DNA from: Bradyrhizobium sp. AZCC 2176
Lineage (GTDB): Bacteria > Pseudomonadota > Alphaproteobacteria > Rhizobiales > Xanthobacteraceae
DNA length: 64,000 bases
Assembly (NCBI RefSeq): GCF_036924645.1
Contig: NZ_JAZHRX010000001.1
Location: 868,001-932,000 of the forward strand
Reading direction: 5' to 3'
Shown: one piece after another, positions 1 to 64,000 of the stretch
Layout: every line of letters starts with the position of its first letter
Numbering within the stretch: position 1 is the stretch's first letter
Position numbers and translations under genes: made by a program
The notes under the pieces: model-generated
Seen by the model: only the letters and a program-made list of their open reading frames with translations
Databases searched by the model: none
Told to the model about the DNA's origin: nothing

Positions 1-886
<886 letters not shown>

Positions 887-911
887 GGACGTAACTCCGA
901 AAAGGAATCTA

Positions 912-2615
912 TCAGAACAGCGTGTTGGCATTGCCGGCGAGGTGCTCGACGATCGGCCCGAGCGCCAACGCCGGGAAGAAAGTGAGGCCGCCGATGATCA
1001 GGATGACGCCGACGACGAGGCCGACAAAAAGGCCGCCGGTGGTCGGGAACGTGCCCACCGATGGCGGGATTGATTTTTTCTCCGCGAGCGAGCCTGCAAT
1101 CGCCATTGCCGGCACGATCATGAAGAAGCGGCCAACGAACATCGCCATCGCACCGGTCAGATTGTAGAAGAACGTGTTGCCGGTGAGGCCCGCGAAAGCA
1201 GAGCCGTTATTGCCGGTTTGAGAGGTGTAGGCGTAAAGCACTTCGGTGAAGCCATGCGGACCGCCATTGGCCATTGACGCCACCGCCGGCGGGAACACGA
1301 CCGCGACGGCCGTCCAGCCAAGGATCATCAGCGGCAGCACCAGGATCGCGAGCATCGCCATCTTGACCTCGCGCGCCTCGATCTTCTTGCCGACATACTC
1401 CGGCGTGCGGCCGACCATCAGGCCGGCAACGAAGATCGCCAGCACCACGAACAGCAGCATGCCGTACATGCCGGCGCCGACGCCGCCGACGATGATTTCG
1501 CCGAGCTGGATGTTGATCAGCGGAATCATGCCGCCAAGTGCGGTGAAACTATCGTGCATGGCGTTGACCGCGCCGCACGAGGCCGCCGTGGTGATGACCG
1601 CGAAGAGTGAGGAAGCGACGATTCCGAAACGGACTTCCTTGCCTTCCATGTTGCCGCCGGACAGGCCGAGCGCGCTCAGCGCCGAGGTGCCGTTGGCTTC
1701 GGCCCAATAGGTGACGGCGACACCCGACAGGAACAGCACGCCCATCACGGCGAGGATCGCCCAGCCCTGACGCTGGTTGCCGACCATGCGGCCGAACACG
1801 TTGGTCAGCGCCGCGCCAAGCGCGAAGATCGAGATCATCTGCACGAAGTTCGACAGCGCGGTGGGGTTTTCGAAGGGATGCGCGGCATTGGCGTTGAAGA
1901 AGCCGCCGCCATTGGTGCCGAGCATCTTGATGGCGACCTGCGAGGCGACGGGGCCTACAGCAATGGTCTGCTTGGCGCCTTCCAGCGTCGTCGCCTCGAC
2001 ATAGGCACCGAGTGTCTGCGGCATGCCCTGCCAGACCAGGAACAGCGTATAGATGATGCAGATCGGCAGAAGCACATAGAGGGTGCAGCGCGTCACATCG
2101 ACCCAGAAATTGCCGATGGTGCGCATCGAGGAACGGGAAAAGCCACGGATCAGCGCTACCGCAAGCGCGATGCCGGTCGCCGCCGACAGAAAATTCTGGT
2201 GCGTCAGGCCGACCATCTGCGTCAGATAGGACAGCGTGCTCTCGCCGCCATAGTTCTGCCAGTTGGTGTTGGTGAGAAACGAGATCGCCGTGTTGAAAGA
2301 CAGATCCGGGGCGACGGCGGATTGCTCTACCGGATTGAGCGGCAACAGGGCCTGCAGCCGCATCAGGCTATAGATGACGAGGAAGCCGCCGACATGGAAC
2401 AGCAGCATGGCGACCGTATAGCTCAGCCAGTGCTGCTCCCGCTTCTCATCGACGCCGCCGATCCAGTACAGCGCCGTCTCGACCGGCCGCAGGACGGGAG
2501 AGAGGAAAGTGCGCTCGCCGTTGAAGACGCGAGTCATGTACCAGCCGAGCGGTTTGACCAGCGCGACTACGATGGCGCAATACAGAGGAATTTGAATCCA
2601 TCCGATGACGGTCAT
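912..2615 (-). CDS. kdpA: KdpA, potassium-transporting ATPase potassium-binding subunit
   Basis: KdpA is the K+-selective channel-like subunit of the Kdp complex in the inner membrane. The 567-residue product has the family's normal length and about ten hydrophobic segments. Selectivity-filter-type glycine motifs are visible, such as [10 protein letters not shown] and [10 protein letters not shown]. The N-terminus ([20 protein letters not shown]) is a membrane helix, which supports the ATG at 2615. The gene lies between kdpF (about 100 bp upstream) and kdpB. No truncation or frameshift is seen. Confidence 0.96.
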
Positions 2616-2714
2616 TGTCAGGAACCCTTCAGCAGCAGGCGAATGAGCTCAATCAATGGCGCCGAGGCGACGACAAACGCCAGGACGACCTCGACCAGCG
2701 TGATCGTGGCGCGC

Positions 2715-2804
2715 TCAGAAGCGCTCGGGCCGCAGCAGCGCGTAGGTCAGGTAAAACAGCAGGCCGAGCGAGACGAGACCGGCAAGCGAGTAATCGAAGA
2801 TCAT
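2715..2804 (-). CDS. kdpF: KdpF, small membrane subunit of the Kdp ATPase
   Basis: This 29-residue single-helix peptide is too short for ordinary ORF calling. It reads MIFDYSLAGLVSLGLLFYLT followed by YALLRPERF, and the C-terminal LLRPERF is typical of KdpF. KdpF stabilises the KdpABC complex in the inner membrane. The start ATG at 2804 is preceded on the minus strand by GAGGAGAGC, a good ribosome-binding site. It lies immediately upstream of kdpA on the same strand. Confidence 0.9.
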   Translation of the reverse strand: MIFDYSLAGLVSLGLLFYLTYALLRPERF

Positions 2805-2817
2805 GGTGCTCTCCTCT

Positions 2818-2901
2818 CTACAACCGCTCGCAGGCATAGGCGTAACCAATGCCTGCCACGAAGAAGCCGAAGGCGAGCGCCAGCATGAGAATGTCCAGCA
2901 T
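2818..2901 (-). CDS. 27-residue single-span membrane peptide upstream of kdpF
   Basis: A short frame with AGGAA about 6 nt before ATG 2901 encodes MLDILMLALAFGFFVAGIGY plus AYACERL. It is almost entirely one hydrophobic helix ending in a charged tail, and it ends 13 bp before kdpF starts. A longer in-frame extension exists upstream (to 3096) but is basic, proline-rich and has no membrane character, so the internal start is preferred. Its place at the head of the kdp operon suggests a second small Kdp-associated subunit or a leader peptide. That role is an inference. Confidence 0.6.
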   Translation of the reverse strand: MLDILMLALAFGFFVAGIGYAYACERL

Positions 2902-3274
2902 GGGAATGTTCCTGCGCGACTTGATTCGCGAACCGAATGGACGGTTTCGCGTTTTGCTGGACTGAGGTGCCACCGGCTGCATAGGTTTTCGAGACGGAGG
3001 GAATGGCAACGTTATAGGAATCTCATAAAGACGCGCCCGTCGTCCTTGCGCACGCCCCAGGCCATCAAGTATGCACTGTTCGAGAACGGGCATCATCCCG
3101 AGACCATCATCCCGAGACCATCATCGAATTGTCGCGCGAGATTGAGCTCGATATGCGGGGCGGCGCCCTATCCCGATCGACCGGCCGGCTGGACATTCCA
3201 TTTGACGCCGCTTGCTCGGGTGCTAGCTTCATCGAAGGCAAATGACCATAACACAGCGATCGATGGAGGAAGCC
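2902..3274. promoter_or_regulatory. kdp / corA divergent intergenic region
   Basis: This stretch of about 370 bp separates the leftward kdp operon from the rightward corA gene and must hold both promoters. I could not place a convincing -35/-10 pair or a KdpE-type operator by eye. It does contain a tandem duplication of a 15-bp unit (CATCATCCCGAGACC at 3091-3105 and 3106-3120, plus a partial third copy). Confidence 0.4.
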
Positions 3275-4291
3275 ATGAACGTAGCATCGTCTCCCTCCCC
3301 CGTGACAGAAGCGGTATCTTCAGAAGGCGTCGTGGCCGCCGGTGTCTATGTCGATGGCCGGCGCATCGCCAACATCAATATCGATGAAGCCTCAAGCTGG
3401 CGCAGCCGGCCGGGCCATGTGGTCTGGATCGGACTGCATGAACCTGACATCACGGTGCTGCACCGCGTGCAGCAGCAGTTCGAGCTGCATGATCTCGCCA
3501 TTGAGGACGCCGACCACGCCCATCAGCGGCCGAAGATCGAGCAGTACGGCGACGCCCTGTTCATCGTGGCGCGCACCGCGCAGCTCGATGGCGACAGCAT
3601 TGCATTCGGAGAGACGCATCTGTTCGTCGGCGAAGGATATATCGTCTCGGTCCGCCATGGCGCCTCGACGTCCTACAAGCCGGTACGCGAACGATGCGAA
3701 AGCTGTCCGCGGGCACTGGCTCGTGGGGAGGACTACATCCTCTACGCCATCCTCGACTTCATCGTCGACAACTACTCCCCCGTTCTCGAAACCATTCAGG
3801 AGGAGGTCGAGACGATGGAGGCGCAGGTGCTCGCGAGCGCGATGACGCAGGCGCAGATCGAGCGTCTCTATCAGCTCCGACGCGACCTGTTGCGCCTGCG
3901 CAATGCGGTCGGGCCGCTGGTGGAGGTCTGCCGCCGGCTTGAGCATGACAATTTGCCGATGGTGCGATCCACTATGCAACCGCTGTTCCGCGACGTGACG
4001 GACCATGTGCGGACCGTTCAGGAGCAGATCGACTCGCTCCGCGAGGTATTGGCGTTTGCTTTCGAGGCGAGCTTGCTGGTGGGCCAGGCGCAGGAGACCG
4101 CGGTATCCAAGAAGCTGGCGTCATGGCTTGCCATCATCGCGGTGCCGACCGCGATCGCCGGCATCTACGGCATGAATTTCAAGCACATGCCGGAGCTGCA
4201 GTGGGAGTACGGCTATTTCAGCGTGATCGCCGCAATCCTGCTCGTATGCACCGGCTTGTTCTGGCGCTTCCGACGCGTCGGCTGGTTGTAG
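3275..4291 (+). CDS. corA: CorA-family magnesium/cobalt transporter
   Basis: CorA proteins are homopentameric inner-membrane channels for Mg2+ and sometimes Co2+ or Ni2+. The 338-residue product has a long cytoplasmic alpha/beta and helical N-domain and two C-terminal membrane helices. The signature YGMN motif sits at the end of the first helix (GIYGMNFKHMPELQWEYGY). ATG 3275 was chosen over two upstream in-frame ATGs (3242, 3263) because GGAGGA lies 5 nt before it. The periplasmic loop lacks the exact MPEL spacing of the best-studied CorAs only slightly (HMPELQWEYG), so transport is likely intact. Ion specificity cannot be read from the sequence. Confidence 0.92.
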   Translation: MNVASSPSPVTEAVSSEGVVAAGVYVDGRRIANINIDEASSWRSRPGHVVWIGLHEPDITVLHRVQQQFELHDLAIEDADHAHQRPKIEQYGDALFIVARTAQLDGDSIAFGETHLFVGEGYIVSVRHGASTSYKPVRERCESCPRALARGEDYILYAILDFIVDNYSPVLETIQEEVETMEAQVLASAMTQAQIERLYQLRRDLLRLRNAVGPLVEVCRRLEHDNLPMVRSTMQPLFRDVTDHVRTVQEQIDSLREVLAFAFEASLLVGQAQETAVSKKLASWLAIIAVPTAIAGIYGMNFKHMPELQWEYGYFSVIAAILLVCTGLFWRFRRVGWL

Positions 4292-4397
4292 GCTGACGAG
4301 TGGAAGGCCCGGTTTTCGCAACGCAAAGTGGTACCCACCTTGCTCGAGAAAGCATAGAGTATTGACGAACCAGCGATCCGGCAGACGGGCGAATATC

Positions 4398-5576
4398 ATG
4401 ACAGCCACTTCGACGAGCCGAACTATCATACCCATCATGGCGCTTGTTGCAGCCTGTGGCGTGGCAGTGGCCGGCACCATTTTGTACGTCCGCCGCGGGC
4501 CGCCGGCCGACACCAGCACTGCAGCCGTCGCGCCGACGATCTCAAAGCCTGCATCGGACGCGCGAGAGCAAAGCCCCGCCCCGCTCGCAACGGCGAAAGC
4601 GGAAGCCAACGCCATCGTGGACGCGCTGGCAGGATCACCCCCACCACCGGAGAACAGCGACGGCGTGCCGACGTTCGATGTTGCCCGCATCGAACCGACG
4701 GGCGAAGCCGTCATAGCCGGCCGGACAGCGCCCGGCGCGACGGTGGAACTGCTGCGTAATGGCGAAGTGCATGATCGCGCGGTCGCGGATCAATCCGGAC
4801 AATTCGTCATCGTCCCGCCGCGGCTTCCATCTGGCACCTACGACCTGACGCTGCGCTCCAGGCAGCCGGACGGCAAGCAGACCACGTCCAAACAGAATGT
4901 GACGGTGGCACTTGAGCCGAAAGCGACCGACCGGCCGGTCGTGGCGCTGATCACGCCGAACAAGCCAATCGTCATGCTGTCGCAACCGGCGGCGGCAAAA
5001 CCGGCGGCTGGCGCCGTGATCGTGGAGACGGTCGAGATCGAGCCGGGTGGCAAGTTCCACGTGAGCGGCCAGGCACGCCCCGGCGCGGCATTGCGGCTTT
5101 ATCTCAACGACAGCTTTATTACGTCGGTATCGGCCGCCGCTGATGGGCGTTTTGCGGTCACAATCAATGAAGGGGTCGCACCGGGCAGCTACCGCGTGCG
5201 AGTGGACGAGGCATCGACTTCCGGCTCTGTACGCGCACGTGCCGAGGTGCCGTTCAATGTTCCTGACACGGTGACCGCATCTGTGCCGGCGCAGACCACA
5301 GCGTCGAAGCGCCCGGAGTCTGCCGCTGCGCAACAACCACAATTGGCGGCTGCAGGGGCTGTCGTTCTGCCAGACGGAGGTTCGCCTTCATCCACCGTGG
5401 TCGTGCCAAAGATCACGACCACGACTGTGTCACGCGGCGACAGCCTCTGGCGTCTCAGCCAACTCTCGTACGGCGCGGGCACGCGCTATGCCATCATCTA
5501 CAAGGCGAACCGGGAACAGATCCGCAATCCCAACCTGATTTATCCCGGCCAAGTCTTTGTCCTTCCGGCGAAGTGA
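4398..5576 (+). CDS. LysM domain protein with an N-terminal membrane anchor and Ig-like repeats
   Basis: The product (392 residues from ATG 4398) starts with a hydrophobic segment (IIPIMALVAACGVAVAGTIL) that anchors it to, or exports it across, the inner membrane. A proline/alanine-rich linker follows. Then come two related beta-rich modules (around residues 90-165 and 210-290, each with a pattern like PGATVELLRNGEV / PGAALRLYLNDSF) that look like bacterial Ig-like repeats. The C-terminal 50 residues form a LysM domain (VSRGDSLWRLSQLSYGAG to IYPGQVFVLP), which binds peptidoglycan. This architecture is common in Bradyrhizobiaceae as 'LysM peptidoglycan-binding domain-containing protein'. No enzymatic domain is seen. 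Confidence 0.85.
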   Translation: MTATSTSRTIIPIMALVAACGVAVAGTILYVRRGPPADTSTAAVAPTISKPASDAREQSPAPLATAKAEANAIVDALAGSPPPPENSDGVPTFDVARIEPTGEAVIAGRTAPGATVELLRNGEVHDRAVADQSGQFVIVPPRLPSGTYDLTLRSRQPDGKQTTSKQNVTVALEPKATDRPVVALITPNKPIVMLSQPAAAKPAAGAVIVETVEIEPGGKFHVSGQARPGAALRLYLNDSFITSVSAAADGRFAVTINEGVAPGSYRVRVDEASTSGSVRARAEVPFNVPDTVTASVPAQTTASKRPESAAAQQPQLAAAGAVVLPDGGSPSSTVVVPKITTTTVSRGDSLWRLSQLSYGAGTRYAIIYKANREQIRNPNLIYPGQVFVLPAK

Positions 5577-5624
5577 AGCGCATCCATCGCGCCGTCACAT
5601 CGCTGCAAGACGATTGCCTCTCGC

Positions 5625-8390
5625 CTACTCCGCGGCCGACTGCAGCGCCACCTTTTCGACCCGCACGGCGCAGAACTTGAATTCGGGGATCTTGCCGAAT
5701 GGGTCGAGCGCCGGGTTGGTCAACAGGTTCGCCGCCGCCTCCGCGTAGCAGAACGGCATGAACACCATGTTTTCAGGCACGTCGCGGTCGGAGCGCAGCT
5801 TGACCTCGACGGCGCCGCGGCGGGTCTGCAGGCGAATGAAGTCGCCGGGCCAGACGCTGAGCTTGCGCATGTCCTTCGGTGACATGAACGCCACCGCTTC
5901 CGGCTCGATCTGATCGAGCACGCTGGCGCGGCGGGTCATCGAGCCGGTGTGCCAATGTTCGAGCACGCGTCCCGTGGACAGCACCATCGGATATTCGGAA
6001 TCGGGCACCTCGTCGGGCGCGATCACCTTCGCCGGCACGATCTTGCCGCGGCCACTCGCGGTCGGGAAGCCCGTGGTGAAGATGATCTCGTTGCCGGGCT
6101 GGTCGGAAGCGTCCACCGGATAGGTCACCGCGCCCTCGCGCACCAGCCGATCCCAAGTGATGTTGTTCAGCGACGGCATCACCTGCGTCATCTCGGTGAA
6201 CACGTCGGCCGGGCCGTTGTAATTCCACGGCAGGCCCATGCGCTTGCCGATCTCCTGGATGATCCAGAGATCCTGCCGTGCATCGCCCGGCGGCCTGATC
6301 ACCTCGCGTGCGAGTTGCACGCGGCGATCAGTGTTGGTGAAAGTGCCGGATTTTTCCGCAAAGGCCGAGGCCGGCAGGATGACGTCGGCATGGAACGCCG
6401 TTTCCGTCACAAAGAGATCCTGCACCACCAGATGATCGAGCATGGCCAGCGCGTGGCGTGCGTGCTGCAGATCGGGGTCCGACATCGCGGGGTTTTCGCC
6501 CTCGATATACATGCCGGTAATCTCGCCGGCGTGGATCGCGTTCATGATTTCGACGACGGTGAGGCCGCGCACGGGATCGAGATCCTGATGCCAGAGCTTT
6601 TCAAAGGGCTCTCGCAGATCGGTTCGCCCGACCGGCTGGTAGTCCGGCAAAAACATCGGGATCAAGCCGGCGTCGGACGCGCCCTGCACGTTGTTCTGGC
6701 CACGCAGCGGATGCAGGCCGGTGCCGGGACGGCCGACCTGGCCGGTGGTCAGCGCCAGCGCGATCAGGCAGCGCGCGTTATCGGTCCCGTGGATATGCTG
6801 GCTGATGCCCATGCCCCAGAAGATGATGGAGGCCTGCGAGCGGGCATAGACGCGCGCGACTTCCTTCAGCGTCTCGGCAGGGACGCCGCAGATCGCTTCC
6901 ATCTTCTCCGGCGGGAATTCCTTGATGCGCTCGGCGAGTTCGTCAAAGCCTTCGGTATAGCCCGCGATATACTGCTGGTCGGTCAGCCCTTCGGTAATGA
7001 TGGTGTGGAGCATCGCGTTCAGCATCGCGACGTCGCTACCGGGCTTGAACGCCAGATGCCGCCAGGCGTGGCGCGACAGAGACTGCCGGCGCGGATCCAT
7101 CACGATCAGCTTGGCGCCGCGCTTGGCTGCATTCTTGATATAGGTCGCGGCGACCGGATGATTCACGGTCGGATTGGCGCCGATCACGATGATGACTTCG
7201 GCATCCATCGCAGCCGCAAACGGCGCCGACACCGCGCCCGAGTTCAACCCTTCCATCAGCGCCGCCACGGATGAAGCGTGGCATAGCCGCGTACAGTGAT
7301 CGACATTGTTGGAGCCGAAGCCGGTGCGCACCAGCTTCTGGAACAGGTAGGCCTCTTCGTTCGAGCCCTTGGCGGAGCCGAAACCGGCCAGCGCCTTGAC
7401 GCCCTTTTCGTCGCGGATCTTGACGAGGCCCTTGGCTGCGATATCGAGCGCCTCTTCCCACGAGGCTTCGCGGAAATGGGTGAACGGATTGGCCGGATCG
7501 ACCTGGTCGTTGGCATCCTTCTTCGCATTCGGCAGCCGCACCAGCGGCTTTGTCAGGCGATGCGGATGATGGATGTAGTCGAAGCCGAAGCGGCCCTTGA
7601 CGCAGAGACGGTTGTGGTTGGCCGGGCCATCGCGGCCCTCGGCGTAGATGACCTTCTCGTCCTTGACCTGATAGGTGACCTGGCAGCCGACGCCGCAGAA
7701 CGGGCAGAGCGAGTCGACCTTCTTGTCGGGGTAGGTGACGCGGGTCTGGTTCTCGTCCAGCATCACCGAGGGCATCAGGGCGCCGGTCGGGCAGGCCTGC
7801 ACGCATTCGCCGCAGGCAACGCAGGTCGATTCACCCATCGGATCGTCGAAGTCGAACACAATCTTGGCGCCGGCATTGCGATAGGCCATGCCGATGACGT
7901 CGTTGACCTGCACCTCGCGGCAGGCGCGCACGCACAGGCCACACTGGATGCAGGCATCGAGATTGACGCTCATCGCGGGATGGCTGGTATCGCCTTGCCA
8001 ACGCTCGGCCGCCGGAAAACGGCTCTCGGTGACGTCGACCTTTTCGGCCCAGTGCCAGAATTTCGAATCGGGATCATGCGAGGTTTCGCGCGCCGGCTGG
8101 TCAGCAACCAGCAACTCCATCACCATCTTCTGCGCCGCGACTGCACGCGCGCTCTCGGTCTTTACCTTCATGCCGACGCTCGGCGTGCGTTTGCAGGACG
8201 CGGCCAGCACGCGCTCGCCCTCGATCTCGACCATGCAGGCGCGGCAATTGCCGTCGGGCCGGTAGTCCGGCTCCGGCGAATAGCAGAGATGCGGAATTTC
8301 CTTCTGGTGGCGTTTCGCCACTTGCCAGATGGTCTCGCCGGCGTTGGCCTCGACCTGTTGACCGTCGAGTTCGAACTTGATCTTGGTCAT
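5625..8390 (-). CDS. fdsA: NAD-dependent formate dehydrogenase, alpha (molybdopterin) subunit
   Basis: This cytoplasmic subunit oxidises formate to CO2 at a bis-MGD molybdenum centre and passes electrons to FdsB. The 921 residues show, in order: an N-terminal [2Fe-2S] domain (CRAC and following Cys, residues 35-70), a His/Cys [4Fe-4S] region, a two-cluster ferredoxin domain (CIQCGLCVRAC, CVACGECVQAC), the proximal cluster motif CPFCGVGC, the catalytic Cys of CTRLCHASS (near residue 370; Cys, not selenocysteine) and a C-terminal MGD-binding domain. The start overlaps the end of fdsB by 4 bp (ATGA), so the two are translationally coupled. Upstream sit a formate/oxalate-type transporter and the Mo-cofactor genes. 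Confidence 0.95.
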   Translation of the reverse strand: MTKIKFELDGQQVEANAGETIWQVAKRHQKEIPHLCYSPEPDYRPDGNCRACMVEIEGERVLAASCKRTPSVGMKVKTESARAVAAQKMVMELLVADQPARETSHDPDSKFWHWAEKVDVTESRFPAAERWQGDTSHPAMSVNLDACIQCGLCVRACREVQVNDVIGMAYRNAGAKIVFDFDDPMGESTCVACGECVQACPTGALMPSVMLDENQTRVTYPDKKVDSLCPFCGVGCQVTYQVKDEKVIYAEGRDGPANHNRLCVKGRFGFDYIHHPHRLTKPLVRLPNAKKDANDQVDPANPFTHFREASWEEALDIAAKGLVKIRDEKGVKALAGFGSAKGSNEEAYLFQKLVRTGFGSNNVDHCTRLCHASSVAALMEGLNSGAVSAPFAAAMDAEVIIVIGANPTVNHPVAATYIKNAAKRGAKLIVMDPRRQSLSRHAWRHLAFKPGSDVAMLNAMLHTIITEGLTDQQYIAGYTEGFDELAERIKEFPPEKMEAICGVPAETLKEVARVYARSQASIIFWGMGISQHIHGTDNARCLIALALTTGQVGRPGTGLHPLRGQNNVQGASDAGLIPMFLPDYQPVGRTDLREPFEKLWHQDLDPVRGLTVVEIMNAIHAGEITGMYIEGENPAMSDPDLQHARHALAMLDHLVVQDLFVTETAFHADVILPASAFAEKSGTFTNTDRRVQLAREVIRPPGDARQDLWIIQEIGKRMGLPWNYNGPADVFTEMTQVMPSLNNITWDRLVREGAVTYPVDASDQPGNEIIFTTGFPTASGRGKIVPAKVIAPDEVPDSEYPMVLSTGRVLEHWHTGSMTRRASVLDQIEPEAVAFMSPKDMRKLSVWPGDFIRLQTRRGAVEVKLRSDRDVPENMVFMPFCYAEAAANLLTNPALDPFGKIPEFKFCAVRVEKVALQSAAE

Positions 8391-10099
8391 TCCGCGGCCT
8401 CTTTCGGCACGAATTCTTCCGGAAAATATTTAATCACTGACGTCAGCGGATTCGAGGCGGCTTGGCCAAGCCCGCAGATCGAGGCATCGCGCATCGCCTG
8501 GCTCAGCTGGTCGAGCAATTCGCGGTTCCAAACTGGACGCTGCATCAGGAGTGCCGCCTTCTGGGTGCCGACCCGGCACGGCGTGCACTGGCCGCAGCTT
8601 TCGTCCTCGAAGAACTTCATCAGGTTCAGCGCCGCGCCCTTCACGCTGTCCTGCTCGGATAGGATGACGATTGCGGCGGAGCCGATGAAGCAGCCGTATT
8701 TTTCCAGCGTGCCGAAGTCGAGCGGGATGTTGTCCATCGAGGCCGGCAAAATGCCGCCCGAGGCGCCGCCCGGAAGGTAAGCGTGGAAGGTGTGGCCGTC
8801 AGCCATGCCACCGCAGAACTCATCGATCAGTTCGCGCACGGTGACGCCTGCCGGCGCCAGCTTCATGCCGGGATTTTTGACGCGGCCCGACACCGAATAG
8901 CTGCGCAGCCCGTGACGGTCGTTGCGGCCGTGGCTCTTCCACCAGTCGGCGCCCTTCTCGACGATGTCGCGCACCCACCACAGCGTCTCGATATTGTTGA
9001 TCAGCGTCGGCAGGCCGAACAGGCCGACTTGGAACGGATAAGGCGGCTTGTGCCTTGGCAGGCCGCGCTTGCCCTCAATGGACTCCAGCAGCGAGGATTC
9101 CTCGCCGCAGATATAGGCGCCGGCGCCGCGGCGCATGTGCAGCACGGGGCCGCCCGGCGGCAGCTTCGCAATTTCGCGCGTGAGGATTTCGCGCGAGGCC
9201 GGGTATTCGTCGCGGATGTAGATGTAGACGTCGGTCGCCTCGACCACATGGGCGCCGATCAGCATGCCCTCGATGAAGCGATGCGGATCGGTTTCGAGGT
9301 AATAGCGATCCTTGAAGGTGCCGGGTTCGCCCTCGTCGCCATTGATCGCCATCAGCCGCGGTCCGGGCTCACCGAGCACCGCGCGCCATTTGCGTCCCGT
9401 CGGGAAGCCGGCACCGCCAAGCCCGCGCAGCGAGGCGTCGTCGAGCGACTTCAGCAGGTCTTCTCTCGTCATGGCGCCAGAGCGCAGGCGGTTCAGCAGT
9501 GCATAACCGCCGCCGGCGACATAGGCGTCGTAATCGACATATTTCGGCAGATGCGCATGCGTTTCGCCGCCCTTCGCCGCGGCGAGCACGGTTGTGACCG
9601 TGGCATGATCGACGAAGTGATGACCGACCTCGGCCGCAGGCGCGGTATCGCAGCGGCCGACGCAGGGGGCGCGCACCACGCGAATGCCCGGGCCTGCGCT
9701 GTCCTGCAGTTCGTGCAGCAGCTTTTCCGCGCCCAGCATCGCGCAGGTGAGCGAATCGCAGACCCGGATCGTCAGCGGCGCGATGTCGGGCGCGCCTTCC
9801 TTCACCACGTCGAAATGCGCGTAGAAGGTCGCGGTCTCGAACACTTCGGCAAATGACAGCTTCATCTCGTCGGCCAGCGCCGCGAGATGCGCCGCCGAGA
9901 TCTGGTGATACTTGTCCTGGATCAGGTGCAGGTGCTCTATCAGGAGATCGCGGCGCCGCGGCCGATCGCCGAGCAGCAACTCGATCTCGTGGGCGGCGGT
10001 GGGGTCAACCTGTCGGCCCTTGGGGGTCGCCTTGGCCCGCTTCCGTCCCGCGCCGGGATGTTCGAACGAGCGGACCTCGTGCACGTTATGGATGGTCAT
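8387..10099 (-). CDS. fdsB: Fused FdsG-FdsB, diaphorase subunit of NAD-dependent formate dehydrogenase
   Basis: The 570-residue product (from ATG 10099) joins two parts. Residues of about 25-170 are a NuoE/FdsG-like thioredoxin-fold [2Fe-2S] domain (Cys pairs in CDSLTC and CVGRCDTAP). The rest is a NuoF/FdsB-like FMN and NAD-binding part with GLGGAGFPTGRKW and the [4Fe-4S] motif ESCGQCTPCRVGTQ. It takes electrons from FdsA and reduces NAD+. A longer frame reaches 10360, but the added 87 residues are low-complexity and lack family similarity. The stop overlaps the fdsA start. Fusion of the gamma and beta subunits is also known in other rhizobia. Confidence 0.92.
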   Translation of the reverse strand: MTIHNVHEVRSFEHPGAGRKRAKATPKGRQVDPTAAHEIELLLGDRPRRRDLLIEHLHLIQDKYHQISAAHLAALADEMKLSFAEVFETATFYAHFDVVKEGAPDIAPLTIRVCDSLTCAMLGAEKLLHELQDSAGPGIRVVRAPCVGRCDTAPAAEVGHHFVDHATVTTVLAAAKGGETHAHLPKYVDYDAYVAGGGYALLNRLRSGAMTREDLLKSLDDASLRGLGGAGFPTGRKWRAVLGEPGPRLMAINGDEGEPGTFKDRYYLETDPHRFIEGMLIGAHVVEATDVYIYIRDEYPASREILTREIAKLPPGGPVLHMRRGAGAYICGEESSLLESIEGKRGLPRHKPPYPFQVGLFGLPTLINNIETLWWVRDIVEKGADWWKSHGRNDRHGLRSYSVSGRVKNPGMKLAPAGVTVRELIDEFCGGMADGHTFHAYLPGGASGGILPASMDNIPLDFGTLEKYGCFIGSAAIVILSEQDSVKGAALNLMKFFEDESCGQCTPCRVGTQKAALLMQRPVWNRELLDQLSQAMRDASICGLGQAASNPLTSVIKYFPEEFVPKEAAE

Positions 10100-10145
10100 T
10101 GATAAGCGTCTCGTTCCCTCGACCTGAATTCGATCAACTCTAATC

Positions 10146-10159
10146 TCTGGTATGCCAGA
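10146..10159. promoter_or_regulatory. Palindrome upstream of fdsB (possible operator)
   Basis: The 14-bp sequence TCTGGTATGCCAGA is an inverted repeat (TCTGG / CCAGA with a 4-bp centre) located 47 bp upstream of the fdsGB start. TGGTATnCCA-type dyads are typical of GntR-family sites, but no cognate regulator gene is adjacent, so this is only a candidate. Confidence 0.3.
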
Positions 10160-10365
10160 TGCCAAGCGAATTGTGATGTCTTGATAGGTATTTAAGTCGC
10201 TGGCGGTGGGCGTGGTTCGGGCGTTCGAACGCCCTCGGCGATCCTCGCCGGTGTAGACTTGCCTGACCGAGCAATGAGAACGCGAAACGACCGCAGGATC
10301 AATAAAGCTGTTCCATGCTGCGATTGCGAAAACATATCGACCGGCGGCCCGAGCAGACATTGGAA

Positions 10366-10401
10366 GACGCCGCGGGAAGCAAGTTCACACCCCGCGGCGT
10401 C
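10366..10401 (-). terminator. Hairpin downstream of the OFA transporter gene
   Basis: A perfect 11-bp stem (GACGCCGCGGG / CCCGCGGCGTC at 10366-10376 and 10391-10401) with a 14-nt loop begins 8 bp after the transporter stop codon. It has no strong U-tract, so it may act as a weak terminator or as a processing barrier between the transporter and the fds genes. Confidence 0.5.
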
Positions 10402-10408
10402 CTCGGCG

Positions 10409-12064
10409 TCATAGGATCTTGACGGCGCTTTCCAGCGTCTTCCACACGCCCCAGGCCAAGGGAACGCCCACGAAGGCCCAGAACAGCGCGGCCTTGGTGT
10501 CGAGCCCGCCGAATCCGATGCCATAGGAGCCTGACGGACCCGATGCGCCCGCGCTCGCCGTTGCCGCCTGCAACTTGGCAACCTCGGCTTCGCTCATGTG
10601 CCACTTCGCATCGACCGGCTTGATCAGGTAGTTGCAGATCAGGCCCGCGATCAGCATCGCGCACAGGATGTACATCGTGGTGTTGTAGAGCTGGTCGCGC
10701 GGCACGCCTGCGGCAAGCTGGAACTCGCGAATGTAGTTCACGACCACGGGACCGATGATGCCCGCCGTCGACCACGCCGTCAGCAGACGGCCGTGGATAG
10801 CGCCCACGAACTGCGTGCCGAACATGTCGGCGAGATACGCCGGCACGGTGGCGAAGCCGCCGCCATACATCGACAGGATGATGCCGAAGCCGATCACGAA
10901 TAGAAGCTTCGAGCCCATCGCCGCGAATGTCGGCGCCAGCGCATAGAGCACGATGCCCAGGATGAAGAACGTATAATAGGTGTTCTTGCGGCCCATCTTG
11001 TCCGACAGCGACGCCCAGAAGAAGCGGCCGCCGATATTGAACAGCGACAGCAGGCCGGCGAAACCAGCCGCGATGCCGGCAATCGTCGCCTTCTGCGCCG
11101 CGTCGAGTTGGTTGAAGCCAATGTCGGGCAATCCGATCAGCTTGCCGGCGAAGATTTCCTGCAACATCGGCGAAGCCATGCCGATCACGCCGATACCTGC
11201 CGACACGTTCAGGCAGAGCACCCACCAGATCAGCCAGAACTGCGGCGTCTTGTGCGCGTCCTTCAGATGAACATGGTTCTGCGAGATCATCGCATTGGCT
11301 TTGCTGGGCGGAGTCCAACCCTCGGGCCGCCAGCCCGCCGGCGGAATGCGATAGCGGAAGGCGCCGATCATCATGAACACGAAATAGATGGCGCCCATCG
11401 CGATGAAGGTTTCCCAGGCGCCGACCGAGGTCGGCGACTTGAAATAGTTCATCAGCAGGTTCGCCAGTGGGGCACCGATCATGGCGCCGCCGCCAAAGCC
11501 CATGATGGCCATGCCGGTCGCCATGCCGCGCCGGTCCGGAAACCATTTCACCAGCGTCGATACCGGCGAGATGTAACCGAGGCCGAGCCCGATGCCGCCG
11601 ATGACGCCGGAGCCGAGCCACAACAGCCACAATTGATGGGTGATGATGCCGATCGCACCAAGCACGAGACCGCCGCACCAGCACAGCGCCGACACGAAGC
11701 CGGCCTTGCGCGGTCCGACGCGCTCCAGCCAGCCGCCCCAGATCGCGGCGGAAACGCCGAGCAGCACGAAGAACAGCGTGTACATCCAGCCCATGCTGGC
11801 GACTTTCCAGTCGCAGGTGGTGGTGAACAATTCCTGCATCAGCGTCATGTCGGGGCAGGCCTTCGGCGCGGTCACGCCGATCGCGCGCGACAGCGGCAGC
11901 CAGAACACGCTGAAGCCATAGGCCATGCCGATGCACAGATGAATGCAAAGCGCAGCCGGCGGCACCAGCCACCGGTTGAAGCCGGCGGTCGCAATCGTCC
12001 GCTCCTTGTCAAGGAATCCCGTTCCGGCACCGGGTATGCTCCCGGCGCTGCTGATTGTTGTCAT
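10409..12064 (-). CDS. Oxalate/formate antiporter family (OFA) MFS transporter
   Basis: A polytopic inner-membrane carrier of the major facilitator superfamily with 12 predicted helices, about 551 residues. The first helix pair (CIHLCIGMAYGFSVFWLPLS), the central GPRKAG and DRRGMATGMAIMGFGGGAMIG motifs and the C-terminal extension resemble the OFA family. Start ATG 12064 is preferred over 12166 because AGGGGA lies about 8 nt before it. Its position next to formate dehydrogenase genes suggests transport of formate or oxalate, which is an inference. A sigma-54 promoter about 290 bp upstream points at it, and no other gene lies between. Confidence 0.87.
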   Translation of the reverse strand: MTTISSAGSIPGAGTGFLDKERTIATAGFNRWLVPPAALCIHLCIGMAYGFSVFWLPLSRAIGVTAPKACPDMTLMQELFTTTCDWKVASMGWMYTLFFVLLGVSAAIWGGWLERVGPRKAGFVSALCWCGGLVLGAIGIITHQLWLLWLGSGVIGGIGLGLGYISPVSTLVKWFPDRRGMATGMAIMGFGGGAMIGAPLANLLMNYFKSPTSVGAWETFIAMGAIYFVFMMIGAFRYRIPPAGWRPEGWTPPSKANAMISQNHVHLKDAHKTPQFWLIWWVLCLNVSAGIGVIGMASPMLQEIFAGKLIGLPDIGFNQLDAAQKATIAGIAAGFAGLLSLFNIGGRFFWASLSDKMGRKNTYYTFFILGIVLYALAPTFAAMGSKLLFVIGFGIILSMYGGGFATVPAYLADMFGTQFVGAIHGRLLTAWSTAGIIGPVVVNYIREFQLAAGVPRDQLYNTTMYILCAMLIAGLICNYLIKPVDAKWHMSEAEVAKLQAATASAGASGPSGSYGIGFGGLDTKAALFWAFVGVPLAWGVWKTLESAVKIL

Positions 12065-12355
12065 CGCTATTTTCCCCTGCGGCCCACTGTTGAACTGGGC
12101 GTTTTTGCCGTCTTCGATCCCGTCGTCTTCAGCCATGCAGTGGAACAGCCCCATCCGCTGTTCCATGCAGTTCCGGAACGCGCGGGGATCGCCGCGCGCG
12201 TTCGAGAATCCACCCTGATATTTTGATTATGCCCGCAAGCCATGCCGGCCAATTGAGGTGAGAATTTGCCGGCATGAGAAGCGCGGCCGACAGCTCATCT
12301 CAATTGCACACCGCTGGTCATCGCTCCTCCCCTTTCAACTTGTTGAAGAGGAGTG

Positions 12356-12371
12356 AGCAATCCGTGTGCCA
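12356..12371 (-). promoter_or_regulatory. Sigma-54 (-24/-12) promoter
   Basis: On the minus strand the sequence reads TGGCACACGGATTGCT, matching the RpoN consensus TGGCACGNNNNTTGCW with the invariant GG and GC exactly 12 bp apart. It faces the OFA transporter gene and leaves a leader of roughly 280 nt. RpoN promoters need an activator of the NtrC type, and one is encoded immediately upstream (14490-15923). Confidence 0.8.
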
Positions 12372-12423
12372 AATCGCACGATGCAAGAAATCAATGACTT
12401 GTGAGTGACGCCACCGCGGATCG

Positions 12424-12458
12424 GGACAAAATGTCCGGACTAGCTGGACAAAATGTCC
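12424..12458. promoter_or_regulatory. Tandem palindromes, probable activator-binding (enhancer) sites
   Basis: Two identical 13-bp dyads GGACAAAATGTCC lie at 12424-12436 and 12446-12458, centre to centre 22 bp, about two helical turns. They sit 53-87 bp upstream of the sigma-54 -24 element, a standard place for enhancer sites of NtrC-type activators. The likely binder is the regulator encoded at 14490-15923. Confidence 0.7.
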
Positions 12459-12472
12459 AGCCCGGCCGGCGA

Positions 12473-14497
12473 TCAGTCGGCTTCCGGAAGCCACACGCGG
12501 AATCTGCTTCCGCGGCCGACTTCGCTTTCCGCCGTAATCTGGCCGCGCTGGCGCTTGATCAATGTCTGACTTATGGAAAGACCAAGGCCGGTACCCTCCC
12601 GGCGCTTCGTCGTGAAGAAGGGATCGAACACTTTCCCCACCACATCCGCTGGCATGCCAACGCCGGTGTCGGCCACTTCGATGATGATACCCGGATTGCC
12701 GTCTCGCTCGGCATCGAATGACCGCAGCGCGAGCGTACCGCCGTCCGGCATGGCGTGGATTGCGTTGACGATCAGGTTGATCACAACCTGCTGCAGTTCG
12801 GTGCGGTTCATCAGGACCAGACGGCTGGCCCGGTCCTCTCTCACCACGGCGATTTCCGTCTTGTTCAGGAGATGCTGCACCAGTGGCAGGCAGTCCGCGA
12901 CGACGCTTCCGGGCGCATGACGCTCGACATAGCCGGCATATTCTTCCGGCCGGGCAAACTGCAAGAGCTTGGTGACGATCTGGCTGATGCGGTGGATCTG
13001 CTCGTCGACCAGGCGGAATTCGACCTTGGCTTTTTCGGTGTCGGCGCCGATCACGCTGCGGATGACGTCGAGATTGCCCTGCATCACCGCGATGGGGTTG
13101 TTGATCTCATGGGCGACGCCGGCAGTAATTTCGCCGATTGCGGCAAGCTTCTCGGACATGATGAGCTGCTTGGTGGTCGCCTCCAGCTTCAGATTGGCGT
13201 GCTCGAGGTCCCGCGTTCGCTCGCGGACGCGGATATTCAATTCCTCGTTCCACTCGCGCAACTGGCGGTCGCGTTCCTGGATCTGGTCGAGCAGGGTATC
13301 GAGATGGATCGCCACGCGACCGATCTCGTCGGCCGACGCCGGCAGTTTGGTGCGGGCGGACAAATTGCCGCTCTCCACTTCGCCGATCGTCGCTGTGACC
13401 CGCTCGAGCGGCATGAATATCGACTGCGCCCAGCGCAGGAAGATCGGCACGGTTGCCGCCGTGATCACGATGAATGCCAGCGCGACGATCAGCAGCGTCT
13501 CATACTTCGCGTCGCTGAAGGGCTTTTGCAGAAAGCCGACATAGAGCATGCCGACGCGCTTGCCATAGGTGTCGACGAGCGGCTCGTAGGCCGAGATGTA
13601 CCAGTCGTTCACCACGAACGCGCTGTCGAGCCAGGTACGTCCCTCACCCATCACCGCGGAGCGGACCGCCGCCGATACCCGTGTTCCCAGCGCGCGCCGC
13701 CCCTCGAACAGGCGCACATTGGTCGAGATCCGCACGTCGTCCAGGAACAGCGTCGCCGTTCCCTGGCTGCCCTCGGGCAGGCTGGCCTCGCGATAGACGA
13801 GGTCGTTGATCGTATCGATGAATTCAAGATTCTGATTGAGAAGAATGCCGCCGACCAGGGCAGCCGGCGCTCCCCCGGGGGTCGTCGCCCGGCTCGCCGC
13901 ATGCACGACCACGCCGTGGGTTTCCGCGCCGCGGTCGGTCGGTACGGCGTTCGGCGTCGGCACGAGGTCGAGACGCGCACGTTCGGCGAGATCAGGCGAA
14001 ATCGCCGCAAGCTCGTCATTGGTGAAGACGTCGACGCCGGCTGACGGGGCCTCTCCCGACAACGCCGCGGTGATGATCGGCCAGTCGCCCTTTGGCCGTC
14101 CCGGAAACACGGGCGACGAGGCGAGGATCTTTCCGCTCGCGTCCACCAAATAGAGAAAGTCGAGACCGATCTCCTTGCGGGAGGTTTCGAGCAGTTCGGC
14201 CACGGCGGACAGTGGATCGTGCTCCTCCACATCGCGGAACCGGGCGGAGAGGCTGAGTGCGCGGATCTGAACGCCGGTTTTTTCGAGAATGCGGGCCAGA
14301 TATTGATGAGCGATGGTGAGATCGCCATTCACCTTCGAAATCAGGGTGGCATCGAACCTCGCATTCCAGCGGTAGATGGCAACCCCGAGCAGCAGCGGCA
14401 GGATGACCAGCATGGGCAGCAGCGCGATCGCCAGCAGCCGGAAACGAACGGAGCGACCGCGCGCCGGCCCGTTCATGCTGCTTGCCCGCTCAGACAT
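12473..14497 (-). CDS. Membrane sensor histidine kinase (Cache-type sensor, HAMP)
   Basis: From ATG 14497 the product is about 674 residues. An N-terminal helix (LLAIALLPMLVILPLLLGVA) is followed by a large periplasmic sensor of double-Cache character (to about residue 310), a second helix, a HAMP linker, a coiled coil, HisKA with the phospho-His motif GVAHEINNP, and HATPase_c with N-box NLIVNAIHAMP, G1 ADTGVGMP and G2 TGLGLSIS. It phosphorylates the partner regulator encoded just upstream, whose stop overlaps this start by 8 bp (ATGTCTGA). The Cache sensor and the gene context suggest a small carboxylate such as formate or oxalate as signal. An alternative start is ATG 14476. Confidence 0.9.
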   Translation of the reverse strand: MSERASSMNGPARGRSVRFRLLAIALLPMLVILPLLLGVAIYRWNARFDATLISKVNGDLTIAHQYLARILEKTGVQIRALSLSARFRDVEEHDPLSAVAELLETSRKEIGLDFLYLVDASGKILASSPVFPGRPKGDWPIITAALSGEAPSAGVDVFTNDELAAISPDLAERARLDLVPTPNAVPTDRGAETHGVVVHAASRATTPGGAPAALVGGILLNQNLEFIDTINDLVYREASLPEGSQGTATLFLDDVRISTNVRLFEGRRALGTRVSAAVRSAVMGEGRTWLDSAFVVNDWYISAYEPLVDTYGKRVGMLYVGFLQKPFSDAKYETLLIVALAFIVITAATVPIFLRWAQSIFMPLERVTATIGEVESGNLSARTKLPASADEIGRVAIHLDTLLDQIQERDRQLREWNEELNIRVRERTRDLEHANLKLEATTKQLIMSEKLAAIGEITAGVAHEINNPIAVMQGNLDVIRSVIGADTEKAKVEFRLVDEQIHRISQIVTKLLQFARPEEYAGYVERHAPGSVVADCLPLVQHLLNKTEIAVVREDRASRLVLMNRTELQQVVINLIVNAIHAMPDGGTLALRSFDAERDGNPGIIIEVADTGVGMPADVVGKVFDPFFTTKRREGTGLGLSISQTLIKRQRGQITAESEVGRGSRFRVWLPEAD

Positions 14498-15923
14498 TCC
14501 ATAGCGCGAATTTGCGGTCGATGGTCTTGCGGGAGATTCCAAGCCTGCGCGCGGCCTCCTCGCGGTTGCCGCCGGTCTCTTTCAGGACAGAGAGAATGTG
14601 CCGGCGCTCCAGATCAGCCAGGCTGTCGGCGGCGGCCGGCTGGCCATCGCTTCGCGGCCCAGCGAAATCGTCCGGGAACGCGCCGAGAATCAGCGTGCGT
14701 TCGATCAGATTGCGCAGCTCCCGCACATTGCCCGGCCAGTCGTAACTCGCCAATGCGGCGCGGACCGAGCTGTCGATCGGAACCGGCGGCATACCGAGCT
14801 GCGCCGAGAGCTTGCTCATGAAGATGGTGGCGAGTTCCTGCACGTCGTCGCCGCGATCCTTCAAGAGCGGCAGATGAATCTGCATGACGTTCAGGCGGTA
14901 GTAGAGGTCGGCCCGAAAGCGCCCCTTCTCCACTCCCTTCTGCAGATCGGCATTGGTCGCAAAGATGAAGCGAAGATCGACCGGCACTTCACGCTCGGAG
15001 CCGACTGGGCGGACGCGGCGGTCCTCCAGAACGCGGAGCAACTTGCTCTGCATCGGCAGCGGCAGCTCACCGATTTCATCCAGAAATAACGTGCCGCCGT
15101 GCGCATAGAGGAACAGGCCTTCACGGCCGCTGTCCGCGCCGGTGAAGGCGCCCTTGATGTGGCCAAACAGTTCGGCCTCGATCATCTCGGGCGGAATTGC
15201 TGCGCAGTTCACCGGCACGAACGGCTTGTCGGCGCGGTCGGATAGCGAATGAATTGAGCGCGCGGCGACTTCCTTGCCGGTGCCGGATTCGCCGGTGAGC
15301 AGGATCGACGTCGGCAGGCGGGCGACGCGGGCAATGGTTTCCCGCACGCTTCGGGCGGCCGGCGATGCCCCGATCAGATTGTCGCGCAGGAACGTCCTAT
15401 CGGATGAAGCGCGCAGCGCATAACGCAGCACGTAGTTTTCGCGCTGCAGCCGGACCCGGTCGAGACAACGCGCCACCGCATTCAATATCTGGTTCGAACG
15501 GAACGGTTTCAGCACGAAATCGGCCGCGCCGGCACGCAGCGCCTGGATCGCCGTGTCGAGATCGGCATAGGCCGTGATGAGGATGGCATCGGCAAAGAAG
15601 CCGACGGCCCGCTGCTCCGCCAGCCAGTCGACGCCGTTCTTGCCCGGCATGATGTTGTCGAGGATGACGACATCGAACCGGCTCTTGTCGAGCAGGCGCG
15701 AGGCTTCGTCCGTGTCGGCCGCCTCCGCCACATGCTTGCAACGCGGCCCCAGCGTGCGCATGAGGAAATTCCGCATGCCGGGCTCGTCGTCGACGATCAG
15801 AATCGAGGCCTGCGCCAGCGCACCGAACTCGGGGCCGCCGGCCGATTTGCCAAGTTTTGCCGCCGGTTCATTGGCCGCGGCAGGAGATGCCGATGCGCTC
15901 GCCTTCGATGTCAGGAGGTTCAT
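14490..15923 (-). CDS. NtrC-family sigma-54-dependent response regulator
   Basis: This two-component activator has three parts: a receiver domain (IVDDEPG, phospho-acceptor Asp in VVILDNIMPGKNG, Lys in VLKPF); an AAA+ domain with Walker A GESGTGKEV, the sigma-54 contact loop GAFTGA and Walker B FLDEIGE; and a Fis-type helix-turn-helix (EEAARRLGISRKTIDRKF). The intact GAFTGA loop means it should activate RpoN promoters. It is co-transcribed with the kinase and is the obvious activator of the sigma-54 promoter at 12356. Start ATG 15923 was chosen; an upstream TTG (15959) would add 12 residues. Confidence 0.9.
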   Translation of the reverse strand: MNLLTSKASASASPAAANEPAAKLGKSAGGPEFGALAQASILIVDDEPGMRNFLMRTLGPRCKHVAEAADTDEASRLLDKSRFDVVILDNIMPGKNGVDWLAEQRAVGFFADAILITAYADLDTAIQALRAGAADFVLKPFRSNQILNAVARCLDRVRLQRENYVLRYALRASSDRTFLRDNLIGASPAARSVRETIARVARLPTSILLTGESGTGKEVAARSIHSLSDRADKPFVPVNCAAIPPEMIEAELFGHIKGAFTGADSGREGLFLYAHGGTLFLDEIGELPLPMQSKLLRVLEDRRVRPVGSEREVPVDLRFIFATNADLQKGVEKGRFRADLYYRLNVMQIHLPLLKDRGDDVQELATIFMSKLSAQLGMPPVPIDSSVRAALASYDWPGNVRELRNLIERTLILGAFPDDFAGPRSDGQPAAADSLADLERRHILSVLKETGGNREEAARRLGISRKTIDRKFALWNV

Positions 15924-16018
15924 GCAGGGATTTGTAGGACCGAATGTCGCACCCGGCAATCATGCGTTCTAATGAAGTCGTCTAATTGACGCGCGAGGGT
16001 TGTGCCCAACGAAACGGC

Positions 16019-16270
16019 TCAGGCATTCGCCTTTTCTATCGAGCCATTTGATTTTTCTATCAAGAAAACGATGCGACTTTGGCTGCGCTCAGTGATTTCG
16101 ACCTTGTCGCCGGTCTCGCGAATGAGGTTCGGGATGTCGATTACCGACAGCGGATCGGTGCAGAGCACTTCCAGCCGATCGCCGGGCGGCAAGGTCTTCA
16201 GCGCCTTGCGCGTCTTCAATGCCGGAAGCGGGCATTTCAGCCCGGCAAGATCGAGTTTTGTCGTCGTCAT
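16019..16270 (-). CDS. tusA: TusA-type sulfurtransferase
   Basis: An 83-residue cytoplasmic protein of the TusA/SirA family with the sulfur-carrying Cys in LKCPLPALK (Cys-Pro-x-Pro motif). Start ATG 16270 gives the normal family length; a longer frame to 16315 overlaps the end of moeA. TusA proteins pass persulfide sulfur from cysteine desulfurase to tRNA or Mo-cofactor pathways. Its place between formate dehydrogenase regulation genes and moeA/mobB/fdhD suggests a role in sulfuration of the Mo site or cofactor. That is inferred from context. Confidence 0.85.
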   Translation of the reverse strand: MTTTKLDLAGLKCPLPALKTRKALKTLPPGDRLEVLCTDPLSVIDIPNLIRETGDKVEITERSQSRIVFLIEKSNGSIEKANA

Positions 16271-16311
16271 GCGCCGACCATGGCGAAGCGAGCCCGCATC
16301 GTCAACGGACT

Positions 16312-17568
16312 TCAATTGAACAAGCCTGCATAGGACAGGAACCCGATCATCTCACCGGGCGCGACCTGCGTGATTTCTTCGCCAAGCTCGACCAGGCCGT
16401 CGGTATCCGCCAGCGAGGACAAAAGGCCAGCGCCTTCGCGTGGAAACTTCACCGCTTCGAGCGCGCCATCGGCACCCTTGCGCAGGGTGACGCGGACATA
16501 TTCGCGGCGCGAAATCTTTTTCCTGTAGCTGAAGGCGGCGCGAACCGGCATCGGCATCAGCTTCTCCGGCTGCGCGCCGGACAGCGCCAGAATCGTCGGC
16601 CGCACCACATGGACGAAGGTAACAAAACTCGCCACCGGATTGCCGGGCAAGCCGATGAATGGTGTGCCGCCGATGATTCCCATCGCAACGGGGCGGCCCG
16701 GCTTGATCGCCATCCGCCACAGCACCAGCCTGCCGACGCTTTCGACGCTCGCCTTGACGTGATCTTCCTCGCCGGTCGAAACGCCACCGGTGGTGAGGAT
16801 CAGGTCGTGCGTGCCGGCGACCTCCTGCAGGGCACGGGCGAGCGCGGCGCGGTCGTCCCTGAGGATGCCGAGATCGCTGACCTCGCAGCCGAGCCGGCTC
16901 AACATCGCCATCAGCATGAAGCGGTTGGAATCAAACAATTGCGCCGGGGCACGCGCTTCGCCCGGCGAAGCCAGTTCGTTGCCGGTGGAGAACACGGCAA
17001 CGCGAATGCGCCTGACGACATCGAGTTGCGCCAGGCCGAAGGCTGCGGCGAGCGCGACATCCTGCGGCCGCAGCCTTTGGCCGGCCTTCAGTGCCGCGAA
17101 GCCTGCCGGAATATCTTCACCCGCGGGCCGCACATTGGCGCCGGGCTTGAGGCCGGCAGGCACCACGACCTTGTCGCCTTCGACGCGCACGTCTTCCTGC
17201 ATGAACACGGTATCGGCGCCTTCGGGCATCGGCGCGCCGGTAAAGATGCGTATCGCCTGCCCCGGCTTGACCGGCGCAGATACGGAGCTGCCTGCCTGAA
17301 CGCGGCCGACCACCGGAAACGTCCCCTCTTCCTTCTGCGGCAGGTCGCGGCTCGAAACCGCATAGCCGTCGACTGCGGAATTGGTGAAGGGCGGCAGCGG
17401 CAGCGGCGCCAGAATGTCGTGCGCGAGAATGCGGCCATCGGCGCGGGCGAGCACGACGGTCTCGATATCCACGACCGGCGTCACGCGCGTGGCAATGAGA
17501 CCCACGGCCTCATCGACCGACATCATCGGACCACCGAAGGCAAAGCAATCGTCGGACAATTGCGCCAT
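16312..17568 (-). CDS. moeA: Molybdopterin molybdotransferase MoeA
   Basis: MoeA inserts molybdate into adenylylated molybdopterin in the cytoplasm. The 418-residue product has the standard length and motifs: AVDGYAVSSRDLP near residue 65, PVKPGQAIRIFTGAPMPEGADTVFMQE, the MoCF-binding part TTGGVSTGEEDHV, and KPGRPVAMGIIGGTPFIGLPGNPVA. It lies 8 bp downstream of mobB on the same strand and upstream of tusA. Of three MoeA-type proteins in this window, this one is closest to canonical MoeA in length and motif content. Confidence 0.93.
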   Translation of the reverse strand: MAQLSDDCFAFGGPMMSVDEAVGLIATRVTPVVDIETVVLARADGRILAHDILAPLPLPPFTNSAVDGYAVSSRDLPQKEEGTFPVVGRVQAGSSVSAPVKPGQAIRIFTGAPMPEGADTVFMQEDVRVEGDKVVVPAGLKPGANVRPAGEDIPAGFAALKAGQRLRPQDVALAAAFGLAQLDVVRRIRVAVFSTGNELASPGEARAPAQLFDSNRFMLMAMLSRLGCEVSDLGILRDDRAALARALQEVAGTHDLILTTGGVSTGEEDHVKASVESVGRLVLWRMAIKPGRPVAMGIIGGTPFIGLPGNPVASFVTFVHVVRPTILALSGAQPEKLMPMPVRAAFSYRKKISRREYVRVTLRKGADGALEAVKFPREGAGLLSSLADTDGLVELGEEITQVAPGEMIGFLSYAGLFN

Positions 17569-17576
17569 GTGCCTGA

Positions 17577-18104
17577 TCAGCCCTCAGCTTCGCATTTCGC
17601 CAGCACGTCTTCGAGCGAGATCGCCGATTTCAGCATCATCGCCGCCACCGCCTCGATATCGTCGAGATGGGCGGTCGGCAGGGCGGTTTCAACCGCCGTA
17701 TCGGTCGCAATGCCGACAATGCCGGGATCGTCCGGAAACAGCAGCGGCTTTTCATTCGCGGCGCGATAAACCTCGATTTTGCGGTGCGGCTCGCGCTTAA
17801 AACCCTCGACCACGACGAGATCGACCGGCGTCATCTTTGCCAGCAGTTCCGGCAGCCGCGGCTCGGCCGCGCCACGCAGCTCGTGCATCAGGGCCCAGCG
17901 CTGGCTGGAAGATACCAGGACTTCGGCCGCACCAGCCTCGCGATGCTTCCAGGAATCCTTGCCGGGCATGTCGACGTCGAAGGCATGATGGGCGTGCTTG
18001 ATGACGGAGACGCGCAGGCCCTGCTTTTGCAATTGCGGGATCGCCCGCGTCAGCAAGGTGGTCTTGCCGGCGCCGCTCCATCCCGCGAGGCCTATTACCT
18101 TCAT
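17577..18104 (-). CDS. mobB: MobB, molybdopterin-guanine dinucleotide biosynthesis adaptor
   Basis: A 175-residue P-loop GTPase with Walker A GWSGAGKTT at the N-terminus and the typical VIKHAHHAFDVDMPGKDSWKHREAGA segment. MobB aids MobA in adding GMP to Mo-molybdopterin, which formate dehydrogenase needs (bis-MGD). The downstream moeA begins 8 bp after its stop. Divergent fdhD-mobA lies on the other side of a palindromic repeat. Confidence 0.93.
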   Translation of the reverse strand: MKVIGLAGWSGAGKTTLLTRAIPQLQKQGLRVSVIKHAHHAFDVDMPGKDSWKHREAGAAEVLVSSSQRWALMHELRGAAEPRLPELLAKMTPVDLVVVEGFKREPHRKIEVYRAANEKPLLFPDDPGIVGIATDTAVETALPTAHLDDIEAVAAMMLKSAISLEDVLAKCEAEG

Positions 18105-18128
18105 TACGTTCTCCGGAACCGGCTCTGA

Positions 18129-18213
18129 CCGTCATTGCGAGGAGCGAAGCGACGAAGCAATCCACGCTTTCTTTGCTGCGCTATGGATTGCTTCGCTTCG
18201 CTCGCAACGACGG
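18129..18213. repeat. Palindromic intergenic repeat (REP-like)
   Basis: About 85 bp form a long inverted repeat: CCGTCATTGCGAGGAGCGAA near the left end pairs with TTCGCTCGCAACGACGG at the right, and the inner arms GAAGCAATCCA / TGGATTGCTTC also pair. Such elements occur many times in Bradyrhizobium genomes, usually between genes, as here between the divergent mobB and fdhD. Translating one yields spurious peptides of the type MDCFVASLLAMT. Confidence 0.75.
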
Positions 18214-18285
18214 TGTTGGCCACATTGTCCATACCCTGAAATGCTTTATATCGGCTGGAAGCCATTGTCATGCTAACCTGCGGGT

Positions 18286-19173
18286 ATGATGAAAATCGAC
18301 AAAGCCCCAGCTCCCCTGATCGTGCCGAATCCCGAGGATCCGCGGCTGACCGAGCGCGTCGCCGGGACCGACCAGACGGGTGCGGCGGTCGAAATCCAGG
18401 TGCCGGTGGAACGGCCGCTGACCCTGTATCTGAACGCCCAGGAGATCGTCACCATGATGACGATCGGCGACTATCCGGAATACCTGGCGCTCGGCTATCT
18501 CCTCAACCAGAACATGCTGAAATACGACGACGTCGTCACCGAGGTCGAATATCACGACGACCTTCAGGTGGTGGTGGTGCGCACCGAGCATCACACCAAC
18601 TTCGAGGCAAAACTGAAGAAGCGCACGCAGACTTCCGGCTGCGCGCAGGGCACGGCGTTCGGCGATCTGCTCGAAGCGGTTGAAAGCGTCGCGCTGCCTA
18701 AGGCGGAATTACGCACCTCCTGGCTCTACCAGATGACGCGTACGATCAACACCATGCCCTCGCTCTACCTGGAAGCCGGCGCGATACATGGCTGCGTGCT
18801 GTGCAAGGAAGGCGCGCCGGTGTGTTACACCGAGGATGTCGGCCGCCACAACGCCGTCGACAAGATCGCGGGCTGGATCTATCGCCACGGCGTCGATCCC
18901 GCCGACAAGATCCTCTACACCACCGGCCGCCTTACGTCGGAGATGGTGATCAAGACGGTGCGGATGGGAATTCCCATTCTCGTCTCGCGCTCGGGATTTA
19001 CGGCATGGGGCGTCGAACTGGCGCGGCAGGTCGGGCTGACGCTGGTCGGGCGCACGCGCGGCAAACGCTTCATCGCGCTGTCCGGCCAGGAACGCATCGT
19101 GTTCGACCAGGACCTCGACTATGTCGCGGAAGAATCGGCGCGGCACAAGCGCAAGGGCGAAAGCGATGACTAG
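18286..19173 (+). CDS. fdhD: FdhD, formate dehydrogenase sulfurtransferase
   Basis: FdhD transfers sulfur from a cysteine desulfurase to the Mo-bis-MGD cofactor, which is essential for formate dehydrogenase activity. The 295-residue product shows conserved family blocks such as [11 protein letters not shown], the loop [32 protein letters not shown] and [13 protein letters not shown]. In E. coli FdhD the key loop carries a CXXC pair; here only the first cysteine (Cys119) is present and the second position is glycine (C-A-Q-G). It overlaps mobA by 8 bp, and the two form a small rightward operon. Confidence 0.93.
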
Positions 19174-19783
19174 TATCCCCGGCGTGCTGCTGGCCGGCGG
19201 CCTCGCGCGCAGAATGGGCGGCGGCGACAAGCCGATGCGCACGATCGCCGGCCGCACCATCCTCGATCGCGTGATCGCGCGCCTGAAGCCGCAATGCGAC
19301 GGCTTGATCCTCAATGCCAATGGTGATCCCGCTCGCTTTGCCGCGTTCGGCCTGCCAGTCATTGCAGATGGCGTCGCCGATTTTCCCGGCCCGCTCGCAG
19401 GTATCCTCGCGGCGCTCGACTGGGCTGCGGCCAACCGGCCAGATGTTGAATTGGTGTTGAGCGCCGCCGCCGACTGCCCGTTCCTGCCGCGCGATCTGGT
19501 GTCGCGGCTGCATGGCGCGCTCACGGCGGAAAACGCCGAACTTGCCGTTGCCGCTTCCGACGGCCAGTCACATCCGGTGATCGGACTGTGGAGGATCGGC
19601 TTGCGCGAGCAACTTCGCCACGCGCTTGTGGTTGAGGATATCAGGAAGATCGACCGCTGGACCGCCCGCTACAAACTCGCCACCGTGGCGTGGCCGACAA
19701 TGCCACTCGATCCGTTTTTCAACGCCAATACCATGGACGATATTGCAGAGGCCGAGCGGTTGGCGGCGTTGGATGGGGGTTAA
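19166..19783 (+). CDS. mobA: MobA, molybdenum cofactor guanylyltransferase
   Basis: MobA uses GTP to convert Mo-molybdopterin to the MGD form required by FdsA. The 205-residue product has the nucleotide-binding signature [17 protein letters not shown] at the N-terminus and [14 protein letters not shown] in the middle. ATG 19166 overlaps the fdhD stop by 8 bp, so the genes are coupled. An upstream in-frame start at 19121 lies inside fdhD and is less likely. Confidence 0.94.
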
Positions 19784-19786
19784 CTC

Positions 19787-19920
19787 GTGCCCCGGATGCT
19801 GTGCAGCACCAAAAGCGCGTTTACGCGCGTCTTCGATGCGCTATAGATCCGGGGGCCCATCGTCGAGCAAGGTGGGTCCCGGTTCTGCAGCGCACCGCTG
19901 CGCCGCGTCCGGGACACGAA
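19787..19920. repeat. Intergenic inverted repeat, Bradyrhizobium type
   Basis: The 160-bp gap between convergent mobA and the FAD monooxygenase is almost filled by an imperfect inverted repeat. The left part (GTGCCCCGGATGCTGTGCAGC) pairs loosely with the right (GCTGCGCCGCGTCCGGGACAC), and inner arms such as GATCCGGGGGCCCA / TGGGTCCCGGTTC also pair. It may serve as a bidirectional terminator. Confidence 0.55.
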
Positions 19921-19944
19921 TTCGCCATTGAGCGCATGCCCTCT

Positions 19945-21075
19945 CTACGCCGCCAGCGGCACTGTCCAGGCGTCGTAGCCGTACACCCAATCCGTATCGG
20001 TCTTGCCGCTGAGCCAGGTGTTGGCGCGCGAGATTTGCTGGATACGTTCCGTTCGCGCCTTGCGTGTCGCCTCGAAGCGGCGAAATGCATTTGCAACGCC
20101 TTCCCGCTCGACGCCGTCGAGGCAGCGCGACAGCACCGCGGCGTCCTCAATCGCCATCGCCGCGCCCTGGGCCATGTAGGGCGTCATTGGGTGGCAGGCG
20201 TCGCCGAGCAGCGTCACGTTGCGGTCGGCCCATCGCTCCAGCGAATTGCGGTCGACGATCGCCCATTTGTGCACGTCGGGGCATACGGCCAGCACCTGTT
20301 CAACCTGGCGGTCGAAGCCGGCGAATGCTTTGCGCAATTCCCTGACATCGCCCTTCGCCGACCAGGACTCGATACGAAAATCCGGCTCCGGCTGGCTGGT
20401 GACGAGGTAGATCTCGCTGCGGTCCGGCCTGACGTAATAGATGACGATGTGGCGGTCGTCGCCCCACCATTTGGTGCAATCGTCGATCCGTTCGCCGCCG
20501 AGCAGCGCGGCGGGATAGGTGGTACGGTAGGCGATCCGCCCGGTGAAGTTCACCGGCGAGACGCCGAACAGCATATCCCGCACCACGGAGTGAACACCGT
20601 CGGCGCCGATCACGGCGTCAGCAACGGCGGTTGCGCCACTGGCAAAGGTGAGCCGGACGCCTTCGCCGGTTTCTTCCAGCCCGGCCAATTTGTGATTAAG
20701 TCTGATGCAGGCATCGGGAACGGCGCTGGCAAGCGCCGCATGGAGATCGCCGCGATGCGCCAGCAGATAGGGCGCGCCGAACTTCTGCTCGGCGCTTTCG
20801 CCGAAGATCATGTCGAATTTGACTTCGCCAGTGCGCCAGTCGCGATTATTCCAGGAGCGTGGATAGAACGACTGCGCGCGCAGTCTCGCCTCCAGCCCCA
20901 GCCCACGCAGCGCCTTCATCGCGTTGCAACCGATCTGGATGCCGGCGCCCAGCCGCGCGAATTGCGTGGCCTGCTCGCAGACGGTGACGTCGATGCCGAC
21001 CCGCCGCAGCGCCGCGGCGGTCGCGAGCCCACCCATGCCGGCGCCGATGATCGCAATCGATAGCGGTCTTGCCAT
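19945..21075 (-). CDS. FAD-dependent aromatic monooxygenase, 6-hydroxynicotinate 3-monooxygenase-like
   Basis: A 376-residue single-component flavoprotein hydroxylase of the PHBH class. It has the N-terminal dinucleotide fold GAGMGGLATA, the DG motif (GADGVHSVVRD) and the second FAD motif LGDACHPMTPYMAQGAAMAIEDA. The stretch SWNNRDWRTGEVKFDM resembles 6-hydroxynicotinate 3-monooxygenase (NicC) and salicylate hydroxylase relatives. It likely hydroxylates or oxidatively decarboxylates an aromatic acid with NAD(P)H and O2. No pathway partners are adjacent, so the substrate is open. Confidence 0.75.
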   Translation of the reverse strand: MARPLSIAIIGAGMGGLATAAALRRVGIDVTVCEQATQFARLGAGIQIGCNAMKALRGLGLEARLRAQSFYPRSWNNRDWRTGEVKFDMIFGESAEQKFGAPYLLAHRGDLHAALASAVPDACIRLNHKLAGLEETGEGVRLTFASGATAVADAVIGADGVHSVVRDMLFGVSPVNFTGRIAYRTTYPAALLGGERIDDCTKWWGDDRHIVIYYVRPDRSEIYLVTSQPEPDFRIESWSAKGDVRELRKAFAGFDRQVEQVLAVCPDVHKWAIVDRNSLERWADRNVTLLGDACHPMTPYMAQGAAMAIEDAAVLSRCLDGVEREGVANAFRRFEATRKARTERIQQISRANTWLSGKTDTDWVYGYDAWTVPLAA

Positions 21076-21126
21076 TGCCGTCCCTGCCCGAGCCGTTTCT
21101 GTTGACGGCTTCTCACCTGTGGCGCG

Positions 21127-23088
21127 TCAGACCGGCCGAAATCCCGCCTGCTCCAGCGCCGCGCGTGCCGCGTCCGACGCCAGTGCTTCGAGGAAGGCCT
21201 GCACGGCCGGCCGTTGCTTGCGCGCCTTTACCAGCGCGAAATCATAATGCTCTTCGGCGAAGGGAATGAAACCCAGGTTTGACGCATGCGCGACCGGCGC
21301 AATGGTCATGCCCCAGTCAGCACGGTGCTGCGCGACCGCCGCCGCCACCGCATTGTGCGAGCGCGGCTGATTCCAGTAACCGTCCGGACGCGCGCCGGCG
21401 AGCAGCCGGTCGATCAGGATGCGCGTACCCGCGCCTTGATTGCGATTGACCATGATGCAGGCAGGATCGGCGAGCGCTGCGCGGACCGCGGCTTCGGCTG
21501 ACATCCCCTCGAAGCGCCGGTCGCCCGTGCGGAAGACGATGCCCTGCATGCGCCGCCATCCCGGCAGCAGTTCGAGCCCGTCGCTGAGATAGGGCGTGTT
21601 GTAGGTCTCGGTCTTCTCGTCGAACAAATGGATCGGCGCAAAATCGCACTCGCCGCGTTTGGCGGCCGCGAGGCCACCGAGGCTGCCGACGGCGATCGAA
21701 CGCACGACGAGCCCGGCATGCGCCAGCGGCGCGGTGACGAGATCGAGGCCGGTGCAGTGGCTGCCGACGATGACGAGATCCGGCACCCGCACATGCGGCG
21801 TGAACAGCGTGACCTCGGCCTCCCTGCCGGCCGGCATCTGGTCGGCCAGCGCATCGATCCGCAGAAAGCCGTCAGCCTGTGCAAAGGAGGTGATCGCGCC
21901 GGAGCCTTTTCCCGTAGGGTAAGCGATCAAACCATCCGCGCCCTCGACCAGCGACACCATGACGAATTCAGTCCGGCCCAGCTCGGATGCGATCCGAACC
22001 GGTACGCGTGCATTGACCATGGCATCCGAACGCGGCGGCAGGCCCGCCATCCGCCGCAGCACCGGCACGATCATGTCGTGAAAGGTGAACATCGCCGAGG
22101 TTGGAAATCCCGGCAGGATGATGACGGGCTTGCCGTCGCATACCGCCAGGCACAGCGGCTTGCCTGGCTTCAGCGCCACGCCATGCGCGATGATGCCGGG
22201 CCTACCGAGCCGGCCGATGATGCGGTGGGAGACGTCGCCCGCGCCCTTGGACGTGCCGCCCGACAGCACCAGCATGTCGCTGGCTTCCAGCGCCTTGCGC
22301 ATCGCGGATTCGAGTTGCGCTTCGTCGTCCGGGATCGCGCCGAAAAAATGCGCCTCGCCGCCGTTCTCCGAGATCGCGGCTGTCACGATCGCGCCATTGG
22401 TGTCGTAGATTGCGGCGGGCTGCAGCGGTTGGCCGGGCTGCACCAGTTCGTCGCCGGTGGAGATGATGGCGACGCGCGGCCGGCGCGCGACGGAAATCTG
22501 CGCGATGCCGCAGGCCGCCAGCATGCCGATCTCGCGCGAGCCGATGATGGCGCCGGCGCGCAGCAGCGCCTCGCCGCGGGCGATATCGGAACCGGCATAG
22601 GAGACGAATTGACCGGGGAAAGCCGCGCGGCGGATTTCGATCGCGCGAGGCCCCGCCGGCTGCGTATGCTCGACCATGACGACGGCGTCCGCGCCGCGCG
22701 GCACCGGACCGCCGGTCGCGATGGGTGTGGCCGTTCCCGACAATACCGGCCGCGCCGGTGCGGTGCCGCAGGCGATCATCTCGTCGTTCAGCATCACGCG
22801 GACCGGCGAAGCTTCGCCGGCGACCGCGAGATCGGCCGAGCGGACTGCAAAGCCATCGACATTGGAGCGGTCGAACGGCGGCACGTCGATCGGCGCCACG
22901 ACATCCTCGGCCAGCGCGCAGCCGAGTGCGTCGGCGAGCGGCCGTTGCTCGCCCGGCACGGCGCGCGGAAACAAGGCGGCTTCGAAACGCGCCAGCGCAT
23001 CCTCGCGCGACAGGACCGTCAGGAACTGGTCCTGCTCGCTATTGTCGCGATCCTTCGGTGAGGGCGTATTGATCATTCCCGAACTCAT
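21127..23088 (-). CDS. MoeA fused to a C-terminal periplasmic-binding-protein-like domain
   Basis: The 653-residue protein (ATG 23088, 1 nt after the stop of the upstream paralogue) joins a complete MoeA domain (about residues 15-415; motifs SNVDGFAVRSADL, GGTSKGAGDVSH and GKPVIILPGFPTSAMF) to a PBP-like domain (about 430-650; VIVGSHCTGLDLVTAPLAH, IMVNRNQGAGTRILIDRLL) of the COG1910 type found in molybdate-sensing or ligand-binding proteins. No signal peptide is visible, so the second domain is cytoplasmic. It may sense a ligand or deliver molybdate or another anion to the MoeA site. This fusion exists in other bacteria and archaea, but its function is not established to my knowledge. Confidence 0.85.
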   Translation of the reverse strand: MSSGMINTPSPKDRDNSEQDQFLTVLSREDALARFEAALFPRAVPGEQRPLADALGCALAEDVVAPIDVPPFDRSNVDGFAVRSADLAVAGEASPVRVMLNDEMIACGTAPARPVLSGTATPIATGGPVPRGADAVVMVEHTQPAGPRAIEIRRAAFPGQFVSYAGSDIARGEALLRAGAIIGSREIGMLAACGIAQISVARRPRVAIISTGDELVQPGQPLQPAAIYDTNGAIVTAAISENGGEAHFFGAIPDDEAQLESAMRKALEASDMLVLSGGTSKGAGDVSHRIIGRLGRPGIIAHGVALKPGKPLCLAVCDGKPVIILPGFPTSAMFTFHDMIVPVLRRMAGLPPRSDAMVNARVPVRIASELGRTEFVMVSLVEGADGLIAYPTGKGSGAITSFAQADGFLRIDALADQMPAGREAEVTLFTPHVRVPDLVIVGSHCTGLDLVTAPLAHAGLVVRSIAVGSLGGLAAAKRGECDFAPIHLFDEKTETYNTPYLSDGLELLPGWRRMQGIVFRTGDRRFEGMSAEAAVRAALADPACIMVNRNQGAGTRILIDRLLAGARPDGYWNQPRSHNAVAAAVAQHRADWGMTIAPVAHASNLGFIPFAEEHYDFALVKARKQRPAVQAFLEALASDAARAALEQAGFRPV

Positions 23089-23089
23089 A

Positions 23090-24202
23090 TCAGTCCCGCA
23101 ACATATAGGCATCGACCGGGCTGCCTGCCGCAAATCCTTCCGAGCCGCCTGATACCACGAGCCAGGCCTCGGCGCGGGCGATCGACTCAAGCGACAATTC
23201 GCTTACCGCCAGCGGGATCCACATGTCCTGCTTCCGCTCCAGCAGCACGATCTCGGCGAGGCCGACGTGAGATGCAATCTTGCGCGCCAGCGGCAAATTG
23301 ACTGTCTTGCGCAGGCGCCGGCCCGAAAGGCGATCGACCGCGGGAAGCGCCAGCGTCCACCATGCCGCAAGGGCCTGATCCGGCGCGCCCGGCAGCACCA
23401 CGACGGGAATCTTACTGAGGCGCCCGACGGCCGAGGTGCGACCAGGTTGCAGGGCAATGCCGTGGGCGAGAATTTTGCCACGCGCAGCCAATGCCATCAC
23501 TGCCGCGTCGGTGCGGCCGACGCCGGAGCCGCCGATGATCAGGAGCAGATCGCACGCGCCATCATCGAGCGCCGCGGCAATCGATCCGGCATCGCGGCCT
23601 GCGGCGGTCGATGACACGACGTCGGCGCCGGTGGCCCGCGCGCTCTCCGCGATCAGATCCGCCGTCACGGCGCCGCCGGGAACATTGACGATGCGCAGCC
23701 TCGGGCGGCGGACTTTCAATCGTTCCAATCCGGCCGCGCACGCCACCAGGAGATCGCGCGGCAGCACGCGCCGCCCGGCCTCCGCGACGAGACTGCCGGC
23801 GGCGATATCACCGCCTGCCCGGCGCACGCCCTGCCCCGGAATCGCCTCCGCCAGCACCTGCGGCAGCGGGCCTGACACGTCGACGGAATCGGAATCAAGC
23901 ACGCAGTCGCAAGCTTCCGGCATGGCCTCGCCGGCCTCGACCCAGACCGGCGGCGCCGACAATGGCAACGGCGCATAGGAAGACGCGCCGACGAGATCGC
24001 GGGCGCAAAAGGCGTAGCCATCCGCCGCGGCGATGTCGCGCTGCGGATGGGCCTGGAGCGGCGGCATCTCCGCGGCGATGCAACGCAGCGCTTCCTTGAG
24101 GGTTAATTCCACCGGCGCGACCGGTTCCACGCCGTTGAGCAGGGCGTCGAGCGCCCTATCGAGCGGTGTCAGCGAGGTCGGCAGGCGCTGGGGCGAGGTC
24201 AT
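23090..24202 (-). CDS. MoeA-like molybdopterin-binding protein (shortened paralogue)
   Basis: A 370-residue cytoplasmic protein of the MoeA/MoCF superfamily, shorter than canonical MoeA. It keeps AAADGYAFCARDLVG (the AVDGYA-type block), DLLLIIGGSGVGRTDAAVMAL (MoCF glycine loop) and RTSAVGRLSKIPVVVLPGAP. Several canonical MoeA motifs are altered: PGQ..RI.TGAP is replaced by EAMPEACDCVLDSDS. It probably binds a pterin-type cofactor but may not be a molybdotransferase. It is the first gene of a two-gene unit with the MoeA-PBP fusion. Confidence 0.75.
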   Translation of the reverse strand: MTSPQRLPTSLTPLDRALDALLNGVEPVAPVELTLKEALRCIAAEMPPLQAHPQRDIAAADGYAFCARDLVGASSYAPLPLSAPPVWVEAGEAMPEACDCVLDSDSVDVSGPLPQVLAEAIPGQGVRRAGGDIAAGSLVAEAGRRVLPRDLLVACAAGLERLKVRRPRLRIVNVPGGAVTADLIAESARATGADVVSSTAAGRDAGSIAAALDDGACDLLLIIGGSGVGRTDAAVMALAARGKILAHGIALQPGRTSAVGRLSKIPVVVLPGAPDQALAAWWTLALPAVDRLSGRRLRKTVNLPLARKIASHVGLAEIVLLERKQDMWIPLAVSELSLESIARAEAWLVVSGGSEGFAAGSPVDAYMLRD

Positions 24203-24380
24203 GGCCCGGCTATGCCCTGAATCGGGCCGGAAATAAACAGAACCGGGGGACTGCCGTCATCGTGCCCCTCCGGACCACGTTGACGCCGTCCCAAAATAGT
24301 TGCAAATGAGACCAATTGGCGGATCAACCGTCTGCAAAAACCAACGGCCAACGTGCCGATTCCAGGGAGGAGAAGACAGG

Positions 24381-25592
24381 ATGTTCGCCGGGAACCTATC
24401 CAGGCTGGGAATACTCGCGGGCGCGCTGCTGGCATCGACCGCCGCGCTCGCGCAAGTTTCAGACGATTTGGTCAAGATCGGCGTCCTCACCGACATGAAC
24501 GGTCCGGCGGCGACGCCGACTGGCCAGGGCTCGGTCACGTCAGCGCAAATGGCGATCGATGATTTCGGCGGCAAGGTGCTGGGCAAGCCGATCAGCATCG
24601 TCGTCGGCGACCATCAGCTCAAGCCCGACATCGGCGGCGGCATCGCGCGGCGCTGGTACGATGTCGACCAGGTCGACGTGATCGTCGACGTGCCGGTGTC
24701 GGCGGTCGGCCTCGCCGTGCAGAACATCGCCAATGAAAAGAAGAAACTGTTCATAACGCATTCGACTCTCGCCGCGGATTTCCACGGCAAGTTCTGCTCG
24801 CCCTACGCCATGCAGTGGGTGATCGACACCCGTTCGCTCGCGGTCGGCACCGCGCAGGCCGTGGTGAAGCGCGGCGGCGATAGCTGGTTCTTCATTACCG
24901 ATGACTATGCGTTCGGCCACTCGCTGGAACGCGACGCCTCCAGCGTCGTCACCGCCAATGGCGGCAAGGTGCTGGGTTCAGTGCGCCCGCCGCTTGCCAC
25001 GCCCGATCTGTCGTCCTTCGTCCTGCAGGCACAGGCCTCCAAGGCCAAGATCATCGGCATCGCCGCCGGTCCGCCCAACAACATGAACGAGATCAAGACC
25101 GCCGCCGAGTTCGGAGTCTTCAAGGGCGGTCAGCAGATGGCAGCGCTGCTCGCGCTGATCACAGACATTCATTCGCTGGGATTGCCGGCGGCGCAGGGCC
25201 TGTTGCTGACGACGTCGTTCTACTGGGACATGGACGACAAGACGCGCGAATGGTCGAAGCGCTATTTCGCCAAGATGAACCGGATGCCGACGATGTGGCA
25301 AGCCGGCGTCTATTCCTCGGTCACGAGCTATCTCAACGCCATCAAGGAAGCCGGCACCGACGAGCCGCTGAAGGTGGCGGCGAAGATGCGCGAAAAGCCG
25401 ATTGAGGATTTCTTCTCCCGCAACGGCAGGCTGCGCGAGGACAATCTGATGGTACATGACCTCTGGCTGGTGCAGGTCAAGAAGCCGGAAGAATCGAAAT
25501 ATCCGTGGGATTACTACCAGATCCTCGCCAAGATTCCCGGCGATGAAGCGTTCGGCCCGCCCGATCCGGCGTGTGCGATGGCGAAGAAATAA
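24381..25592 (+). CDS. ABC transporter substrate-binding protein (branched-chain amino acid / amide type)
   Basis: A 403-residue periplasmic binding protein of the LivK-like (type 1) family. It has a Sec signal peptide ending at ALAQ (around residue 25) and the opening VKIGVLTDMNGPAATPTGQG typical of the family. ATG 24381 follows GGAGGAGAA by 6 nt. No ABC permease or ATPase genes are adjacent, so it is an orphan binding protein. Ligands in this family range from amino acids to amides and aromatic acids, and the sequence does not say which. Confidence 0.85.
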   Translation: MFAGNLSRLGILAGALLASTAALAQVSDDLVKIGVLTDMNGPAATPTGQGSVTSAQMAIDDFGGKVLGKPISIVVGDHQLKPDIGGGIARRWYDVDQVDVIVDVPVSAVGLAVQNIANEKKKLFITHSTLAADFHGKFCSPYAMQWVIDTRSLAVGTAQAVVKRGGDSWFFITDDYAFGHSLERDASSVVTANGGKVLGSVRPPLATPDLSSFVLQAQASKAKIIGIAAGPPNNMNEIKTAAEFGVFKGGQQMAALLALITDIHSLGLPAAQGLLLTTSFYWDMDDKTREWSKRYFAKMNRMPTMWQAGVYSSVTSYLNAIKEAGTDEPLKVAAKMREKPIEDFFSRNGRLREDNLMVHDLWLVQVKKPEESKYPWDYYQILAKIPGDEAFGPPDPACAMAKK

Positions 25593-25598
25593 ACGGGC

Positions 25599-25661
25599 GA
25601 ATGGCGAGTAGCGAATGGCGAGTAGTAGGTGGCGAACCTCGCCATTCGCTACTCACCATTC
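25599..25661. terminator. Long hairpin between convergent genes
   Basis: Two 24-nt arms (25599-25622 and 25638-25661) pair with a single mismatch around a 15-nt loop; each arm itself contains two copies of GAATGGCGAG. It sits between the convergent binding-protein genes and could terminate both. The internal reiteration also marks it as a dispersed repeat. Confidence 0.6.
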
Positions 25662-25670
25662 GCCATTCAC

Positions 25671-26639
25671 CTACTTCGCCACCCCGATCTCCCTAAAATA
25701 CTTCATCACGCCGGGATGGATCAGCGCCGCATTCGGCGCCGCCGCAACCGTGTTCGCGGCCGTGGTCTCACAGGCCTGCGGCAGCTTCTTGCAGAGCGCG
25801 GCCTCGGCCCCATGCAGCGTGCGCGCCAGCCGGTAGGTGACGTCGTCAGGCAGGCTTTCGCGCGCCAGCACAAAGCTCCACGAGCCGACGGAATCGATCG
25901 CTGCCGGCTGGTTGGTATAGCTGTTGGCGGGGACTGTCAGGGGCTTCAGGAACGTGTGCTTGGCGCGGATGCGCGCGATGTCGCCGCCGTCAGGCGCGAT
26001 GAACCGTGCGCCGCCCGGCGCCTGTGCCATCGCAGCAAAACCCGGCCAGCCGATGCCCGCGCCCCACAGCGCCGCCGCGCGGCCATCCTGCACCATGGCG
26101 GGGCCGTCGCCGGCGCGGTCGAGATAGATCGATTTGAAGTCTTCGTCCTGCTTCAGCCCGATGCCGTCGAGAATATAGCGCGACAGGATCGGCAGGCCCG
26201 ACCCCTTGGCGCCGAAGGCGACCGGCTGGCCGACCAGATCCCTGATCGTTTTGTAGGGACTGTCCGCCCGCACCACGAACATGCCGGGGCTGGAATACAT
26301 CGCGGTGAGGATTTTCAGTTTCGTTGCCGGCTGCCGGCCGATGCCCATGAAGGCCTCATAGGCCGGCTCGCCAGCCACCAGCGCGATATCGAGCTGGTCG
26401 GATTCCAAGAGCGGGATGTTTTCGTTGGAGCCCTTGGTGTTGCGCGGCTCGACCGAGAGCGCCGGATCGGCGGCGTTCACGATTTCGGCGAAGGCATTGC
26501 CATAGACCGGAAAGCCGCCGCCCGGCGTCGCGGTCCCCAGGCTGATCGTGGTTTTGGTAATGGCCTTGCCTCCCTCCTGCGCCGCGGCGGCGCCGGCAAA
26601 CAGCAGCAGGCCGGCCCAGACGATCCCAGCGAGTTTCAT
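25671..26639 (-). CDS. TAXI-family TRAP transporter solute-binding protein
   Basis: A 322-residue periplasmic protein with a signal peptide (LAGIVWAGLLLFAGAAAAQE) and the TAXI-type pattern ISLGTATPGGGFPVYGNAFAEIVN, SNENIPLLESDQLDIALVAGE and AFGAKGSGLPILSRYILDGIG. ATG 26639 was chosen because the signal peptide starts there; an in-frame extension to 26825 runs into the tRNA. TAXI proteins feed DctM-type TRAP permeases, none of which is adjacent. Typical ligands are organic acids such as glutamate or 2-oxoglutarate; here the ligand is unknown. Confidence 0.87.
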   Translation of the reverse strand: MKLAGIVWAGLLLFAGAAAAQEGGKAITKTTISLGTATPGGGFPVYGNAFAEIVNAADPALSVEPRNTKGSNENIPLLESDQLDIALVAGEPAYEAFMGIGRQPATKLKILTAMYSSPGMFVVRADSPYKTIRDLVGQPVAFGAKGSGLPILSRYILDGIGLKQDEDFKSIYLDRAGDGPAMVQDGRAAALWGAGIGWPGFAAMAQAPGGARFIAPDGGDIARIRAKHTFLKPLTVPANSYTNQPAAIDSVGSWSFVLARESLPDDVTYRLARTLHGAEAALCKKLPQACETTAANTVAAAPNAALIHPGVMKYFREIGVAK

Positions 26640-26810
26640 TTTTGGCCTCAAGCGTTTGGTGACGAATGATGCAGCGGAGGTTGTAGGCAAGCGCAGGGCC
26701 TGATGAAAGCCTGTTTTTGGATCCCAAGGGCGGCATTGCCGTATCGCTGTCATGCCTGTAAACGATGGCGGCACCGTTGCCGGCCGCCGCTTTTCGGCCG
26801 TTCCGCGGCG

Positions 26811-26886
26811 GGGCCTGTAGCTCAATGGTTAGAGCCGGCCGCTCATAACGGTCTGGTTGCAGGTTCGAGTCCTGCCGGGCCCACCA
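26811..26886 (+). tRNA. tRNA with CAT anticodon, most likely tRNA-Ile2 (lysidine-modified)
   Basis: The 76-nt sequence folds into a full cloverleaf with encoded CCA. The acceptor is GGGCCTG / CGGGCCC, the D-stem GCTC/GAGC, the anticodon arm GGCCG-CTCATAA-CGGTC, and the T-arm GCAGG-TTCGAGT-CCTGC. The loop reads CTCATAA, so the anticodon is CAT. The loop and the D-arm AGCTCAATGGTTAGAGC match the E. coli ileX type rather than elongator Met, so the C34 is expected to be lysidinylated by TilS. It is not an initiator (C1-G72-type mismatch absent). Confidence 0.9.
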
Positions 26887-27300
26887 ACAAATCAATCACT
26901 TTATGCGGACACTTTGAAAACGACTCGATTTCCGCTTTAAGAACGACTCGATTTCGTTTTGAAAACGACTCGATCTCAGATCTCCCTGAAACGCCTGTCA
27001 AATTTCTCCTCGATTTTTTCGCCGAATTTGCGACCCGAAAAAAGTGAGGGGGGTCTTTTCTCGTCGAGGGCTGTCCGCTGCATCTCCAAGGAAGATGGGT
27101 GCCGCCGATTGACCGGACGCCCCTTTTCTTCCCAACTGACAAGAGCGGGTGGGCGCGCGGGAATCATCGTGCGGACTGGTATCGCAACCGATAGTTCAAC
27201 AAGCGTATTTTTCCGCGATCTTGTCGCCAATCGAAAGCTCTTCGGCCTCCATGATTTCAAACCGGTCTCGGTTATTTTGACAACATCGGTCACGCACGAT
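26887..27300. repeat. Left end of the transposon-like unit and flanking gene-free DNA
   Basis: This stretch of about 410 bp holds three 17-bp direct repeats of the (A)GAAAACGACTCGATTTC type at 26916, 26939 and 26961 (period about 22 bp). A segment of about 140 bp here (26904-27045) is repeated, diverged, at 30990-31130 in the same orientation. The rest to 27300 shows no credible gene. It reads as translated peptides (FENDSISALRTTRFRFENDS) only because the repeats keep a frame open. Confidence 0.7.
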
Positions 27301-27984
27301 TCAAATTTTGTTTTTTGACCTTGGGGCAGGCAAATATCCGCCCACGTGGTCGTTGCAACCGTGCGCGGCGATGAACATGGCGACGGCCGACCGGCAATAG
27401 GATTCGATTTCGTTGTCGTCCTCTGCTCTCGCCTGATCGAAGCGTGCGATAATCAGGAGATCGGATCCTTTGAAAAGCGCGGCAAACAAGCGGGCGGAGC
27501 GGAGAGGATCGGGCACGTTCAGAAGCGCCTTCGCGTGCAACTGACGCAACAGGGCCTCGATTTGGGCGATGACATGGGCGGGGCCGGCTTCGTAATGGAG
27601 CTTGCTTAACGAGTTTTGATTCGTCTTGTCGGCCATGACCATGGCTTCGACACTGCGGACGTCTGATCTCAACAGCGTGCGAAGCAGGGATGATCCGACC
27701 GCCATGAGCTGATCTTCGACCGAACCGTCGACGCCTTCAAGAAGGGCCTGTGGTGCAAACAACTGATGGCAGCCGGCCGCGATGGCTGCGCTGAACAGCG
27801 CCTCCTTGTTCTCGAAGTGCCGATAGATGCTGAGCTTGGATATCTTCGCCCGCTGGGCGACCTTGTCCAATGTCGTCGCTTGAAAACCCAATTCCACAAA
27901 GAGTTCGCTCGCGGCGTCGACTATCGTTTGGCCAAGCGCCTGGTTGGCGGGCCGGCCGCGCCGGCCCTGGCTGTTTTCGGTCAC
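27301..27984 (-). CDS. TetR-family transcriptional regulator
   Basis: A regulator of about 227 residues with an N-terminal TetR helix-turn-helix (TIVDAASELFVELGFQATTL, then AKISKLSIYRHFENKEALF) and a helical ligand-binding C-domain. GTG 27984 with GGAA upstream is preferred over the upstream ATG 28053, because the extra N-terminus overlaps the operator-like region. It is divergent from the oxidoreductase gene and probably controls both. A dyad at 28026-28041 in the shared promoter region is the likely operator. The C-terminus ends KNKI at an AT-rich boundary next to the left transposon end. Confidence 0.87.
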   Translation of the reverse strand: MTENSQGRRGRPANQALGQTIVDAASELFVELGFQATTLDKVAQRAKISKLSIYRHFENKEALFSAAIAAGCHQLFAPQALLEGVDGSVEDQLMAVGSSLLRTLLRSDVRSVEAMVMADKTNQNSLSKLHYEAGPAHVIAQIEALLRQLHAKALLNVPDPLRSARLFAALFKGSDLLIIARFDQARAEDDNEIESYCRSAVAMFIAAHGCNDHVGGYLPAPRSKNKI

Positions 27985-27998
27985 GACAATTCCAGTAC

Positions 27999-28041
27999 TT
28001 GACAGTATTATAATTCTTGCATTACGATACCATGTAGTATC
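27999..28041 (+). promoter_or_regulatory. Promoter and TetR-type operator upstream of the oxidoreductase
   Basis: TTGACA at about 27999 lies 18 bp before TACGAT, a plausible sigma-70 pair in an otherwise GC-rich area. Overlapping its start region is the 16-bp dyad GATACCATGTAGTATC (28026-28041, 5-bp perfect arms), a sensible TetR operator. Confidence 0.45.
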
Positions 28042-28057
28042 TGAAATGTGCAAGCCA

Positions 28058-28279
28058 ATGGGTAGGTTTCAACCTGTCCTCCAAATCAAGTTCCCCGGGC
28101 CGCCCGGCGATATCGAATGCGGCATTGTCCGGCCGGTCAACACAGTGATGGGCGACTTTCTCGCAGATGCCGAAGCCCTGCTCGCTGCCCGTCTCGAGCG
28201 CGTATCGCTGGACGATATTGCGCGCCAGGCCCAGCCCAACCCCCTCCATCCACAACACGGAGCCCATCACCATGGATGA
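28058..28279 (+). pseudogene. Possible remnant of an Rrf2-type regulator, overlapping the oxidoreductase start
   Basis: A 73-residue frame from ATG 28058 ends with TGA overlapping the next ATG by 8 bp (ATGGATGA), as in coupled genes. Its second half (ECGIVRPVNTVMGDFLADAE, then ALLAARLERVSLDDIARQ) resembles the C-terminus of Rrf2 regulators, which often precede this oxidoreductase family. The N-terminal helix-turn-helix is absent. It may be the tail of a gene cut off when the present unit was assembled, or a small unrelated gene. Confidence 0.3.
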
Positions 28280-29165
28280 CGTCATCATCATCGGCGGCAG
28301 CTTTGCCGGTCTCGCCGGCGCCCTGCAGCTCGGCCGTGCCCGCCGCAAGGTCACCGTTCTCGATACCGGCCTGCCACGCAACCGCTTCGCCGGCCACTCG
28401 CATGGCCTGCTCGGCCACGATCACAAGCCGCCGCTGGACATCCTCGCCGAGGCGCGGCAGCAGCTGGCGCGTTATCCCACGATCAGGCTGGTCAATGCCG
28501 GGGCCGACAGCGTATCCGGCACCATCGACGATTTCTCCGTCCTCACTGGCGATGGCGAACGCCTTGGGGCGCGCCGCCTGATCCTGAGCTATGGCGTCGC
28601 CGACCAGATGCCTGATGTTCCGGGCTTTGCCGAAGGCTGGGGCACGTCCATCGTGCCCTGCCCCTATTGCGACGGCTTTGAAGTCGCCGGCCAGCATTGG
28701 GGCCTCGTCTGGTCCGGCCCGCAGTCGCACAATCAGGTCAGGCTGTTCCACGATTGGACCGACAGGTTGACGCTCTTCGCCGATGGTCACGACATTCCGC
28801 CCGATATCCGGGCCGATCTGGCGCGCCGCAACATACCTGTCGTCGAGGGCCGGATCACCGAGATCGCCCATCACGGGGGCCATAGCGCCACCGTCAAGCT
28901 CGATACCGGCCCCGATGTCGTGGTCGACATCCTGTTCGCCCATCCGCGCAACAAGCCGTCCGCAAGCCTGCATGAATCACTGGGTCTCGCCACGGTCGAT
29001 ACGCCCCTCGGCATCGCCCTCAAGGTCGACGAGCGCCGCGAAACCAGCATGCCCGGCATCTACGCCGCCGGCGACCTCGCCAACCCCCTCATGGCCTCGG
29101 TCACCACGGCATCATGGCAAGGCGCGATGGCGGGTATCTTCGCCCAGCAGTCGATGCTGGTTTGA
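28272..29165 (+). CDS. Thioredoxin-reductase-like NAD(P)/FAD-dependent oxidoreductase
   Basis: A 297-residue flavoprotein with the N-terminal FAD fold DDVIIIGGSFAGLAGALQLG, a TrxB-like redox motif CPYCDGFE near residue 135, and the C-terminal FAD motif GIYAAGDLANP. The CXXC pair suggests disulfide reduction, but this subfamily lacks a neighbouring thioredoxin and often has no known partner. The NAD(P) site (GLVWSGPQSHNQ) has lost the usual GxGxxA pattern, so nucleotide use may differ from TrxB. The gene is probably controlled by the divergent TetR. Confidence 0.85.
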   Translation: MDDVIIIGGSFAGLAGALQLGRARRKVTVLDTGLPRNRFAGHSHGLLGHDHKPPLDILAEARQQLARYPTIRLVNAGADSVSGTIDDFSVLTGDGERLGARRLILSYGVADQMPDVPGFAEGWGTSIVPCPYCDGFEVAGQHWGLVWSGPQSHNQVRLFHDWTDRLTLFADGHDIPPDIRADLARRNIPVVEGRITEIAHHGGHSATVKLDTGPDVVVDILFAHPRNKPSASLHESLGLATVDTPLGIALKVDERRETSMPGIYAAGDLANPLMASVTTASWQGAMAGIFAQQSMLV

Positions 29166-29364
29166 GAGCACAGATTCCCTTCTCCGGTTGCCGCGGGCGC
29201 GGTTGTCCTTCGAAGTCCGGCGCTAGGCGGCACCGATCTCGACGCATGAGACGATCACACGCAGGTCTGGCGCCTTATCGCTGGTGGACGCGGGATCGCT
29301 GGAGACGATGCGCGCTTTGGCATCGGATAGCTTAGTTAAGAACGAATCAGAACAAGGATATGTC

Positions 29365-30228
29365 ATGGCACAGCACAATGCCGATCAGGTCGCCGACTGG
29401 AATGGCCAAAGCGGGGAGCGCTGGGTCGCCCACCAGGCCCGGCTCGATGCCAGGCTGGCGGTGTTCGGCCAGGCCGCGATCGAAGCCGCCGCGCCCGCGA
29501 CGGGCGAGCGCGTGCTGGACGTCGGCTGCGGCGCGGGCGCGTCGAGTCTGGCTCTGGCCGCCCGCGTCGGCGCGGGGGGCCAAGTGCTGGGCGTGGACAT
29601 ATCCGAACCGCTGATCGGCCGAGCGCGCGCGCTTGCGCTACAGGATACGCCGGCCCTGTTCCGGGTGGCCGACGCCAGCAGCGCCGAGCTGCCCGAGGGG
29701 GCGTTCGACATCCTGTTCTCGCGTTTCGGGGTGATGTTCTTCGACGATCCGACAGGGGCGTTCGCCCATATGCGCCGCGCGCTCCAGCCGGGCGGGCGGG
29801 TCGCTTTCGTCTGCTGGCGTGGCGCGGCCGAGAACGATTGGGTGCGCCTGCCGATGGGCGCGATCAAAGGCATCGTCCCGCCGACGGCGCTGCCCGATCC
29901 CGAAGCGCCCGGCCCATTCTCGTTCGGCGACCGGGGGCGGGTGGCTCGCATCCTGACGGCGGCCGGCTTCACCGATATCGCTATCGCGCCCTTCGATGCT
30001 TCCATCCCGTTTGGCGAGGGCGCGACGCGGGACGCGGCGATCGACGACGCGGTGAAGATGACGTTCGAGGTCGGCCCGCTGTCGCGCGCGCTCGCTGATC
30101 AGCCCGACGACATCCGCGCCCGCGCCTCGGCCGCGGTTCGTGCCGCCTTCGCGGGCCGCCCCGGCGAGCGGTCGGTGATGATCGACGGCGCGACGTGGAT
30201 CGTCATGGCGCGCAATCCGGCAAGCTGA
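29365..30228 (+). CDS. Class I SAM-dependent methyltransferase
   Basis: A 287-residue Rossmann-fold methyltransferase of the Methyltransf_25/11 type. Motif I is VLDVGCGAGASSLALA and motif II VLGVDISEP; the later motif FDILFSRFGVMFFDDP is also present, followed by RALQPGGRVAFVCWR. ATG 29365 follows AAGGA by 7 nt. It starts 200 bp after the oxidoreductase on the same strand. The substrate is unknown. Its GC is visibly higher than the repeat-rich flanks, which fits separate origin of the cargo. Confidence 0.88.
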   Translation: MAQHNADQVADWNGQSGERWVAHQARLDARLAVFGQAAIEAAAPATGERVLDVGCGAGASSLALAARVGAGGQVLGVDISEPLIGRARALALQDTPALFRVADASSAELPEGAFDILFSRFGVMFFDDPTGAFAHMRRALQPGGRVAFVCWRGAAENDWVRLPMGAIKGIVPPTALPDPEAPGPFSFGDRGRVARILTAAGFTDIAIAPFDASIPFGEGATRDAAIDDAVKMTFEVGPLSRALADQPDDIRARASAAVRAAFAGRPGERSVMIDGATWIVMARNPAS

Positions 30229-30245
30229 CAGGGATTAGCAGGGGA

Positions 30246-30276
30246 GACGCCCCGCTCGGTGGAGGGGGGCGTCTTT
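30246..30276 (+). terminator. Intrinsic terminator after the methyltransferase gene
   Basis: GACGCCCC (30246-30253) pairs with GGGGCGTC (30266-30273) around a 12-nt loop and is followed by TTT. It lies 18 bp after the methyltransferase stop. Confidence 0.75.
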
Positions 30277-30384
30277 GGCCGGTCAGCGGGACCAGATGAG
30301 GGCGTATTCGCCGGCGGTCTCGGAGAGTAGAGAGTTAGTTAGTTGGCCAATCGGTCAGGGTACGCAGAAGAGATGGGTGCTGAC

Positions 30385-30654
30385 ATGAGTCACCGGCTTA
30401 TCGATGCCGCTCCCTCGAATGCGTCCGAGCTCTCCGCTTATGTGGAGAGTCTCCGCGAGCACTTGCTGGCGCATCCGGAGGAATGGGAGCAGGTTACGCT
30501 GGACCAATATCTCGAAGCTTTCGCAGCTGTGCTGCGAGACCATCAAGGGCCGAGCCCCCTTGGCCAAAGCCGCCTCCTGGACGGGCATGAGCGGGAAAGC
30601 ATGCCTTACGCCGTCCTTGCTCGACTGCTGCATGCGGCCAGCATCTACGAGTAG
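30385..30654 (+). CDS. Small acidic protein, DUF7660-like
   Basis: An 89-residue product from ATG 30385 (earlier in-frame ATGs at 30343 and 30373). The segment YVESLREHLLAHPEEWEQVT followed by LDQYLEAFAAVL resembles the DUF7660 family (pattern: short helix, 'NPEEWEN.TL..FLEA'). It is often found as a small stand-alone cytoplasmic protein. The function is unknown; relatives occur near mobile and defence-type loci, which fits the setting here but proves nothing. Confidence 0.6.
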   Translation: MSHRLIDAAPSNASELSAYVESLREHLLAHPEEWEQVTLDQYLEAFAAVLRDHQGPSPLGQSRLLDGHERESMPYAVLARLLHAASIYE

Positions 30655-31524
30655 CCCTGACGCGCCTTCGGTTGACCCTGGCGAGCCGGAGCGAATTCGA
30701 TCGAGCGATCGCCGGCAACATCGTGCGAATACGGCTTTCAACTTCGTCCTGAACCAGGACTATCAGCGACTGAGCCGAAGCTGCCGGACCGAGCGCCCGC
30801 CGACACAAAAAACGGGGCGAATTCCGCAGCGTCTCGAACGACTTGCAGGATCGAGTCGTTTTCAAAACGAAAGCACCGCTGATCGAGTCGTTCTTAAGGT
30901 CAAGATCGAGTCGTTTTCAAAATGCAGGAATCAGCAAACTCAAGCACTTAGCCGAGTCGTTTTCAAAGTGTCCCCACACACACTTGTACGGACACTTTGA
31001 GAAAGACTCGATTTCCGCTTTAAGAACGACTCGATTTCGTTTTGAGAACGACTCGATCTCAGATCTTCCTGAAGGAACTTGCGAATTTCGCCTCGATTTT
31101 TTCGCCGATTCTGGAGTTCGAAAAACCGAGGGGTCAATTCAGTGTTCTTCTGTTTCCATACGCCTTGCATGTCCCCACTCCCGCCTAAGGCCGAGTTCAC
31201 CAGGTACAAGCCGTGAAAAAGCCGCTAATGAAGTTCGTGTTCCATGAGCAAGAAGTCGCCGCGGTCACCTTTCGTGCGATGGTGGAAATCGGGCGCGTCG
31301 TCCCCGCAGCTTGCGCTGACCCCGCGGCTCAGGCTGTTCGCATCAATGGGTATGAGACGCTCGAAGGCGGCATCGGCGATTTCAGCGGCGGCATCGCAGT
31401 CGCACGCCCGTTCAAGGGCAGCTATCGAGCAATGCGCCGCGGATGCGTGGCCAGCTGGATGCCTCGTTCCGGACAGGGGCGGTCCGGCTCGCGCAAGCGC
31501 CACGCCGACGTCCGGTTTTCCGCC
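30655..31524. repeat. Right end of the transposon-like unit, a second related left end, and unassigned DNA
   Basis: This 870-bp gap has three parts. First come inverted subterminal repeats and the terminal repeat of the unit (30852-30973). Then, 16 bp later, a new end in the left-end orientation (30990-31130) aligns with 26907-27045, with several substitutions. The rest (31131-31524) has overlapping frames on both strands, none with recognisable domains or a good start. No transposase fragment is seen. Confidence 0.6.
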
Positions 31525-31848
31525 TCAACGCATGTCATCCTTACCTTCCGGTACATAAATCATACGGCCATCCGGCAGCCGGTAGGTGATGCCGGCGCGG
31601 ATGCCCTCGCCCTCGCCGATGGAGCCGTTGGTTTGGTAGCGGGTCAGCTCGCGACCCTCCTTCACAGTTATCTTCATGTCGGCCTTGCCAGGGTTCTCGA
31701 CGACAACGACGCTCTGGTTCGAGAACGGATTGAGCGGATTGCGGACGATGATAATCATCAGCATCGCCACGACGACGAGAAAGACGTCGATCAGGTTGAC
31801 CAGCGAGAGGATCGGATCGTCGCTTTCGCCCTCTTCAAGGAAACGCAT
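31525..31848 (-). CDS. DUF2149 single-span membrane protein (ExbD-like position)
   Basis: A 107-residue protein with one N-terminal membrane helix (LSLVNLIDVFLVVVAMLMII) and a periplasmic tail containing VENPGKADMKITVKEG and GEGEGIRAGITYRLPDGRMI. This pattern matches DUF2149, found beside MotA/TolQ/ExbB-type proteins and CobN-like chelatases (for example HmuV in Bacteroidetes hmu operons, from memory). The topology resembles ExbD: short cytoplasmic N-terminus, one helix with an Asp (D21), then a periplasmic domain. Its ATG shares bases with the stop of the ExbB-like gene (TAATG). It is probably the second half of a proton-driven motor that energises the receptor or chelatase. Confidence 0.87.
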   Translation of the reverse strand: MRFLEEGESDDPILSLVNLIDVFLVVVAMLMIIIVRNPLNPFSNQSVVVVENPGKADMKITVKEGRELTRYQTNGSIGEGEGIRAGITYRLPDGRMIYVPEGKDDMR

Positions 31849-32324
31849 TAAGACACTCCCTTCTCGCGCTCGAAAGCACGCAACTCCTCGAGCAGCCAGC
31901 GGCGGCGCACCGTCAGGATAAAATAGGCTATGGAGGCGCTGATGAGCGCAAGGATGACCGCAGAGAAGGCCACCACGAAATTCTCGCCGACGCTGCGCGC
32001 ATCGCTGCGCGTCAGGGCGAGCAATGCTGGCCCCATCGGGATCATGGTCGCGACAAGTCCGAGCATGGGCGCACTTCGGGACACCACGCTCAGCCATTCC
32101 AGCCGCCGGAGAATCCAGATTTCGAGATCGTCGCTGACGGCGTTCGTCTTGCTCTGGTGCGCCGCAAGCTGCGACCGGTAAGTGCCGTGCCACCGTTGCC
32201 ACGCTTCCATGACGAACGCGCCCAGCGCGACAAAGGCGTAAAGCAGCGCGCTGACGATCAAGACTAAAACGGGAAAGAGGAAGAGCTTCGCGATCTCATA
32301 AAGAGCAGATTCAAACGTCGACAT
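31848..32324 (-). CDS. MotA/TolQ/ExbB-type proton channel protein
   Basis: A 158-residue inner-membrane protein with three hydrophobic segments (around residues 13-37, 83-105 and 118-140). The region SAPMLGLVATMIPMGPALLA followed by VAFSAVILALISASIAYFIL is the TolQ/ExbB core. It is shorter than ordinary ExbB (about 240 residues) because it lacks much of the cytoplasmic part. ATG 32324 overlaps the stop of the CobN-like gene (TAATG). With the DUF2149 protein it likely forms a dedicated energy-coupling pair; a TonB gene is not in the window. Confidence 0.87.
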   Translation of the reverse strand: MSTFESALYEIAKLFLFPVLVLIVSALLYAFVALGAFVMEAWQRWHGTYRSQLAAHQSKTNAVSDDLEIWILRRLEWLSVVSRSAPMLGLVATMIPMGPALLALTRSDARSVGENFVVAFSAVILALISASIAYFILTVRRRWLLEELRAFEREKGVS

Positions 32325-35300
32325 TAGGCATTTCCTAAAGCTGCCAAGCTGTTCCGGCGCCATTGCACGTAGAGGCCTGCGCCGAAGCAAGCCAGCATCA
32401 TGAGAAGCGCCATAGCACTGTGCCACCATGATCGGCTCTCCCCGGCCCCGGCGACGACCGGCTCAAGTACAGGACCGGTCACGGTCTGTGGAGGATTGAT
32501 CTCGGCCTGCTTGGCAGCGGCCGGCGGCGGCTGTTGTGACGGGCGCGCGATACCAAACCCGGCCCCCATCTGGTCGACGAAGGCTTTTGTCAGCTTCTCG
32601 CCCATGAGGACATTCTTTTGGGCCAACTCGTCGACGCGCGCGACCAACTCGCGGCGAGTGTGTTCCGGTGCATCCCAATAGCCTTTCCGAATGGCTTCGA
32701 TCATGCGTTCTATGATCTGGAGCTGCGCCGTCGGATTGTGTTGTTCAAACCAAGCTCCGAGCTTGAGATCGCGAATGTCGCGTATGAACGTGTCGTGCAC
32801 GGTTTGCCATTGGTCCGCACGCACCATATTGGGATCGACGACTTGCCAACCCCAAAGATTGTTCACGGCATTGAGGATTTCCAGAGTGCCGGCATAACCC
32901 TCTTTCTGTATCGTCGAGATCCAGTGTGGATTGAAATACCGCGAACGGGTTTCATCGGAGAGCAAACGTGCCGCCGATGTGATGCGCGCGGTATTTTCGC
33001 GAAGGTCCGCGATGTAGAGCGACGGTGAAGCGCCATCGAGGTGCCGGATCGCCAGCGACAAGCCACCGAGAAATTCGAACGGATGGTCTGTCGAGAGAAT
33101 GCCGTGCAGTTTGGAGGAACGCGACAGAACGGCGGCCTGGACGCCTTTGAGCTGCTCGGCGAACAAGTTGGTTTCACCATCTCCACGGATGCCCCAGAGC
33201 TTCGAGCCGTAGGCGTACTGCGTGCGGCCGAGGAACGCTTCGGCGAGGCTTGAATCCTTCTCCCACGACGCCGATTTCAACACGGCCTCCGGCAGGCCCG
33301 TGCCGTAGTCGCCCATGGCGTTGCTGAACATGCGCAGCCTAGCCAGTTGAAGCGCCCGTTCCCTGGGCTGGCCTTGAGCGACCAGGCGCTCGGCCGATGC
33401 GCGGGTGTTCTGGAACAAGGGATTGTCGCCCTCGTCGAGTTGCGCGAGCTGTTCGATCGCGTCCGCCAGCTTCCGCATGAAGCTGTCAAACTGGTCGCGA
33501 TAGACGCTGGTGATCTGCATCACGACGTCAATGCGCGGACGTCCGAGTTCCTGCCGCGGGATGATGGCGAGCGCCGCCAGGCGTCCACCGCTATTCCAGA
33601 CCGGCCTGAGCCCAAGCGCGTGAAGTATCTGGCTCTCGACGATGCCGAGATGCCGCATCGTCTCGGAGCCCCACATGCTGAAGGCGAGTTTGCGCGGTGT
33701 CTCGCCTTGGTGATCCTTGCGATAGGCATCAATTAGCTGCTGCAAGGCTTTCGCCCCGGCTTCGTGGGCCACGCGGGTCGGCACCTTGTCAGGCTCGAAG
33801 GCAAACAGGTTGCGTCCGCTTGCCATATCAGGATTGCGGATTGGATCGCCGCCCGCACCGGGAGGAACAAAGCCGCCGCCAAGCGCCAGGAGGAGGCCTT
33901 CGATCTCCCCGGGATGCTGAAGATTGAGATCGAGGCCGACCGCTCGTTTGATGGCGTCGGCAAGTTCCGAGTCGGCAAGGGTTTCGACCGGCACCCCTTC
34001 GCGAAGGTGGCGGCGGAGGAGCCTGTAAGGCGCGCTATCTTGCAGCGCCTTGAAGTCGACGGCGAAGAACTCTTCAGGCTCCGTGCCGAGCTTTTTGTAG
34101 AAGGGCTGCCCGAGTTGCTGCATGACCGTCGAAAGACGCTCATCCGGCGAAGACGGCTCACCGAAGGTGTGAAGCCCGAGCGGCATGGCGTGTTGGGCCA
34201 ATTCGTGCAGATGATCGTGTAGTTCCGACAGGAATTTCGGGAAGTCGCCGTCGATGGCTTTCTCGTCCCAGCCCATGTCGCGATGATAGTTATGTTTGAC
34301 GACGGCCTTTCGGATGTCTTCGCCGGTCTGTTCTTTCACCGCGCCGTTCTCGAGTTGCATGAATTCGTGGATCTTCGTATGCAGGTCGCGCAGCTCGTTA
34401 TAGAGGCCAGCGGGCGCGAAGGCCGGCGTCTGGTGACTAACCGTGACGGCGCGGCCGCGGCGTTTGGCCTGGATGGCTTCGGCAACATTGTCTTGAATGT
34501 AGGGATAGATCACCGGCATGTTGCCGACGGCCAGCATGGGATAATCGTGAACCGAAAGACCGCGATCTTTCCCGGGTGTCCATTCCTGCGTTCCATGAGT
34601 ACCGAGATGGATAAGCGCGTCCGCGCCCAGCGTCTCTCGCACATAGAGATACGTCGCAAGATAGGCGTGATCGGGCGGCTGCTTCGTGTCGTGATAATTT
34701 TCCCCTGGCCTTCCGCCGCGTGGCGGCTGCGGCATGATGGTGAGCTTCCCCACCTCGAAGCGCGGAATGACGAACTGCTTTTCGCCTCCGATATCGCGCA
34801 CGGCGGAGTGCTGCTCGGGCTCTCCCCATTTTGCCAAGAGCTCTGACTTCCGCTGTGCGGGCAGCGCGTCCAGCCACGAACGGTAGGCTCGAACGGGCAA
34901 CGTTCCGGCCAACCCACGCCCGCGCAAGGCATCCAGGGTCTCGGGCCGGTAGTAGCCTGCCAGCATGGCTTGTCCGGCTTCGATCAAATCGGCCTCACTT
35001 GTCGGCTTGACGGCATAACCCGCCTTCGCAAGCGCAGCCGTCATCTTCTCGAGGCTCCTTGGAATATTGAGGTTGGAGGCGGAGAAGTTCTTCTCGCCCG
35101 GCGGGTAGTTCCAGAACATCGCCGCGAGCTTCTTTTGATCAGCCGGCGTGTGACGCAGGGCGACAAGTCGTTCGAGTTTGCCGAGAAGCGCTTCGATCTG
35201 CTTTTGAATGGGAGCCGGCTCGCCATTGTGTAGCGCGTCGACCACCAGCGGATCGCTCGCACCCCATCCTTCGGGAACGGCAAGGAACGCTGCAGCGAGC

Positions 35301-36232
35301 GGCGCGGCCATGCCGCTTTCGGCCCGGTCCCACGCGTCAGCGTCGCCTTCGCGGTAGTTGACGACCTGGACGACCGGGATTCCGAGCTTGAGGAATTCCG
35401 CGCTGCGCGCTGAGCCGTTTTGCATGTGGGTTGCGATGACAAGCACGTCGGCCTTGGCGGGGACGAGCAGCTTTTCCAGCCCTTGCGGGTCGGCCGCCTC
35501 AAGCCAGAACGCCATCGGCAGCAATCCGCGATTCTCACTTTGGCGGATCATCGCGTCGACGACTTTTGTTTCCATATTCGCGATCAGGCCCGGATAGATC
35601 GCGATACCGATATGCCCTTTGGGTCTGGTGACCCGGCCTTCTGCCCAACGCAGGTAATCTGCGACGGACGTAAAGGCCGTAGGCGCGTCAGGGTGATAAA
35701 TGCCGGTCGAAGGAAGAGGGGTCGGCGACGCAATATGCGTGGGATCGCGGCTATCGCGTAAGGCGGCCCAGAATTCGAAAAGCGCTTTGAGATTTTCCTC
35801 CCCGCCGTGGCTGTAATGGGCCATCAGGCGACGCGCGATCAGCGGGGGGAGATTGCCGAAGGCCGGAGGTCCTCCACCGATCCGTATCCACGGTACCGCC
35901 GTGTCTTTCAATGCTGAGCCGACGCTTTCCTGGACGCGCGCCAGGTCCATCGGGCGCGGCGTGTCGAGAATGACCAGACCCGCGCCGCCGATCCAATCGG
36001 CGGGCGAGCCCGGTGTGCGGGCGACAAAGACACTTTCCAGCGCCAGTCCCTGCGCCCCCGCGAAACCCGCCAGCTTGTCGAGCTTTCCAGGAAGCACAAA
36101 GTCATCGGTGATGATTCGCACCACGTTCGTGCGTGTTGAAGCGTTCGGGCGTACATCCTGCGAAAAGGCCTCTCCCGCCCCGGCTACGAGGACAAAGGTC
36201 AGGAGCAACGCTGAAGCGAAATGGCGTCCCAC
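32324..36232 (-). CDS. Periplasm-facing, membrane-anchored CobN/HmuS-like chelatase
   Basis: A 1302-residue protein of the CobN/BchH family, which normally act as ATP-dependent cobalto- or magnesium-chelatase large subunits in the cytoplasm. The family hallmark is near residue 545 (IHLGTHGTQEWTPGK), with YPYIQDNVAEAIQAKRRGRA after it and the C-domain with FEFLGGLSLAIRHLDG. Unusually it begins with a Sec signal peptide (ASALLLTFVLVAGAGEAFSQ) and ends with a membrane helix (residues about 1269-1291) plus a basic tail, so the chelatase body should face the periplasm. No ATPase partners (CobS/T) are present. GTG 36232 has GAGGG 7 nt upstream, overlapping the receptor stop. HmuS of Bacteroidetes, a relative, removes iron from haem. 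Substrate here is unproven. Confidence 0.87.
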   Translation of the reverse strand: MGRHFASALLLTFVLVAGAGEAFSQDVRPNASTRTNVVRIITDDFVLPGKLDKLAGFAGAQGLALESVFVARTPGSPADWIGGAGLVILDTPRPMDLARVQESVGSALKDTAVPWIRIGGGPPAFGNLPPLIARRLMAHYSHGGEENLKALFEFWAALRDSRDPTHIASPTPLPSTGIYHPDAPTAFTSVADYLRWAEGRVTRPKGHIGIAIYPGLIANMETKVVDAMIRQSENRGLLPMAFWLEAADPQGLEKLLVPAKADVLVIATHMQNGSARSAEFLKLGIPVVQVVNYREGDADAWDRAESGMAAPLAAAFLAVPEGWGASDPLVVDALHNGEPAPIQKQIEALLGKLERLVALRHTPADQKKLAAMFWNYPPGEKNFSASNLNIPRSLEKMTAALAKAGYAVKPTSEADLIEAGQAMLAGYYRPETLDALRGRGLAGTLPVRAYRSWLDALPAQRKSELLAKWGEPEQHSAVRDIGGEKQFVIPRFEVGKLTIMPQPPRGGRPGENYHDTKQPPDHAYLATYLYVRETLGADALIHLGTHGTQEWTPGKDRGLSVHDYPMLAVGNMPVIYPYIQDNVAEAIQAKRRGRAVTVSHQTPAFAPAGLYNELRDLHTKIHEFMQLENGAVKEQTGEDIRKAVVKHNYHRDMGWDEKAIDGDFPKFLSELHDHLHELAQHAMPLGLHTFGEPSSPDERLSTVMQQLGQPFYKKLGTEPEEFFAVDFKALQDSAPYRLLRRHLREGVPVETLADSELADAIKRAVGLDLNLQHPGEIEGLLLALGGGFVPPGAGGDPIRNPDMASGRNLFAFEPDKVPTRVAHEAGAKALQQLIDAYRKDHQGETPRKLAFSMWGSETMRHLGIVESQILHALGLRPVWNSGGRLAALAIIPRQELGRPRIDVVMQITSVYRDQFDSFMRKLADAIEQLAQLDEGDNPLFQNTRASAERLVAQGQPRERALQLARLRMFSNAMGDYGTGLPEAVLKSASWEKDSSLAEAFLGRTQYAYGSKLWGIRGDGETNLFAEQLKGVQAAVLSRSSKLHGILSTDHPFEFLGGLSLAIRHLDGASPSLYIADLRENTARITSAARLLSDETRSRYFNPHWISTIQKEGYAGTLEILNAVNNLWGWQVVDPNMVRADQWQTVHDTFIRDIRDLKLGAWFEQHNPTAQLQIIERMIEAIRKGYWDAPEHTRRELVARVDELAQKNVLMGEKLTKAFVDQMGAGFGIARPSQQPPPAAAKQAEINPPQTVTGPVLEPVVAGAGESRSWWHSAMALLMMLACFGAGLYVQWRRNSLAALGNA

Positions 36233-36242
36233 GGGAATACCC

Positions 36243-38660
36243 TCAATAGAAACGCTTGGTGAAGCCTGCGTAGAAGGCGCGACCGGTGCCCGGATAAACT
36301 GACGGTGTGCCGGCGGCGATGTCTGCTGCCCGCAAGCTCGGAGTAAAGTCGCCCACATAGGCGACATCGGTGAGATTCCGTGCCTCGAACCATAGCGTGA
36401 GCGAATTATCGGGCGCTTTCCATCCCAGCTTCGCGCCATAGAGCGCATAAGCCGGCACGACGAAGGCATTGCCGCCCGAATTGTCGAAGGTGGTGTAGCG
36501 CTCGCCGATGTAGCGGATGTTGCCCGATACATAGAATCCGGAGGGGTGACGGTAGCCTAATTCGCCAAAGGCCTGATGCTTCGGAATGACAGGAAGCGTG
36601 CTGCTCCCGAACAGTGCATCATTGTCGAAACGGAAGTGGTTGAAGTTGTAGACGGCATTCAGGAAGACGTGGTCGCCGGGATTGAAGACATCCACGAACG
36701 GGCGGGTGCGGAAAGCCGTCTCGATCCCGTCGTGGATGGTGCGGTCGGCGTTGAAGGCCGCCTGACTTCCCGAGAGGCCGCAAGAGTATTGTCCGTTCAC
36801 TTGCGCTCGCTGGCCGGGGGTCAGGCGGGAAAGCGGGATGAGGCCAAGCGCGCATTGCGACAGAATCTCGTCGCGTAGCTGCATGTGATAGAGTGTTACA
36901 TCGTAATTGAAGCGGTCCCACCCGCCGCGCACACCGACCTCCGTCGTCCACGCTTTCTGCATGCGAAGCCGATCCGTCAGGGCGAGTTGCACGTTCGGAT
37001 TGCTGAATCCGTTCACGGTCTGCTCGATGCCGAGCAGCGAGAAGATGTCACCGCTGTTAGGCACCTCGGTGCTGCGCGAGATATTGCCGTAAAGGAAATG
37101 GTTGGAGAGGTACTCCCAGTTTGCGCCAAACTTCGGATTGACGGCCTCAAATTCGCGATCGTAGTTGCGGCGGCCAGTCGAACTGCCCGGGCCAAACAGG
37201 CCACCGGCGATGACGGGACCGCTGTACTCGTCTTTCAGCGTGCGATTGGTCCAGAAGGCCTGCAAACCGGTGAAGAGGTGCACGCGCGGCAAGACTTCGA
37301 GTGCTGCTTCCGCGTAACTTTCGTGCAGCCATGACGTGAAGGCGTCGTTGTAGACGAGCGCGGCCTTCTGATTGCCCGACGATCCGGGCACCCACTGGAA
37401 GTCCCGATATCGGGCGGTCTCATAAGTCGGGCGGTAGCCGGCGACCAACTCCAGCGGCTTGCCAGCGATTTCCCCCTTCTGTTCCATGCGGAAGGAGACG
37501 CCATGATCCTTCCACGCCACATCGACGATGCCGGCGCGCGGCGACGGTAGATGATCGAAGGCTGTTGCAATGTAATACGGCGAGATCTCGATCGACGTCG
37601 ATCCTAGCCGGAACAAGGTCTTGTTTACGATACGGGCGTAGTCAAAATCGGCACGCAAATTATAGGGGAACGACGTGTTGCCAGGGTCATATCCGCTTCG
37701 GCGATAGATCGGGAGTTGATTGAGTGGAATACTGGTCGGCAATTCCTGCTTGTTGCTTCCGATCGCAACATAAGTGCGGCTGTCGACGATGTCGTTCGGA
37801 CGCCAGCCGACATTGCCGCTGAAGCGCTTCGTATCATTCTGCGAAAAGTATTCGTACCCCTTGTTGTGATAGGCGTTCGTCTGAAGATAGTAGTCGAAAT
37901 TGTCCTTGGCTCCGCCGTATTCGAGCTGACCCTGCAGATTTCCGTAGCTTCCGAACGCGCCGGAGATCGCTGCACCTGGCGCAGTGAGGCCCGTCTTGGA
38001 GACGAGATTGATAGCGCCGCCGGTGGCGAGCGCGCCATAGCGCAGGCTGTTCGCGCCACGATAGACCTCGATGTAATCCACCGCCTTGAGATCGAAGATC
38101 GACGGTGTATTGCCGCTTTCGATGCGGCCTAGCGGTACCCCGTCGATGAAGGCGCGCACGCCGCGACCGCTGCGCGGCCCCGTTTGCGACGAGTCACTGC
38201 CACGCATCGAAATCGTGCCCTGCCCGTTTTCGCCTTTGTCGGTGACGTAGACTCCAGGCGTTTGCTCGAGCGCTTCGCGAATGTTCGCCTGATTGCCCGG
38301 GTCCTGTTGTGTAACGGAAACCACCGCCTCGGCGCCCGGCCTGCGCAGGAAACGCTCGCGCTGGGCTTCGAAAGGCGCCGGATTGTTCGGGATCTCGCCC
38401 CGCGGAATTGGCAGTGCGGAGCCAGCCACGCGGCCGGCGGGGCGACTGCGAGCCGCAGTCGTTCGGGGCGCGGGACGCTGCGCGGGCGCCTGTACGGTGA
38501 TCGTCTCAAGAAGAACAGGATTTGCGGGGGGAGCGGCCGCCTCTTGTGCCTGAATGGAACCGGCACCAAAACCCACCAAATGTGCAACCAAACCCGCACT
38601 AAATCGACCCGCCCGCCCGTTTTTTGACCGACTCCCCCTCAAATCGCCCCACAACTTCAC
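36243..38660 (-). CDS. TonB-dependent outer-membrane receptor
   Basis: An 805-residue outer-membrane transporter with a GTG start at 38660 (GGGGA 6 nt upstream). After an N-terminal export signal (up to about residue 40, ...GSIQAQEAAA), there is a TonB-box-like segment (LETITVQAPAQ), a plug domain (ETPGVYVTDKGENGQGTISM, then GVRAFIDGVPLGRIESGN, VYRGANSLRYGALATGGAIN), and a 22-strand-type barrel ending in the aromatic terminus KRFY. It is the first gene of the receptor / chelatase / ExbB / DUF2149 unit, with the chelatase start 10 bp after its stop. The ligand is not identifiable; haem or porphyrin, cobalamin-like compounds and zinc chelates all fit the neighbourhood. Confidence 0.92.
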   Translation of the reverse strand: MKLWGDLRGSRSKNGRAGRFSAGLVAHLVGFGAGSIQAQEAAAPPANPVLLETITVQAPAQRPAPRTTAARSRPAGRVAGSALPIPRGEIPNNPAPFEAQRERFLRRPGAEAVVSVTQQDPGNQANIREALEQTPGVYVTDKGENGQGTISMRGSDSSQTGPRSGRGVRAFIDGVPLGRIESGNTPSIFDLKAVDYIEVYRGANSLRYGALATGGAINLVSKTGLTAPGAAISGAFGSYGNLQGQLEYGGAKDNFDYYLQTNAYHNKGYEYFSQNDTKRFSGNVGWRPNDIVDSRTYVAIGSNKQELPTSIPLNQLPIYRRSGYDPGNTSFPYNLRADFDYARIVNKTLFRLGSTSIEISPYYIATAFDHLPSPRAGIVDVAWKDHGVSFRMEQKGEIAGKPLELVAGYRPTYETARYRDFQWVPGSSGNQKAALVYNDAFTSWLHESYAEAALEVLPRVHLFTGLQAFWTNRTLKDEYSGPVIAGGLFGPGSSTGRRNYDREFEAVNPKFGANWEYLSNHFLYGNISRSTEVPNSGDIFSLLGIEQTVNGFSNPNVQLALTDRLRMQKAWTTEVGVRGGWDRFNYDVTLYHMQLRDEILSQCALGLIPLSRLTPGQRAQVNGQYSCGLSGSQAAFNADRTIHDGIETAFRTRPFVDVFNPGDHVFLNAVYNFNHFRFDNDALFGSSTLPVIPKHQAFGELGYRHPSGFYVSGNIRYIGERYTTFDNSGGNAFVVPAYALYGAKLGWKAPDNSLTLWFEARNLTDVAYVGDFTPSLRAADIAAGTPSVYPGTGRAFYAGFTKRFY

Positions 38661-38680
38661 GATCAGTCCCCAACTACGTA

Positions 38681-38695
38681 ATGTTATAACATAAC
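38681..38695. promoter_or_regulatory. Zur-like dyad in the receptor / DUF1007 divergent promoter
   Basis: The sequence ATGTTATAACATAAC contains a perfect 12-bp palindrome (ATGTTATAACAT) and, read as 13 bp at 38683-38695, matches the alphaproteobacterial Zur box core GTTATAnTATAAC at all but one position. It lies 21 bp upstream of the receptor start and about 50 bp upstream of the DUF1007 start. No cobalamin riboswitch fits in the short gap. Regulator identity is inferred from the motif only. Confidence 0.55.
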
Positions 38696-38745
38696 GTCTC
38701 CGTATCGGACAATGATGTCAAGGTCAACGTATGAGGGAGTGGACG

Positions 38746-39417
38746 ATGGGCTATGAAGGTTTAAGAAGCATCGCGCGGTACGTGCGCCGACTGAGAAAGA
38801 GCCTCATTGCGGGCACGGCAGTATTGCTCGCTCTGGTCGATCCTGCCGACGCGCACCCGCACGTATGGGTGACGATGCAAAGCGAGATCGTTTACGCGGA
38901 AGACGGCACGGTAACGGAGATCCGCCACCGGTGGACCTTCGACGAGATGTTCTCGACCTTCGCAGTGCAAGGCCTCGATAAGCGCAAGAAGGGAGAGTTT
39001 TCTCGGGAGGATCTCGCCGGCCTTGCCCAAGTAAATGTAGAGTCTTTGCAGGAGTACCGTTACTTCACTTTCGTGTGCTCGTCGTCCAAGCGCGTCTTGC
39101 TTCAAAAGCCAACCAACTACTGGCTGGATTACAACGACGGCCTGCTGACGCTGAACTTCACCCTTCCATTGAAGACACCGGTAAGCGCGCAAACGCTCAG
39201 CCTTGAATTCTACGATCCCGTCGGCTTTGTCGATTTCACCCTCAGCGAGCGCAATGCGATGAAGCTCATCGGCGCGCCGGCCGCCTGTAAACTCAACATT
39301 CGCAAGCCGCCCGCGGGACCGTCGACATCGACCCTCAGCGAGGCATTCTTCAATTCGCTTACGGCATCGAGCAACTGGGGTGAGCAATTCGCCAACAAGA
39401 TTACGATTCAGTGCTGA
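38746..39417 (+). CDS. DUF1007 periplasmic protein, divergent from the receptor operon
   Basis: A 223-residue exported protein. The signal region (IAGTAVLLALVDPADA) is followed by HPHVWVTMQSEIVYAEDGTV, the hallmark DUF1007 start with a His-x-His close to the mature N-terminus. ATG 38746 has GAGGGAG 8 nt upstream; 38731 is an alternative. DUF1007 proteins are usually coupled to a NicO/RcnA-type nickel/cobalt or zinc transporter and are thought to handle metal in the periplasm. No such transporter is adjacent here. The shared Zur-like site suggests a role with the receptor/chelatase unit in metal homeostasis. Confidence 0.8.
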   Translation: MGYEGLRSIARYVRRLRKSLIAGTAVLLALVDPADAHPHVWVTMQSEIVYAEDGTVTEIRHRWTFDEMFSTFAVQGLDKRKKGEFSREDLAGLAQVNVESLQEYRYFTFVCSSSKRVLLQKPTNYWLDYNDGLLTLNFTLPLKTPVSAQTLSLEFYDPVGFVDFTLSERNAMKLIGAPAACKLNIRKPPAGPSTSTLSEAFFNSLTASSNWGEQFANKITIQC

Positions 39418-39509
39418 GTATTTGTCTTGCGAGAGTCGGGACGCGCCGATAGGCGGGCACACCCTTAAATTCAGTTGATCCATTTCCGGGTCAGCGATGG
39501 AGAAAGTCA

Positions 39510-39662
39510 ATGTCACCGTTTGACATCGCTAGGCGAGCTTTGATCGAACCGATCGGCGCAAACGGCCCTGCAGCTCCGCCGCCAAATTTGTGGATTGGGA
39601 GGGATAAAATGGAGGAGCTATCTGAAGAGCTTGTTGTGGTCGTGATCCAAACCGTTCCGTAG
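39510..39662 (+). CDS. Possible 50-residue protein of unknown function
   Basis: A short frame with GGAG about 8 nt before ATG 39510 encodes MSPFDIARRALIEPIGANGP and ends MEELSEELVVVVIQTVP before TAG. It is well-formed, with a proline-rich middle and an acidic/hydrophobic tail, and no longer frame on either strand fits better. I do not recognise it. It lies between the DUF1007 gene and hmfE with nothing else there. Confidence 0.35.
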   Translation: MSPFDIARRALIEPIGANGPAAPPPNLWIGRDKMEELSEELVVVVIQTVP

Positions 39663-39826
39663 CGCCCGCGCCACCCGCATCGCGCGGGCACCGTCCTTTG
39701 GTTATCTGCCGACGTCTCCGTCATCGCAAATCGGCGCGTCAATCTCAGCCATGACCCACCCTCCCCGCTTTGACTATTGCCGCGGCTCGCTCAATTGCCG
39801 AACCGCGGCGGTTACTGCCTCGCGTG

Positions 39827-40633
39827 TCAGCGGCCACCGAACTTCGGCGGCCGCTTGGCATTGAAGGCCTCGACGCCTTCCTTGAAATCATCCGACTGGC
39901 GCAGGCGGCTGTAGCAGTGGCCCTCGAGTTCGATCGCGATCGCGAGCGTCGAGTCCTCGGTATCGTTCAGGAGCTTCTTGGCCGTTCGCTGCGCGAGCGG
40001 CGAGAACGTGCGAAGCTCGTCCACCAGCCTGTCGGTCGCCTTCTCCAATTCCGCATCCGGCACGCATTCCGTCACGATGCCCCACTCCAGCGCTTGCTTC
40101 GCCGAGATGCGCTTGGAACGCATGACGATGTCCTTGGTGCGGGTGATGCCGACCATCTTCTGCAACCGTGCCGAGCCGCCTGATCCCGGGATCTGTCCGA
40201 GCTTCTGTTCCGGCAGCGCGTACTGCGTGGTTTCGGACGCGATCCGAAAATCACACGCGAGCGAGAGCTCAAAACCGACGCCGAAACAATAGCCACGGTT
40301 GGCGACGATCACCGGCTTGGCGCAGCGTGCCGGCGCGGCGATGTTCCAGGCAAGCTTCGAGACATGTTCGGGACTTGCCTCCATGAAACCACCAATATTG
40401 CCGCCGCTGGAGAAATGCTCTCCTTCCGACCGCACCACGATGATGCGAACGCGCGGATCCTCGTCGAGCGTTTCGAACGTCAGCCGGAGTTGGTCGCGCT
40501 GCGGCATCGCCACGATGTTGTAGGGCGGTCGGCCGAGGACGATGTCGGCGCGTTCATGCGCCTCGTCAATTTCGACCTTGAACCCGTCCAGCTTGGCAAG
40601 GCGAGGATCGGCAAATGTGTAGGGTGACGGCAT
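39827..40633 (-). CDS. hmfE: HmfE-like 2-oxoglutaroyl-CoA hydrolase (enoyl-CoA hydratase family)
   Basis: A 268-residue crotonase-fold protein. The oxyanion-hole segment is VVRSEGEHFSSGGNIGGF and the second active-site block YCFGVGFELSLACDFRIASE, followed by PEQKLGQIPGSGGSARL. In 2-furoate degradation HmfE completes the pathway by hydrolysing 2-oxoglutaroyl-CoA to 2-oxoglutarate. The assignment rests on family plus its place as the last gene of an HmfABCD-type array. ATG 40633 gives the family start; a longer frame to 40897 overlaps hmfD. Confidence 0.77.
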   Translation of the reverse strand: MPSPYTFADPRLAKLDGFKVEIDEAHERADIVLGRPPYNIVAMPQRDQLRLTFETLDEDPRVRIIVVRSEGEHFSSGGNIGGFMEASPEHVSKLAWNIAAPARCAKPVIVANRGYCFGVGFELSLACDFRIASETTQYALPEQKLGQIPGSGGSARLQKMVGITRTKDIVMRSKRISAKQALEWGIVTECVPDAELEKATDRLVDELRTFSPLAQRTAKKLLNDTEDSTLAIAIELEGHCYSRLRQSDDFKEGVEAFNAKRPPKFGGR

Positions 40634-40661
40634 CTGTGCTTCCTTCTGTTGATGCTTAAGG

Positions 40662-42206
40662 TCAGGCGGCGTCCGGCGGTGGCTGGCGCTCGGTCTCGTA
40701 ATCCCCGGCCACGAGCAGTCGCCGCAGCAGCTTGCCGACCGGCGATTTCGGGATAGCGTCGACGAAGACGTAGCGTCGCGGCCGCTTGAAATTGGCGAGC
40801 CCCGAGGTGCGGCAGAACTGCTCCAGCTCCACCTCGGATACGAGCTTGTTGCGCTTGACGAAGGCGGCGACGATCTTGCCCCATTTCTCGTCGGCAATGC
40901 CGACCACCGCGACCTCGGACACGGCGGGATGCAGCGACAGACAGCTTTCGATCTCGACCGGAGAGACGTTCTCGCCGCCCGTAATGATCATGTCGTCGAC
41001 ACGGCCCGTGACGTAGAGATCGCCATCCGGATCGACAAAGCCGGTATCGCCGGTGAAATACCAGCCCTCGCGCAGCGCCTTGGCATCCGCTTCGGGCCGC
41101 CGCCAGTAACCTTCGAACGCCTCATCGCCGGCAAGCAATGCGATGATCTCGCCCTCCTCGCCGACCGCGGCAAGCTCCGCGATCGAGCGCGCGCCGACCC
41201 GCACCACCCTGACATGCTGGTTGATGCCAGCCTTGCCCGCTGAGCCTGGTTTCGTCGCGGCATTCTGGTCGATCGTAAAGGTGTAGATCTCCGAGCTGCC
41301 ATAGTGATTGACGAACAGTTCCGGCCTGAACGCGTCGTTCAGCTTCTTCAACAGTCCATCGGTCATGGACGCGCCGGCGAAGCCGAGTTTGCGTACGCTC
41401 GACACGTCGGTCGCGGAAAACGCCTCGTGGTGGACGAGATCGTGGTACAGCGTCGGCACCAGATAGAGGTTGCTGATCTTCTCCCTTTCGATCAGCGCCA
41501 GCGCCTGGCGGCTGTCATAGCGCGGCAGGCAGACGAAGGTGCCGCCGATCAGGGACATCGCGAGCAGGGAGCGAACGCCCATGGTGTGGTAGAGCGGCAT
41601 CACGCCGAGGGTGCGCTCGCAGCGACCATAGAGGTTTTGCGCGACATGGGCGATCGCCGCAGCCCGTTCGGCGCGATGCCGCCGCGGCACGCCCTTCGGC
41701 CGCGAGGTCGTGCCCGACGTGTAGAGCATGATCGACCAGGCGTCGGCGCCCACGCGCGGCTCGGCGTCAGGCGCGCTGCCCTCGATCATCTCGGCAAAGC
41801 GGATCGCCTCGCCTGCTCCCGGATCGACTCGGACGCGCCGCAATTGGCCGGCGCGCGACGACTCCCTCACGGCCTCCGCGGAGACGTCCTGATAGAAGAT
41901 GGCGCAGGCCTCGGAATTCTCGATGCAGAAATCCAGCTCGTCGGCCTTGGCGCGCCAGTTGATCGGCGTGATGACGATCCCTGCGAACTGGCAGGCCCAG
42001 TGCAGCGTGGCCGCCTCCCAGCGGTTCTGCAACAGGGTGATGACGTGATCTCCCGGCTTCAGGCCGAGTTGGTCGAACGATCCCACCAGCGCCGAGATCT
42101 TCTCGAACCATTGCCGATAAGTGAGGCGGAGATCGCCATCAACCAGCGCAATGGCGTTGGGATCGCGCGACGCACTGGCAACGAAGCTGCTGCCGAGATC
42201 AAGCAT
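40662..42206 (-). CDS. hmfD: HmfD-like 2-furoyl-CoA synthetase (acyl-CoA ligase)
   Basis: A 514-residue ANL-superfamily ligase that activates a carboxylate through an acyl-AMP. AMP-binding motifs are MLYTSGTTSRPKGVP and NHYGSSEIYTF; the hinge is TGDTGFVDPDGDLYVTGRVDD, and the C-terminal catalytic Lys lies in PKSPVGKLLRR. In the hmf context the substrate would be 2-furoate, giving the CoA thioester for HmfABC. Its start overlaps the hmfC stop by 8 bp. Alternative substrates such as other aromatic acids cannot be excluded. Confidence 0.8.
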   Translation of the reverse strand: MLDLGSSFVASASRDPNAIALVDGDLRLTYRQWFEKISALVGSFDQLGLKPGDHVITLLQNRWEAATLHWACQFAGIVITPINWRAKADELDFCIENSEACAIFYQDVSAEAVRESSRAGQLRRVRVDPGAGEAIRFAEMIEGSAPDAEPRVGADAWSIMLYTSGTTSRPKGVPRRHRAERAAAIAHVAQNLYGRCERTLGVMPLYHTMGVRSLLAMSLIGGTFVCLPRYDSRQALALIEREKISNLYLVPTLYHDLVHHEAFSATDVSSVRKLGFAGASMTDGLLKKLNDAFRPELFVNHYGSSEIYTFTIDQNAATKPGSAGKAGINQHVRVVRVGARSIAELAAVGEEGEIIALLAGDEAFEGYWRRPEADAKALREGWYFTGDTGFVDPDGDLYVTGRVDDMIITGGENVSPVEIESCLSLHPAVSEVAVVGIADEKWGKIVAAFVKRNKLVSEVELEQFCRTSGLANFKRPRRYVFVDAIPKSPVGKLLRRLLVAGDYETERQPPPDAA

Positions 42207-42717
42207 CTGAGGTCTCTTCCGTGGCGGTGGCAAGCTCGGCGGCCGCTTCCAGCGCCGACTGAATGATCGGGGTGTAGCCGGTGCAACGGCACAGATGGCC
42301 ACTCAGGAGATCGCGGATCCCGTCCTCGGTCGGCGCCGGCTGCCGGCTCAGATAGTGGTCGAGCGACATCAGGATTCCGGCAGTGCAGAAGCCGCACTGG
42401 AGCGCATGGTTGCGCCGAAAGGCGCTTTGTAGCGCGCCGAGCCGGTCCGGCGAGGGCGCGAGCCCTTCGACCGTCCTGATATCGCAACCATCGACCTGCA
42501 CCGCGAGCGTGAGACAGGCGCGCGTGAGCATGCCGTCGACAACGACGGTACAGGCGCCGCAGACGCCGTGCTCGCAGCCGACATGAGTGCCTGTCGCACC
42601 GAGCTGATGGCGCAGGAAGTCGGAGAGCAGCATGCGCGGCTCCGCTTCCGCTTCGACCGGCTTGCCGTTCAGCGCGAGCCGAACGGGATGGCGGCCGTTG
42701 GCGCCGAGGCGGGTCAT
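42199..42717 (-). CDS. hmfC: HmfC-like [2Fe-2S] subunit of furoyl-CoA dehydrogenase
   Basis: A 172-residue small subunit of the xanthine oxidase family with both cluster motifs: plant-type CEHGVCGACTVVVDG and the C-terminal CGFCTAGILMSLDHYL with CRCTGYTPII. It carries electrons from the molybdenum site to the FAD subunit. It starts in a 4-bp overlap with hmfB and ends in an 8-bp overlap with hmfD, so it is translated as part of the array. Confidence 0.88.
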   Translation of the reverse strand: MTRLGANGRHPVRLALNGKPVEAEAEPRMLLSDFLRHQLGATGTHVGCEHGVCGACTVVVDGMLTRACLTLAVQVDGCDIRTVEGLAPSPDRLGALQSAFRRNHALQCGFCTAGILMSLDHYLSRQPAPTEDGIRDLLSGHLCRCTGYTPIIQSALEAAAELATATEETSDA

Positions 42718-43529
42718 TGCAGCACCTCGCCGATCAGATCGCGGCCGATCATCCGCACGAGGTCGCGGCGGTAGCGCGCGGTCGCGTGGACGTCATCGCG
42801 TGCATCGAGTTCATAGGCAAATCCGTTCAAGGCGTCATCGAGCGCGCTGCCTTCAAGTCGCGGCCAGTCGCGCGCGGTCGGAACGTCGGCGATGCCGCCC
42901 ACGGTGAAGCGAATCCCGGCCGGCGTCGCCATCGCCGCGCAGGCGACGATGGCGAAATCGCCGTGCCGTCGCGCAACCTCGCGGAACGCAAAGCGCGCTT
43001 TGCGGATGATTGGAAGAGATATGCCTTCGATCAGTTCGTCATCTGCGCGCGCGGTCAGCATCATGCCGGCGAAAAAGTCCTTTGCCGCCACGCGCCGCCG
43101 CCGCTTCGCGCTGCGCAGATGCACCTCGCCGCCGAGCGCGACCAACGCGAGCGGCATCTCGGCGCTGGGATCGGCATGCGCGAGCGAGCCGCAGATCGTG
43201 CCGCGACTGCGGGTCTGCGCGTGCCCGACCCATGGCAGCGCGAGCGCCACGAGTGGCAGGGCCTCGGCGAGAGCAGGCCAAGCCAGCAGCTCGGCCTGGC
43301 GCACCGCGGCGCCGACGACGACGGCGCCCGCCTTCTGCTCGATATGACGGAGCTCCTTCAGGCGCATGATGTCGATCAGCAGCTTTGGCTTGGCGAGACG
43401 CATGTTGAGCATCGCCATCAGCGACTGGCCGCCGGCGAGCACGCGCGCATTGCCGCCTTCCTGCGCGAGCCCCTCGAGGACTTCGCCGGCGGTTTCGGCG
43501 CGGACATAGTCGAACGCGGCAGGCTTCAT
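42714..43529 (-). CDS. hmfB: HmfB-like FAD-binding subunit of furoyl-CoA dehydrogenase
   Basis: A 271-residue medium subunit of the CoxM/XdhB family. FAD-binding motifs are LAGGQSLMAMLNMRLAKP near residue 30 and TRSRGTICGSLAHADPSAE near residue 105. It accepts electrons from HmfC and passes them to an acceptor. Overlaps of 4 bp (ATGA) with both hmfA and hmfC indicate coupled translation. Confidence 0.87.
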   Translation of the reverse strand: MKPAAFDYVRAETAGEVLEGLAQEGGNARVLAGGQSLMAMLNMRLAKPKLLIDIMRLKELRHIEQKAGAVVVGAAVRQAELLAWPALAEALPLVALALPWVGHAQTRSRGTICGSLAHADPSAEMPLALVALGGEVHLRSAKRRRRVAAKDFFAGMMLTARADDELIEGISLPIIRKARFAFREVARRHGDFAIVACAAMATPAGIRFTVGGIADVPTARDWPRLEGSALDDALNGFAYELDARDDVHATARYRRDLVRMIGRDLIGEVLQ

Positions 43530-46528
43530 CGGCGCCCTCCGAAGAGGCCCGCAAGCCTTGCAAGCAATGCGAAGAGCGAGAAGCCGCCCGCGGCCCCGCC
43601 ACCGCCGGCCTTGCGGGCGAGCGCCATGAAGAACTGCGCGATGATCACCCGCGTAGCGCCGTCCAGCAGACGGCCACCGATGCTCGCGACCTTTCCGCCG
43701 ATGGCAGCGTCATAGCTATAGGTCAGCCGCGTGCCGCCCCTGCCGTCGCCCTCGAGCGTGATGCGTCCCTCGGCACTGCCGAAACCGAGCGCGCCGTCGG
43801 CACGTCCGCGCAGCGTGACTGCGCGCGGCGGGTCGAGATCGAACAGATCGACGTCGGCGCGATAGCGCCCGGTGACAGGGCCGATGCCGAGCGTCACGTC
43901 GGCGCGGAAGTGTGTCTCGGAAATCTGGTCGACGTGCTGGCAACCCGGAATGACGGATTGCAGCGTTGCTGGATCGAGCAGCATGGTCCAGACCTGCTCC
44001 GGCGCTCCCTTCACGGCGGCTTGCCCCGCACCGCGAAGCCGCCGGTCTCCTTCCCGGGCCGGCGCGGCGATCGAGCGGCCCGCTGGAGGCGGTGGTTCGG
44101 CGCCGCGCACGAGGTCCGCGAGCCGTGCCGGCACCAGCGGCAGCGTGACATCGGCGAGCCCAAGCGCATCCGCCACCGCATTGGCGATGCAGACCGGCGT
44201 CGACATGCAATTGCCTTCGCCGACGCCCTTCGCTCCGAGCGGTGTGAAGGGCGACGGCGTCTCCATGTGGATTATCTGCGGCTCCGGCACCTCGGTAGTG
44301 GTCGGCAGCAGATAGTCGGCCAGCGTTCCCGTCAGGAAGCTTCCATCATCGCCGTAGGCATATTCCTCGTAGAGCGCAGCGCCCAAGGCCTGCGCGAAGC
44401 CGCCGTGGATCTGCCCGTTCACCATGCCGGGATGCAGGATCGTGCCGCAATCATGCATGGTCACGTAGCGATCGACGCGTGTTTCAAGGGTGGTGCGATC
44501 GATCTCCACGCCGCAGAAATCGAAGATGAAGCCGTGGCAGAGCGAGGAGTTGATGCGATCCTCATCGTCAGGCGGCGTCAGTTCCGTGGGCGTCCAGAAC
44601 ACGGTCTCGCGAATGGTCTGACCGGCGTCGTCCGGAAGGGAGCCCGGCGACCAATGGCCGAGCGCGGCCACGCGTGAGAATGCAATCCGGTTTTCCGGAT
44701 TATGCCGGGACGCGACGAACCCTTTGGCGAATACGATATCCGCCGGTTCGACATTCAACTGGCTGGCGGCGATGCGGGCGAGACGGTCGGCCACGCGTTG
44801 GGCCGCCAGCTTGGCGGTGCCGGCTACCGCTGCGGCGAAACGGCTGGCATAATTGCCGGACGCGATTGACCAGGCGTCCTTGGCGGTGTCGATCTCGGTA
44901 TTGACCCGGACATCTTTCGGCTCGAGGCCGAAGACGTCGGCGACGACCTGCGAGAGCACGGTGCGATGGCCCTGCCCCTGCGGCACGGAGGCCACGTGAA
45001 CCGTGACGCTGCCGACGGGATCTAGGCCGACGGTCGCGGTGGCCTGCGCGCCGTTCTTCGACCCTGCCTTGCGGCGCTCGGCCGCCGACAGCACGGTCGT
45101 GATATAGCCCATGTTGGACACACTGGGCTCGACAACCGCGGCAAGACCGATGCCATACAGACGCCCCTGCGCACGCGCCTGCTCGCGGCGCGCCTTGAGT
45201 TCGGCAAGCTTGCCCTCCTCGGCCGCTCTCATGACCGCTTCCCGGTAATTGCCGGAATCCAGCAACGCGCCGGTCGCGGTGCGATAGGGAAAGGCATTCG
45301 CATCGATGAGATTGCGCCTGATGATTTCGAGCGGGTCGAGGCGGAGGCCGATGGCGATGCGTTGCACCAGCCGCTCCAGCGCAAAGTAGACCTGCGGTCC
45401 GCCAAAGCCGCGATTGAGGCCGGTTGGCGTCTTGTTGGTGACGACGACACGATTGCGGATCCTGACGTGGCGGATGTCGTACGCGCCCGTCATGTTGCCG
45501 TGCATGCGGTAGAGGGTTGCCGGCTCGGGTGCACGCAAATGCGCGCCGCAATCCTCGACCTGGTTCCAATCGAGCGCGAGAATTTTGCCATCTGCGGCAA
45601 CGGCCGCCGACAAGGTCGTGGCCCGGTTGGTCGCGGATACGGATGCGGCGAGGTGCTCGAGCCGGTCCTCGATCCACTTGACCGGTCGGCCTGCGACGCG
45701 AGCTGCTGCTGCGATCAGCACGATGTACGAAAAGACCCCCTGCTTGACGCCGAAACTGCCGCCGGAGTCCGGAGGCGTGCGCAGCCGCAACCTATTACCC
45801 GGCACCTTGAGGGCGCGCGCAATCACGGTATGGATGCTGAACGGACCCTGGAAATTGGCCAGGATCTCGAAGGCATCCTCCGCAGCATCATGCGAGGCGA
45901 TGACGCCGTAGGTCTCGATCGGCGTACAGGAGTTGCGGGGATATCTGATATCGATCGAGAAACGGTGCGGCGCGTTCGCAAAGGCATGCTCGGGATTTCC
46001 GTAGCGGAACGTGCGATCGCTTGCGAGATTTTCCGGAAAGCCGTCGTGCAGGAGGGGAGCCTCCGGCGCAAGTGCGCCGAGCGGATCGACGACGGCGGCT
46101 CGTGGGCGATACTCTACGGCAATCAGCTCGGCTGCGTCTTCGGCTCGGGCGCGGTCCGTCGCCACGACCACCGCCACCGGCTCGCCGACATAGCGTACGC
46201 GATTGACCGCGATCGGCCAGCACTCGACGGGCGCTTTCACTCCCACGACAAGACTCGATGTGACGGCCTTGACCTGCTCGCCCGTGAGGACTGCCGCAAC
46301 TCCCGGCAGCAGCTTTGCCGCTTCGGTATCGATTGCAAGGATATCGGCATGGGCATGCGGCGAACGCAGGATCGCCGCGTGAAGCGTGCCCGGTTGAACG
46401 CCGAGATCATCGATGAAGCGGCCGCGACCGCTCAGCAGCGCGGCATCCTCGACGCGTTCGATCGAGCGGCCGACCCAAGGCCGGCCTTCCATGTCGACAG
46501 ATGCGGATCGAGCCGCAGCATGCGCCAT
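43526..46528 (-). CDS. hmfA: HmfA-like molybdenum subunit fused to a CoxG/SRPBCC domain
   Basis: A large xanthine-oxidase-type subunit of about 1000 residues. The N-part has VGRSIERVEDAALLSGRGRF and the molybdopterin-binding body, and the catalytic Glu sits in GAKGVGEGN. The C-terminal 200 residues form a CoxG-like SRPBCC domain (GAPEQVWTMLLDPATLQSVI and later GPVTGRYRADVDL), joined by a Pro/Ala linker. It hydroxylates furoyl-CoA at C5 using a molybdenum cofactor (MCD type in this family). ATG 46528 has GGAGGA 9 nt upstream; 46567 and 46537 are alternatives. CoxG is usually a separate maturation or membrane-anchoring protein. Confidence 0.85.
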   Translation of the reverse strand: MAHAAARSASVDMEGRPWVGRSIERVEDAALLSGRGRFIDDLGVQPGTLHAAILRSPHAHADILAIDTEAAKLLPGVAAVLTGEQVKAVTSSLVVGVKAPVECWPIAVNRVRYVGEPVAVVVATDRARAEDAAELIAVEYRPRAAVVDPLGALAPEAPLLHDGFPENLASDRTFRYGNPEHAFANAPHRFSIDIRYPRNSCTPIETYGVIASHDAAEDAFEILANFQGPFSIHTVIARALKVPGNRLRLRTPPDSGGSFGVKQGVFSYIVLIAAAARVAGRPVKWIEDRLEHLAASVSATNRATTLSAAVAADGKILALDWNQVEDCGAHLRAPEPATLYRMHGNMTGAYDIRHVRIRNRVVVTNKTPTGLNRGFGGPQVYFALERLVQRIAIGLRLDPLEIIRRNLIDANAFPYRTATGALLDSGNYREAVMRAAEEGKLAELKARREQARAQGRLYGIGLAAVVEPSVSNMGYITTVLSAAERRKAGSKNGAQATATVGLDPVGSVTVHVASVPQGQGHRTVLSQVVADVFGLEPKDVRVNTEIDTAKDAWSIASGNYASRFAAAVAGTAKLAAQRVADRLARIAASQLNVEPADIVFAKGFVASRHNPENRIAFSRVAALGHWSPGSLPDDAGQTIRETVFWTPTELTPPDDEDRINSSLCHGFIFDFCGVEIDRTTLETRVDRYVTMHDCGTILHPGMVNGQIHGGFAQALGAALYEEYAYGDDGSFLTGTLADYLLPTTTEVPEPQIIHMETPSPFTPLGAKGVGEGNCMSTPVCIANAVADALGLADVTLPLVPARLADLVRGAEPPPPAGRSIAAPAREGDRRLRGAGQAAVKGAPEQVWTMLLDPATLQSVIPGCQHVDQISETHFRADVTLGIGPVTGRYRADVDLFDLDPPRAVTLRGRADGALGFGSAEGRITLEGDGRGGTRLTYSYDAAIGGKVASIGGRLLDGATRVIIAQFFMALARKAGGGGAAGGFSLFALLARLAGLFGGRR

Positions 46529-46659
46529 TTCCGACATTCCTCCCGATCGCGCGCTCTGCGACGCCATGTGGAGCAGATGTAAGAACGCCGGCCCGCCGGG
46601 CCATACCGTCAGCTCTCACCACTTACCAAATCGTCTCATTTGCAAGTCCGCGGCAATAG

Positions 46660-47502
46660 TCAGTTGGCAAGGCGCGAGACGTTGCGAAACTCGCGCGGAC
46701 TCACGCCGGTGTGATCGCGGAAGAAGCGCGTGAAATGCGCCGGCTCCGGAAAGCCGAAGCGCTCGCTGAGTGCGCCGAAGGGCACATCCTGATGCATCAC
46801 CGCATCGAGTACCCGCTCCATGCGTACCACATTCAGATAGATCTTTGGCGACACACCGAGCGAAGCCTCGAACAGGCGAAAGAACTGCGCACGCGACAAG
46901 CCCGCGTCCTTCGCGAATTGATCGACGCTGGCGCACGAACCGTCCCGGGTTCGCATCGCTTCCGTGACGCGCCTGATCCGCCAGTCGCAGCTCTTCGCAT
47001 TCATGCCGCGGATCGAATTCGGAAAACGGCGCCAGGACGTGAAGCGCTCGATTACCGCGATCATGAGCTCCGAGAGGGCTTGTTCATGGACACGGGTGCA
47101 GTCCGGATGCTCCACCAACTCGGCGGCCAGCCGGAGCGTGAGCTGACGAATCCGCGGCGAGATTTCACCCGAACGCTGCTCGAAAAAGCCGGGCGCGCCG
47201 CTGGCCGCCCAGCCGGGACGAAACTCCCTTAGCCAATGCGGTTCGACGTAGAGCGCGAGAATGAGAGTCCGCGGTCGCGCCGGGTCGTGCACGTAGGCAT
47301 GCGGCGTCCAGGCATCGACCAGCACAGCGTTGGTATCCGTGAGCGGATATGCCCTGTCGCCCACCAGGAATTGCGTGTCGGCGCCTTCAACCTTGAGGAG
47401 GACGTGGCACTGCGGGTGCGCGTGACGCACCAGCGAGCGGTCCATGTCCAGGAGCGCAACCCGACCAAAGGCGCCGTGAGCAATGCGCAGAGCTGTCGAC
47501 AT
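46660..47502 (-). CDS. AraC-family transcriptional regulator
   Basis: A 280-residue regulator with an N-terminal cupin-like sensor (residues 20-150, with HAHPQCHVLLKVEG and HAYVHDPARPRTL) and two C-terminal helix-turn-helix motifs (SVDQFAKDAGLSRAQFFRLF, then FGALSERFGFPEPAHFTRFF). It lies inside the leftward hmf array between the ThDP enzyme and hmfA, so it is likely a local activator of furan use. A signal small molecule in this class binds the cupin pocket; which one is unknown. Confidence 0.86.
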   Translation of the reverse strand: MSTALRIAHGAFGRVALLDMDRSLVRHAHPQCHVLLKVEGADTQFLVGDRAYPLTDTNAVLVDAWTPHAYVHDPARPRTLILALYVEPHWLREFRPGWAASGAPGFFEQRSGEISPRIRQLTLRLAAELVEHPDCTRVHEQALSELMIAVIERFTSWRRFPNSIRGMNAKSCDWRIRRVTEAMRTRDGSCASVDQFAKDAGLSRAQFFRLFEASLGVSPKIYLNVVRMERVLDAVMHQDVPFGALSERFGFPEPAHFTRFFRDHTGVSPREFRNVSRLAN

Positions 47503-47551
47503 ACTGTCCTCCTCTTCACAAGCTGCTTCATTTCAGCGCAAGGCGGGCACC

Positions 47552-49291
47552 TCACGAGGATCGTATCGCGTGCCGCGACGCCAGCGCACGCTCACGCAAT
47601 TGCGTCAGCGTGGCAGCCGGAGCAATGGCTTCTGCATCGATCTTCAGTTCCAGGAGGGCTGGCTTTCGCCGCTCGTCTGCAAAGGCCCTTGCCCGGGCAA
47701 AGGCCGCAGCAAAGCTGTCGGTTTCCAGGACCTGTTCGCCATAGCCGCCAAAGGAGCGGGCCAGCGCCACGAAATCCGGATTATCGAGCGCGGTCGCGTG
47801 AACGCGCCCCGGATATTCCTTCTCCTGGTGCATGCGGATCGATCCGTACATGCCGTTGTTGACGACAATGACAATCACGCCGAGGCCATGTCGCGACGCG
47901 GTCGCAAGCTCATTGGCGCTCATCAGAAAGCAGCCATCTCCGGCAAAGCAGACCGCGGTGCGGTCAGGGTGGACCAGTTTGGCCGTGATCGCCGCAGGGA
48001 GGCCATAGCCCATAGCTCCTGATGTGGGCGCAAGCTGCGTCCTGAAACCGCCATATCGGTGAAACTTGTGGACCCAGATCGCGTAGTTGCCCGCCCCGTT
48101 CGAGATGATCGCATCTTCCGGCAGGGCATCGCGCAAGAACAGCATCACCTTGCCGAGATCAACCGGACCCGGCATGGATCCCGGCGGCACCTGATCGGCG
48201 ATGAATTCCTCGCGCGCGGCTGCGAGCCACTCGCTCCGTCGCGTTTCCGTCTCGGGTCTGTATCTTTGCGAGGGCCGTAATCCAGCCAGCGCGGCGGTAA
48301 TCTCGGGCATGCCGGCGTTGATCGAAAGATCGGCCTGATAGACGCGGCCAAGCTCGTTCGGATCGGCATGGACATGCACGAAGCATTGAGCCGGGCGAGG
48401 AATTTCAAACAAGGTATAACCTAACGTCGTAGTCTCACCCAGGCGCCCACCCATGGCGATGATCAGGTCGGCGCCGCGAATGCGTTCGATCAGCTTTGTG
48501 CTTGGACCAAGGCCGGCGTGGCCGACATAATGCGAATGCCGGTTGTCAAGAATGTCCTGACGACGGAAGCCGGCGACAACCGGCAGGCTGAAGGTCTCGA
48601 CGAAGCTCTTGAGGTCCGCGCAGGCTCGGGCATTCCAACCGCCGCCACCTACGATGACGAGGGGCCGCTCGGCGCCATCGATCATCTCGACCAAACGGGA
48701 CAGCTGAGCGGGACCGGGATGGGCGGCAGCCCGCACGTAGCGACCGGCATTCGCGACCGGGGCTCGCTCTGTAAGCATGTCCTCCGGCAGCGAGACCACG
48801 ACCGGCCCCGGGCGCCCGGACACCGCAACATGGAAGGCACGGCTGACCAGTTCAGGGATGCGCTCGGCGCGATCGATTTCGACGACCCATTTGGCCATGC
48901 CACCGAACATCCGGCGGAAGTCGACTTCCTGCCATGCCTCGCGTCCCAGCATGTTGCGGGCAACCTGGCCGATGAACAGGATCATCGGCGTGGAATCCTG
49001 AGACGCCGTGTGAACGCCGATTGCGGCGTGGCTTGCGCCCGGCCCTCGCGTGACAAAGCAGATTCCGGGATGCCCGGTCAGCTTACCATACGCCTCGGCC
49101 ATGTGCGCGGCGCCCGCCTCATGCCGGGTCACGATGGTCCGGATCGCATCGCCCGCCCCGGCGAGCGCATCGATCGCGGCCAGAAAACTTTCCCCGGGCA
49201 GGCAGAATACCGTATCCACGCCGTGAATCTTCAGCGTATCGACGAGAATCTCGCCGCCACTGCGCTGGTTTGAAGTCATCAAGATCGGCAA
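47552..49291 (-). CDS. Thiamine-diphosphate enzyme, acetolactate-synthase-like
   Basis: A 579-residue three-domain ThDP enzyme. The conserved catalytic Glu lies in TIVTRHEAGAAHMAEAYGK; the central domain follows (VIVGGGGWNARACADLKSFV); and the ThDP/Mg motif is GDGCFLMSANELATASRHGL with VVNNGMYG. Such enzymes do decarboxylation or carboligation of 2-oxo acids or aldehydes. Standard furoate breakdown needs no such step, so its presence between hmfF and araC is unexplained. It may act on a linked aldehyde or keto acid (for example furfural-type or benzoylformate-like). FMN hydroxy-acid oxidase downstream of lysR could supply a 2-oxo acid. Confidence 0.85.
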   Translation of the reverse strand: MPILMTSNQRSGGEILVDTLKIHGVDTVFCLPGESFLAAIDALAGAGDAIRTIVTRHEAGAAHMAEAYGKLTGHPGICFVTRGPGASHAAIGVHTASQDSTPMILFIGQVARNMLGREAWQEVDFRRMFGGMAKWVVEIDRAERIPELVSRAFHVAVSGRPGPVVVSLPEDMLTERAPVANAGRYVRAAAHPGPAQLSRLVEMIDGAERPLVIVGGGGWNARACADLKSFVETFSLPVVAGFRRQDILDNRHSHYVGHAGLGPSTKLIERIRGADLIIAMGGRLGETTTLGYTLFEIPRPAQCFVHVHADPNELGRVYQADLSINAGMPEITAALAGLRPSQRYRPETETRRSEWLAAAREEFIADQVPPGSMPGPVDLGKVMLFLRDALPEDAIISNGAGNYAIWVHKFHRYGGFRTQLAPTSGAMGYGLPAAITAKLVHPDRTAVCFAGDGCFLMSANELATASRHGLGVIVIVVNNGMYGSIRMHQEKEYPGRVHATALDNPDFVALARSFGGYGEQVLETDSFAAAFARARAFADERRKPALLELKIDAEAIAPAATLTQLRERALASRHAIRSS

Positions 49292-49353
49292 CTCTTCGGC
49301 TCAAAATACATGGCAGGTCGAACGGATTGGTCCTGGTGGCCATCTTTTTGTTT

Positions 49354-49402
49354 GAGCATGACCTTTCCGGAAAACCGGTACCCACTTTTCCGGATCATGC
49401 TC
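49354..49402. repeat. Short palindromic repeat at the 3' end of hmfF
   Basis: GAGCATGACCTTTCCGG pairs with CCGGATCATGCTC around a GGTACCCAC centre, a dispersed repeat type frequent in Rhizobiales. The last codons and stop of hmfF (49395-49397) lie inside it. Confidence 0.65.
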
Positions 49403-50822
49403 TAAGCGCCCCTCGAAGAACACGAGAGATCGCGGCCTCGGGACTGTTCTGCAGGGCCGAAGCGAGATCGACGCGCTCCTCACCCTTGACATGAATGCGC
49501 TTGAAATCGAGTTCCGGCGCGTCGACCGGCACGGTCGCATCGAGTCCCATCTTGGCGCTGATGCCATCCTTTGTGGTCGGATCGAGCTTGGACCCGAGCG
49601 CGCCCGAAACGACCAGAAGATCGCGATCGGCTTGGAAGCGCGTCGCTACCGCCCATTCGATTTCCTCGGAATCGCCGATATTGACGTCCTTGTCGACGAC
49701 GACAACCTGCTTGATGTCATAGTGGGCGCCGAAGGCACACATGATGATGTTTTTCGGCTCGCCGTCGGACGTCTTGTCGATCTTGACTGCAAGATGGTAG
49801 CGGCAGGTGCCGCCGCGCGGGAGACGTACGTCGAGTACGTTCGGGAAGCTGCGCCGCAGATGCTGCAGCAGCGTCGCCTCGCGCGGCACGGCACCGAGAA
49901 CGAGGTGCTCGTAGCCCCCGCCGACAATGGTGTGGTAGATCGGCCGGGCGCGGTGAGTGACGGCGTCCACTTCGATCACCTCGCGGTTTGCCCGCGGGCC
50001 ATAGTATTGGGGAAACTCACCAAACGGCCCTTCCGGCTCGCGCACGCGCGGGAGAATTCGCCCTTCGATCACAATCTCCGCCTGGGCAGGCACGCGGACG
50101 GAATTGGTCTTGCACTTCACGACATCGACGGACTGACCTAGGAGCGCGCCGGCAATCCCCATCTCGTCCTCATCGAGCGCAGCAATCGCCTGCGACGCCA
50201 GCAGCAGTGCCGGATGGACCCCAATGACGATTGCGATCTCAAGCGCTTCGCCTGCCTCCTCGGCCATGCGGAAATAAGAGAGCGTATGCCTGGGCAACAA
50301 CAGAACGCCGATCCGGTTCGGACCGCTGATCTGACACCGATGGATCGATACGTTCTGGATGCCGTTGCGCGGATTGCGAGCGATCAGCAGGCCTGCCGTG
50401 ATATAGGGTCCGCTGTCGCGCTCGTTGTGCTTCGGGATTGGTAGCTGCCTGAGAAGGTCCACCTCGTTGTGGACGATTTCCTGAACCGGGCCGCTGCTCA
50501 CTTCGCGGCTCGGCAGAGGATCGCGCGCCGCAGCAAGGAAGCGCCCCAGCAACTGATCGGCGCCGACACCAATGGATTCGGCGACCCAGTCCCGCGCTGC
50601 GAACAGATTGGCGACCACGGGGATGTCGTGCCCGCCGGGCTTTGGAAACAGCACCGCGCGGTCGCGCTCCAGCCGCTTCGAAATGGCGGCAAGCTCATCG
50701 GCGAGTTCCACGCCCTCGCGGGCGACAGCAAGCTTGCCGCGCTCGGCAAGGTGGGCGAGCCAGGAGCGCAAGTCCTTCGGCGCGTCCGCCGCAGCGGTTC
50801 TAGCCAGGTTATCGGTCTGCAT
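49395..50822 (-). CDS. hmfF: UbiD-family decarboxylase, HmfF-like (furan-2,5-dicarboxylate decarboxylase)
   Basis: A 475-residue prenylated-FMN-dependent decarboxylase. UbiD signatures include GPYITAGLLIARNPRNGIQN, EIVIEGRILPRVREPEGPFG (holding the E of the ERE-type active site) and EFPQYYGPR, and ENVSIHRCQISGPNRIGV-type middle (here QNVSIHRCQISGPNRIG). HmfF removes one carboxyl from 2,5-furandicarboxylate to give 2-furoate. The partner UbiX gene, needed for the cofactor, is just upstream (33-bp gap). Other aromatic acids remain possible substrates. Confidence 0.78.
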   Translation of the reverse strand: MQTDNLARTAAADAPKDLRSWLAHLAERGKLAVAREGVELADELAAISKRLERDRAVLFPKPGGHDIPVVANLFAARDWVAESIGVGADQLLGRFLAAARDPLPSREVSSGPVQEIVHNEVDLLRQLPIPKHNERDSGPYITAGLLIARNPRNGIQNVSIHRCQISGPNRIGVLLLPRHTLSYFRMAEEAGEALEIAIVIGVHPALLLASQAIAALDEDEMGIAGALLGQSVDVVKCKTNSVRVPAQAEIVIEGRILPRVREPEGPFGEFPQYYGPRANREVIEVDAVTHRARPIYHTIVGGGYEHLVLGAVPREATLLQHLRRSFPNVLDVRLPRGGTCRYHLAVKIDKTSDGEPKNIIMCAFGAHYDIKQVVVVDKDVNIGDSEEIEWAVATRFQADRDLLVVSGALGSKLDPTTKDGISAKMGLDATVPVDAPELDFKRIHVKGEERVDLASALQNSPEAAISRVLRGALRA

Positions 50823-50854
50823 GATGCGATCTTTCCGTGGTCTTCTGCAGGCGT

Positions 50855-51469
50855 TCAGGGAGCAATTTTTCGTGGCGAACGACGCTTGAGCGCCTCGTCC
50901 TCACCCCAGCGGCGCACGACGCCGATGTCGACATCGAACAGGTCGAGCACGCGCCCGACGGTGTGTTCGACCAAGTCCTCCAGACTGTCGGGCTTGGCGT
51001 AGAACGCCGGCACGGGAGGCGCGATGATCGCCCCGATTTCAGAAAGCGCGGTCATGGTGCGCAGGTGACCCGTATGCAGCGGTGTTTCGCGCACCATCAA
51101 CACGAGTCGGCGCTTCTCCTTGAGGACGACATCGGCAGCTCGCGTCAGCAGCGTCGTGGTGACGCCGGAGGCGATTTCCGACATTGACCGCATCGAACAG
51201 GGAGCGACGATCATGCCCGCTGTGCGAAAAGAACCGCTGGAGATCGAGGCAGCCATATCGTCAATGGCATGGTTGAAATGGGCGAGCGCCCTCACCTCGG
51301 AGATCTTCAAGTCGGTCTCGTAGGCAAAAGTCTGCTCGGCCGTCCTCGACATCACTAGGTGCGTCTCGATGCCGGCATTTCGAAGCAACTGCAGCAGCCG
51401 CACACCGTAAGCCACGCCCGAGGCCCCGGAGATACCGATAATCAACCGCGTGGGTGCGCGATCCTGCAT
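50855..51469 (-). CDS. hmfG: UbiX-family flavin prenyltransferase (HmfG)
   Basis: A 204-residue protein that makes prenylated FMN for UbiD-type enzymes from FMN and dimethylallyl phosphate. Motifs are IIGISGASGVAYGVRLLQLL at the N-terminus and the conserved IVAPCSMRSMSEIASGV and RETPLHTGHLRTM. It pairs with hmfF and is the first gene of the leftward array. ATG 51469 fits the family start; the longer frame to 51604 adds an unrelated Pro-rich tail. Confidence 0.88.
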   Translation of the reverse strand: MQDRAPTRLIIGISGASGVAYGVRLLQLLRNAGIETHLVMSRTAEQTFAYETDLKISEVRALAHFNHAIDDMAASISSGSFRTAGMIVAPCSMRSMSEIASGVTTTLLTRAADVVLKEKRRLVLMVRETPLHTGHLRTMTALSEIGAIIAPPVPAFYAKPDSLEDLVEHTVGRVLDLFDVDIGVVRRWGEDEALKRRSPRKIAP

Positions 51470-51622
51470 CGCCTTCACTCCCTGTTTCGCGATGCCCGCG
51501 ACGCCAGGCGTTTGCAGCGCGAGATGATTGCTATTGCCTGAACCGCGTGGCGCTCCGGCCCCGGACCACCCGCGTCCGGTCGTTTGAAGGAAGCGTAAAG
51601 GCAAGCTAATATCAGCACAAAT

Positions 51623-51648
51623 AATGATTGATGATATACTCGATCATT
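51623..51648. promoter_or_regulatory. Dyad in the hmfG / lysR divergent promoter
   Basis: AATGAT and ATCATT arms (6-14-6) at 51623-51648 form an AT-rich inverted repeat, of the interrupted kind used by LysR-type regulators. It lies 59 bp before lysR and about 155 bp before hmfG. Confidence 0.4.
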
Positions 51649-51706
51649 CGGAGTGATGAGACGGCCGATGCGGAGCCGGCCCGTCGCCCGACAGGGGGAG
51701 ACGTCG

Positions 51707-52690
51707 ATGGAATTCAGGCAGATCCAATATTTCCTTTGTCTGGCGGAAGAAAAAAGTGTCACCCGCGCGGCGCGCCAGCTCAATATCGTACAGCCGGCGC
51801 TCAGCATGCAGATCGCCAAGCTCGAGGCCGAGCTTGGTCAAAAGCTGTTCGAGCGCAGCAGCCATGGAATGACACTGACGGTCGCAGGCGAAGCGTTCTG
51901 CCGGCTCGTTTCGCCGATCGCTCGCGATGTCGAATATGCCAAACAGGAAATGGCGCGGCTAAACGGCCGCATTTCCGGCCGGGTATCGGCCGGACTGATC
52001 ACCTCGGTGGCACAAAGCACCATGGCGAGTTCGTCCGCAACCGTGGCACATCTCTATCCGGAGATCACGCTCTCGGTCTGCGAGGGCTACACCGAGACAT
52101 TGACCGACTGGGTGAATTCCGGGCTGCTCGACTTTGCGCTGATCAACGTGCCGCGTCGGCGCGTTTCACTCGCGGCGCATCATGTCATGGACGAGGAAAT
52201 GGTATTCGTCTGTCGAAAGGATGCGCCGACCAAGCCGCCGGCGAACCTGCGGTTCGGGCATCTGGCCGAGTTCGACCTGGTCATGCCGTCGAAGCGGCAC
52301 GGCTTGCGCATGATCCTGGAGGAGCACGCTGCCGCGGCGGGCATCGAATTGCGGCCGCGGCTCGAACTCGACACCCTGCCCGCTCTCTGCGATGTGGTTG
52401 CCACCACGAACCTTGTGTCGGTACTACCGACGATCGCGCTGCAGCAATCGCTGGCAGATGGCAGGGTCAAGGCGCATCGCTTTGCCGAGCCGCGGATCGT
52501 CCGGTCGATCGCCTGGGTTCATCATCCGCGCCGAATGGTGTCCGCGGCTGCGCGGGCAGTACTCGATATCATTCGTCACGACCTGGTCGAGGCCGCGACA
52601 TCGGCGAGCAACTACATCCAGCCGGTTTCGGAAACGACTGCACGGCACCGGAGCCCACGGCGCGCCAAGTCACGGTCGGTGCGTTCCTGA
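51707..52690 (+). CDS. LysR-family transcriptional regulator
   Basis: A 327-residue regulator with the N-terminal LysR helix-turn-helix (residues 1-60, FRQIQYFLCLAEEKSVTRAA RQLNIVQPALS region, split here to motif level) and a periplasmic-binding-fold ligand domain. ATG 51707 has GGGGGAG upstream. It is divergent from hmfG and likely activates the hmf array in answer to a pathway intermediate. The C-terminus is extended by a basic tail. An alternative target is the FMN oxidase gene just downstream. Confidence 0.88.
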   Translation: MEFRQIQYFLCLAEEKSVTRAARQLNIVQPALSMQIAKLEAELGQKLFERSSHGMTLTVAGEAFCRLVSPIARDVEYAKQEMARLNGRISGRVSAGLITSVAQSTMASSSATVAHLYPEITLSVCEGYTETLTDWVNSGLLDFALINVPRRRVSLAAHHVMDEEMVFVCRKDAPTKPPANLRFGHLAEFDLVMPSKRHGLRMILEEHAAAAGIELRPRLELDTLPALCDVVATTNLVSVLPTIALQQSLADGRVKAHRFAEPRIVRSIAWVHHPRRMVSAAARAVLDIIRHDLVEAATSASNYIQPVSETTARHRSPRRAKSRSVRS

Positions 52691-52786
52691 TATCACTGGA
52701 AGCTATCGCATTCATCATCGGTAATTATTTGCGGAGATGACACGCCGCACTCTATGAGAGAGCCCTGCACAACGGGGACAGTTCTC

Positions 52787-54028
52787 ATGACAGGCGATCT
52801 TCGCATCTCCTCGCCGCGCGCGCGCAGCTGGGGCGCCGGCAGCGGAACGAACCCTGAGGATCGCCTGCGGCAACGCCTGCCAGCGCTTGACGATATTGAG
52901 CGCTGCGCCCGCCGCCGTATCCCGCGCTTTGCCTTCGACTTCCTCGAAGGCGGCACGGGAGGCGATCTGAACACGCGGCACAATCGAGAAGCGCTCGATG
53001 TCGTGGAACTGGTGCCGCGCTACGGCAGTCCGGCTGCCGTGCAGACGGAGGTTGACCTGTTCGGCGTCCGTTGCGCCGCGCCGATCGGCATTTCTCCCGT
53101 CGGGGTCGACGGCATCATCTGGCCCGGCGCCACGCGGATTCTCGCGAGCGCCGCCGGCAAGGCACGAATTCCTTATATCGCCGGCACGCTGGCCACCGCT
53201 GCGATCGAAGAGGTCGCCGAGCTTGCCGGCCCCTATGCCTGGTTCCAACTCTATGGATTGCCCGCCAACGACCACGCCGTCACCTTCGATCTGATCAAGC
53301 GGGCGGATGCTGCCGGCGTGCGGGTGCTGGCCGCAACACTGGATGCACCGGTCCGCTCCAAACGGCCGCGCGACCTGCGCAACGGTTTGGTGGTCCCGTT
53401 CCGGCCCACGCCAAAGACGATCCTGGATGTCGCGCTGTCGCCGTCGTGGCTGCTCGCGCTCGCTACCGCGGGGACCCCGGCCTTTCGCAACATGGAGCGC
53501 TATGTTGAACAGCCGGCGACGCTGGCGAACACGGCCGGCTTTGTGCAGACCCAGATCAAGGGCACGTTTTCGTGGGAAGTGCTGAAACGGATGCGGGATG
53601 CCTGGCCGGGGGCGCTGGTCGTGAAGGGTGTCATGCATCCCGACGATGCCGAGATGGCCATTGCAGCGGGAGTGGACGGCATCCTGGTTTCCAATCACGG
53701 CGGCCGGCAATTCGATGCAGCGCCTGCCGCGATCGATGTCCTGCCCGCGATTGTTGCATCCGTTGGCAGCAGAGCCACTATCCTGTTCGACAGCGGCATC
53801 CGCTCAGGCCTCGATGTTGCACGCGCCATCGCGCTCGGCGCCCGCGGCACATTTGCCGGCCGCGCTTTCCTTCTCGGCCTCGGTGCGCTCGGCGAGCGAG
53901 GCGCCTCCTATGTGGCCGGACTGTTGAAGGAAGAGCTGGAAACCGCAATGGGGCAATTGGGCGCGCATTCTCTCGAAGCATTAGCGCAACTGACATGTCG
54001 CCATCGGGGCGCTTTCGATTTTGCCTGA
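52787..54028 (+). CDS. FMN-dependent alpha-hydroxy-acid oxidase/dehydrogenase
   Basis: A 413-residue TIM-barrel flavoprotein of the lactate/mandelate/glycolate oxidase family. It has FDFLEGGTGGD near the start, PIGISPVGVDGIIWPGA, WFQLYGLPAND, KGVMHPDDAEMA, and the catalytic His/Arg motif VSNHGGRQFD, then FDSGIRSGLDVARAIALGA. It converts a 2-hydroxy acid to a 2-oxo acid. The N-terminal start is ATG 52787 (GGGGA upstream). Its neighbour ThDP enzyme could act on the product, as in mandelate degradation, but this is a suggestion only. Confidence 0.87.
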   Translation: MTGDLRISSPRARSWGAGSGTNPEDRLRQRLPALDDIERCARRRIPRFAFDFLEGGTGGDLNTRHNREALDVVELVPRYGSPAAVQTEVDLFGVRCAAPIGISPVGVDGIIWPGATRILASAAGKARIPYIAGTLATAAIEEVAELAGPYAWFQLYGLPANDHAVTFDLIKRADAAGVRVLAATLDAPVRSKRPRDLRNGLVVPFRPTPKTILDVALSPSWLLALATAGTPAFRNMERYVEQPATLANTAGFVQTQIKGTFSWEVLKRMRDAWPGALVVKGVMHPDDAEMAIAAGVDGILVSNHGGRQFDAAPAAIDVLPAIVASVGSRATILFDSGIRSGLDVARAIALGARGTFAGRAFLLGLGALGERGASYVAGLLKEELETAMGQLGAHSLEALAQLTCRHRGAFDFA

Positions 54029-54313
54029 GTGCGCGACACGTCGCCGGCGAACGGTTGGCGTCTTAGATCGAGCCTATTCGCCGCAGAACCGCAATCGACA
54101 GCCTGGCCAGCTCACCCGACTACGCTTTTTGAGACACTTTGGTAAGTCGCGAGACTCGACGGGATCGAGGCGCGTCCGTTACTTGCTCAGAATTGGACCT
54201 CAAGTGCACCCAAGTGCGCCAGGAGGAGACGTTCGGGTACGCGTCGTGTGCCACATGGACAGGGCTGTCCGGGTGGTCACGGTCCGCCAGCCCCTCACCC
54301 ATTGAGGACGCCA

Positions 54314-55294
54314 ATGCTATCTCGCTCTACTGCCATTGCGCTTTGCACATTGTCAGCTCTCTTCATGCACGGTGCTTCGGCAACCGCAGACAATTATCCC
54401 TCCCGCCAGATTACGTTGGTGGTGCCTTTTCCGGCTGGGGGCGCAAGTGACGCCATCACGCGTATCCTTGCCGACAAGTTGGGAGAGTCTCTCCGCAGCA
54501 CCATTGTGGTCGAAAACAAGGGAGGCGCCGGCGGCAACATCGGCACTCACAGCGTGGCGAGGGCTGCTCCGGATGGTTACACGCTGCTGCTGAGCTCTTC
54601 AGGTCCGCTCGCGGTCAACAAGACATTGACGGCAGATCTTCCCTATGATCCGGAGACTGCCTTCGAGCCGATCTCGTTGATCTCGACGATGCCCAATGTT
54701 CTGGTCGTCAATCCGAACAAGATTCCCGCATCCAACGTGCAAGAATTCATCGATTTTGCGAAGGCGAGCCCAGAGCAGATATCATTTTCGTCGATCGGCA
54801 ATGGAAGCTCGCAACATCTTGCTGGCGTGCTGTTCGAGCGCCGGACAGGAACGCGTTTGATTCATGTCCCCTACCGTGGGGCCGGCCAACTTACCGTCGA
54901 TCTTGTTTCGGGCGACGTGCCGGCCAGCTTTCAGCTCATACCCAACATTGCAAGCCAGTTGCAGGCTGGTCAGATAAAGCCACTCGCGGTGACGAGCAAG
55001 CAACGCAGCAAGGTCCTTCCGAATGTCCCCACGATGGCGGAAGCGGGAATTTCGGATCTGGAATCCTTTGCATGGTTCGGCCTGCTCGTTCCGAAGGGAA
55101 CGCCAAAGCCAATTGTCGATCGACTGCATGGCGAGGTGGTCAAGATCATGTCCGATCCGGCGGTGCAGAAACGGATGATCGATATCGGAGCCGATCCGGT
55201 CTACACAAGCCAGGCCGAATTCAAGGCTCTGATCTCGTCGGAAGTGATCAAATGGCGCAATCTCATCAAGGAAGCCGGCATTTCCAGCAACTGA
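54314..55294 (+). CDS. Bug/TctC-type tripartite tricarboxylate transporter binding protein
   Basis: A 326-residue periplasmic binding protein. After a signal peptide (IALCTLSALFMHGASATA) comes YPSRQITLVVPFPAGGASDA, the standard Bug start, followed by VENKGGAGGNIGT, where the ligand carboxylate contacts lie, and APDGYTLLL. No TctA/TctB genes adjoin, a common orphan situation in Bradyrhizobium. Ligands of the family include carboxylates and aromatic acids. It is separate from the later pair by a GntR gene on the other strand. Confidence 0.88.
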   Translation: MLSRSTAIALCTLSALFMHGASATADNYPSRQITLVVPFPAGGASDAITRILADKLGESLRSTIVVENKGGAGGNIGTHSVARAAPDGYTLLLSSSGPLAVNKTLTADLPYDPETAFEPISLISTMPNVLVVNPNKIPASNVQEFIDFAKASPEQISFSSIGNGSSQHLAGVLFERRTGTRLIHVPYRGAGQLTVDLVSGDVPASFQLIPNIASQLQAGQIKPLAVTSKQRSKVLPNVPTMAEAGISDLESFAWFGLLVPKGTPKPIVDRLHGEVVKIMSDPAVQKRMIDIGADPVYTSQAEFKALISSEVIKWRNLIKEAGISSN

Positions 55295-55360
55295 CGACAA
55301 TGGCCCTGCCCGAATCTGCTGCTCGTCGGCGCAGGCTGACAGATCATGGCTACAAGATGA

Positions 55361-56053
55361 CTAGCTGGATGGCCGCCTCAATTGTCCCGTCGAATCTGCA
55401 AGACCGCCGAGGTAATGCGCGGCTTCCGTGATGTCGGCGACGATCTCGCTTCCCGCGCGATCAGCGTCACCCGCCATGATCGCCTTCAGCGCGGCAGTGT
55501 GGTGATCCCATCCTTTCAAGAGCACGACATATTCGGGAATCACGAAGGACAGCACCGGTCCGCAGCGCAGCCACATGTTCTCGATGGTCTCGACCAGCAG
55601 CGGGATCCCCGACATCGCGTAAATCCCGAAATGAAATTTCCGATGATGCTCGAGATAGCTTTCGAGCTTTCGCGCCTTGATCAGCGACTGCATTGTCGCC
55701 AGCCGCTCCTCAAGACGGCGAAGCGCGGCAGCATCATGTCGATGCACGGCGGCTTCGCGCGCCGCACGTCCTTCGAGCGCGCAGCGCACCACCGTAAGAT
55801 CTGCCAGTTCCTTGCGTGTCAGGTTTGGCACGATCGCCGAATTGCGCGGTCCCTGCTGCAGTACGCCCTGCGCCACCAGACGGGTGAGCGCGTCGCGTAC
55901 AGGCGTGATCGACGTCCCAAAACTTTCGGCCAGCGCGCGCAAGGTCAGGACCGTGCCGGGCTCGAACCGCCCGGCCAACAACGCATCGCGCAACTGCGCG
56001 TGCGCGAGATCCCACAGCGGCTCGCGTTCGATTCGCTTCAATGACGTTGTCAT
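55361..56053 (-). CDS. GntR-family regulator (FCD subclass)
   Basis: A 230-residue regulator with an N-terminal winged helix (LRALAESFGTSITPVRDALT, residues 33-75) and a C-terminal FCD helical ligand domain (ESYLEHHRKFHFGIYAMSGI). ATG 56053 is preferred over the upstream frame to 56161, which crosses the operator. It is divergent from the operon at 56164 and is probably its repressor, responding to a sugar-acid or carboxylate. A long dyad sits between the two starts. Confidence 0.88.
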   Translation of the reverse strand: MTTSLKRIEREPLWDLAHAQLRDALLAGRFEPGTVLTLRALAESFGTSITPVRDALTRLVAQGVLQQGPRNSAIVPNLTRKELADLTVVRCALEGRAAREAAVHRHDAAALRRLEERLATMQSLIKARKLESYLEHHRKFHFGIYAMSGIPLLVETIENMWLRCGPVLSFVIPEYVVLLKGWDHHTAALKAIMAGDADRAGSEIVADITEAAHYLGGLADSTGQLRRPSS

Positions 56054-56122
56054 CGGACGCTCGCTATCGCAGCGCGCAACATGGCGCAAATCCCTCGCAA
56101 GGCGGCCTATTGACCACCAGAT

Positions 56123-56144
56123 GTTGTTTATTATAACAAACAAC
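56123..56144. promoter_or_regulatory. Operator-like dyad for the GntR regulator
   Basis: GTTGTTT and AAACAAC arms (7-8-7) at 56123-56144 form an AT-rich palindrome; inside it is TTGTTTATTATAACAA. It lies 20 bp before the binding-protein start, overlapping the likely promoter, a sensible repressor site. Confidence 0.55.
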
Positions 56145-56163
56145 AAAACGGGAGGAAACAAGA

Positions 56164-57141
56164 ATGCTCAAATCACCAGCGATTATTCTGGCGTGGGCGC
56201 TGGCCGCGTTTCAGGCCACCGCTGCCCAGGCCCAGACCGCCTATCCGGCGCGAGACATCACCTTGATCGTGCCCTGGAATGCCGGCGGCTCGAACGACGT
56301 CGCAGCACGGGCGCTGGATCCGATCCTGCGAGAGCACGGCATCAAGATCGTGATCGAGAACGTGGTCGGCGCCACCGGCACGATCGGCATGCGCCGGGTG
56401 GCGAGCGCCGCCCCCGACGGCTACACCATCGGCATGGGCACCAGTTCGACGCTGGCGCTGATCGCGCAGGGCAAGACGCCGCTCACCAATGCGCAGTTCA
56501 CCCACATCGCCCGCGTCTCCACCGATCCGCTGATCCTGCTGGTGCCGACGAAGGCCGAGCAGAAATCGCTCGACGATTTCATCAAGCTCATGAAGGCCAA
56601 TCCCGACAAAGTCACGATCGGCACGCCCGGCAACTACAATCTCAACCACATCTTCGCGTCGATGACCGCGCGCGCCGCAGGCGTCAACTATGTCAACGTG
56701 CCCTACACCGGCGGATCGAAGGTGGTCGCCGACCTGCTCGGCGGGCACGTCGCTTCCGGCGTGCTCAAGCCGTCGGAAACGCTCGGGCAGATTCAGGAAG
56801 GCCTGCTCAAGCCGATCGGTGTCTTCGCCAACGAACGGCTGGAGATGTTTCCGGATGTGCCGACCTTCAAGGACAAGGGATACGACGTGTTCCCCTACGG
56901 CCCGGTCGTCCAGATGGCCTATGTGGTCGCGCCGGCCAACCTGCCCGCCGATGTCAGAACCAAGCTGATCACTGCGTTTCGCGCAGCGATCCAGGATCCG
57001 CGCTTCAAGGAATTTTCCAAAAAGAACGCGTTCCTCGTCGACGACCTGACCGGCGATGCCCTGACCAAGGAAGTGGACAGCGTCGCCGCCGCGCTCGGCA
57101 CGGTGGCAGCGCAGGTCTTCCCGAAGGACCAGAAAGAATAA
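56164..57141 (+). CDS. Bug/TctC-type binding protein
   Basis: A 325-residue periplasmic protein with a signal peptide (IILAWALAAFQATAAQAQ) and the motif YPARDITLIVPWNAGGSNDV. GGGAGG lies upstream of ATG 56164. As first gene of the operon it likely captures the carboxylate or sugar acid that the downstream enzymes use. No membrane partner is adjacent. Confidence 0.88.
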   Translation: MLKSPAIILAWALAAFQATAAQAQTAYPARDITLIVPWNAGGSNDVAARALDPILREHGIKIVIENVVGATGTIGMRRVASAAPDGYTIGMGTSSTLALIAQGKTPLTNAQFTHIARVSTDPLILLVPTKAEQKSLDDFIKLMKANPDKVTIGTPGNYNLNHIFASMTARAAGVNYVNVPYTGGSKVVADLLGGHVASGVLKPSETLGQIQEGLLKPIGVFANERLEMFPDVPTFKDKGYDVFPYGPVVQMAYVVAPANLPADVRTKLITAFRAAIQDPRFKEFSKKNAFLVDDLTGDALTKEVDSVAAALGTVAAQVFPKDQKE

Positions 57142-57195
57142 GCGGCGGCATCGCCGCTCTCCCTGTTCCCCGCATTCCAGACAAAGGCCACGCGC

Positions 57196-58335
57196 TTGCC
57201 CATCAAGAAAATCACCTGTCACGTCGTTGCGGCCCCGGTGCAGCGGCCCTTCACCTCCTCGCGCGGCTGGCTCTACAAGACCCGCGGCACTTGCCTGGTC
57301 GAGATCGAGACCGATGACGGCATCGTCGGCTGGGGCGAATGCTACGGCCCTTCCGCCGTCGCCAAGGCCTTCATCGACACCCAACTAGCGCCGCGCGTGA
57401 TCGGCCGTGATCCGTTCGACGTCGAAGTGATCTGGGAAGACCTCTATAACCGGATCAAGGATTACGGCCCGAAGGGCATGTCGATCGCCGCCATCAGCGG
57501 CATCGACATCGCGCTGTGGGACATCGTCGGCAAGGCCTGCAACAAGCCGGTTCACAAACTGATCGGCGGCGCGTTCCGCACCGAAGTCGATGCCTATGCC
57601 ACCGGACTCTACTTCACCGACATGAACCGGCTGGTCGACGAGGCCGTCGAGGAAGCATCGGGTTACGTCAGGAAAGGCTTCAAGGCGATCAAGATGAAGA
57701 TCGGCCTCGGCGCGATCAAGCGCGATTTCGATCGCGTCAAGGCGGTGCGCGAGGCCATCGGCCCCGACGTCAAGCTAATGGTCGACGCCAATCATTGCCT
57801 CACCGTTCCCGCCGCGATCCGGCTTGGCCGCAGACTGGAGGAACTGGATATCGAGTGGTTCGAGGAGCCGATCTCGCCGGAGGACATCGACGGTTATGTC
57901 GAGGTATCGCGGGCGCTCGACATGGCCGTGGCGGGCGGCGAGAATGAATTCACCCGCTGGGGTTTTCGCGACGCCATCGTGCGCAAGGCGATGGACATCG
58001 TGCAACCGGACGTCTGCGCGGCGGGCGGCATCACCGAATGCAAGAAGATCGCGGCGCTTGCCTCGACGCATGGCGTGGAATGCGTGCCGCATGCGTGGGG
58101 CTCCGCGGTCGGTATCGCCGCCACCATCCACTTCCTGGCGTCGATACCGAACCAGCCGCCAAGCCTGTTTCCAATGCCGCCGATGCTGGAATTCGAGCAG
58201 GAGGAAAATCCGTTCCGCGATCATCTGGCCGTCGTGCCGATCAACCAGGTCAAGGGCACGATTGCGGTTCCGACCGGCGCCGGCCTCGGCATCGAGATCG
58301 ATCGCGGCGTGATCGACCGCTACCGCGTCGCCTGA
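57196..58335 (+). CDS. Enolase-superfamily dehydratase (mandelate racemase / muconate lactonizing type), copy 1
   Basis: A 379-residue protein with TTG start (AAGG upstream). N-terminal cap, then barrel with the KxK catalytic motif FKAIKMKIG, metal ligands in LMVDANH, WFEEP and GGENEF, and the acid/base His in CVPHAWGSAVGIAA. This ligand set (D-E-E plus KxK and His) matches the mandelate racemase subgroup, mostly acid-sugar dehydratases. The operon context (FAH protein and D-2-hydroxyacid dehydrogenase) supports sugar-acid catabolism. Substrate not determined. Confidence 0.88.
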   Translation: MPIKKITCHVVAAPVQRPFTSSRGWLYKTRGTCLVEIETDDGIVGWGECYGPSAVAKAFIDTQLAPRVIGRDPFDVEVIWEDLYNRIKDYGPKGMSIAAISGIDIALWDIVGKACNKPVHKLIGGAFRTEVDAYATGLYFTDMNRLVDEAVEEASGYVRKGFKAIKMKIGLGAIKRDFDRVKAVREAIGPDVKLMVDANHCLTVPAAIRLGRRLEELDIEWFEEPISPEDIDGYVEVSRALDMAVAGGENEFTRWGFRDAIVRKAMDIVQPDVCAAGGITECKKIAALASTHGVECVPHAWGSAVGIAATIHFLASIPNQPPSLFPMPPMLEFEQEENPFRDHLAVVPINQVKGTIAVPTGAGLGIEIDRGVIDRYRVA

Positions 58336-58350
58336 AGTGGTTACCGCATT

Positions 58351-59256
58351 ATGAAATTTGTCAGCTTCAGCGCGCAGGGTTTTGTTCGCGCAGGCGTGCT
58401 GCTCGGCGATGGCGCCGACGCGAGCGACCAGGTCGTCGATCTCGCGCATCCGTCGATGCGCGAGGCGCTGCGAGGCACCGCGCCGCAGATGCTGGCCTTG
58501 ATCGAGGCTGGCCTCGCGGGCGCCGTGGTACGCATCGGCGCCCACGGTTTGGCAGAGGACGCAAGACTTCCAGTCACCTCGGTCACGCTGACGGCACCGC
58601 TGCCCGAGCCGCGACGTATCTTCGGCATTGCGCATAACTACCGCGATGCACTGGTCGAGCGCGGCATGGCGCCGCCGGACAAGCCGGTGCTGTTCATGAA
58701 AGCGCCGCGAACGATTACCGGACCCGGACAGTTGGTCGTGCTGCCGGCAGGAATCGGCGGCGTCACCTATGAAGCCGAACTTGCCGCCGTGATCGGCTCC
58801 CGCGCCGAAAACGTCGGCAAGGACCGGGCACTCGATCACGTCGTTGGCTATGGCTGCTTTAACGACATCAGCGCCAGCGAGATCATCAAGGCAGACAGCC
58901 ATTTCGACCGCGGCAAGAATTTTGCCACGTTCGGGCCGTTCGGCCCGTATCTCGCATCACGCGACGAAGTGAAGGACCCTCACGCGCTTTCGGTGTCGCT
59001 GAAGGTCGACGGCCGCATGCTGCAGTCCGGGTCGACGCGGGACATGCTGTTCGACGTAGCCGATCTCGTCTCCTATCTGTCCAGCTTGCAGGCGCTCGAG
59101 CCCGGCGACATCATCGCCACCGGTACACCGGCCGGCGTGGCCGCCCTGCACAAGCCGCCGGCGTGGCTCAAACCAGGCTCGACTGTCGAAGTTGAGGTCG
59201 AAGGCCTCGGACGCCTGCACAATCCGATTATCGAGGGACCTGCGCCAGATGCCTGA
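58351..59256 (+). CDS. Fumarylacetoacetate hydrolase family protein
   Basis: A 301-residue FAH-fold protein with IFGIAHNYRDALVERG, metal-site region YEAELAAVIGSRAENV, CFNDISASEIIKAD and LEPGDIIATGTPAGVA. Members split C-C bonds of acylpyruvates or dehydrate 2-keto-3-deoxy sugar acids. Next to two enolase-type dehydratases, the latter role fits. It starts 15 bp after the dehydratase and overlaps the next gene by 8 bp. Confidence 0.86.
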   Translation: MKFVSFSAQGFVRAGVLLGDGADASDQVVDLAHPSMREALRGTAPQMLALIEAGLAGAVVRIGAHGLAEDARLPVTSVTLTAPLPEPRRIFGIAHNYRDALVERGMAPPDKPVLFMKAPRTITGPGQLVVLPAGIGGVTYEAELAAVIGSRAENVGKDRALDHVVGYGCFNDISASEIIKADSHFDRGKNFATFGPFGPYLASRDEVKDPHALSVSLKVDGRMLQSGSTRDMLFDVADLVSYLSSLQALEPGDIIATGTPAGVAALHKPPAWLKPGSTVEVEVEGLGRLHNPIIEGPAPDA

Positions 59257-60211
59257 CAAACCGATCGTCCTGCTGACCAATGCGATACATCCCGATGGCG
59301 AAGCGATCCTCGCACCGCATGTCAGCCTGATCGTCCCGCCCGACGCACGGCCGGAAACTTTGCGCGAATGGGCCAGGGATGCCGACGGCATCATCGTGCG
59401 CGCCAAGCTGCCCGACGATATTATTGGACATGCGCCGCGCCTGAAAGGGATCGTCCGGCACGGCGTCGGTCTCGACTTCATCCCGGTCGCCGCCGCCACC
59501 GCGCGCGGCATCGCGGTGGCCAATTTGCCGGGAAGCAACACCAACGCGGTGGCCGAATATGTGATGTCGGCCTTGATGCATCTGCGCCGGCCGCTGCAGC
59601 GGGTGGACGGATGCCTGCGCAGCGAAGGCTGGGCGGCTTCGCGCGCGGCCGCGGACGGCCTAACCGAATTGAGCGGGTCAGCGCTCGGCATCCTCGGCGT
59701 CGGCACGATCGGCCGCCGCATCGCAAATATCGCCCGCGACGGCTTCGGGATGACGGTCCTCGGCACCTCGCGCCGCAAGGGATCGCTGCCTGCCGCCATC
59801 CAGGAAGTCTCGCTCGAAGACCTGTTCGCACGCAGCGACGCAATCGCGGTCTGCTGCGCGCTGACCGACGAGACCCGCGGCCTGGTCAGCCGCGATCTTA
59901 TCGCCCGGATGCGGCCGTCCGCCGTGCTGGTGAATGTCTCGCGCGGCGCCGTGATCGAGACCCCCGCCCTCGTCGATGCGCTGCGATCGGAGAAGATCCG
60001 CGGTGCGGCGCTCGACGTGTTCGACGTGCAGCCCTTGCCGTCGAACGATGTTCTGTTCGATTGTCCGAACCTGCTGCTGACGCCCCACACCGCGGGGATC
60101 ACCGCCACCAGCGGCCACGCGATGGCCGTCGGCTCGGCCGAGGAAATGCTTCGTATCCTGCGCGGCGAAGCGCCGCTCAATCTCGTTAATCCCGCCTACA
60201 AGGCGGCATGA
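59249..60211 (+). CDS. D-isomer-specific 2-hydroxyacid dehydrogenase
   Basis: A 320-residue NAD(P)-dependent dehydrogenase. The Rossmann motif is GILGVGTIGRR, and the catalytic Arg and His lie in VNVSRGAVIETPALVDALRS and LLTPHTAGITA. It interconverts a 2-hydroxy and a 2-oxo acid in the pathway. ATG 59249 overlaps the FAH stop; its own stop overlaps the next frame by 4 bp. Confidence 0.88.
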   Translation: MPDKPIVLLTNAIHPDGEAILAPHVSLIVPPDARPETLREWARDADGIIVRAKLPDDIIGHAPRLKGIVRHGVGLDFIPVAAATARGIAVANLPGSNTNAVAEYVMSALMHLRRPLQRVDGCLRSEGWAASRAAADGLTELSGSALGILGVGTIGRRIANIARDGFGMTVLGTSRRKGSLPAAIQEVSLEDLFARSDAIAVCCALTDETRGLVSRDLIARMRPSAVLVNVSRGAVIETPALVDALRSEKIRGAALDVFDVQPLPSNDVLFDCPNLLLTPHTAGITATSGHAMAVGSAEEMLRILRGEAPLNLVNPAYKAA

Positions 60212-60219
60212 GGTCCAAC

Positions 60220-61359
60220 ATGCGCATTACATCGATCAAGGCGGTTCCGATCTCCTATCGCGTACCGGAAGGCCAGAACGTCCGACTGGGCATCGGCCGC
60301 GCGGTCAAGCGCGACGCTGTGCTGGTGAAGGTCTCCACGGATGAAGGCCTGACCGGATGGGGCGAGGCCCATCATGGCCGCTGCCCCGGCGCGATCGCCA
60401 AACTGATCGACACCACGATCTCCGAACTCGTCATCGGTATGGATGCGATGAACGTCGTCGGTGTCTGGCAGCGCGTCTACCAGATGCAGCTGGCGAGCCA
60501 CGGCATGGGTTATGCCGCAGCGATGGCCTTGAGCGGCCTCGATCTCGCGCTGTGGGATATCAGGGCCAAGACGGCCGGCTGGCCGCTGTACCAGTTGCTC
60601 GGCGGCGCCTCAAAACCGATCAAGGCCTATGCCGGCGGCATCTCGCTCGGCTACCAGCCGCCGGCCTCGCTGGCGCAGGAGGCACTCGGCTACGTCGCCA
60701 ACGGCTACAAGGCGATAAAACTGCGCGTCGGCGACAATCCGCGCGACGATGTAGCCCGCGCCACCGCGGTGCGCGAAGCGGTCGGCGACGTCATCGAGAT
60801 CCTGGTCGACGCCAACACCGGCTACACCGTCGACGACGTGCGCCGGGTGATGCCGGCCTATGATGAGCTCGGGATCGGCTGGCTCGAGGAGCCGTTCCCG
60901 GCGCAGGATTATCGTTCCTACCAGACCGGCGCATCGCTCGGCACCACACCGATCGCGGCCGGCGAAAACCATTACACCCGCTTCGAGTTCACCCGCCTGA
61001 TCGAGGAAGGCGCCGTCAGTTTTGTGCAGCCGGATCTGTCGAAGACCGGCGGCGTCACCGAAACCATGCGGATTGCAGCGATGGCTTCGGCTTGGAAGCT
61101 GTCGTTCAATCCGCACACCTCGGCGACCGGCATCAACATGGCCGCGACCATCAACGTGCTCGCGGCCGTCGATCTCCCCGGATACTTCGAAGGCGATGTC
61201 GCCAGACACAACCCGTTCCGCGACGAGGTCGGTGGCGCCCCCTACACGCTTGACGCCGACGGATGCGTCAAGCCGTCGGAAATGCCCGGGCTTGGCGTCG
61301 AGATCGATGAAGCCTTCATCAACGCCCATCCGCTGATCGAGGGACCTTGCTATGTCTGA
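60220..61359 (+). CDS. Enolase-superfamily dehydratase (mandelate racemase type), copy 2
   Basis: A 379-residue protein from ATG 60220 (GAGG 6 nt upstream; 60208 is an alternative). The catalytic region is YKAIKLRVG (K-x-R instead of K-x-K), metal ligands are in EILVDANTGY, WLEEPFP and AAGENHY, and the acid/base histidine may be in FNPHTSATGINMAA. It differs from copy 1 enough to use a different substrate or stereochemistry. Last enzyme gene before the third binding protein. Confidence 0.86.
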   Translation: MRITSIKAVPISYRVPEGQNVRLGIGRAVKRDAVLVKVSTDEGLTGWGEAHHGRCPGAIAKLIDTTISELVIGMDAMNVVGVWQRVYQMQLASHGMGYAAAMALSGLDLALWDIRAKTAGWPLYQLLGGASKPIKAYAGGISLGYQPPASLAQEALGYVANGYKAIKLRVGDNPRDDVARATAVREAVGDVIEILVDANTGYTVDDVRRVMPAYDELGIGWLEEPFPAQDYRSYQTGASLGTTPIAAGENHYTRFEFTRLIEEGAVSFVQPDLSKTGGVTETMRIAAMASAWKLSFNPHTSATGINMAATINVLAAVDLPGYFEGDVARHNPFRDEVGGAPYTLDADGCVKPSEMPGLGVEIDEAFINAHPLIEGPCYV

Positions 61360-62386
61360 AACGCAGCGGGCTGAAGTCACGTCGAGCGCACGCCGTCTTG
61401 TTCACTTCGCCTGCCGCGCTCTCCTCGCTCTTGTGGTCGGCACCACCGCCGCATCGGCGCAGACCGCCTCAACACCTGTCGACCCGGACAACTACCCGAG
61501 CCGGACCATCCGCTACGTCGTTCCCTACCCGCCCGGCGGATTCAATGACACGCTGGCGCGGATTGCATCGCAAAAGCTCGCCGAAGCCTGGGGCGTTCCC
61601 GTCGTGGTCGAGAACCGGCCGGGTGGCGGCACGCTGATTGGCACCGAATCCGTCGCCAAGGCCGCGCCTGACGGTTACACCCTGCTCGGCGTGGCTTTCC
61701 CCTTCGGCACCAATCCCAGCATCTACAAGAATCTGCCCTACGATACGGTGAAGGATTTCACGCCGCTGATCTTTGCGGGTCAGACGCAAAATCTTCTCGT
61801 CATCAGACCCTCGATGCCGATCAACTCCATCACGGAGCTGATCGACTACGCCAGGAAGAATCCCGGCAAGATCAGCTATGGTTCCGCCGGCGTCGGCTCG
61901 TCCAACCATCTCTCGATGGAGCTGTTCAAGAGCATGGCCGGGATCGACATCGTGCACGTACCCTACAAGGGGAGCGCGCCGATGGTAAACGACCTGCTCG
62001 GCGGGCACATCGATACCGCCTTCGACAATACCCCCAACGTATTGCCCCAGGTCAATGCCGAAAAATTGCGCGCGCTTGGCGTCAGCAGCAAGACGCGCGC
62101 GGCGCTCGCCGGAAATGTACCGACGGTGTCGGAGGCAGGTGTTCCCGGATACGAGGTTACCGTGTGGTTCGGCATCGTAGGGCCGGCAGGCATGCGGTCG
62201 GAGATCGTGCGCAAACTGAACGCCGAGCTGAATGCGATCTTCGCGATGGACGATGTGAAGCGCAGGTTTGCCGAACAAGGCGTCGAGCCCGTCGGAGGAA
62301 TGCCGGCTCGATTCACGGATCATATTCGCGCGGAAATTCAGAAGTGGGCCAAGGTTGTCAAGGAAGCCAACATTCAGCCGGAGTGA
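61352..62386 (+). CDS. Bug/TctC-type binding protein, third copy
   Basis: A 344-residue periplasmic protein with an extended signal (ALLALVVGTTAASAQ) and the family start YPSRTIRYVVPYPPGGFNDT. It overlaps the upstream dehydratase by 8 bp (ATGTCTGA), so it is coupled to the operon. Having two binding proteins at opposite ends of one operon suggests uptake of two related ligands or a sensing role. No TctAB genes adjoin. Confidence 0.87.
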   Translation: MSETQRAEVTSSARRLVHFACRALLALVVGTTAASAQTASTPVDPDNYPSRTIRYVVPYPPGGFNDTLARIASQKLAEAWGVPVVVENRPGGGTLIGTESVAKAAPDGYTLLGVAFPFGTNPSIYKNLPYDTVKDFTPLIFAGQTQNLLVIRPSMPINSITELIDYARKNPGKISYGSAGVGSSNHLSMELFKSMAGIDIVHVPYKGSAPMVNDLLGGHIDTAFDNTPNVLPQVNAEKLRALGVSSKTRAALAGNVPTVSEAGVPGYEVTVWFGIVGPAGMRSEIVRKLNAELNAIFAMDDVKRRFAEQGVEPVGGMPARFTDHIRAEIQKWAKVVKEANIQPE

Positions 62387-62572
62387 GTTCTCGTTGCAGC
62401 GCTCGATGGCTGCGTCGACATCACAAATTCTCCCCAAAAATGGGCCATTCAAGATTCAACGAGTAAAGTAATTAGCGCTGCATTCCCCAGCGTTGCACCG
62501 TGCGTTGCTCGATGGCGCGGAAGATCATCATCGGGAAAGACAGCCGCAAGGCCGACGCGGTGCTCGCTCCAA

Positions 62573-62806
62573 CTAAAATATCGAAAACAACCCCATGCAA
62601 AGTAGGATTGTGGTCGTCGGCATGGATGCTTTGGGCGATTCCCTCAAAACCTTTTGACACGTCGGGCAAATCAGGGGCACTACTCGATCATCGCGCCATT
62701 TGTAGAACCGCCCCTGGCCCTGCCCGACAAAGGGTTGTTCGGCGCGATTGCAGGCAAAATCCGGACAATTGAAGTTGCACCGGCTCGCGCGCGGTCGATC
62801 ACTCAA
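62573..62806 (-). CDS. Small cysteine-rich protein, zinc-ribbon-like
   Basis: A 77-residue frame from TTG 62806 (GAGGTG upstream) contains CNFNCPDFAC followed, some 25 residues later, by LICPTCQKVL. The two Cys pairs separated by FYKWRDDR suggest a zinc ribbon. It ends in a hydrophobic tail of uncertain value. I do not recognise the family; it may be a true small gene of Bradyrhizobium. Confidence 0.4.
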   Translation of the reverse strand: MSDRPRASRCNFNCPDFACNRAEQPFVGQGQGRFYKWRDDRVVPLICPTCQKVLRESPKASMPTTTILLCMGLFSIF

Positions 62807-62851
62807 TTCACCTCGCCGAAATCGTTGAGAACCAGCTCTTGTCGTAAGTGG

Positions 62852-63271
62852 CTATGATCCGTCACGACAAGTGCTCACCAAGTAGATGCTGAGCTCGTTT
62901 GTCTTGATCAGATCATAGGGATCGTCCACCCCTTGTTCGCGCAGCCATTTGATTTGTAGGTCGTAGGCCTGGCGCTCAAGCGCGGCGAGACAAGGCAACT
63001 CTATCTTGTTGAACCGCTGCACATGATGCACCAGTTCATGCAACAGGGCGCTCTTCTGCCGCAGATCATTGGGTCGCCACTCCTGAGGCAGGTAAATTGA
63101 GGCCTCGTTGCGATTATAGAGCGCTTGCAACTCCAGCCCGCTATTTTCCGGCGAGCCATGTCGCATTGCCATTTCCGCCGGTGTCACGAAGTGGATCGGC
63201 GGATGATCGGGAGCCGACAAACCGGTCTGGGCAACGATCCATGCGATGTAGATTGCGATCAGACTATTCAA
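62852..63271 (-). CDS. Putative zinc metallopeptidase-like protein (DUF6647-like)
   Basis: A 139-residue protein read from TTG 63271, because GGAGG lies 8 nt before it; an in-frame ATG at 63445 would add 58 poorly conserved residues. The product starts with a hydrophobic segment (SLIAIYIAWIVAQTGLSAP), then carries the HExxH motif in LLHELVHHVQRFN and a later acidic stretch (AYDLQIKWLREQGVDDPYDL). It resembles a family of short secreted proteins with HELVHH. Proteolysis is not shown and the third ligand is not certain. Confidence 0.6.
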   Translation of the reverse strand: MNSLIAIYIAWIVAQTGLSAPDHPPIHFVTPAEMAMRHGSPENSGLELQALYNRNEASIYLPQEWRPNDLRQKSALLHELVHHVQRFNKIELPCLAALERQAYDLQIKWLREQGVDDPYDLIKTNELSIYLVSTCRDGS

Positions 63272-63401
63272 GGGAACGACCTCCTGCAGCAAGACCGCAG
63301 TCCCCGCGCGGTGCAATGCCGCGGATGAATCAGGACCATCGGTCAGTTCGAATGATGAAGCGCAACGGCTTGCACCATCGCGCAAGCTGCGTTGTGCTTC
63401 G

Positions 63402-63806
63402 CTAATCGTACAACGAGGATATTGCCTGAGAGGCCGTGGTCTCATTCTCGGAAGCGCGCGGCCAGATCGTCCCGGCGACGATGTGAATGATTAAAAATGC
63501 CACGGCCACGGCCACGAGCCAGCCCATCCCGTTTCGGGCAGAAGGCTGAGCAGGCAACCTCGGTTGAGCCGGCCTGCTGCTGACGAGCATTTCCCGAGTT
63601 TCGGAATCCTGGTTCGATTGGCGCAGAGCGGATTGCTCGGAAGACGCGATCAAGTGTTCGTATTGACGCAGGATTCGACCCGCCTGAAGGCGCCGTGAGC
63701 TGTGCAGCGCCGAAGTGATAAAAGCGAAGAAGCTTCGCCTTTCCTTTTCGACGTGAAACGAAGCGAGAGGCGGCAGTACGGCCGAAGGGCGCGAAGTGTT
63801 TTTCAT
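63402..63806 (-). CDS. Small hypothetical protein with a C-terminal membrane helix
   Basis: A 134-residue protein with a basic N-terminal half (SALHSSRRLQAGRILRQYEH) and one hydrophobic helix near the C-terminus (GWLVAVAVAFLIIHIVAGTI). No domain is recognised. The start ATG 63806 has only a weak ribosome site. The order N-cytoplasmic, C-terminal anchor is likely. Confidence 0.6.
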   Translation of the reverse strand: MKNTSRPSAVLPPLASFHVEKERRSFFAFITSALHSSRRLQAGRILRQYEHLIASSEQSALRQSNQDSETREMLVSSRPAQPRLPAQPSARNGMGWLVAVAVAFLIIHIVAGTIWPRASENETTASQAISSLYD

Positions 63807-64000
63807 TATCAGGACACCACGGTAGATTGATGATTTGATGCGTTGTCAGCACAATATCTGGAACCAATGGCCTCGACGGCTGACCGCGCGATGGCGGCAG
63901 TTGCAGGGGCATAAGCTCCCAGGACAGTGCACGATGTCAGGCAATAGATCGCAGCAGCCGCATCATCGGAATCGCTGATGCCGCGGAACCGATTATGGCC

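What the first reader, a model, noticed from the sequence alone, without database searches (positions are those of the whole stretch)
31525..38660. Receptor / CobN-like chelatase / ExbB-like / DUF2149 unit: a dedicated metal or metallo-tetrapyrrole uptake system
Four genes in order on the minus strand encode an outer-membrane TonB-dependent receptor, a CobN/HmuS-like chelatase, a short ExbB/TolQ protein and a DUF2149 protein. From recall, the same set occurs in the Bacteroidetes hmu operon (HmuR-HmuS-HmuU-HmuV), where HmuS removes iron from haem, and a similar receptor/CobN-like set in Pseudomonas aeruginosa (PA1922-PA1925 region) responds to zinc shortage. In an alphaproteobacterium the ligand and reaction appear open. 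The set could import a metal chelate, strip its metal in the periplasm, and use its own proton motor.
Basis: partly seen in the sequence, partly recalled or inferred. Interest (0 to 1): 0.88.

Follow-up and report, generated by a model that had tools for sequence, protein, structure and literature searches.

The report
Zinc-starvation dechelatase operon with proton motor
A bacterium carries a zinc-starvation operon that probably imports a zinc-containing compound, pulls the zinc out of it in the space between its two membranes, and may use a membrane proton motor to drive that extraction rather than only the import.

Summary
Four tightly packed minus-strand genes (31525-38660) encode a TonB-dependent receptor, a probably secreted, membrane-anchored CobN/HmuS-type chelatase, a TolQ/ExbB protein and a DUF2149 protein. 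The promoter, shared with a divergent DUF1007 gene, holds a palindrome found at three other places in the 7.1-Mb genome; two stand upstream of znuCBA and a COG0523 zinc GTPase. By published annotation this is the gene set of P. aeruginosa PA1922-PA1925. The chelatase is the genome's only CobN-family match. It keeps the two facing histidines and the Glu of the haem dechelatase HmuS, and the His (not the Met) of HmuS's second haem site; cobalt-type relatives have Asp at the key position. A tree test rejects a common branch with HmuS, so the likeness looks convergent. Relatives sit under Zur-type boxes, cobalamin riboswitches, haem operons or a nickel-hydrogenase cluster. CobN-TolQ-DUF2149 also occurs in methanogens without an outer membrane, and twice beside a separate ExbB-ExbD-TonB set. 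So the motor may drive the chelatase, not only the receptor. Dechelation, ligand and motor target remain inferred. New variant of a known kind.

The parts
36243..38660 (-). TonB-dependent outer-membrane receptor (805 aa), first gene
   Evidence: Pfam plug + barrel; 71 homologues found, of the few with an organism name most are Rhizobiales; 12 of 51 closer family members share a contig length with one of the 120 listed CobN-like proteins
32324..36232 (-). CobN/HmuS-type class I chelatase (1302 aa), signal-like N-terminus, C-terminal transmembrane helix
   Evidence: Pfam 983 bits; only PF02514 match in the genome; class I chelatase fold of residues 24-1220; C-terminal hydrophobic segment
34595..34597 (-). 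His546 codon (= HmuS His538), motif HLGTHG
33074..33088 (-). Asp1049-His1050..Glu1053 (= HmuS Asp1208-His1209..Glu1212), motif LSTDHPFEFLGG
   Evidence: His and Glu in 120 of 120 listed homologues (115 by pattern, 5 by eye)
35426..35428 (-). His269 codon (= HmuS His254, head/neck haem ligand)
   Evidence: His in 29 of 29 aligned zinc-branch rows; unaligned motif search 113 of 120
32360..32416 (-). C-terminal transmembrane helix of the CobN-like protein
   Evidence: hydropathy, coordinates
31848..32324 (-). TolQ/ExbB-class proton-channel subunit (158 aa)
   Evidence: Pfam 27.5 bits; family profile matches solved TolQ at 6.9e-11; Thr93 invariant in 16 aligned rows
31525..31848 (-). DUF2149 protein (107 aa), one transmembrane helix with Asp21 (NLID motif), probable ExbD/TolR-like partner
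   Evidence: Pfam 88 bits; NLxD in 120 of 120 listed homologues; weak profile match to the ExbD/TolR helix
38678..38695 (.). Zur-type operator GTAATGTTATAACATAAC, between the receptor gene and DUF1007
38731..39417 (+). Divergent DUF1007 protein; probably co-regulated through the same operator
   Evidence: Pfam 207 bits

Best explanation
A Zur-repressed zinc-acquisition operon. When zinc is short, Zur leaves the operator and the four genes are made. The receptor brings a zinc chelate, possibly a zinc tetrapyrrole, into the periplasm. The anchored CobN-like protein binds it between His546 and His1050 and releases Zn2+, which ZnuABC takes in. The TolQ-DUF2149 pair converts proton flow into movement of the CobN-like protein through its C-terminal helix, replacing the ATP motor (CobS/CobT, ChlI/ChlD) of the cytoplasmic cousins. 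Shown here: the gene set, operator, zinc-regulon context, residue pattern, fold and recurring partners. Inferred: Zur binding, ligand, dechelation, route of Zn2+, and the motor's target. Rough step estimates: zinc control 0.9; dechelation 0.55; motor acting on the chelatase 0.4.
For: Zinc: the operator 18-mer has only three other sites within 3 mismatches in 7.1 Mb, one before znuC-znuB-znuA-COG0523 and one before a second COG0523 GTPase. A matrix built from published Paracoccus Zur sites scores it 22.3 bits, beside 22.8 for the genome's own znuC site, with 0 of 146 background windows as high. A Zur-like regulator is encoded. Five of six scored zinc-branch loci have a box of 15.4 bits or more before the operon; two also adjoin a COG0523 gene. 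PA1922-PA1925, the same gene set by published annotation, is Zur-controlled. Dechelatase: HmuS His538, His1209 and Glu1212 equivalents. Motor: the block without an outer membrane, without a detected receptor, beside a second, canonical motor in two loci; TolQ class; C-terminal anchor; canonical TonB sets elsewhere in the genome.
Against: No biochemistry. The Azospirillum zinc-branch locus has no box. HmuS Met79 is Pro here and Ser1014, Gln1198 and Trp1202 of the propionate site differ, so the ligand need not be a porphyrin. Only 3 of 18 archaeal DUF2149 regions hold a CobN gene and some adjoin large surface-type proteins, so the motor is not exclusive to chelatases. One of 23 bacterial regions has TolQ-DUF2149 without CobN. 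A Cupriavidus CobN-like has the anchor but no TolQ or DUF2149 was detected in its 15-kb region. DUF2149-ExbD kinship is weak (hhalign 22.7%). CobT is encoded elsewhere in the genome. Published haem dechelation ran in lysed cells with NADH and without added ATP (PMC12583661), so a motor may not be needed for catalysis.
Confidence: 0.5

Rival explanations
1. TolQ-DUF2149 is a dedicated ExbB-ExbD pair that energises only the neighbouring receptor; the chelatase needs no motor.
For: This is how HmuU/HmuV are drawn in PMC12583661 and how PA1924 is read in PMC4542158; a receptor is the first gene here and receptor-like stretches were found in many bacterial relatives' regions.
Against: Methanogens carry the block without an outer membrane; Trichlorobacter and L040/L232 have exbB-exbD-tonB in the same gene run; the Comamonadaceae block has no receptor detected in the 15-kb region; no TonB gene in this operon, and three TonB genes elsewhere.
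Confidence: 0.35
2. The CobN-like protein is a high-affinity periplasmic zinc-chelate binding protein or chaperone, not an enzyme.
For: Head and neck domains of this fold resemble periplasmic binding proteins (PMC12583661 passage); no activity of PA1923 was reported in the passages seen.
Against: His and Glu of the catalytic site are conserved in 120 of 120 listed homologues.
Confidence: 0.3
3. Haem-iron uptake, as hmu in Bacteroidota.
For: His538/His1209/Glu1212/His254 equivalents; HmuS is the best solved sequence match, 401 bits against 374 for CobN.
Against: Zinc-type operator; the packed operon holds no HmuY or HmuT gene; Met79 is Pro; tree test rejects a clade with HmuS, p 1.7e-5.
Confidence: 0.07
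4. Cobalt insertion or B12 remodelling (true CobN).
For: NCBIfam names it CobN, above its cut-off; CobT is in the genome; distant relatives are under cobalamin riboswitches.
Against: No cobalamin riboswitch at Rfam's threshold in the window; C-terminal anchor absent from the four canonical CobN compared; His/Glu instead of Asp/Gln.
Confidence: 0.05

Closest known systems
Pseudomonas aeruginosa PA1922-PA1925
   Same: Receptor, CobN-like, ExbB/ExbD-like and DUF2149 genes; Zur control (PMC4542158, PMC8531726, PMC9431628 passages)
   Different: Host lineage; receptor not compared; here the operator also faces DUF1007. PA1923 itself was not fetched; Pseudomonas-type homologues (P0057, P0086, P0102) fall in the same branch.
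Bacteroidota hmuYRSTUV (HmuS haem dechelatase, PDB 9d26)
   Same: Chelatase fold, two facing His plus Glu, TolQ and DUF2149 partners
   Different: Iron/haem regime, HmuY and HmuT present, Met79; a separate branch of the tree
Cobalamin-riboswitch CobN-TolQ-DUF2149 loci
   Same: Same three-gene core
   Different: Asp at the His1209 position, no His254, riboswitch control
CobN and ChlH/BchH (metal insertion)
   Same: Fold and the His538 motif
   Different: No C-terminal anchor in the four CobN and one BchH compared, ATP-driven partners (established knowledge), other residues at 1209/1212 in CobN
TolQ-TolR / ExbB-ExbD motors
   Same: Channel subunit is clearly TolQ class
   Different: DUF2149 is only weakly similar to ExbD/TolR, over the helix alone

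Membership tests
HmuS haem dechelatase | Class I chelatase fold | tested here: met
HmuS haem dechelatase | His538 and His1209/Glu1212 motifs | tested here: met
   (LSTDHPFEFLGG here, LSLDHxxEFMGG in HmuS)
HmuS haem dechelatase | Met79 + His254 haem site | tested here: not met
   His present, Met replaced by Pro
HmuS haem dechelatase | hmuY-R-S-T-U-V operon | tested here: not met
   The packed four-gene operon has no room for HmuY or HmuT genes; such genes elsewhere in the genome were not searched
HmuS haem dechelatase | Same branch of the tree | tested here: not met
   AU p 1.7e-5 (28 rows, LG+G4, HmuS on a long branch)
CobN cobaltochelatase | No membrane anchor | tested here: not met
   C-terminal hydrophobic helix; four canonical CobN and one BchH lack it
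CobN cobaltochelatase | CobS/CobT partners and B12 genes alongside | tested here: not met
   None among the neighbouring ORFs scanned; a CobT lies elsewhere in the genome, CobS not searched
CobN cobaltochelatase | NCBIfam CobN model | tested here: met
   NF004644 1854 bits, cut-off 1248; the other CobN models are below their cut-offs
PA1922-PA1925-type Zur operon | Four-gene set | tested here: met
PA1922-PA1925-type Zur operon | Zur-type operator | tested here: met
   (sequence only; Zur binding not tested)
PA1922-PA1925-type Zur operon | Orthology to PA1923 itself | not tested
   Sequence not fetched; Pseudomonas-type homologues lie in the zinc branch
ExbB-ExbD/TolQ-TolR motor | TolQ/ExbB-family channel subunit | tested here: met
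ExbB-ExbD/TolQ-TolR motor | ExbD/TolR-family subunit | tested here: inconclusive
   hhalign 22.7% on the Asp helix; PDB TolR helix E 0.71, below an unrelated designed protein at 4.7e-6
ExbB-ExbD/TolQ-TolR motor | Proton-driven mechanical work | not testable with these tools
   needs experiment

The most novel reading that the evidence does not exclude
CobN-TolQ-DUF2149 is a general proton-driven metal-extraction machine of cell envelopes: the proton motive force replaces the AAA+ ATPase of cytoplasmic chelatases, receptors are swapped to suit the ligand, and the metal is set by one site (His...Glu for Fe and Zn, Asp for Co and perhaps Ni), with the His form evolved separately in haem and zinc branches. 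The window holds the zinc version.
Probability: 0.28. Interest if true: 0.85.

Novelty: new variant of a known kind. Interest (0 to 1): 0.62.

Why it matters
PA1922-PA1925 is among the strongly induced zinc-starvation operons of P. aeruginosa, and in the passages seen its CobN-like gene is explained only by speculation about cobalt or about zinc replacing cobalt (PMC4542158, PMC11761036). Reading it as a zinc relative of the haem dechelatase makes one enzyme assay and two point mutants decisive. If the motor drives the chelatase, it would be a use of proton motive force for pulling metals from chelates not described in the papers read here, and would give a role to DUF2149 and to some of the unassigned CobN-like genes of methanogens.

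Tried and rejected
True cobaltochelatase and haem uptake were considered and rejected (see rivals). One branch for HmuS and the zinc group was tested and rejected (LG+G4 without the mixture model, groups chosen after the tree was seen); the same test on 52 rows with the mixture model did not finish. A cobalamin riboswitch in the window was sought and not found at Rfam's threshold. A sigma-70 promoter scan of the operator region found none. The structure model confirms the fold but does not discriminate HmuS from CobN. A literature search for zincphyrin, zinc coproporphyrin and zincophore (two of three terms) gave nothing, so the tetrapyrrole ligand stays a guess. DUF2149 hits in L057 and L058 were below the family cut-off; L057's aligns with TolR/ExbD, L058's was not examined further; both were left out of the 23 bacterial regions L034-L056.

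Dropped rows: L190 (same gene as L171) and two non-CobN ORFs from the trees; ORFs under 880 aa from the residue table; L229 and L221_5458 from the tree; rows thinned to 28; L037 (truncated CobN) from all residue counts; L035, L037, L053, L143, L144, L221 and L222 were not scored for operators. Only 28 of the 80 methanogen loci kept were searched.
Full report
THE THING ITSELF. Four minus-strand genes lie head to tail at 31525-38660. Pfam identifies a TonB-dependent receptor, a CobN/Mg-chelatase (983 bits), a MotA/TolQ/ExbB protein and a DUF2149 protein. The chelatase starts with GTG 10 nt after the receptor's stop; the two following junctions are TAATG overlaps. The chelatase is the only PF02514 match in the 7,146,351-base genome. 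The set is sporadic: DUF2149 was found in 3 of 297 genomes of the order (2 over the family cut-off), 9 of 385 of the class (7 over) and 17 of 398 of the phylum (all over), the window's own genome counted each time, and in none of the 9 other same-genus genomes examined.

ZINC. Between the operon and the divergent DUF1007 gene lies GTAATGTTATAACATAAC (38678-38695). Within 3 mismatches the whole genome holds three other sites (the reversed control pattern gave 2 + 1 matches). One precedes znuC, znuB, znuA, a His-rich COG0523 GTPase and a WD40-type protein (znuB and WD40 named by eye). One precedes a second COG0523 GTPase with a DUF2946 gene on the other side. The third lies near an NMT1-type ABC transporter, target unclear. 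Published Zur sites of Paracoccus, as seen in passages of PMC5387054, have the same form, and the motif used for Caulobacter is GTTA-N5-TAAC (PMC4176598 passages). A matrix built only from the Paracoccus sites gives the operator 22.3 bits, znuC 22.8 and COG0523 21.1, with no background window as high (0 of 146, 120 and 121). The genome encodes three Fur-family proteins: an Irr above its cut-off, a Fur-like one below, and one whose best family is Zur (91 bits for the fragment scanned, cut-off 167).

RELATIVES UNDER ZINC CONTROL. Of six zinc-branch loci scored (window, L036, L038, L039, L048, L142), five have boxes of 15.4-22.3 bits before the operon; for L039, 4 of 141 background windows score as high. 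L142 (Azospirillum brasilense plasmid, no receptor directly upstream) has none. L036 and L038 also carry a COG0523 GTPase beside the operon. Of 19 other scored loci, 18 have at most 11.0 bits; the exception is L047 (16.5), whose chelatase has lost the active-site residues. L034, sister to the zinc branch, has 8.6. L037, with a truncated CobN, has a Zur-like palindrome near its receptor and was not classified. In P. aeruginosa, passages of PMC4542158 give 147-, 122-, 45- and 56-fold induction of PA1922-PA1925 in a znuA mutant and call the operon's role undetermined; PMC8531726 reports Zur binding to the PA1922 promoter, even without added metal (passage); PMC9431628 lists PA1925 as DUF2149 (passage).

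ACTIVE SITE. The HmuS paper (PMC12583661, sections 5, 8, 14 and 23 plus passages) names His538, His1209 and Glu1212 in the central cavity and Met79/His254 at the head/neck haem site. The window protein has His546, His1050, Glu1053 and His269 in these places; Met79 is Pro. The His1209 and Glu1212 equivalents are present in 120 of 120 listed close homologues, the best 120 of 319 (115 by pattern, 5 by eye from the printed stretches). His254 is present in 29 of 29 zinc-branch rows aligned; an unaligned motif search finds it in 113 of 120. Among the other CobN-family rows, canonical CobN and BchH set aside, 27 distinct rows have Asp at 1209; 26 of them stand near TolQ-DUF2149 or in DUF2149-bearing archaea, and for one (L221_5458, Cupriavidus) no motor was detected. 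Rows without Asp: the two HmuS (His), L034 (His, no His254), L229 (degenerate), and two anchorless archaeal proteins, L186 and L188 (His). The four canonical CobN have Asp (3) or Gly (1); BchH has His. On a tree the zinc branch is one clade (SH-aLRT 100, quick method), inside a group of Asp-type proteobacterial proteins. Forcing it together with HmuS is rejected (p 1.7e-5; with L034, 2.8e-6; LG+G4 model, 28 rows, HmuS on a long branch, groups named after the first tree was seen). State changes on the 52-row tree: 3 for 1209, 2 for 254. So the shared residues look convergent, though repeated loss is not excluded.

OTHER METAL REGIMES. Of 23 bacterial regions scanned, 10 hold a cobalamin riboswitch. 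In seven (L040, L049, L050, L052, L054, L055, L056) it lies directly upstream of a receptor or CobN gene; in L049, L050, L054 and L055 that receptor is some kilobases from the CobN block, so one operon is not shown. In L037 it precedes cobalamin-type genes (by eye) divergent from the receptor, in L051 other genes upstream of CobN, and in L036 a MetE-like gene (by eye), unrelated. Two Bacteroidota records show HmuY-receptor-CobN-TolQ-DUF2149, with a further gene between CobN and TolQ. In Runella the set is embedded in hydrogenase maturation genes hypF and hypCDE, with a gene weakly like NicO, below its cut-off: one locus only, suggestive of nickel. The window's receptor matches the receptors of L038, L039 and L048 only over stretches of 121-126 residues at 29-31% identity, while the chelatases are 48-56% identical. 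Its own receptor family (71 hits) travels with the chelatase: 12 of 51 closer members share a contig length with a listed CobN-like (contig length is a proxy, and only 120 CobN-likes were listed). So receptors change while the core stays.

THE MOTOR. Published accounts give HmuU/HmuV to the receptor (PMC12583661) and read PA1924 likewise (PMC4542158). Facts that argue for the chelatase as target: (1) DUF2149 occurs in 13 of 28 methanogen genomes searched, 10 of those 13 have a CobN-family gene, a TolQ homologue lies in 17 of 18 DUF2149 regions, and CobN in 3 of 18, in the order DUF2162-TolQ-DUF2149-CobN or CobN-DUF2162-TolQ-DUF2149; none of three receptor queries hit there, and methanogens have no outer membrane (established knowledge). 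PMC9425974 independently notes a DUF2149-TolQ link in methanogens (passage). (2) Trichlorobacter lovleyi pGLOV01 has the block followed directly by exbB, exbD and tonB, and L040/L232, under a cobalamin riboswitch, has receptor-DUF2162-TolQ-DUF2149-CobN followed on the same strand by ExbB-, ExbD- and TonB-like stretches. (3) A Comamonadaceae plasmid has TolQ-DUF2149-CobN with no receptor annotated or detected in the 15-kb region. (4) The window genome has four ExbD and three TonB genes elsewhere, three in nearby pairs. (5) The motor-linked chelatases end in a hydrophobic helix (17-residue mean 1.43 or more), and four canonical CobN, one BchH and two anchorless archaeal proteins do not (1.26 or less). 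The N-terminal measure did not discriminate, and the anchored Cupriavidus protein without a detected motor is an exception. Facts against: most archaeal pairs are not beside CobN and three (L177, L179, L181) adjoin large surface-type proteins (by eye); one of 23 bacterial regions lacks CobN (L035); dechelation by HmuS went without added ATP in lysed cells. The channel subunit is TolQ class; DUF2149 as an ExbD equivalent is inconclusive.

STRUCTURE. The AlphaFold model of residues 24-1220 (30 sequences, mean pLDDT 80.9, pTM 0.61) has the class I chelatase fold, without favouring HmuS or CobN.

NOVELTY. Of 160 papers holding two of PA1923, HmuS, dechelatase, BtuS and Zur, the 30 listed show none that pairs PA1923 with HmuS, dechelatase or BtuS; the remaining 130 were not seen. 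Caulobacter and Paracoccus Zur papers and a Zur review had no occurrence of cobN in the main text. The idea that CobN-like 'BtuS' proteins salvage metalloporphyrins is older (PMC6460266 passage). The operon type is known; the zinc-dechelatase reading, the residue pattern and the motor-chelatase coupling are, as far as seen, new.

Noticed in passing
window 30846-31060: Seven roughly 22-nt repeats (consensus near GATCGAGTCGTTTTCAAAA), four in one direction and three inverted, just downstream of the operon.
   Followed up: no
L047/L229 (G825:C18): A Zur-like box before a receptor-TolQ-DUF2149-CobN set whose CobN has lost the catalytic His and Asp/His residues: a possible non-catalytic version.
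   Followed up: no
L168-L170, L173, L174, L176-L183: In many methanogen regions the TolQ-DUF2149 pair stands apart from CobN; in L177, L179 and L181 it is beside very large surface-type proteins (by eye). The motor may have other clients.
   Followed up: partly
L040/L232 (G878:C106): Riboswitch, receptor, DUF2162, TolQ, DUF2149, CobN and then ExbB-, ExbD- and TonB-like stretches in one run: two motors side by side.
   Followed up: partly
L221 (Cupriavidus campinensis plasmid): An anchored CobN-like and an anchorless CobN in tandem, with no TolQ or DUF2149 detected in 15 kb.
   Followed up: no
G1024, G1025: Two archaeal genomes (reached through Methanopyri and Euryarchaeota MAG records) give 11 and 8 CobN-family matches each, some of them fragments of one gene.
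   Followed up: no
G000:C1:4170146 (L060): A near-perfect Zur-type palindrome near an NMT1-type ABC transporter with no evident zinc gene.
   Followed up: partly
G000:C1:2914905: A CobT gene in a genome whose only CobN-family protein is the predicted periplasmic one; Caulobacter, a control genome, also rings for CobT but not for CobN.
   Followed up: no
P0250: Rhodopseudomonas palustris has a receptor 60% identical to the window's, with no contig-length match to a listed CobN-like (120 of 319 listed).
   Followed up: no
L225-L228, L222: A gammaproteobacterial branch in the order TolQ-DUF2149-CobN with Asp at 1209 and neither a Zur box (where scored) nor a riboswitch (where scanned): regime unknown.
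   Followed up: partly
L035 (G422:C268): TolQ-DUF2149 without a CobN hit in the 16-kb stretch, with a 1920-aa ORF further along.
   Followed up: no
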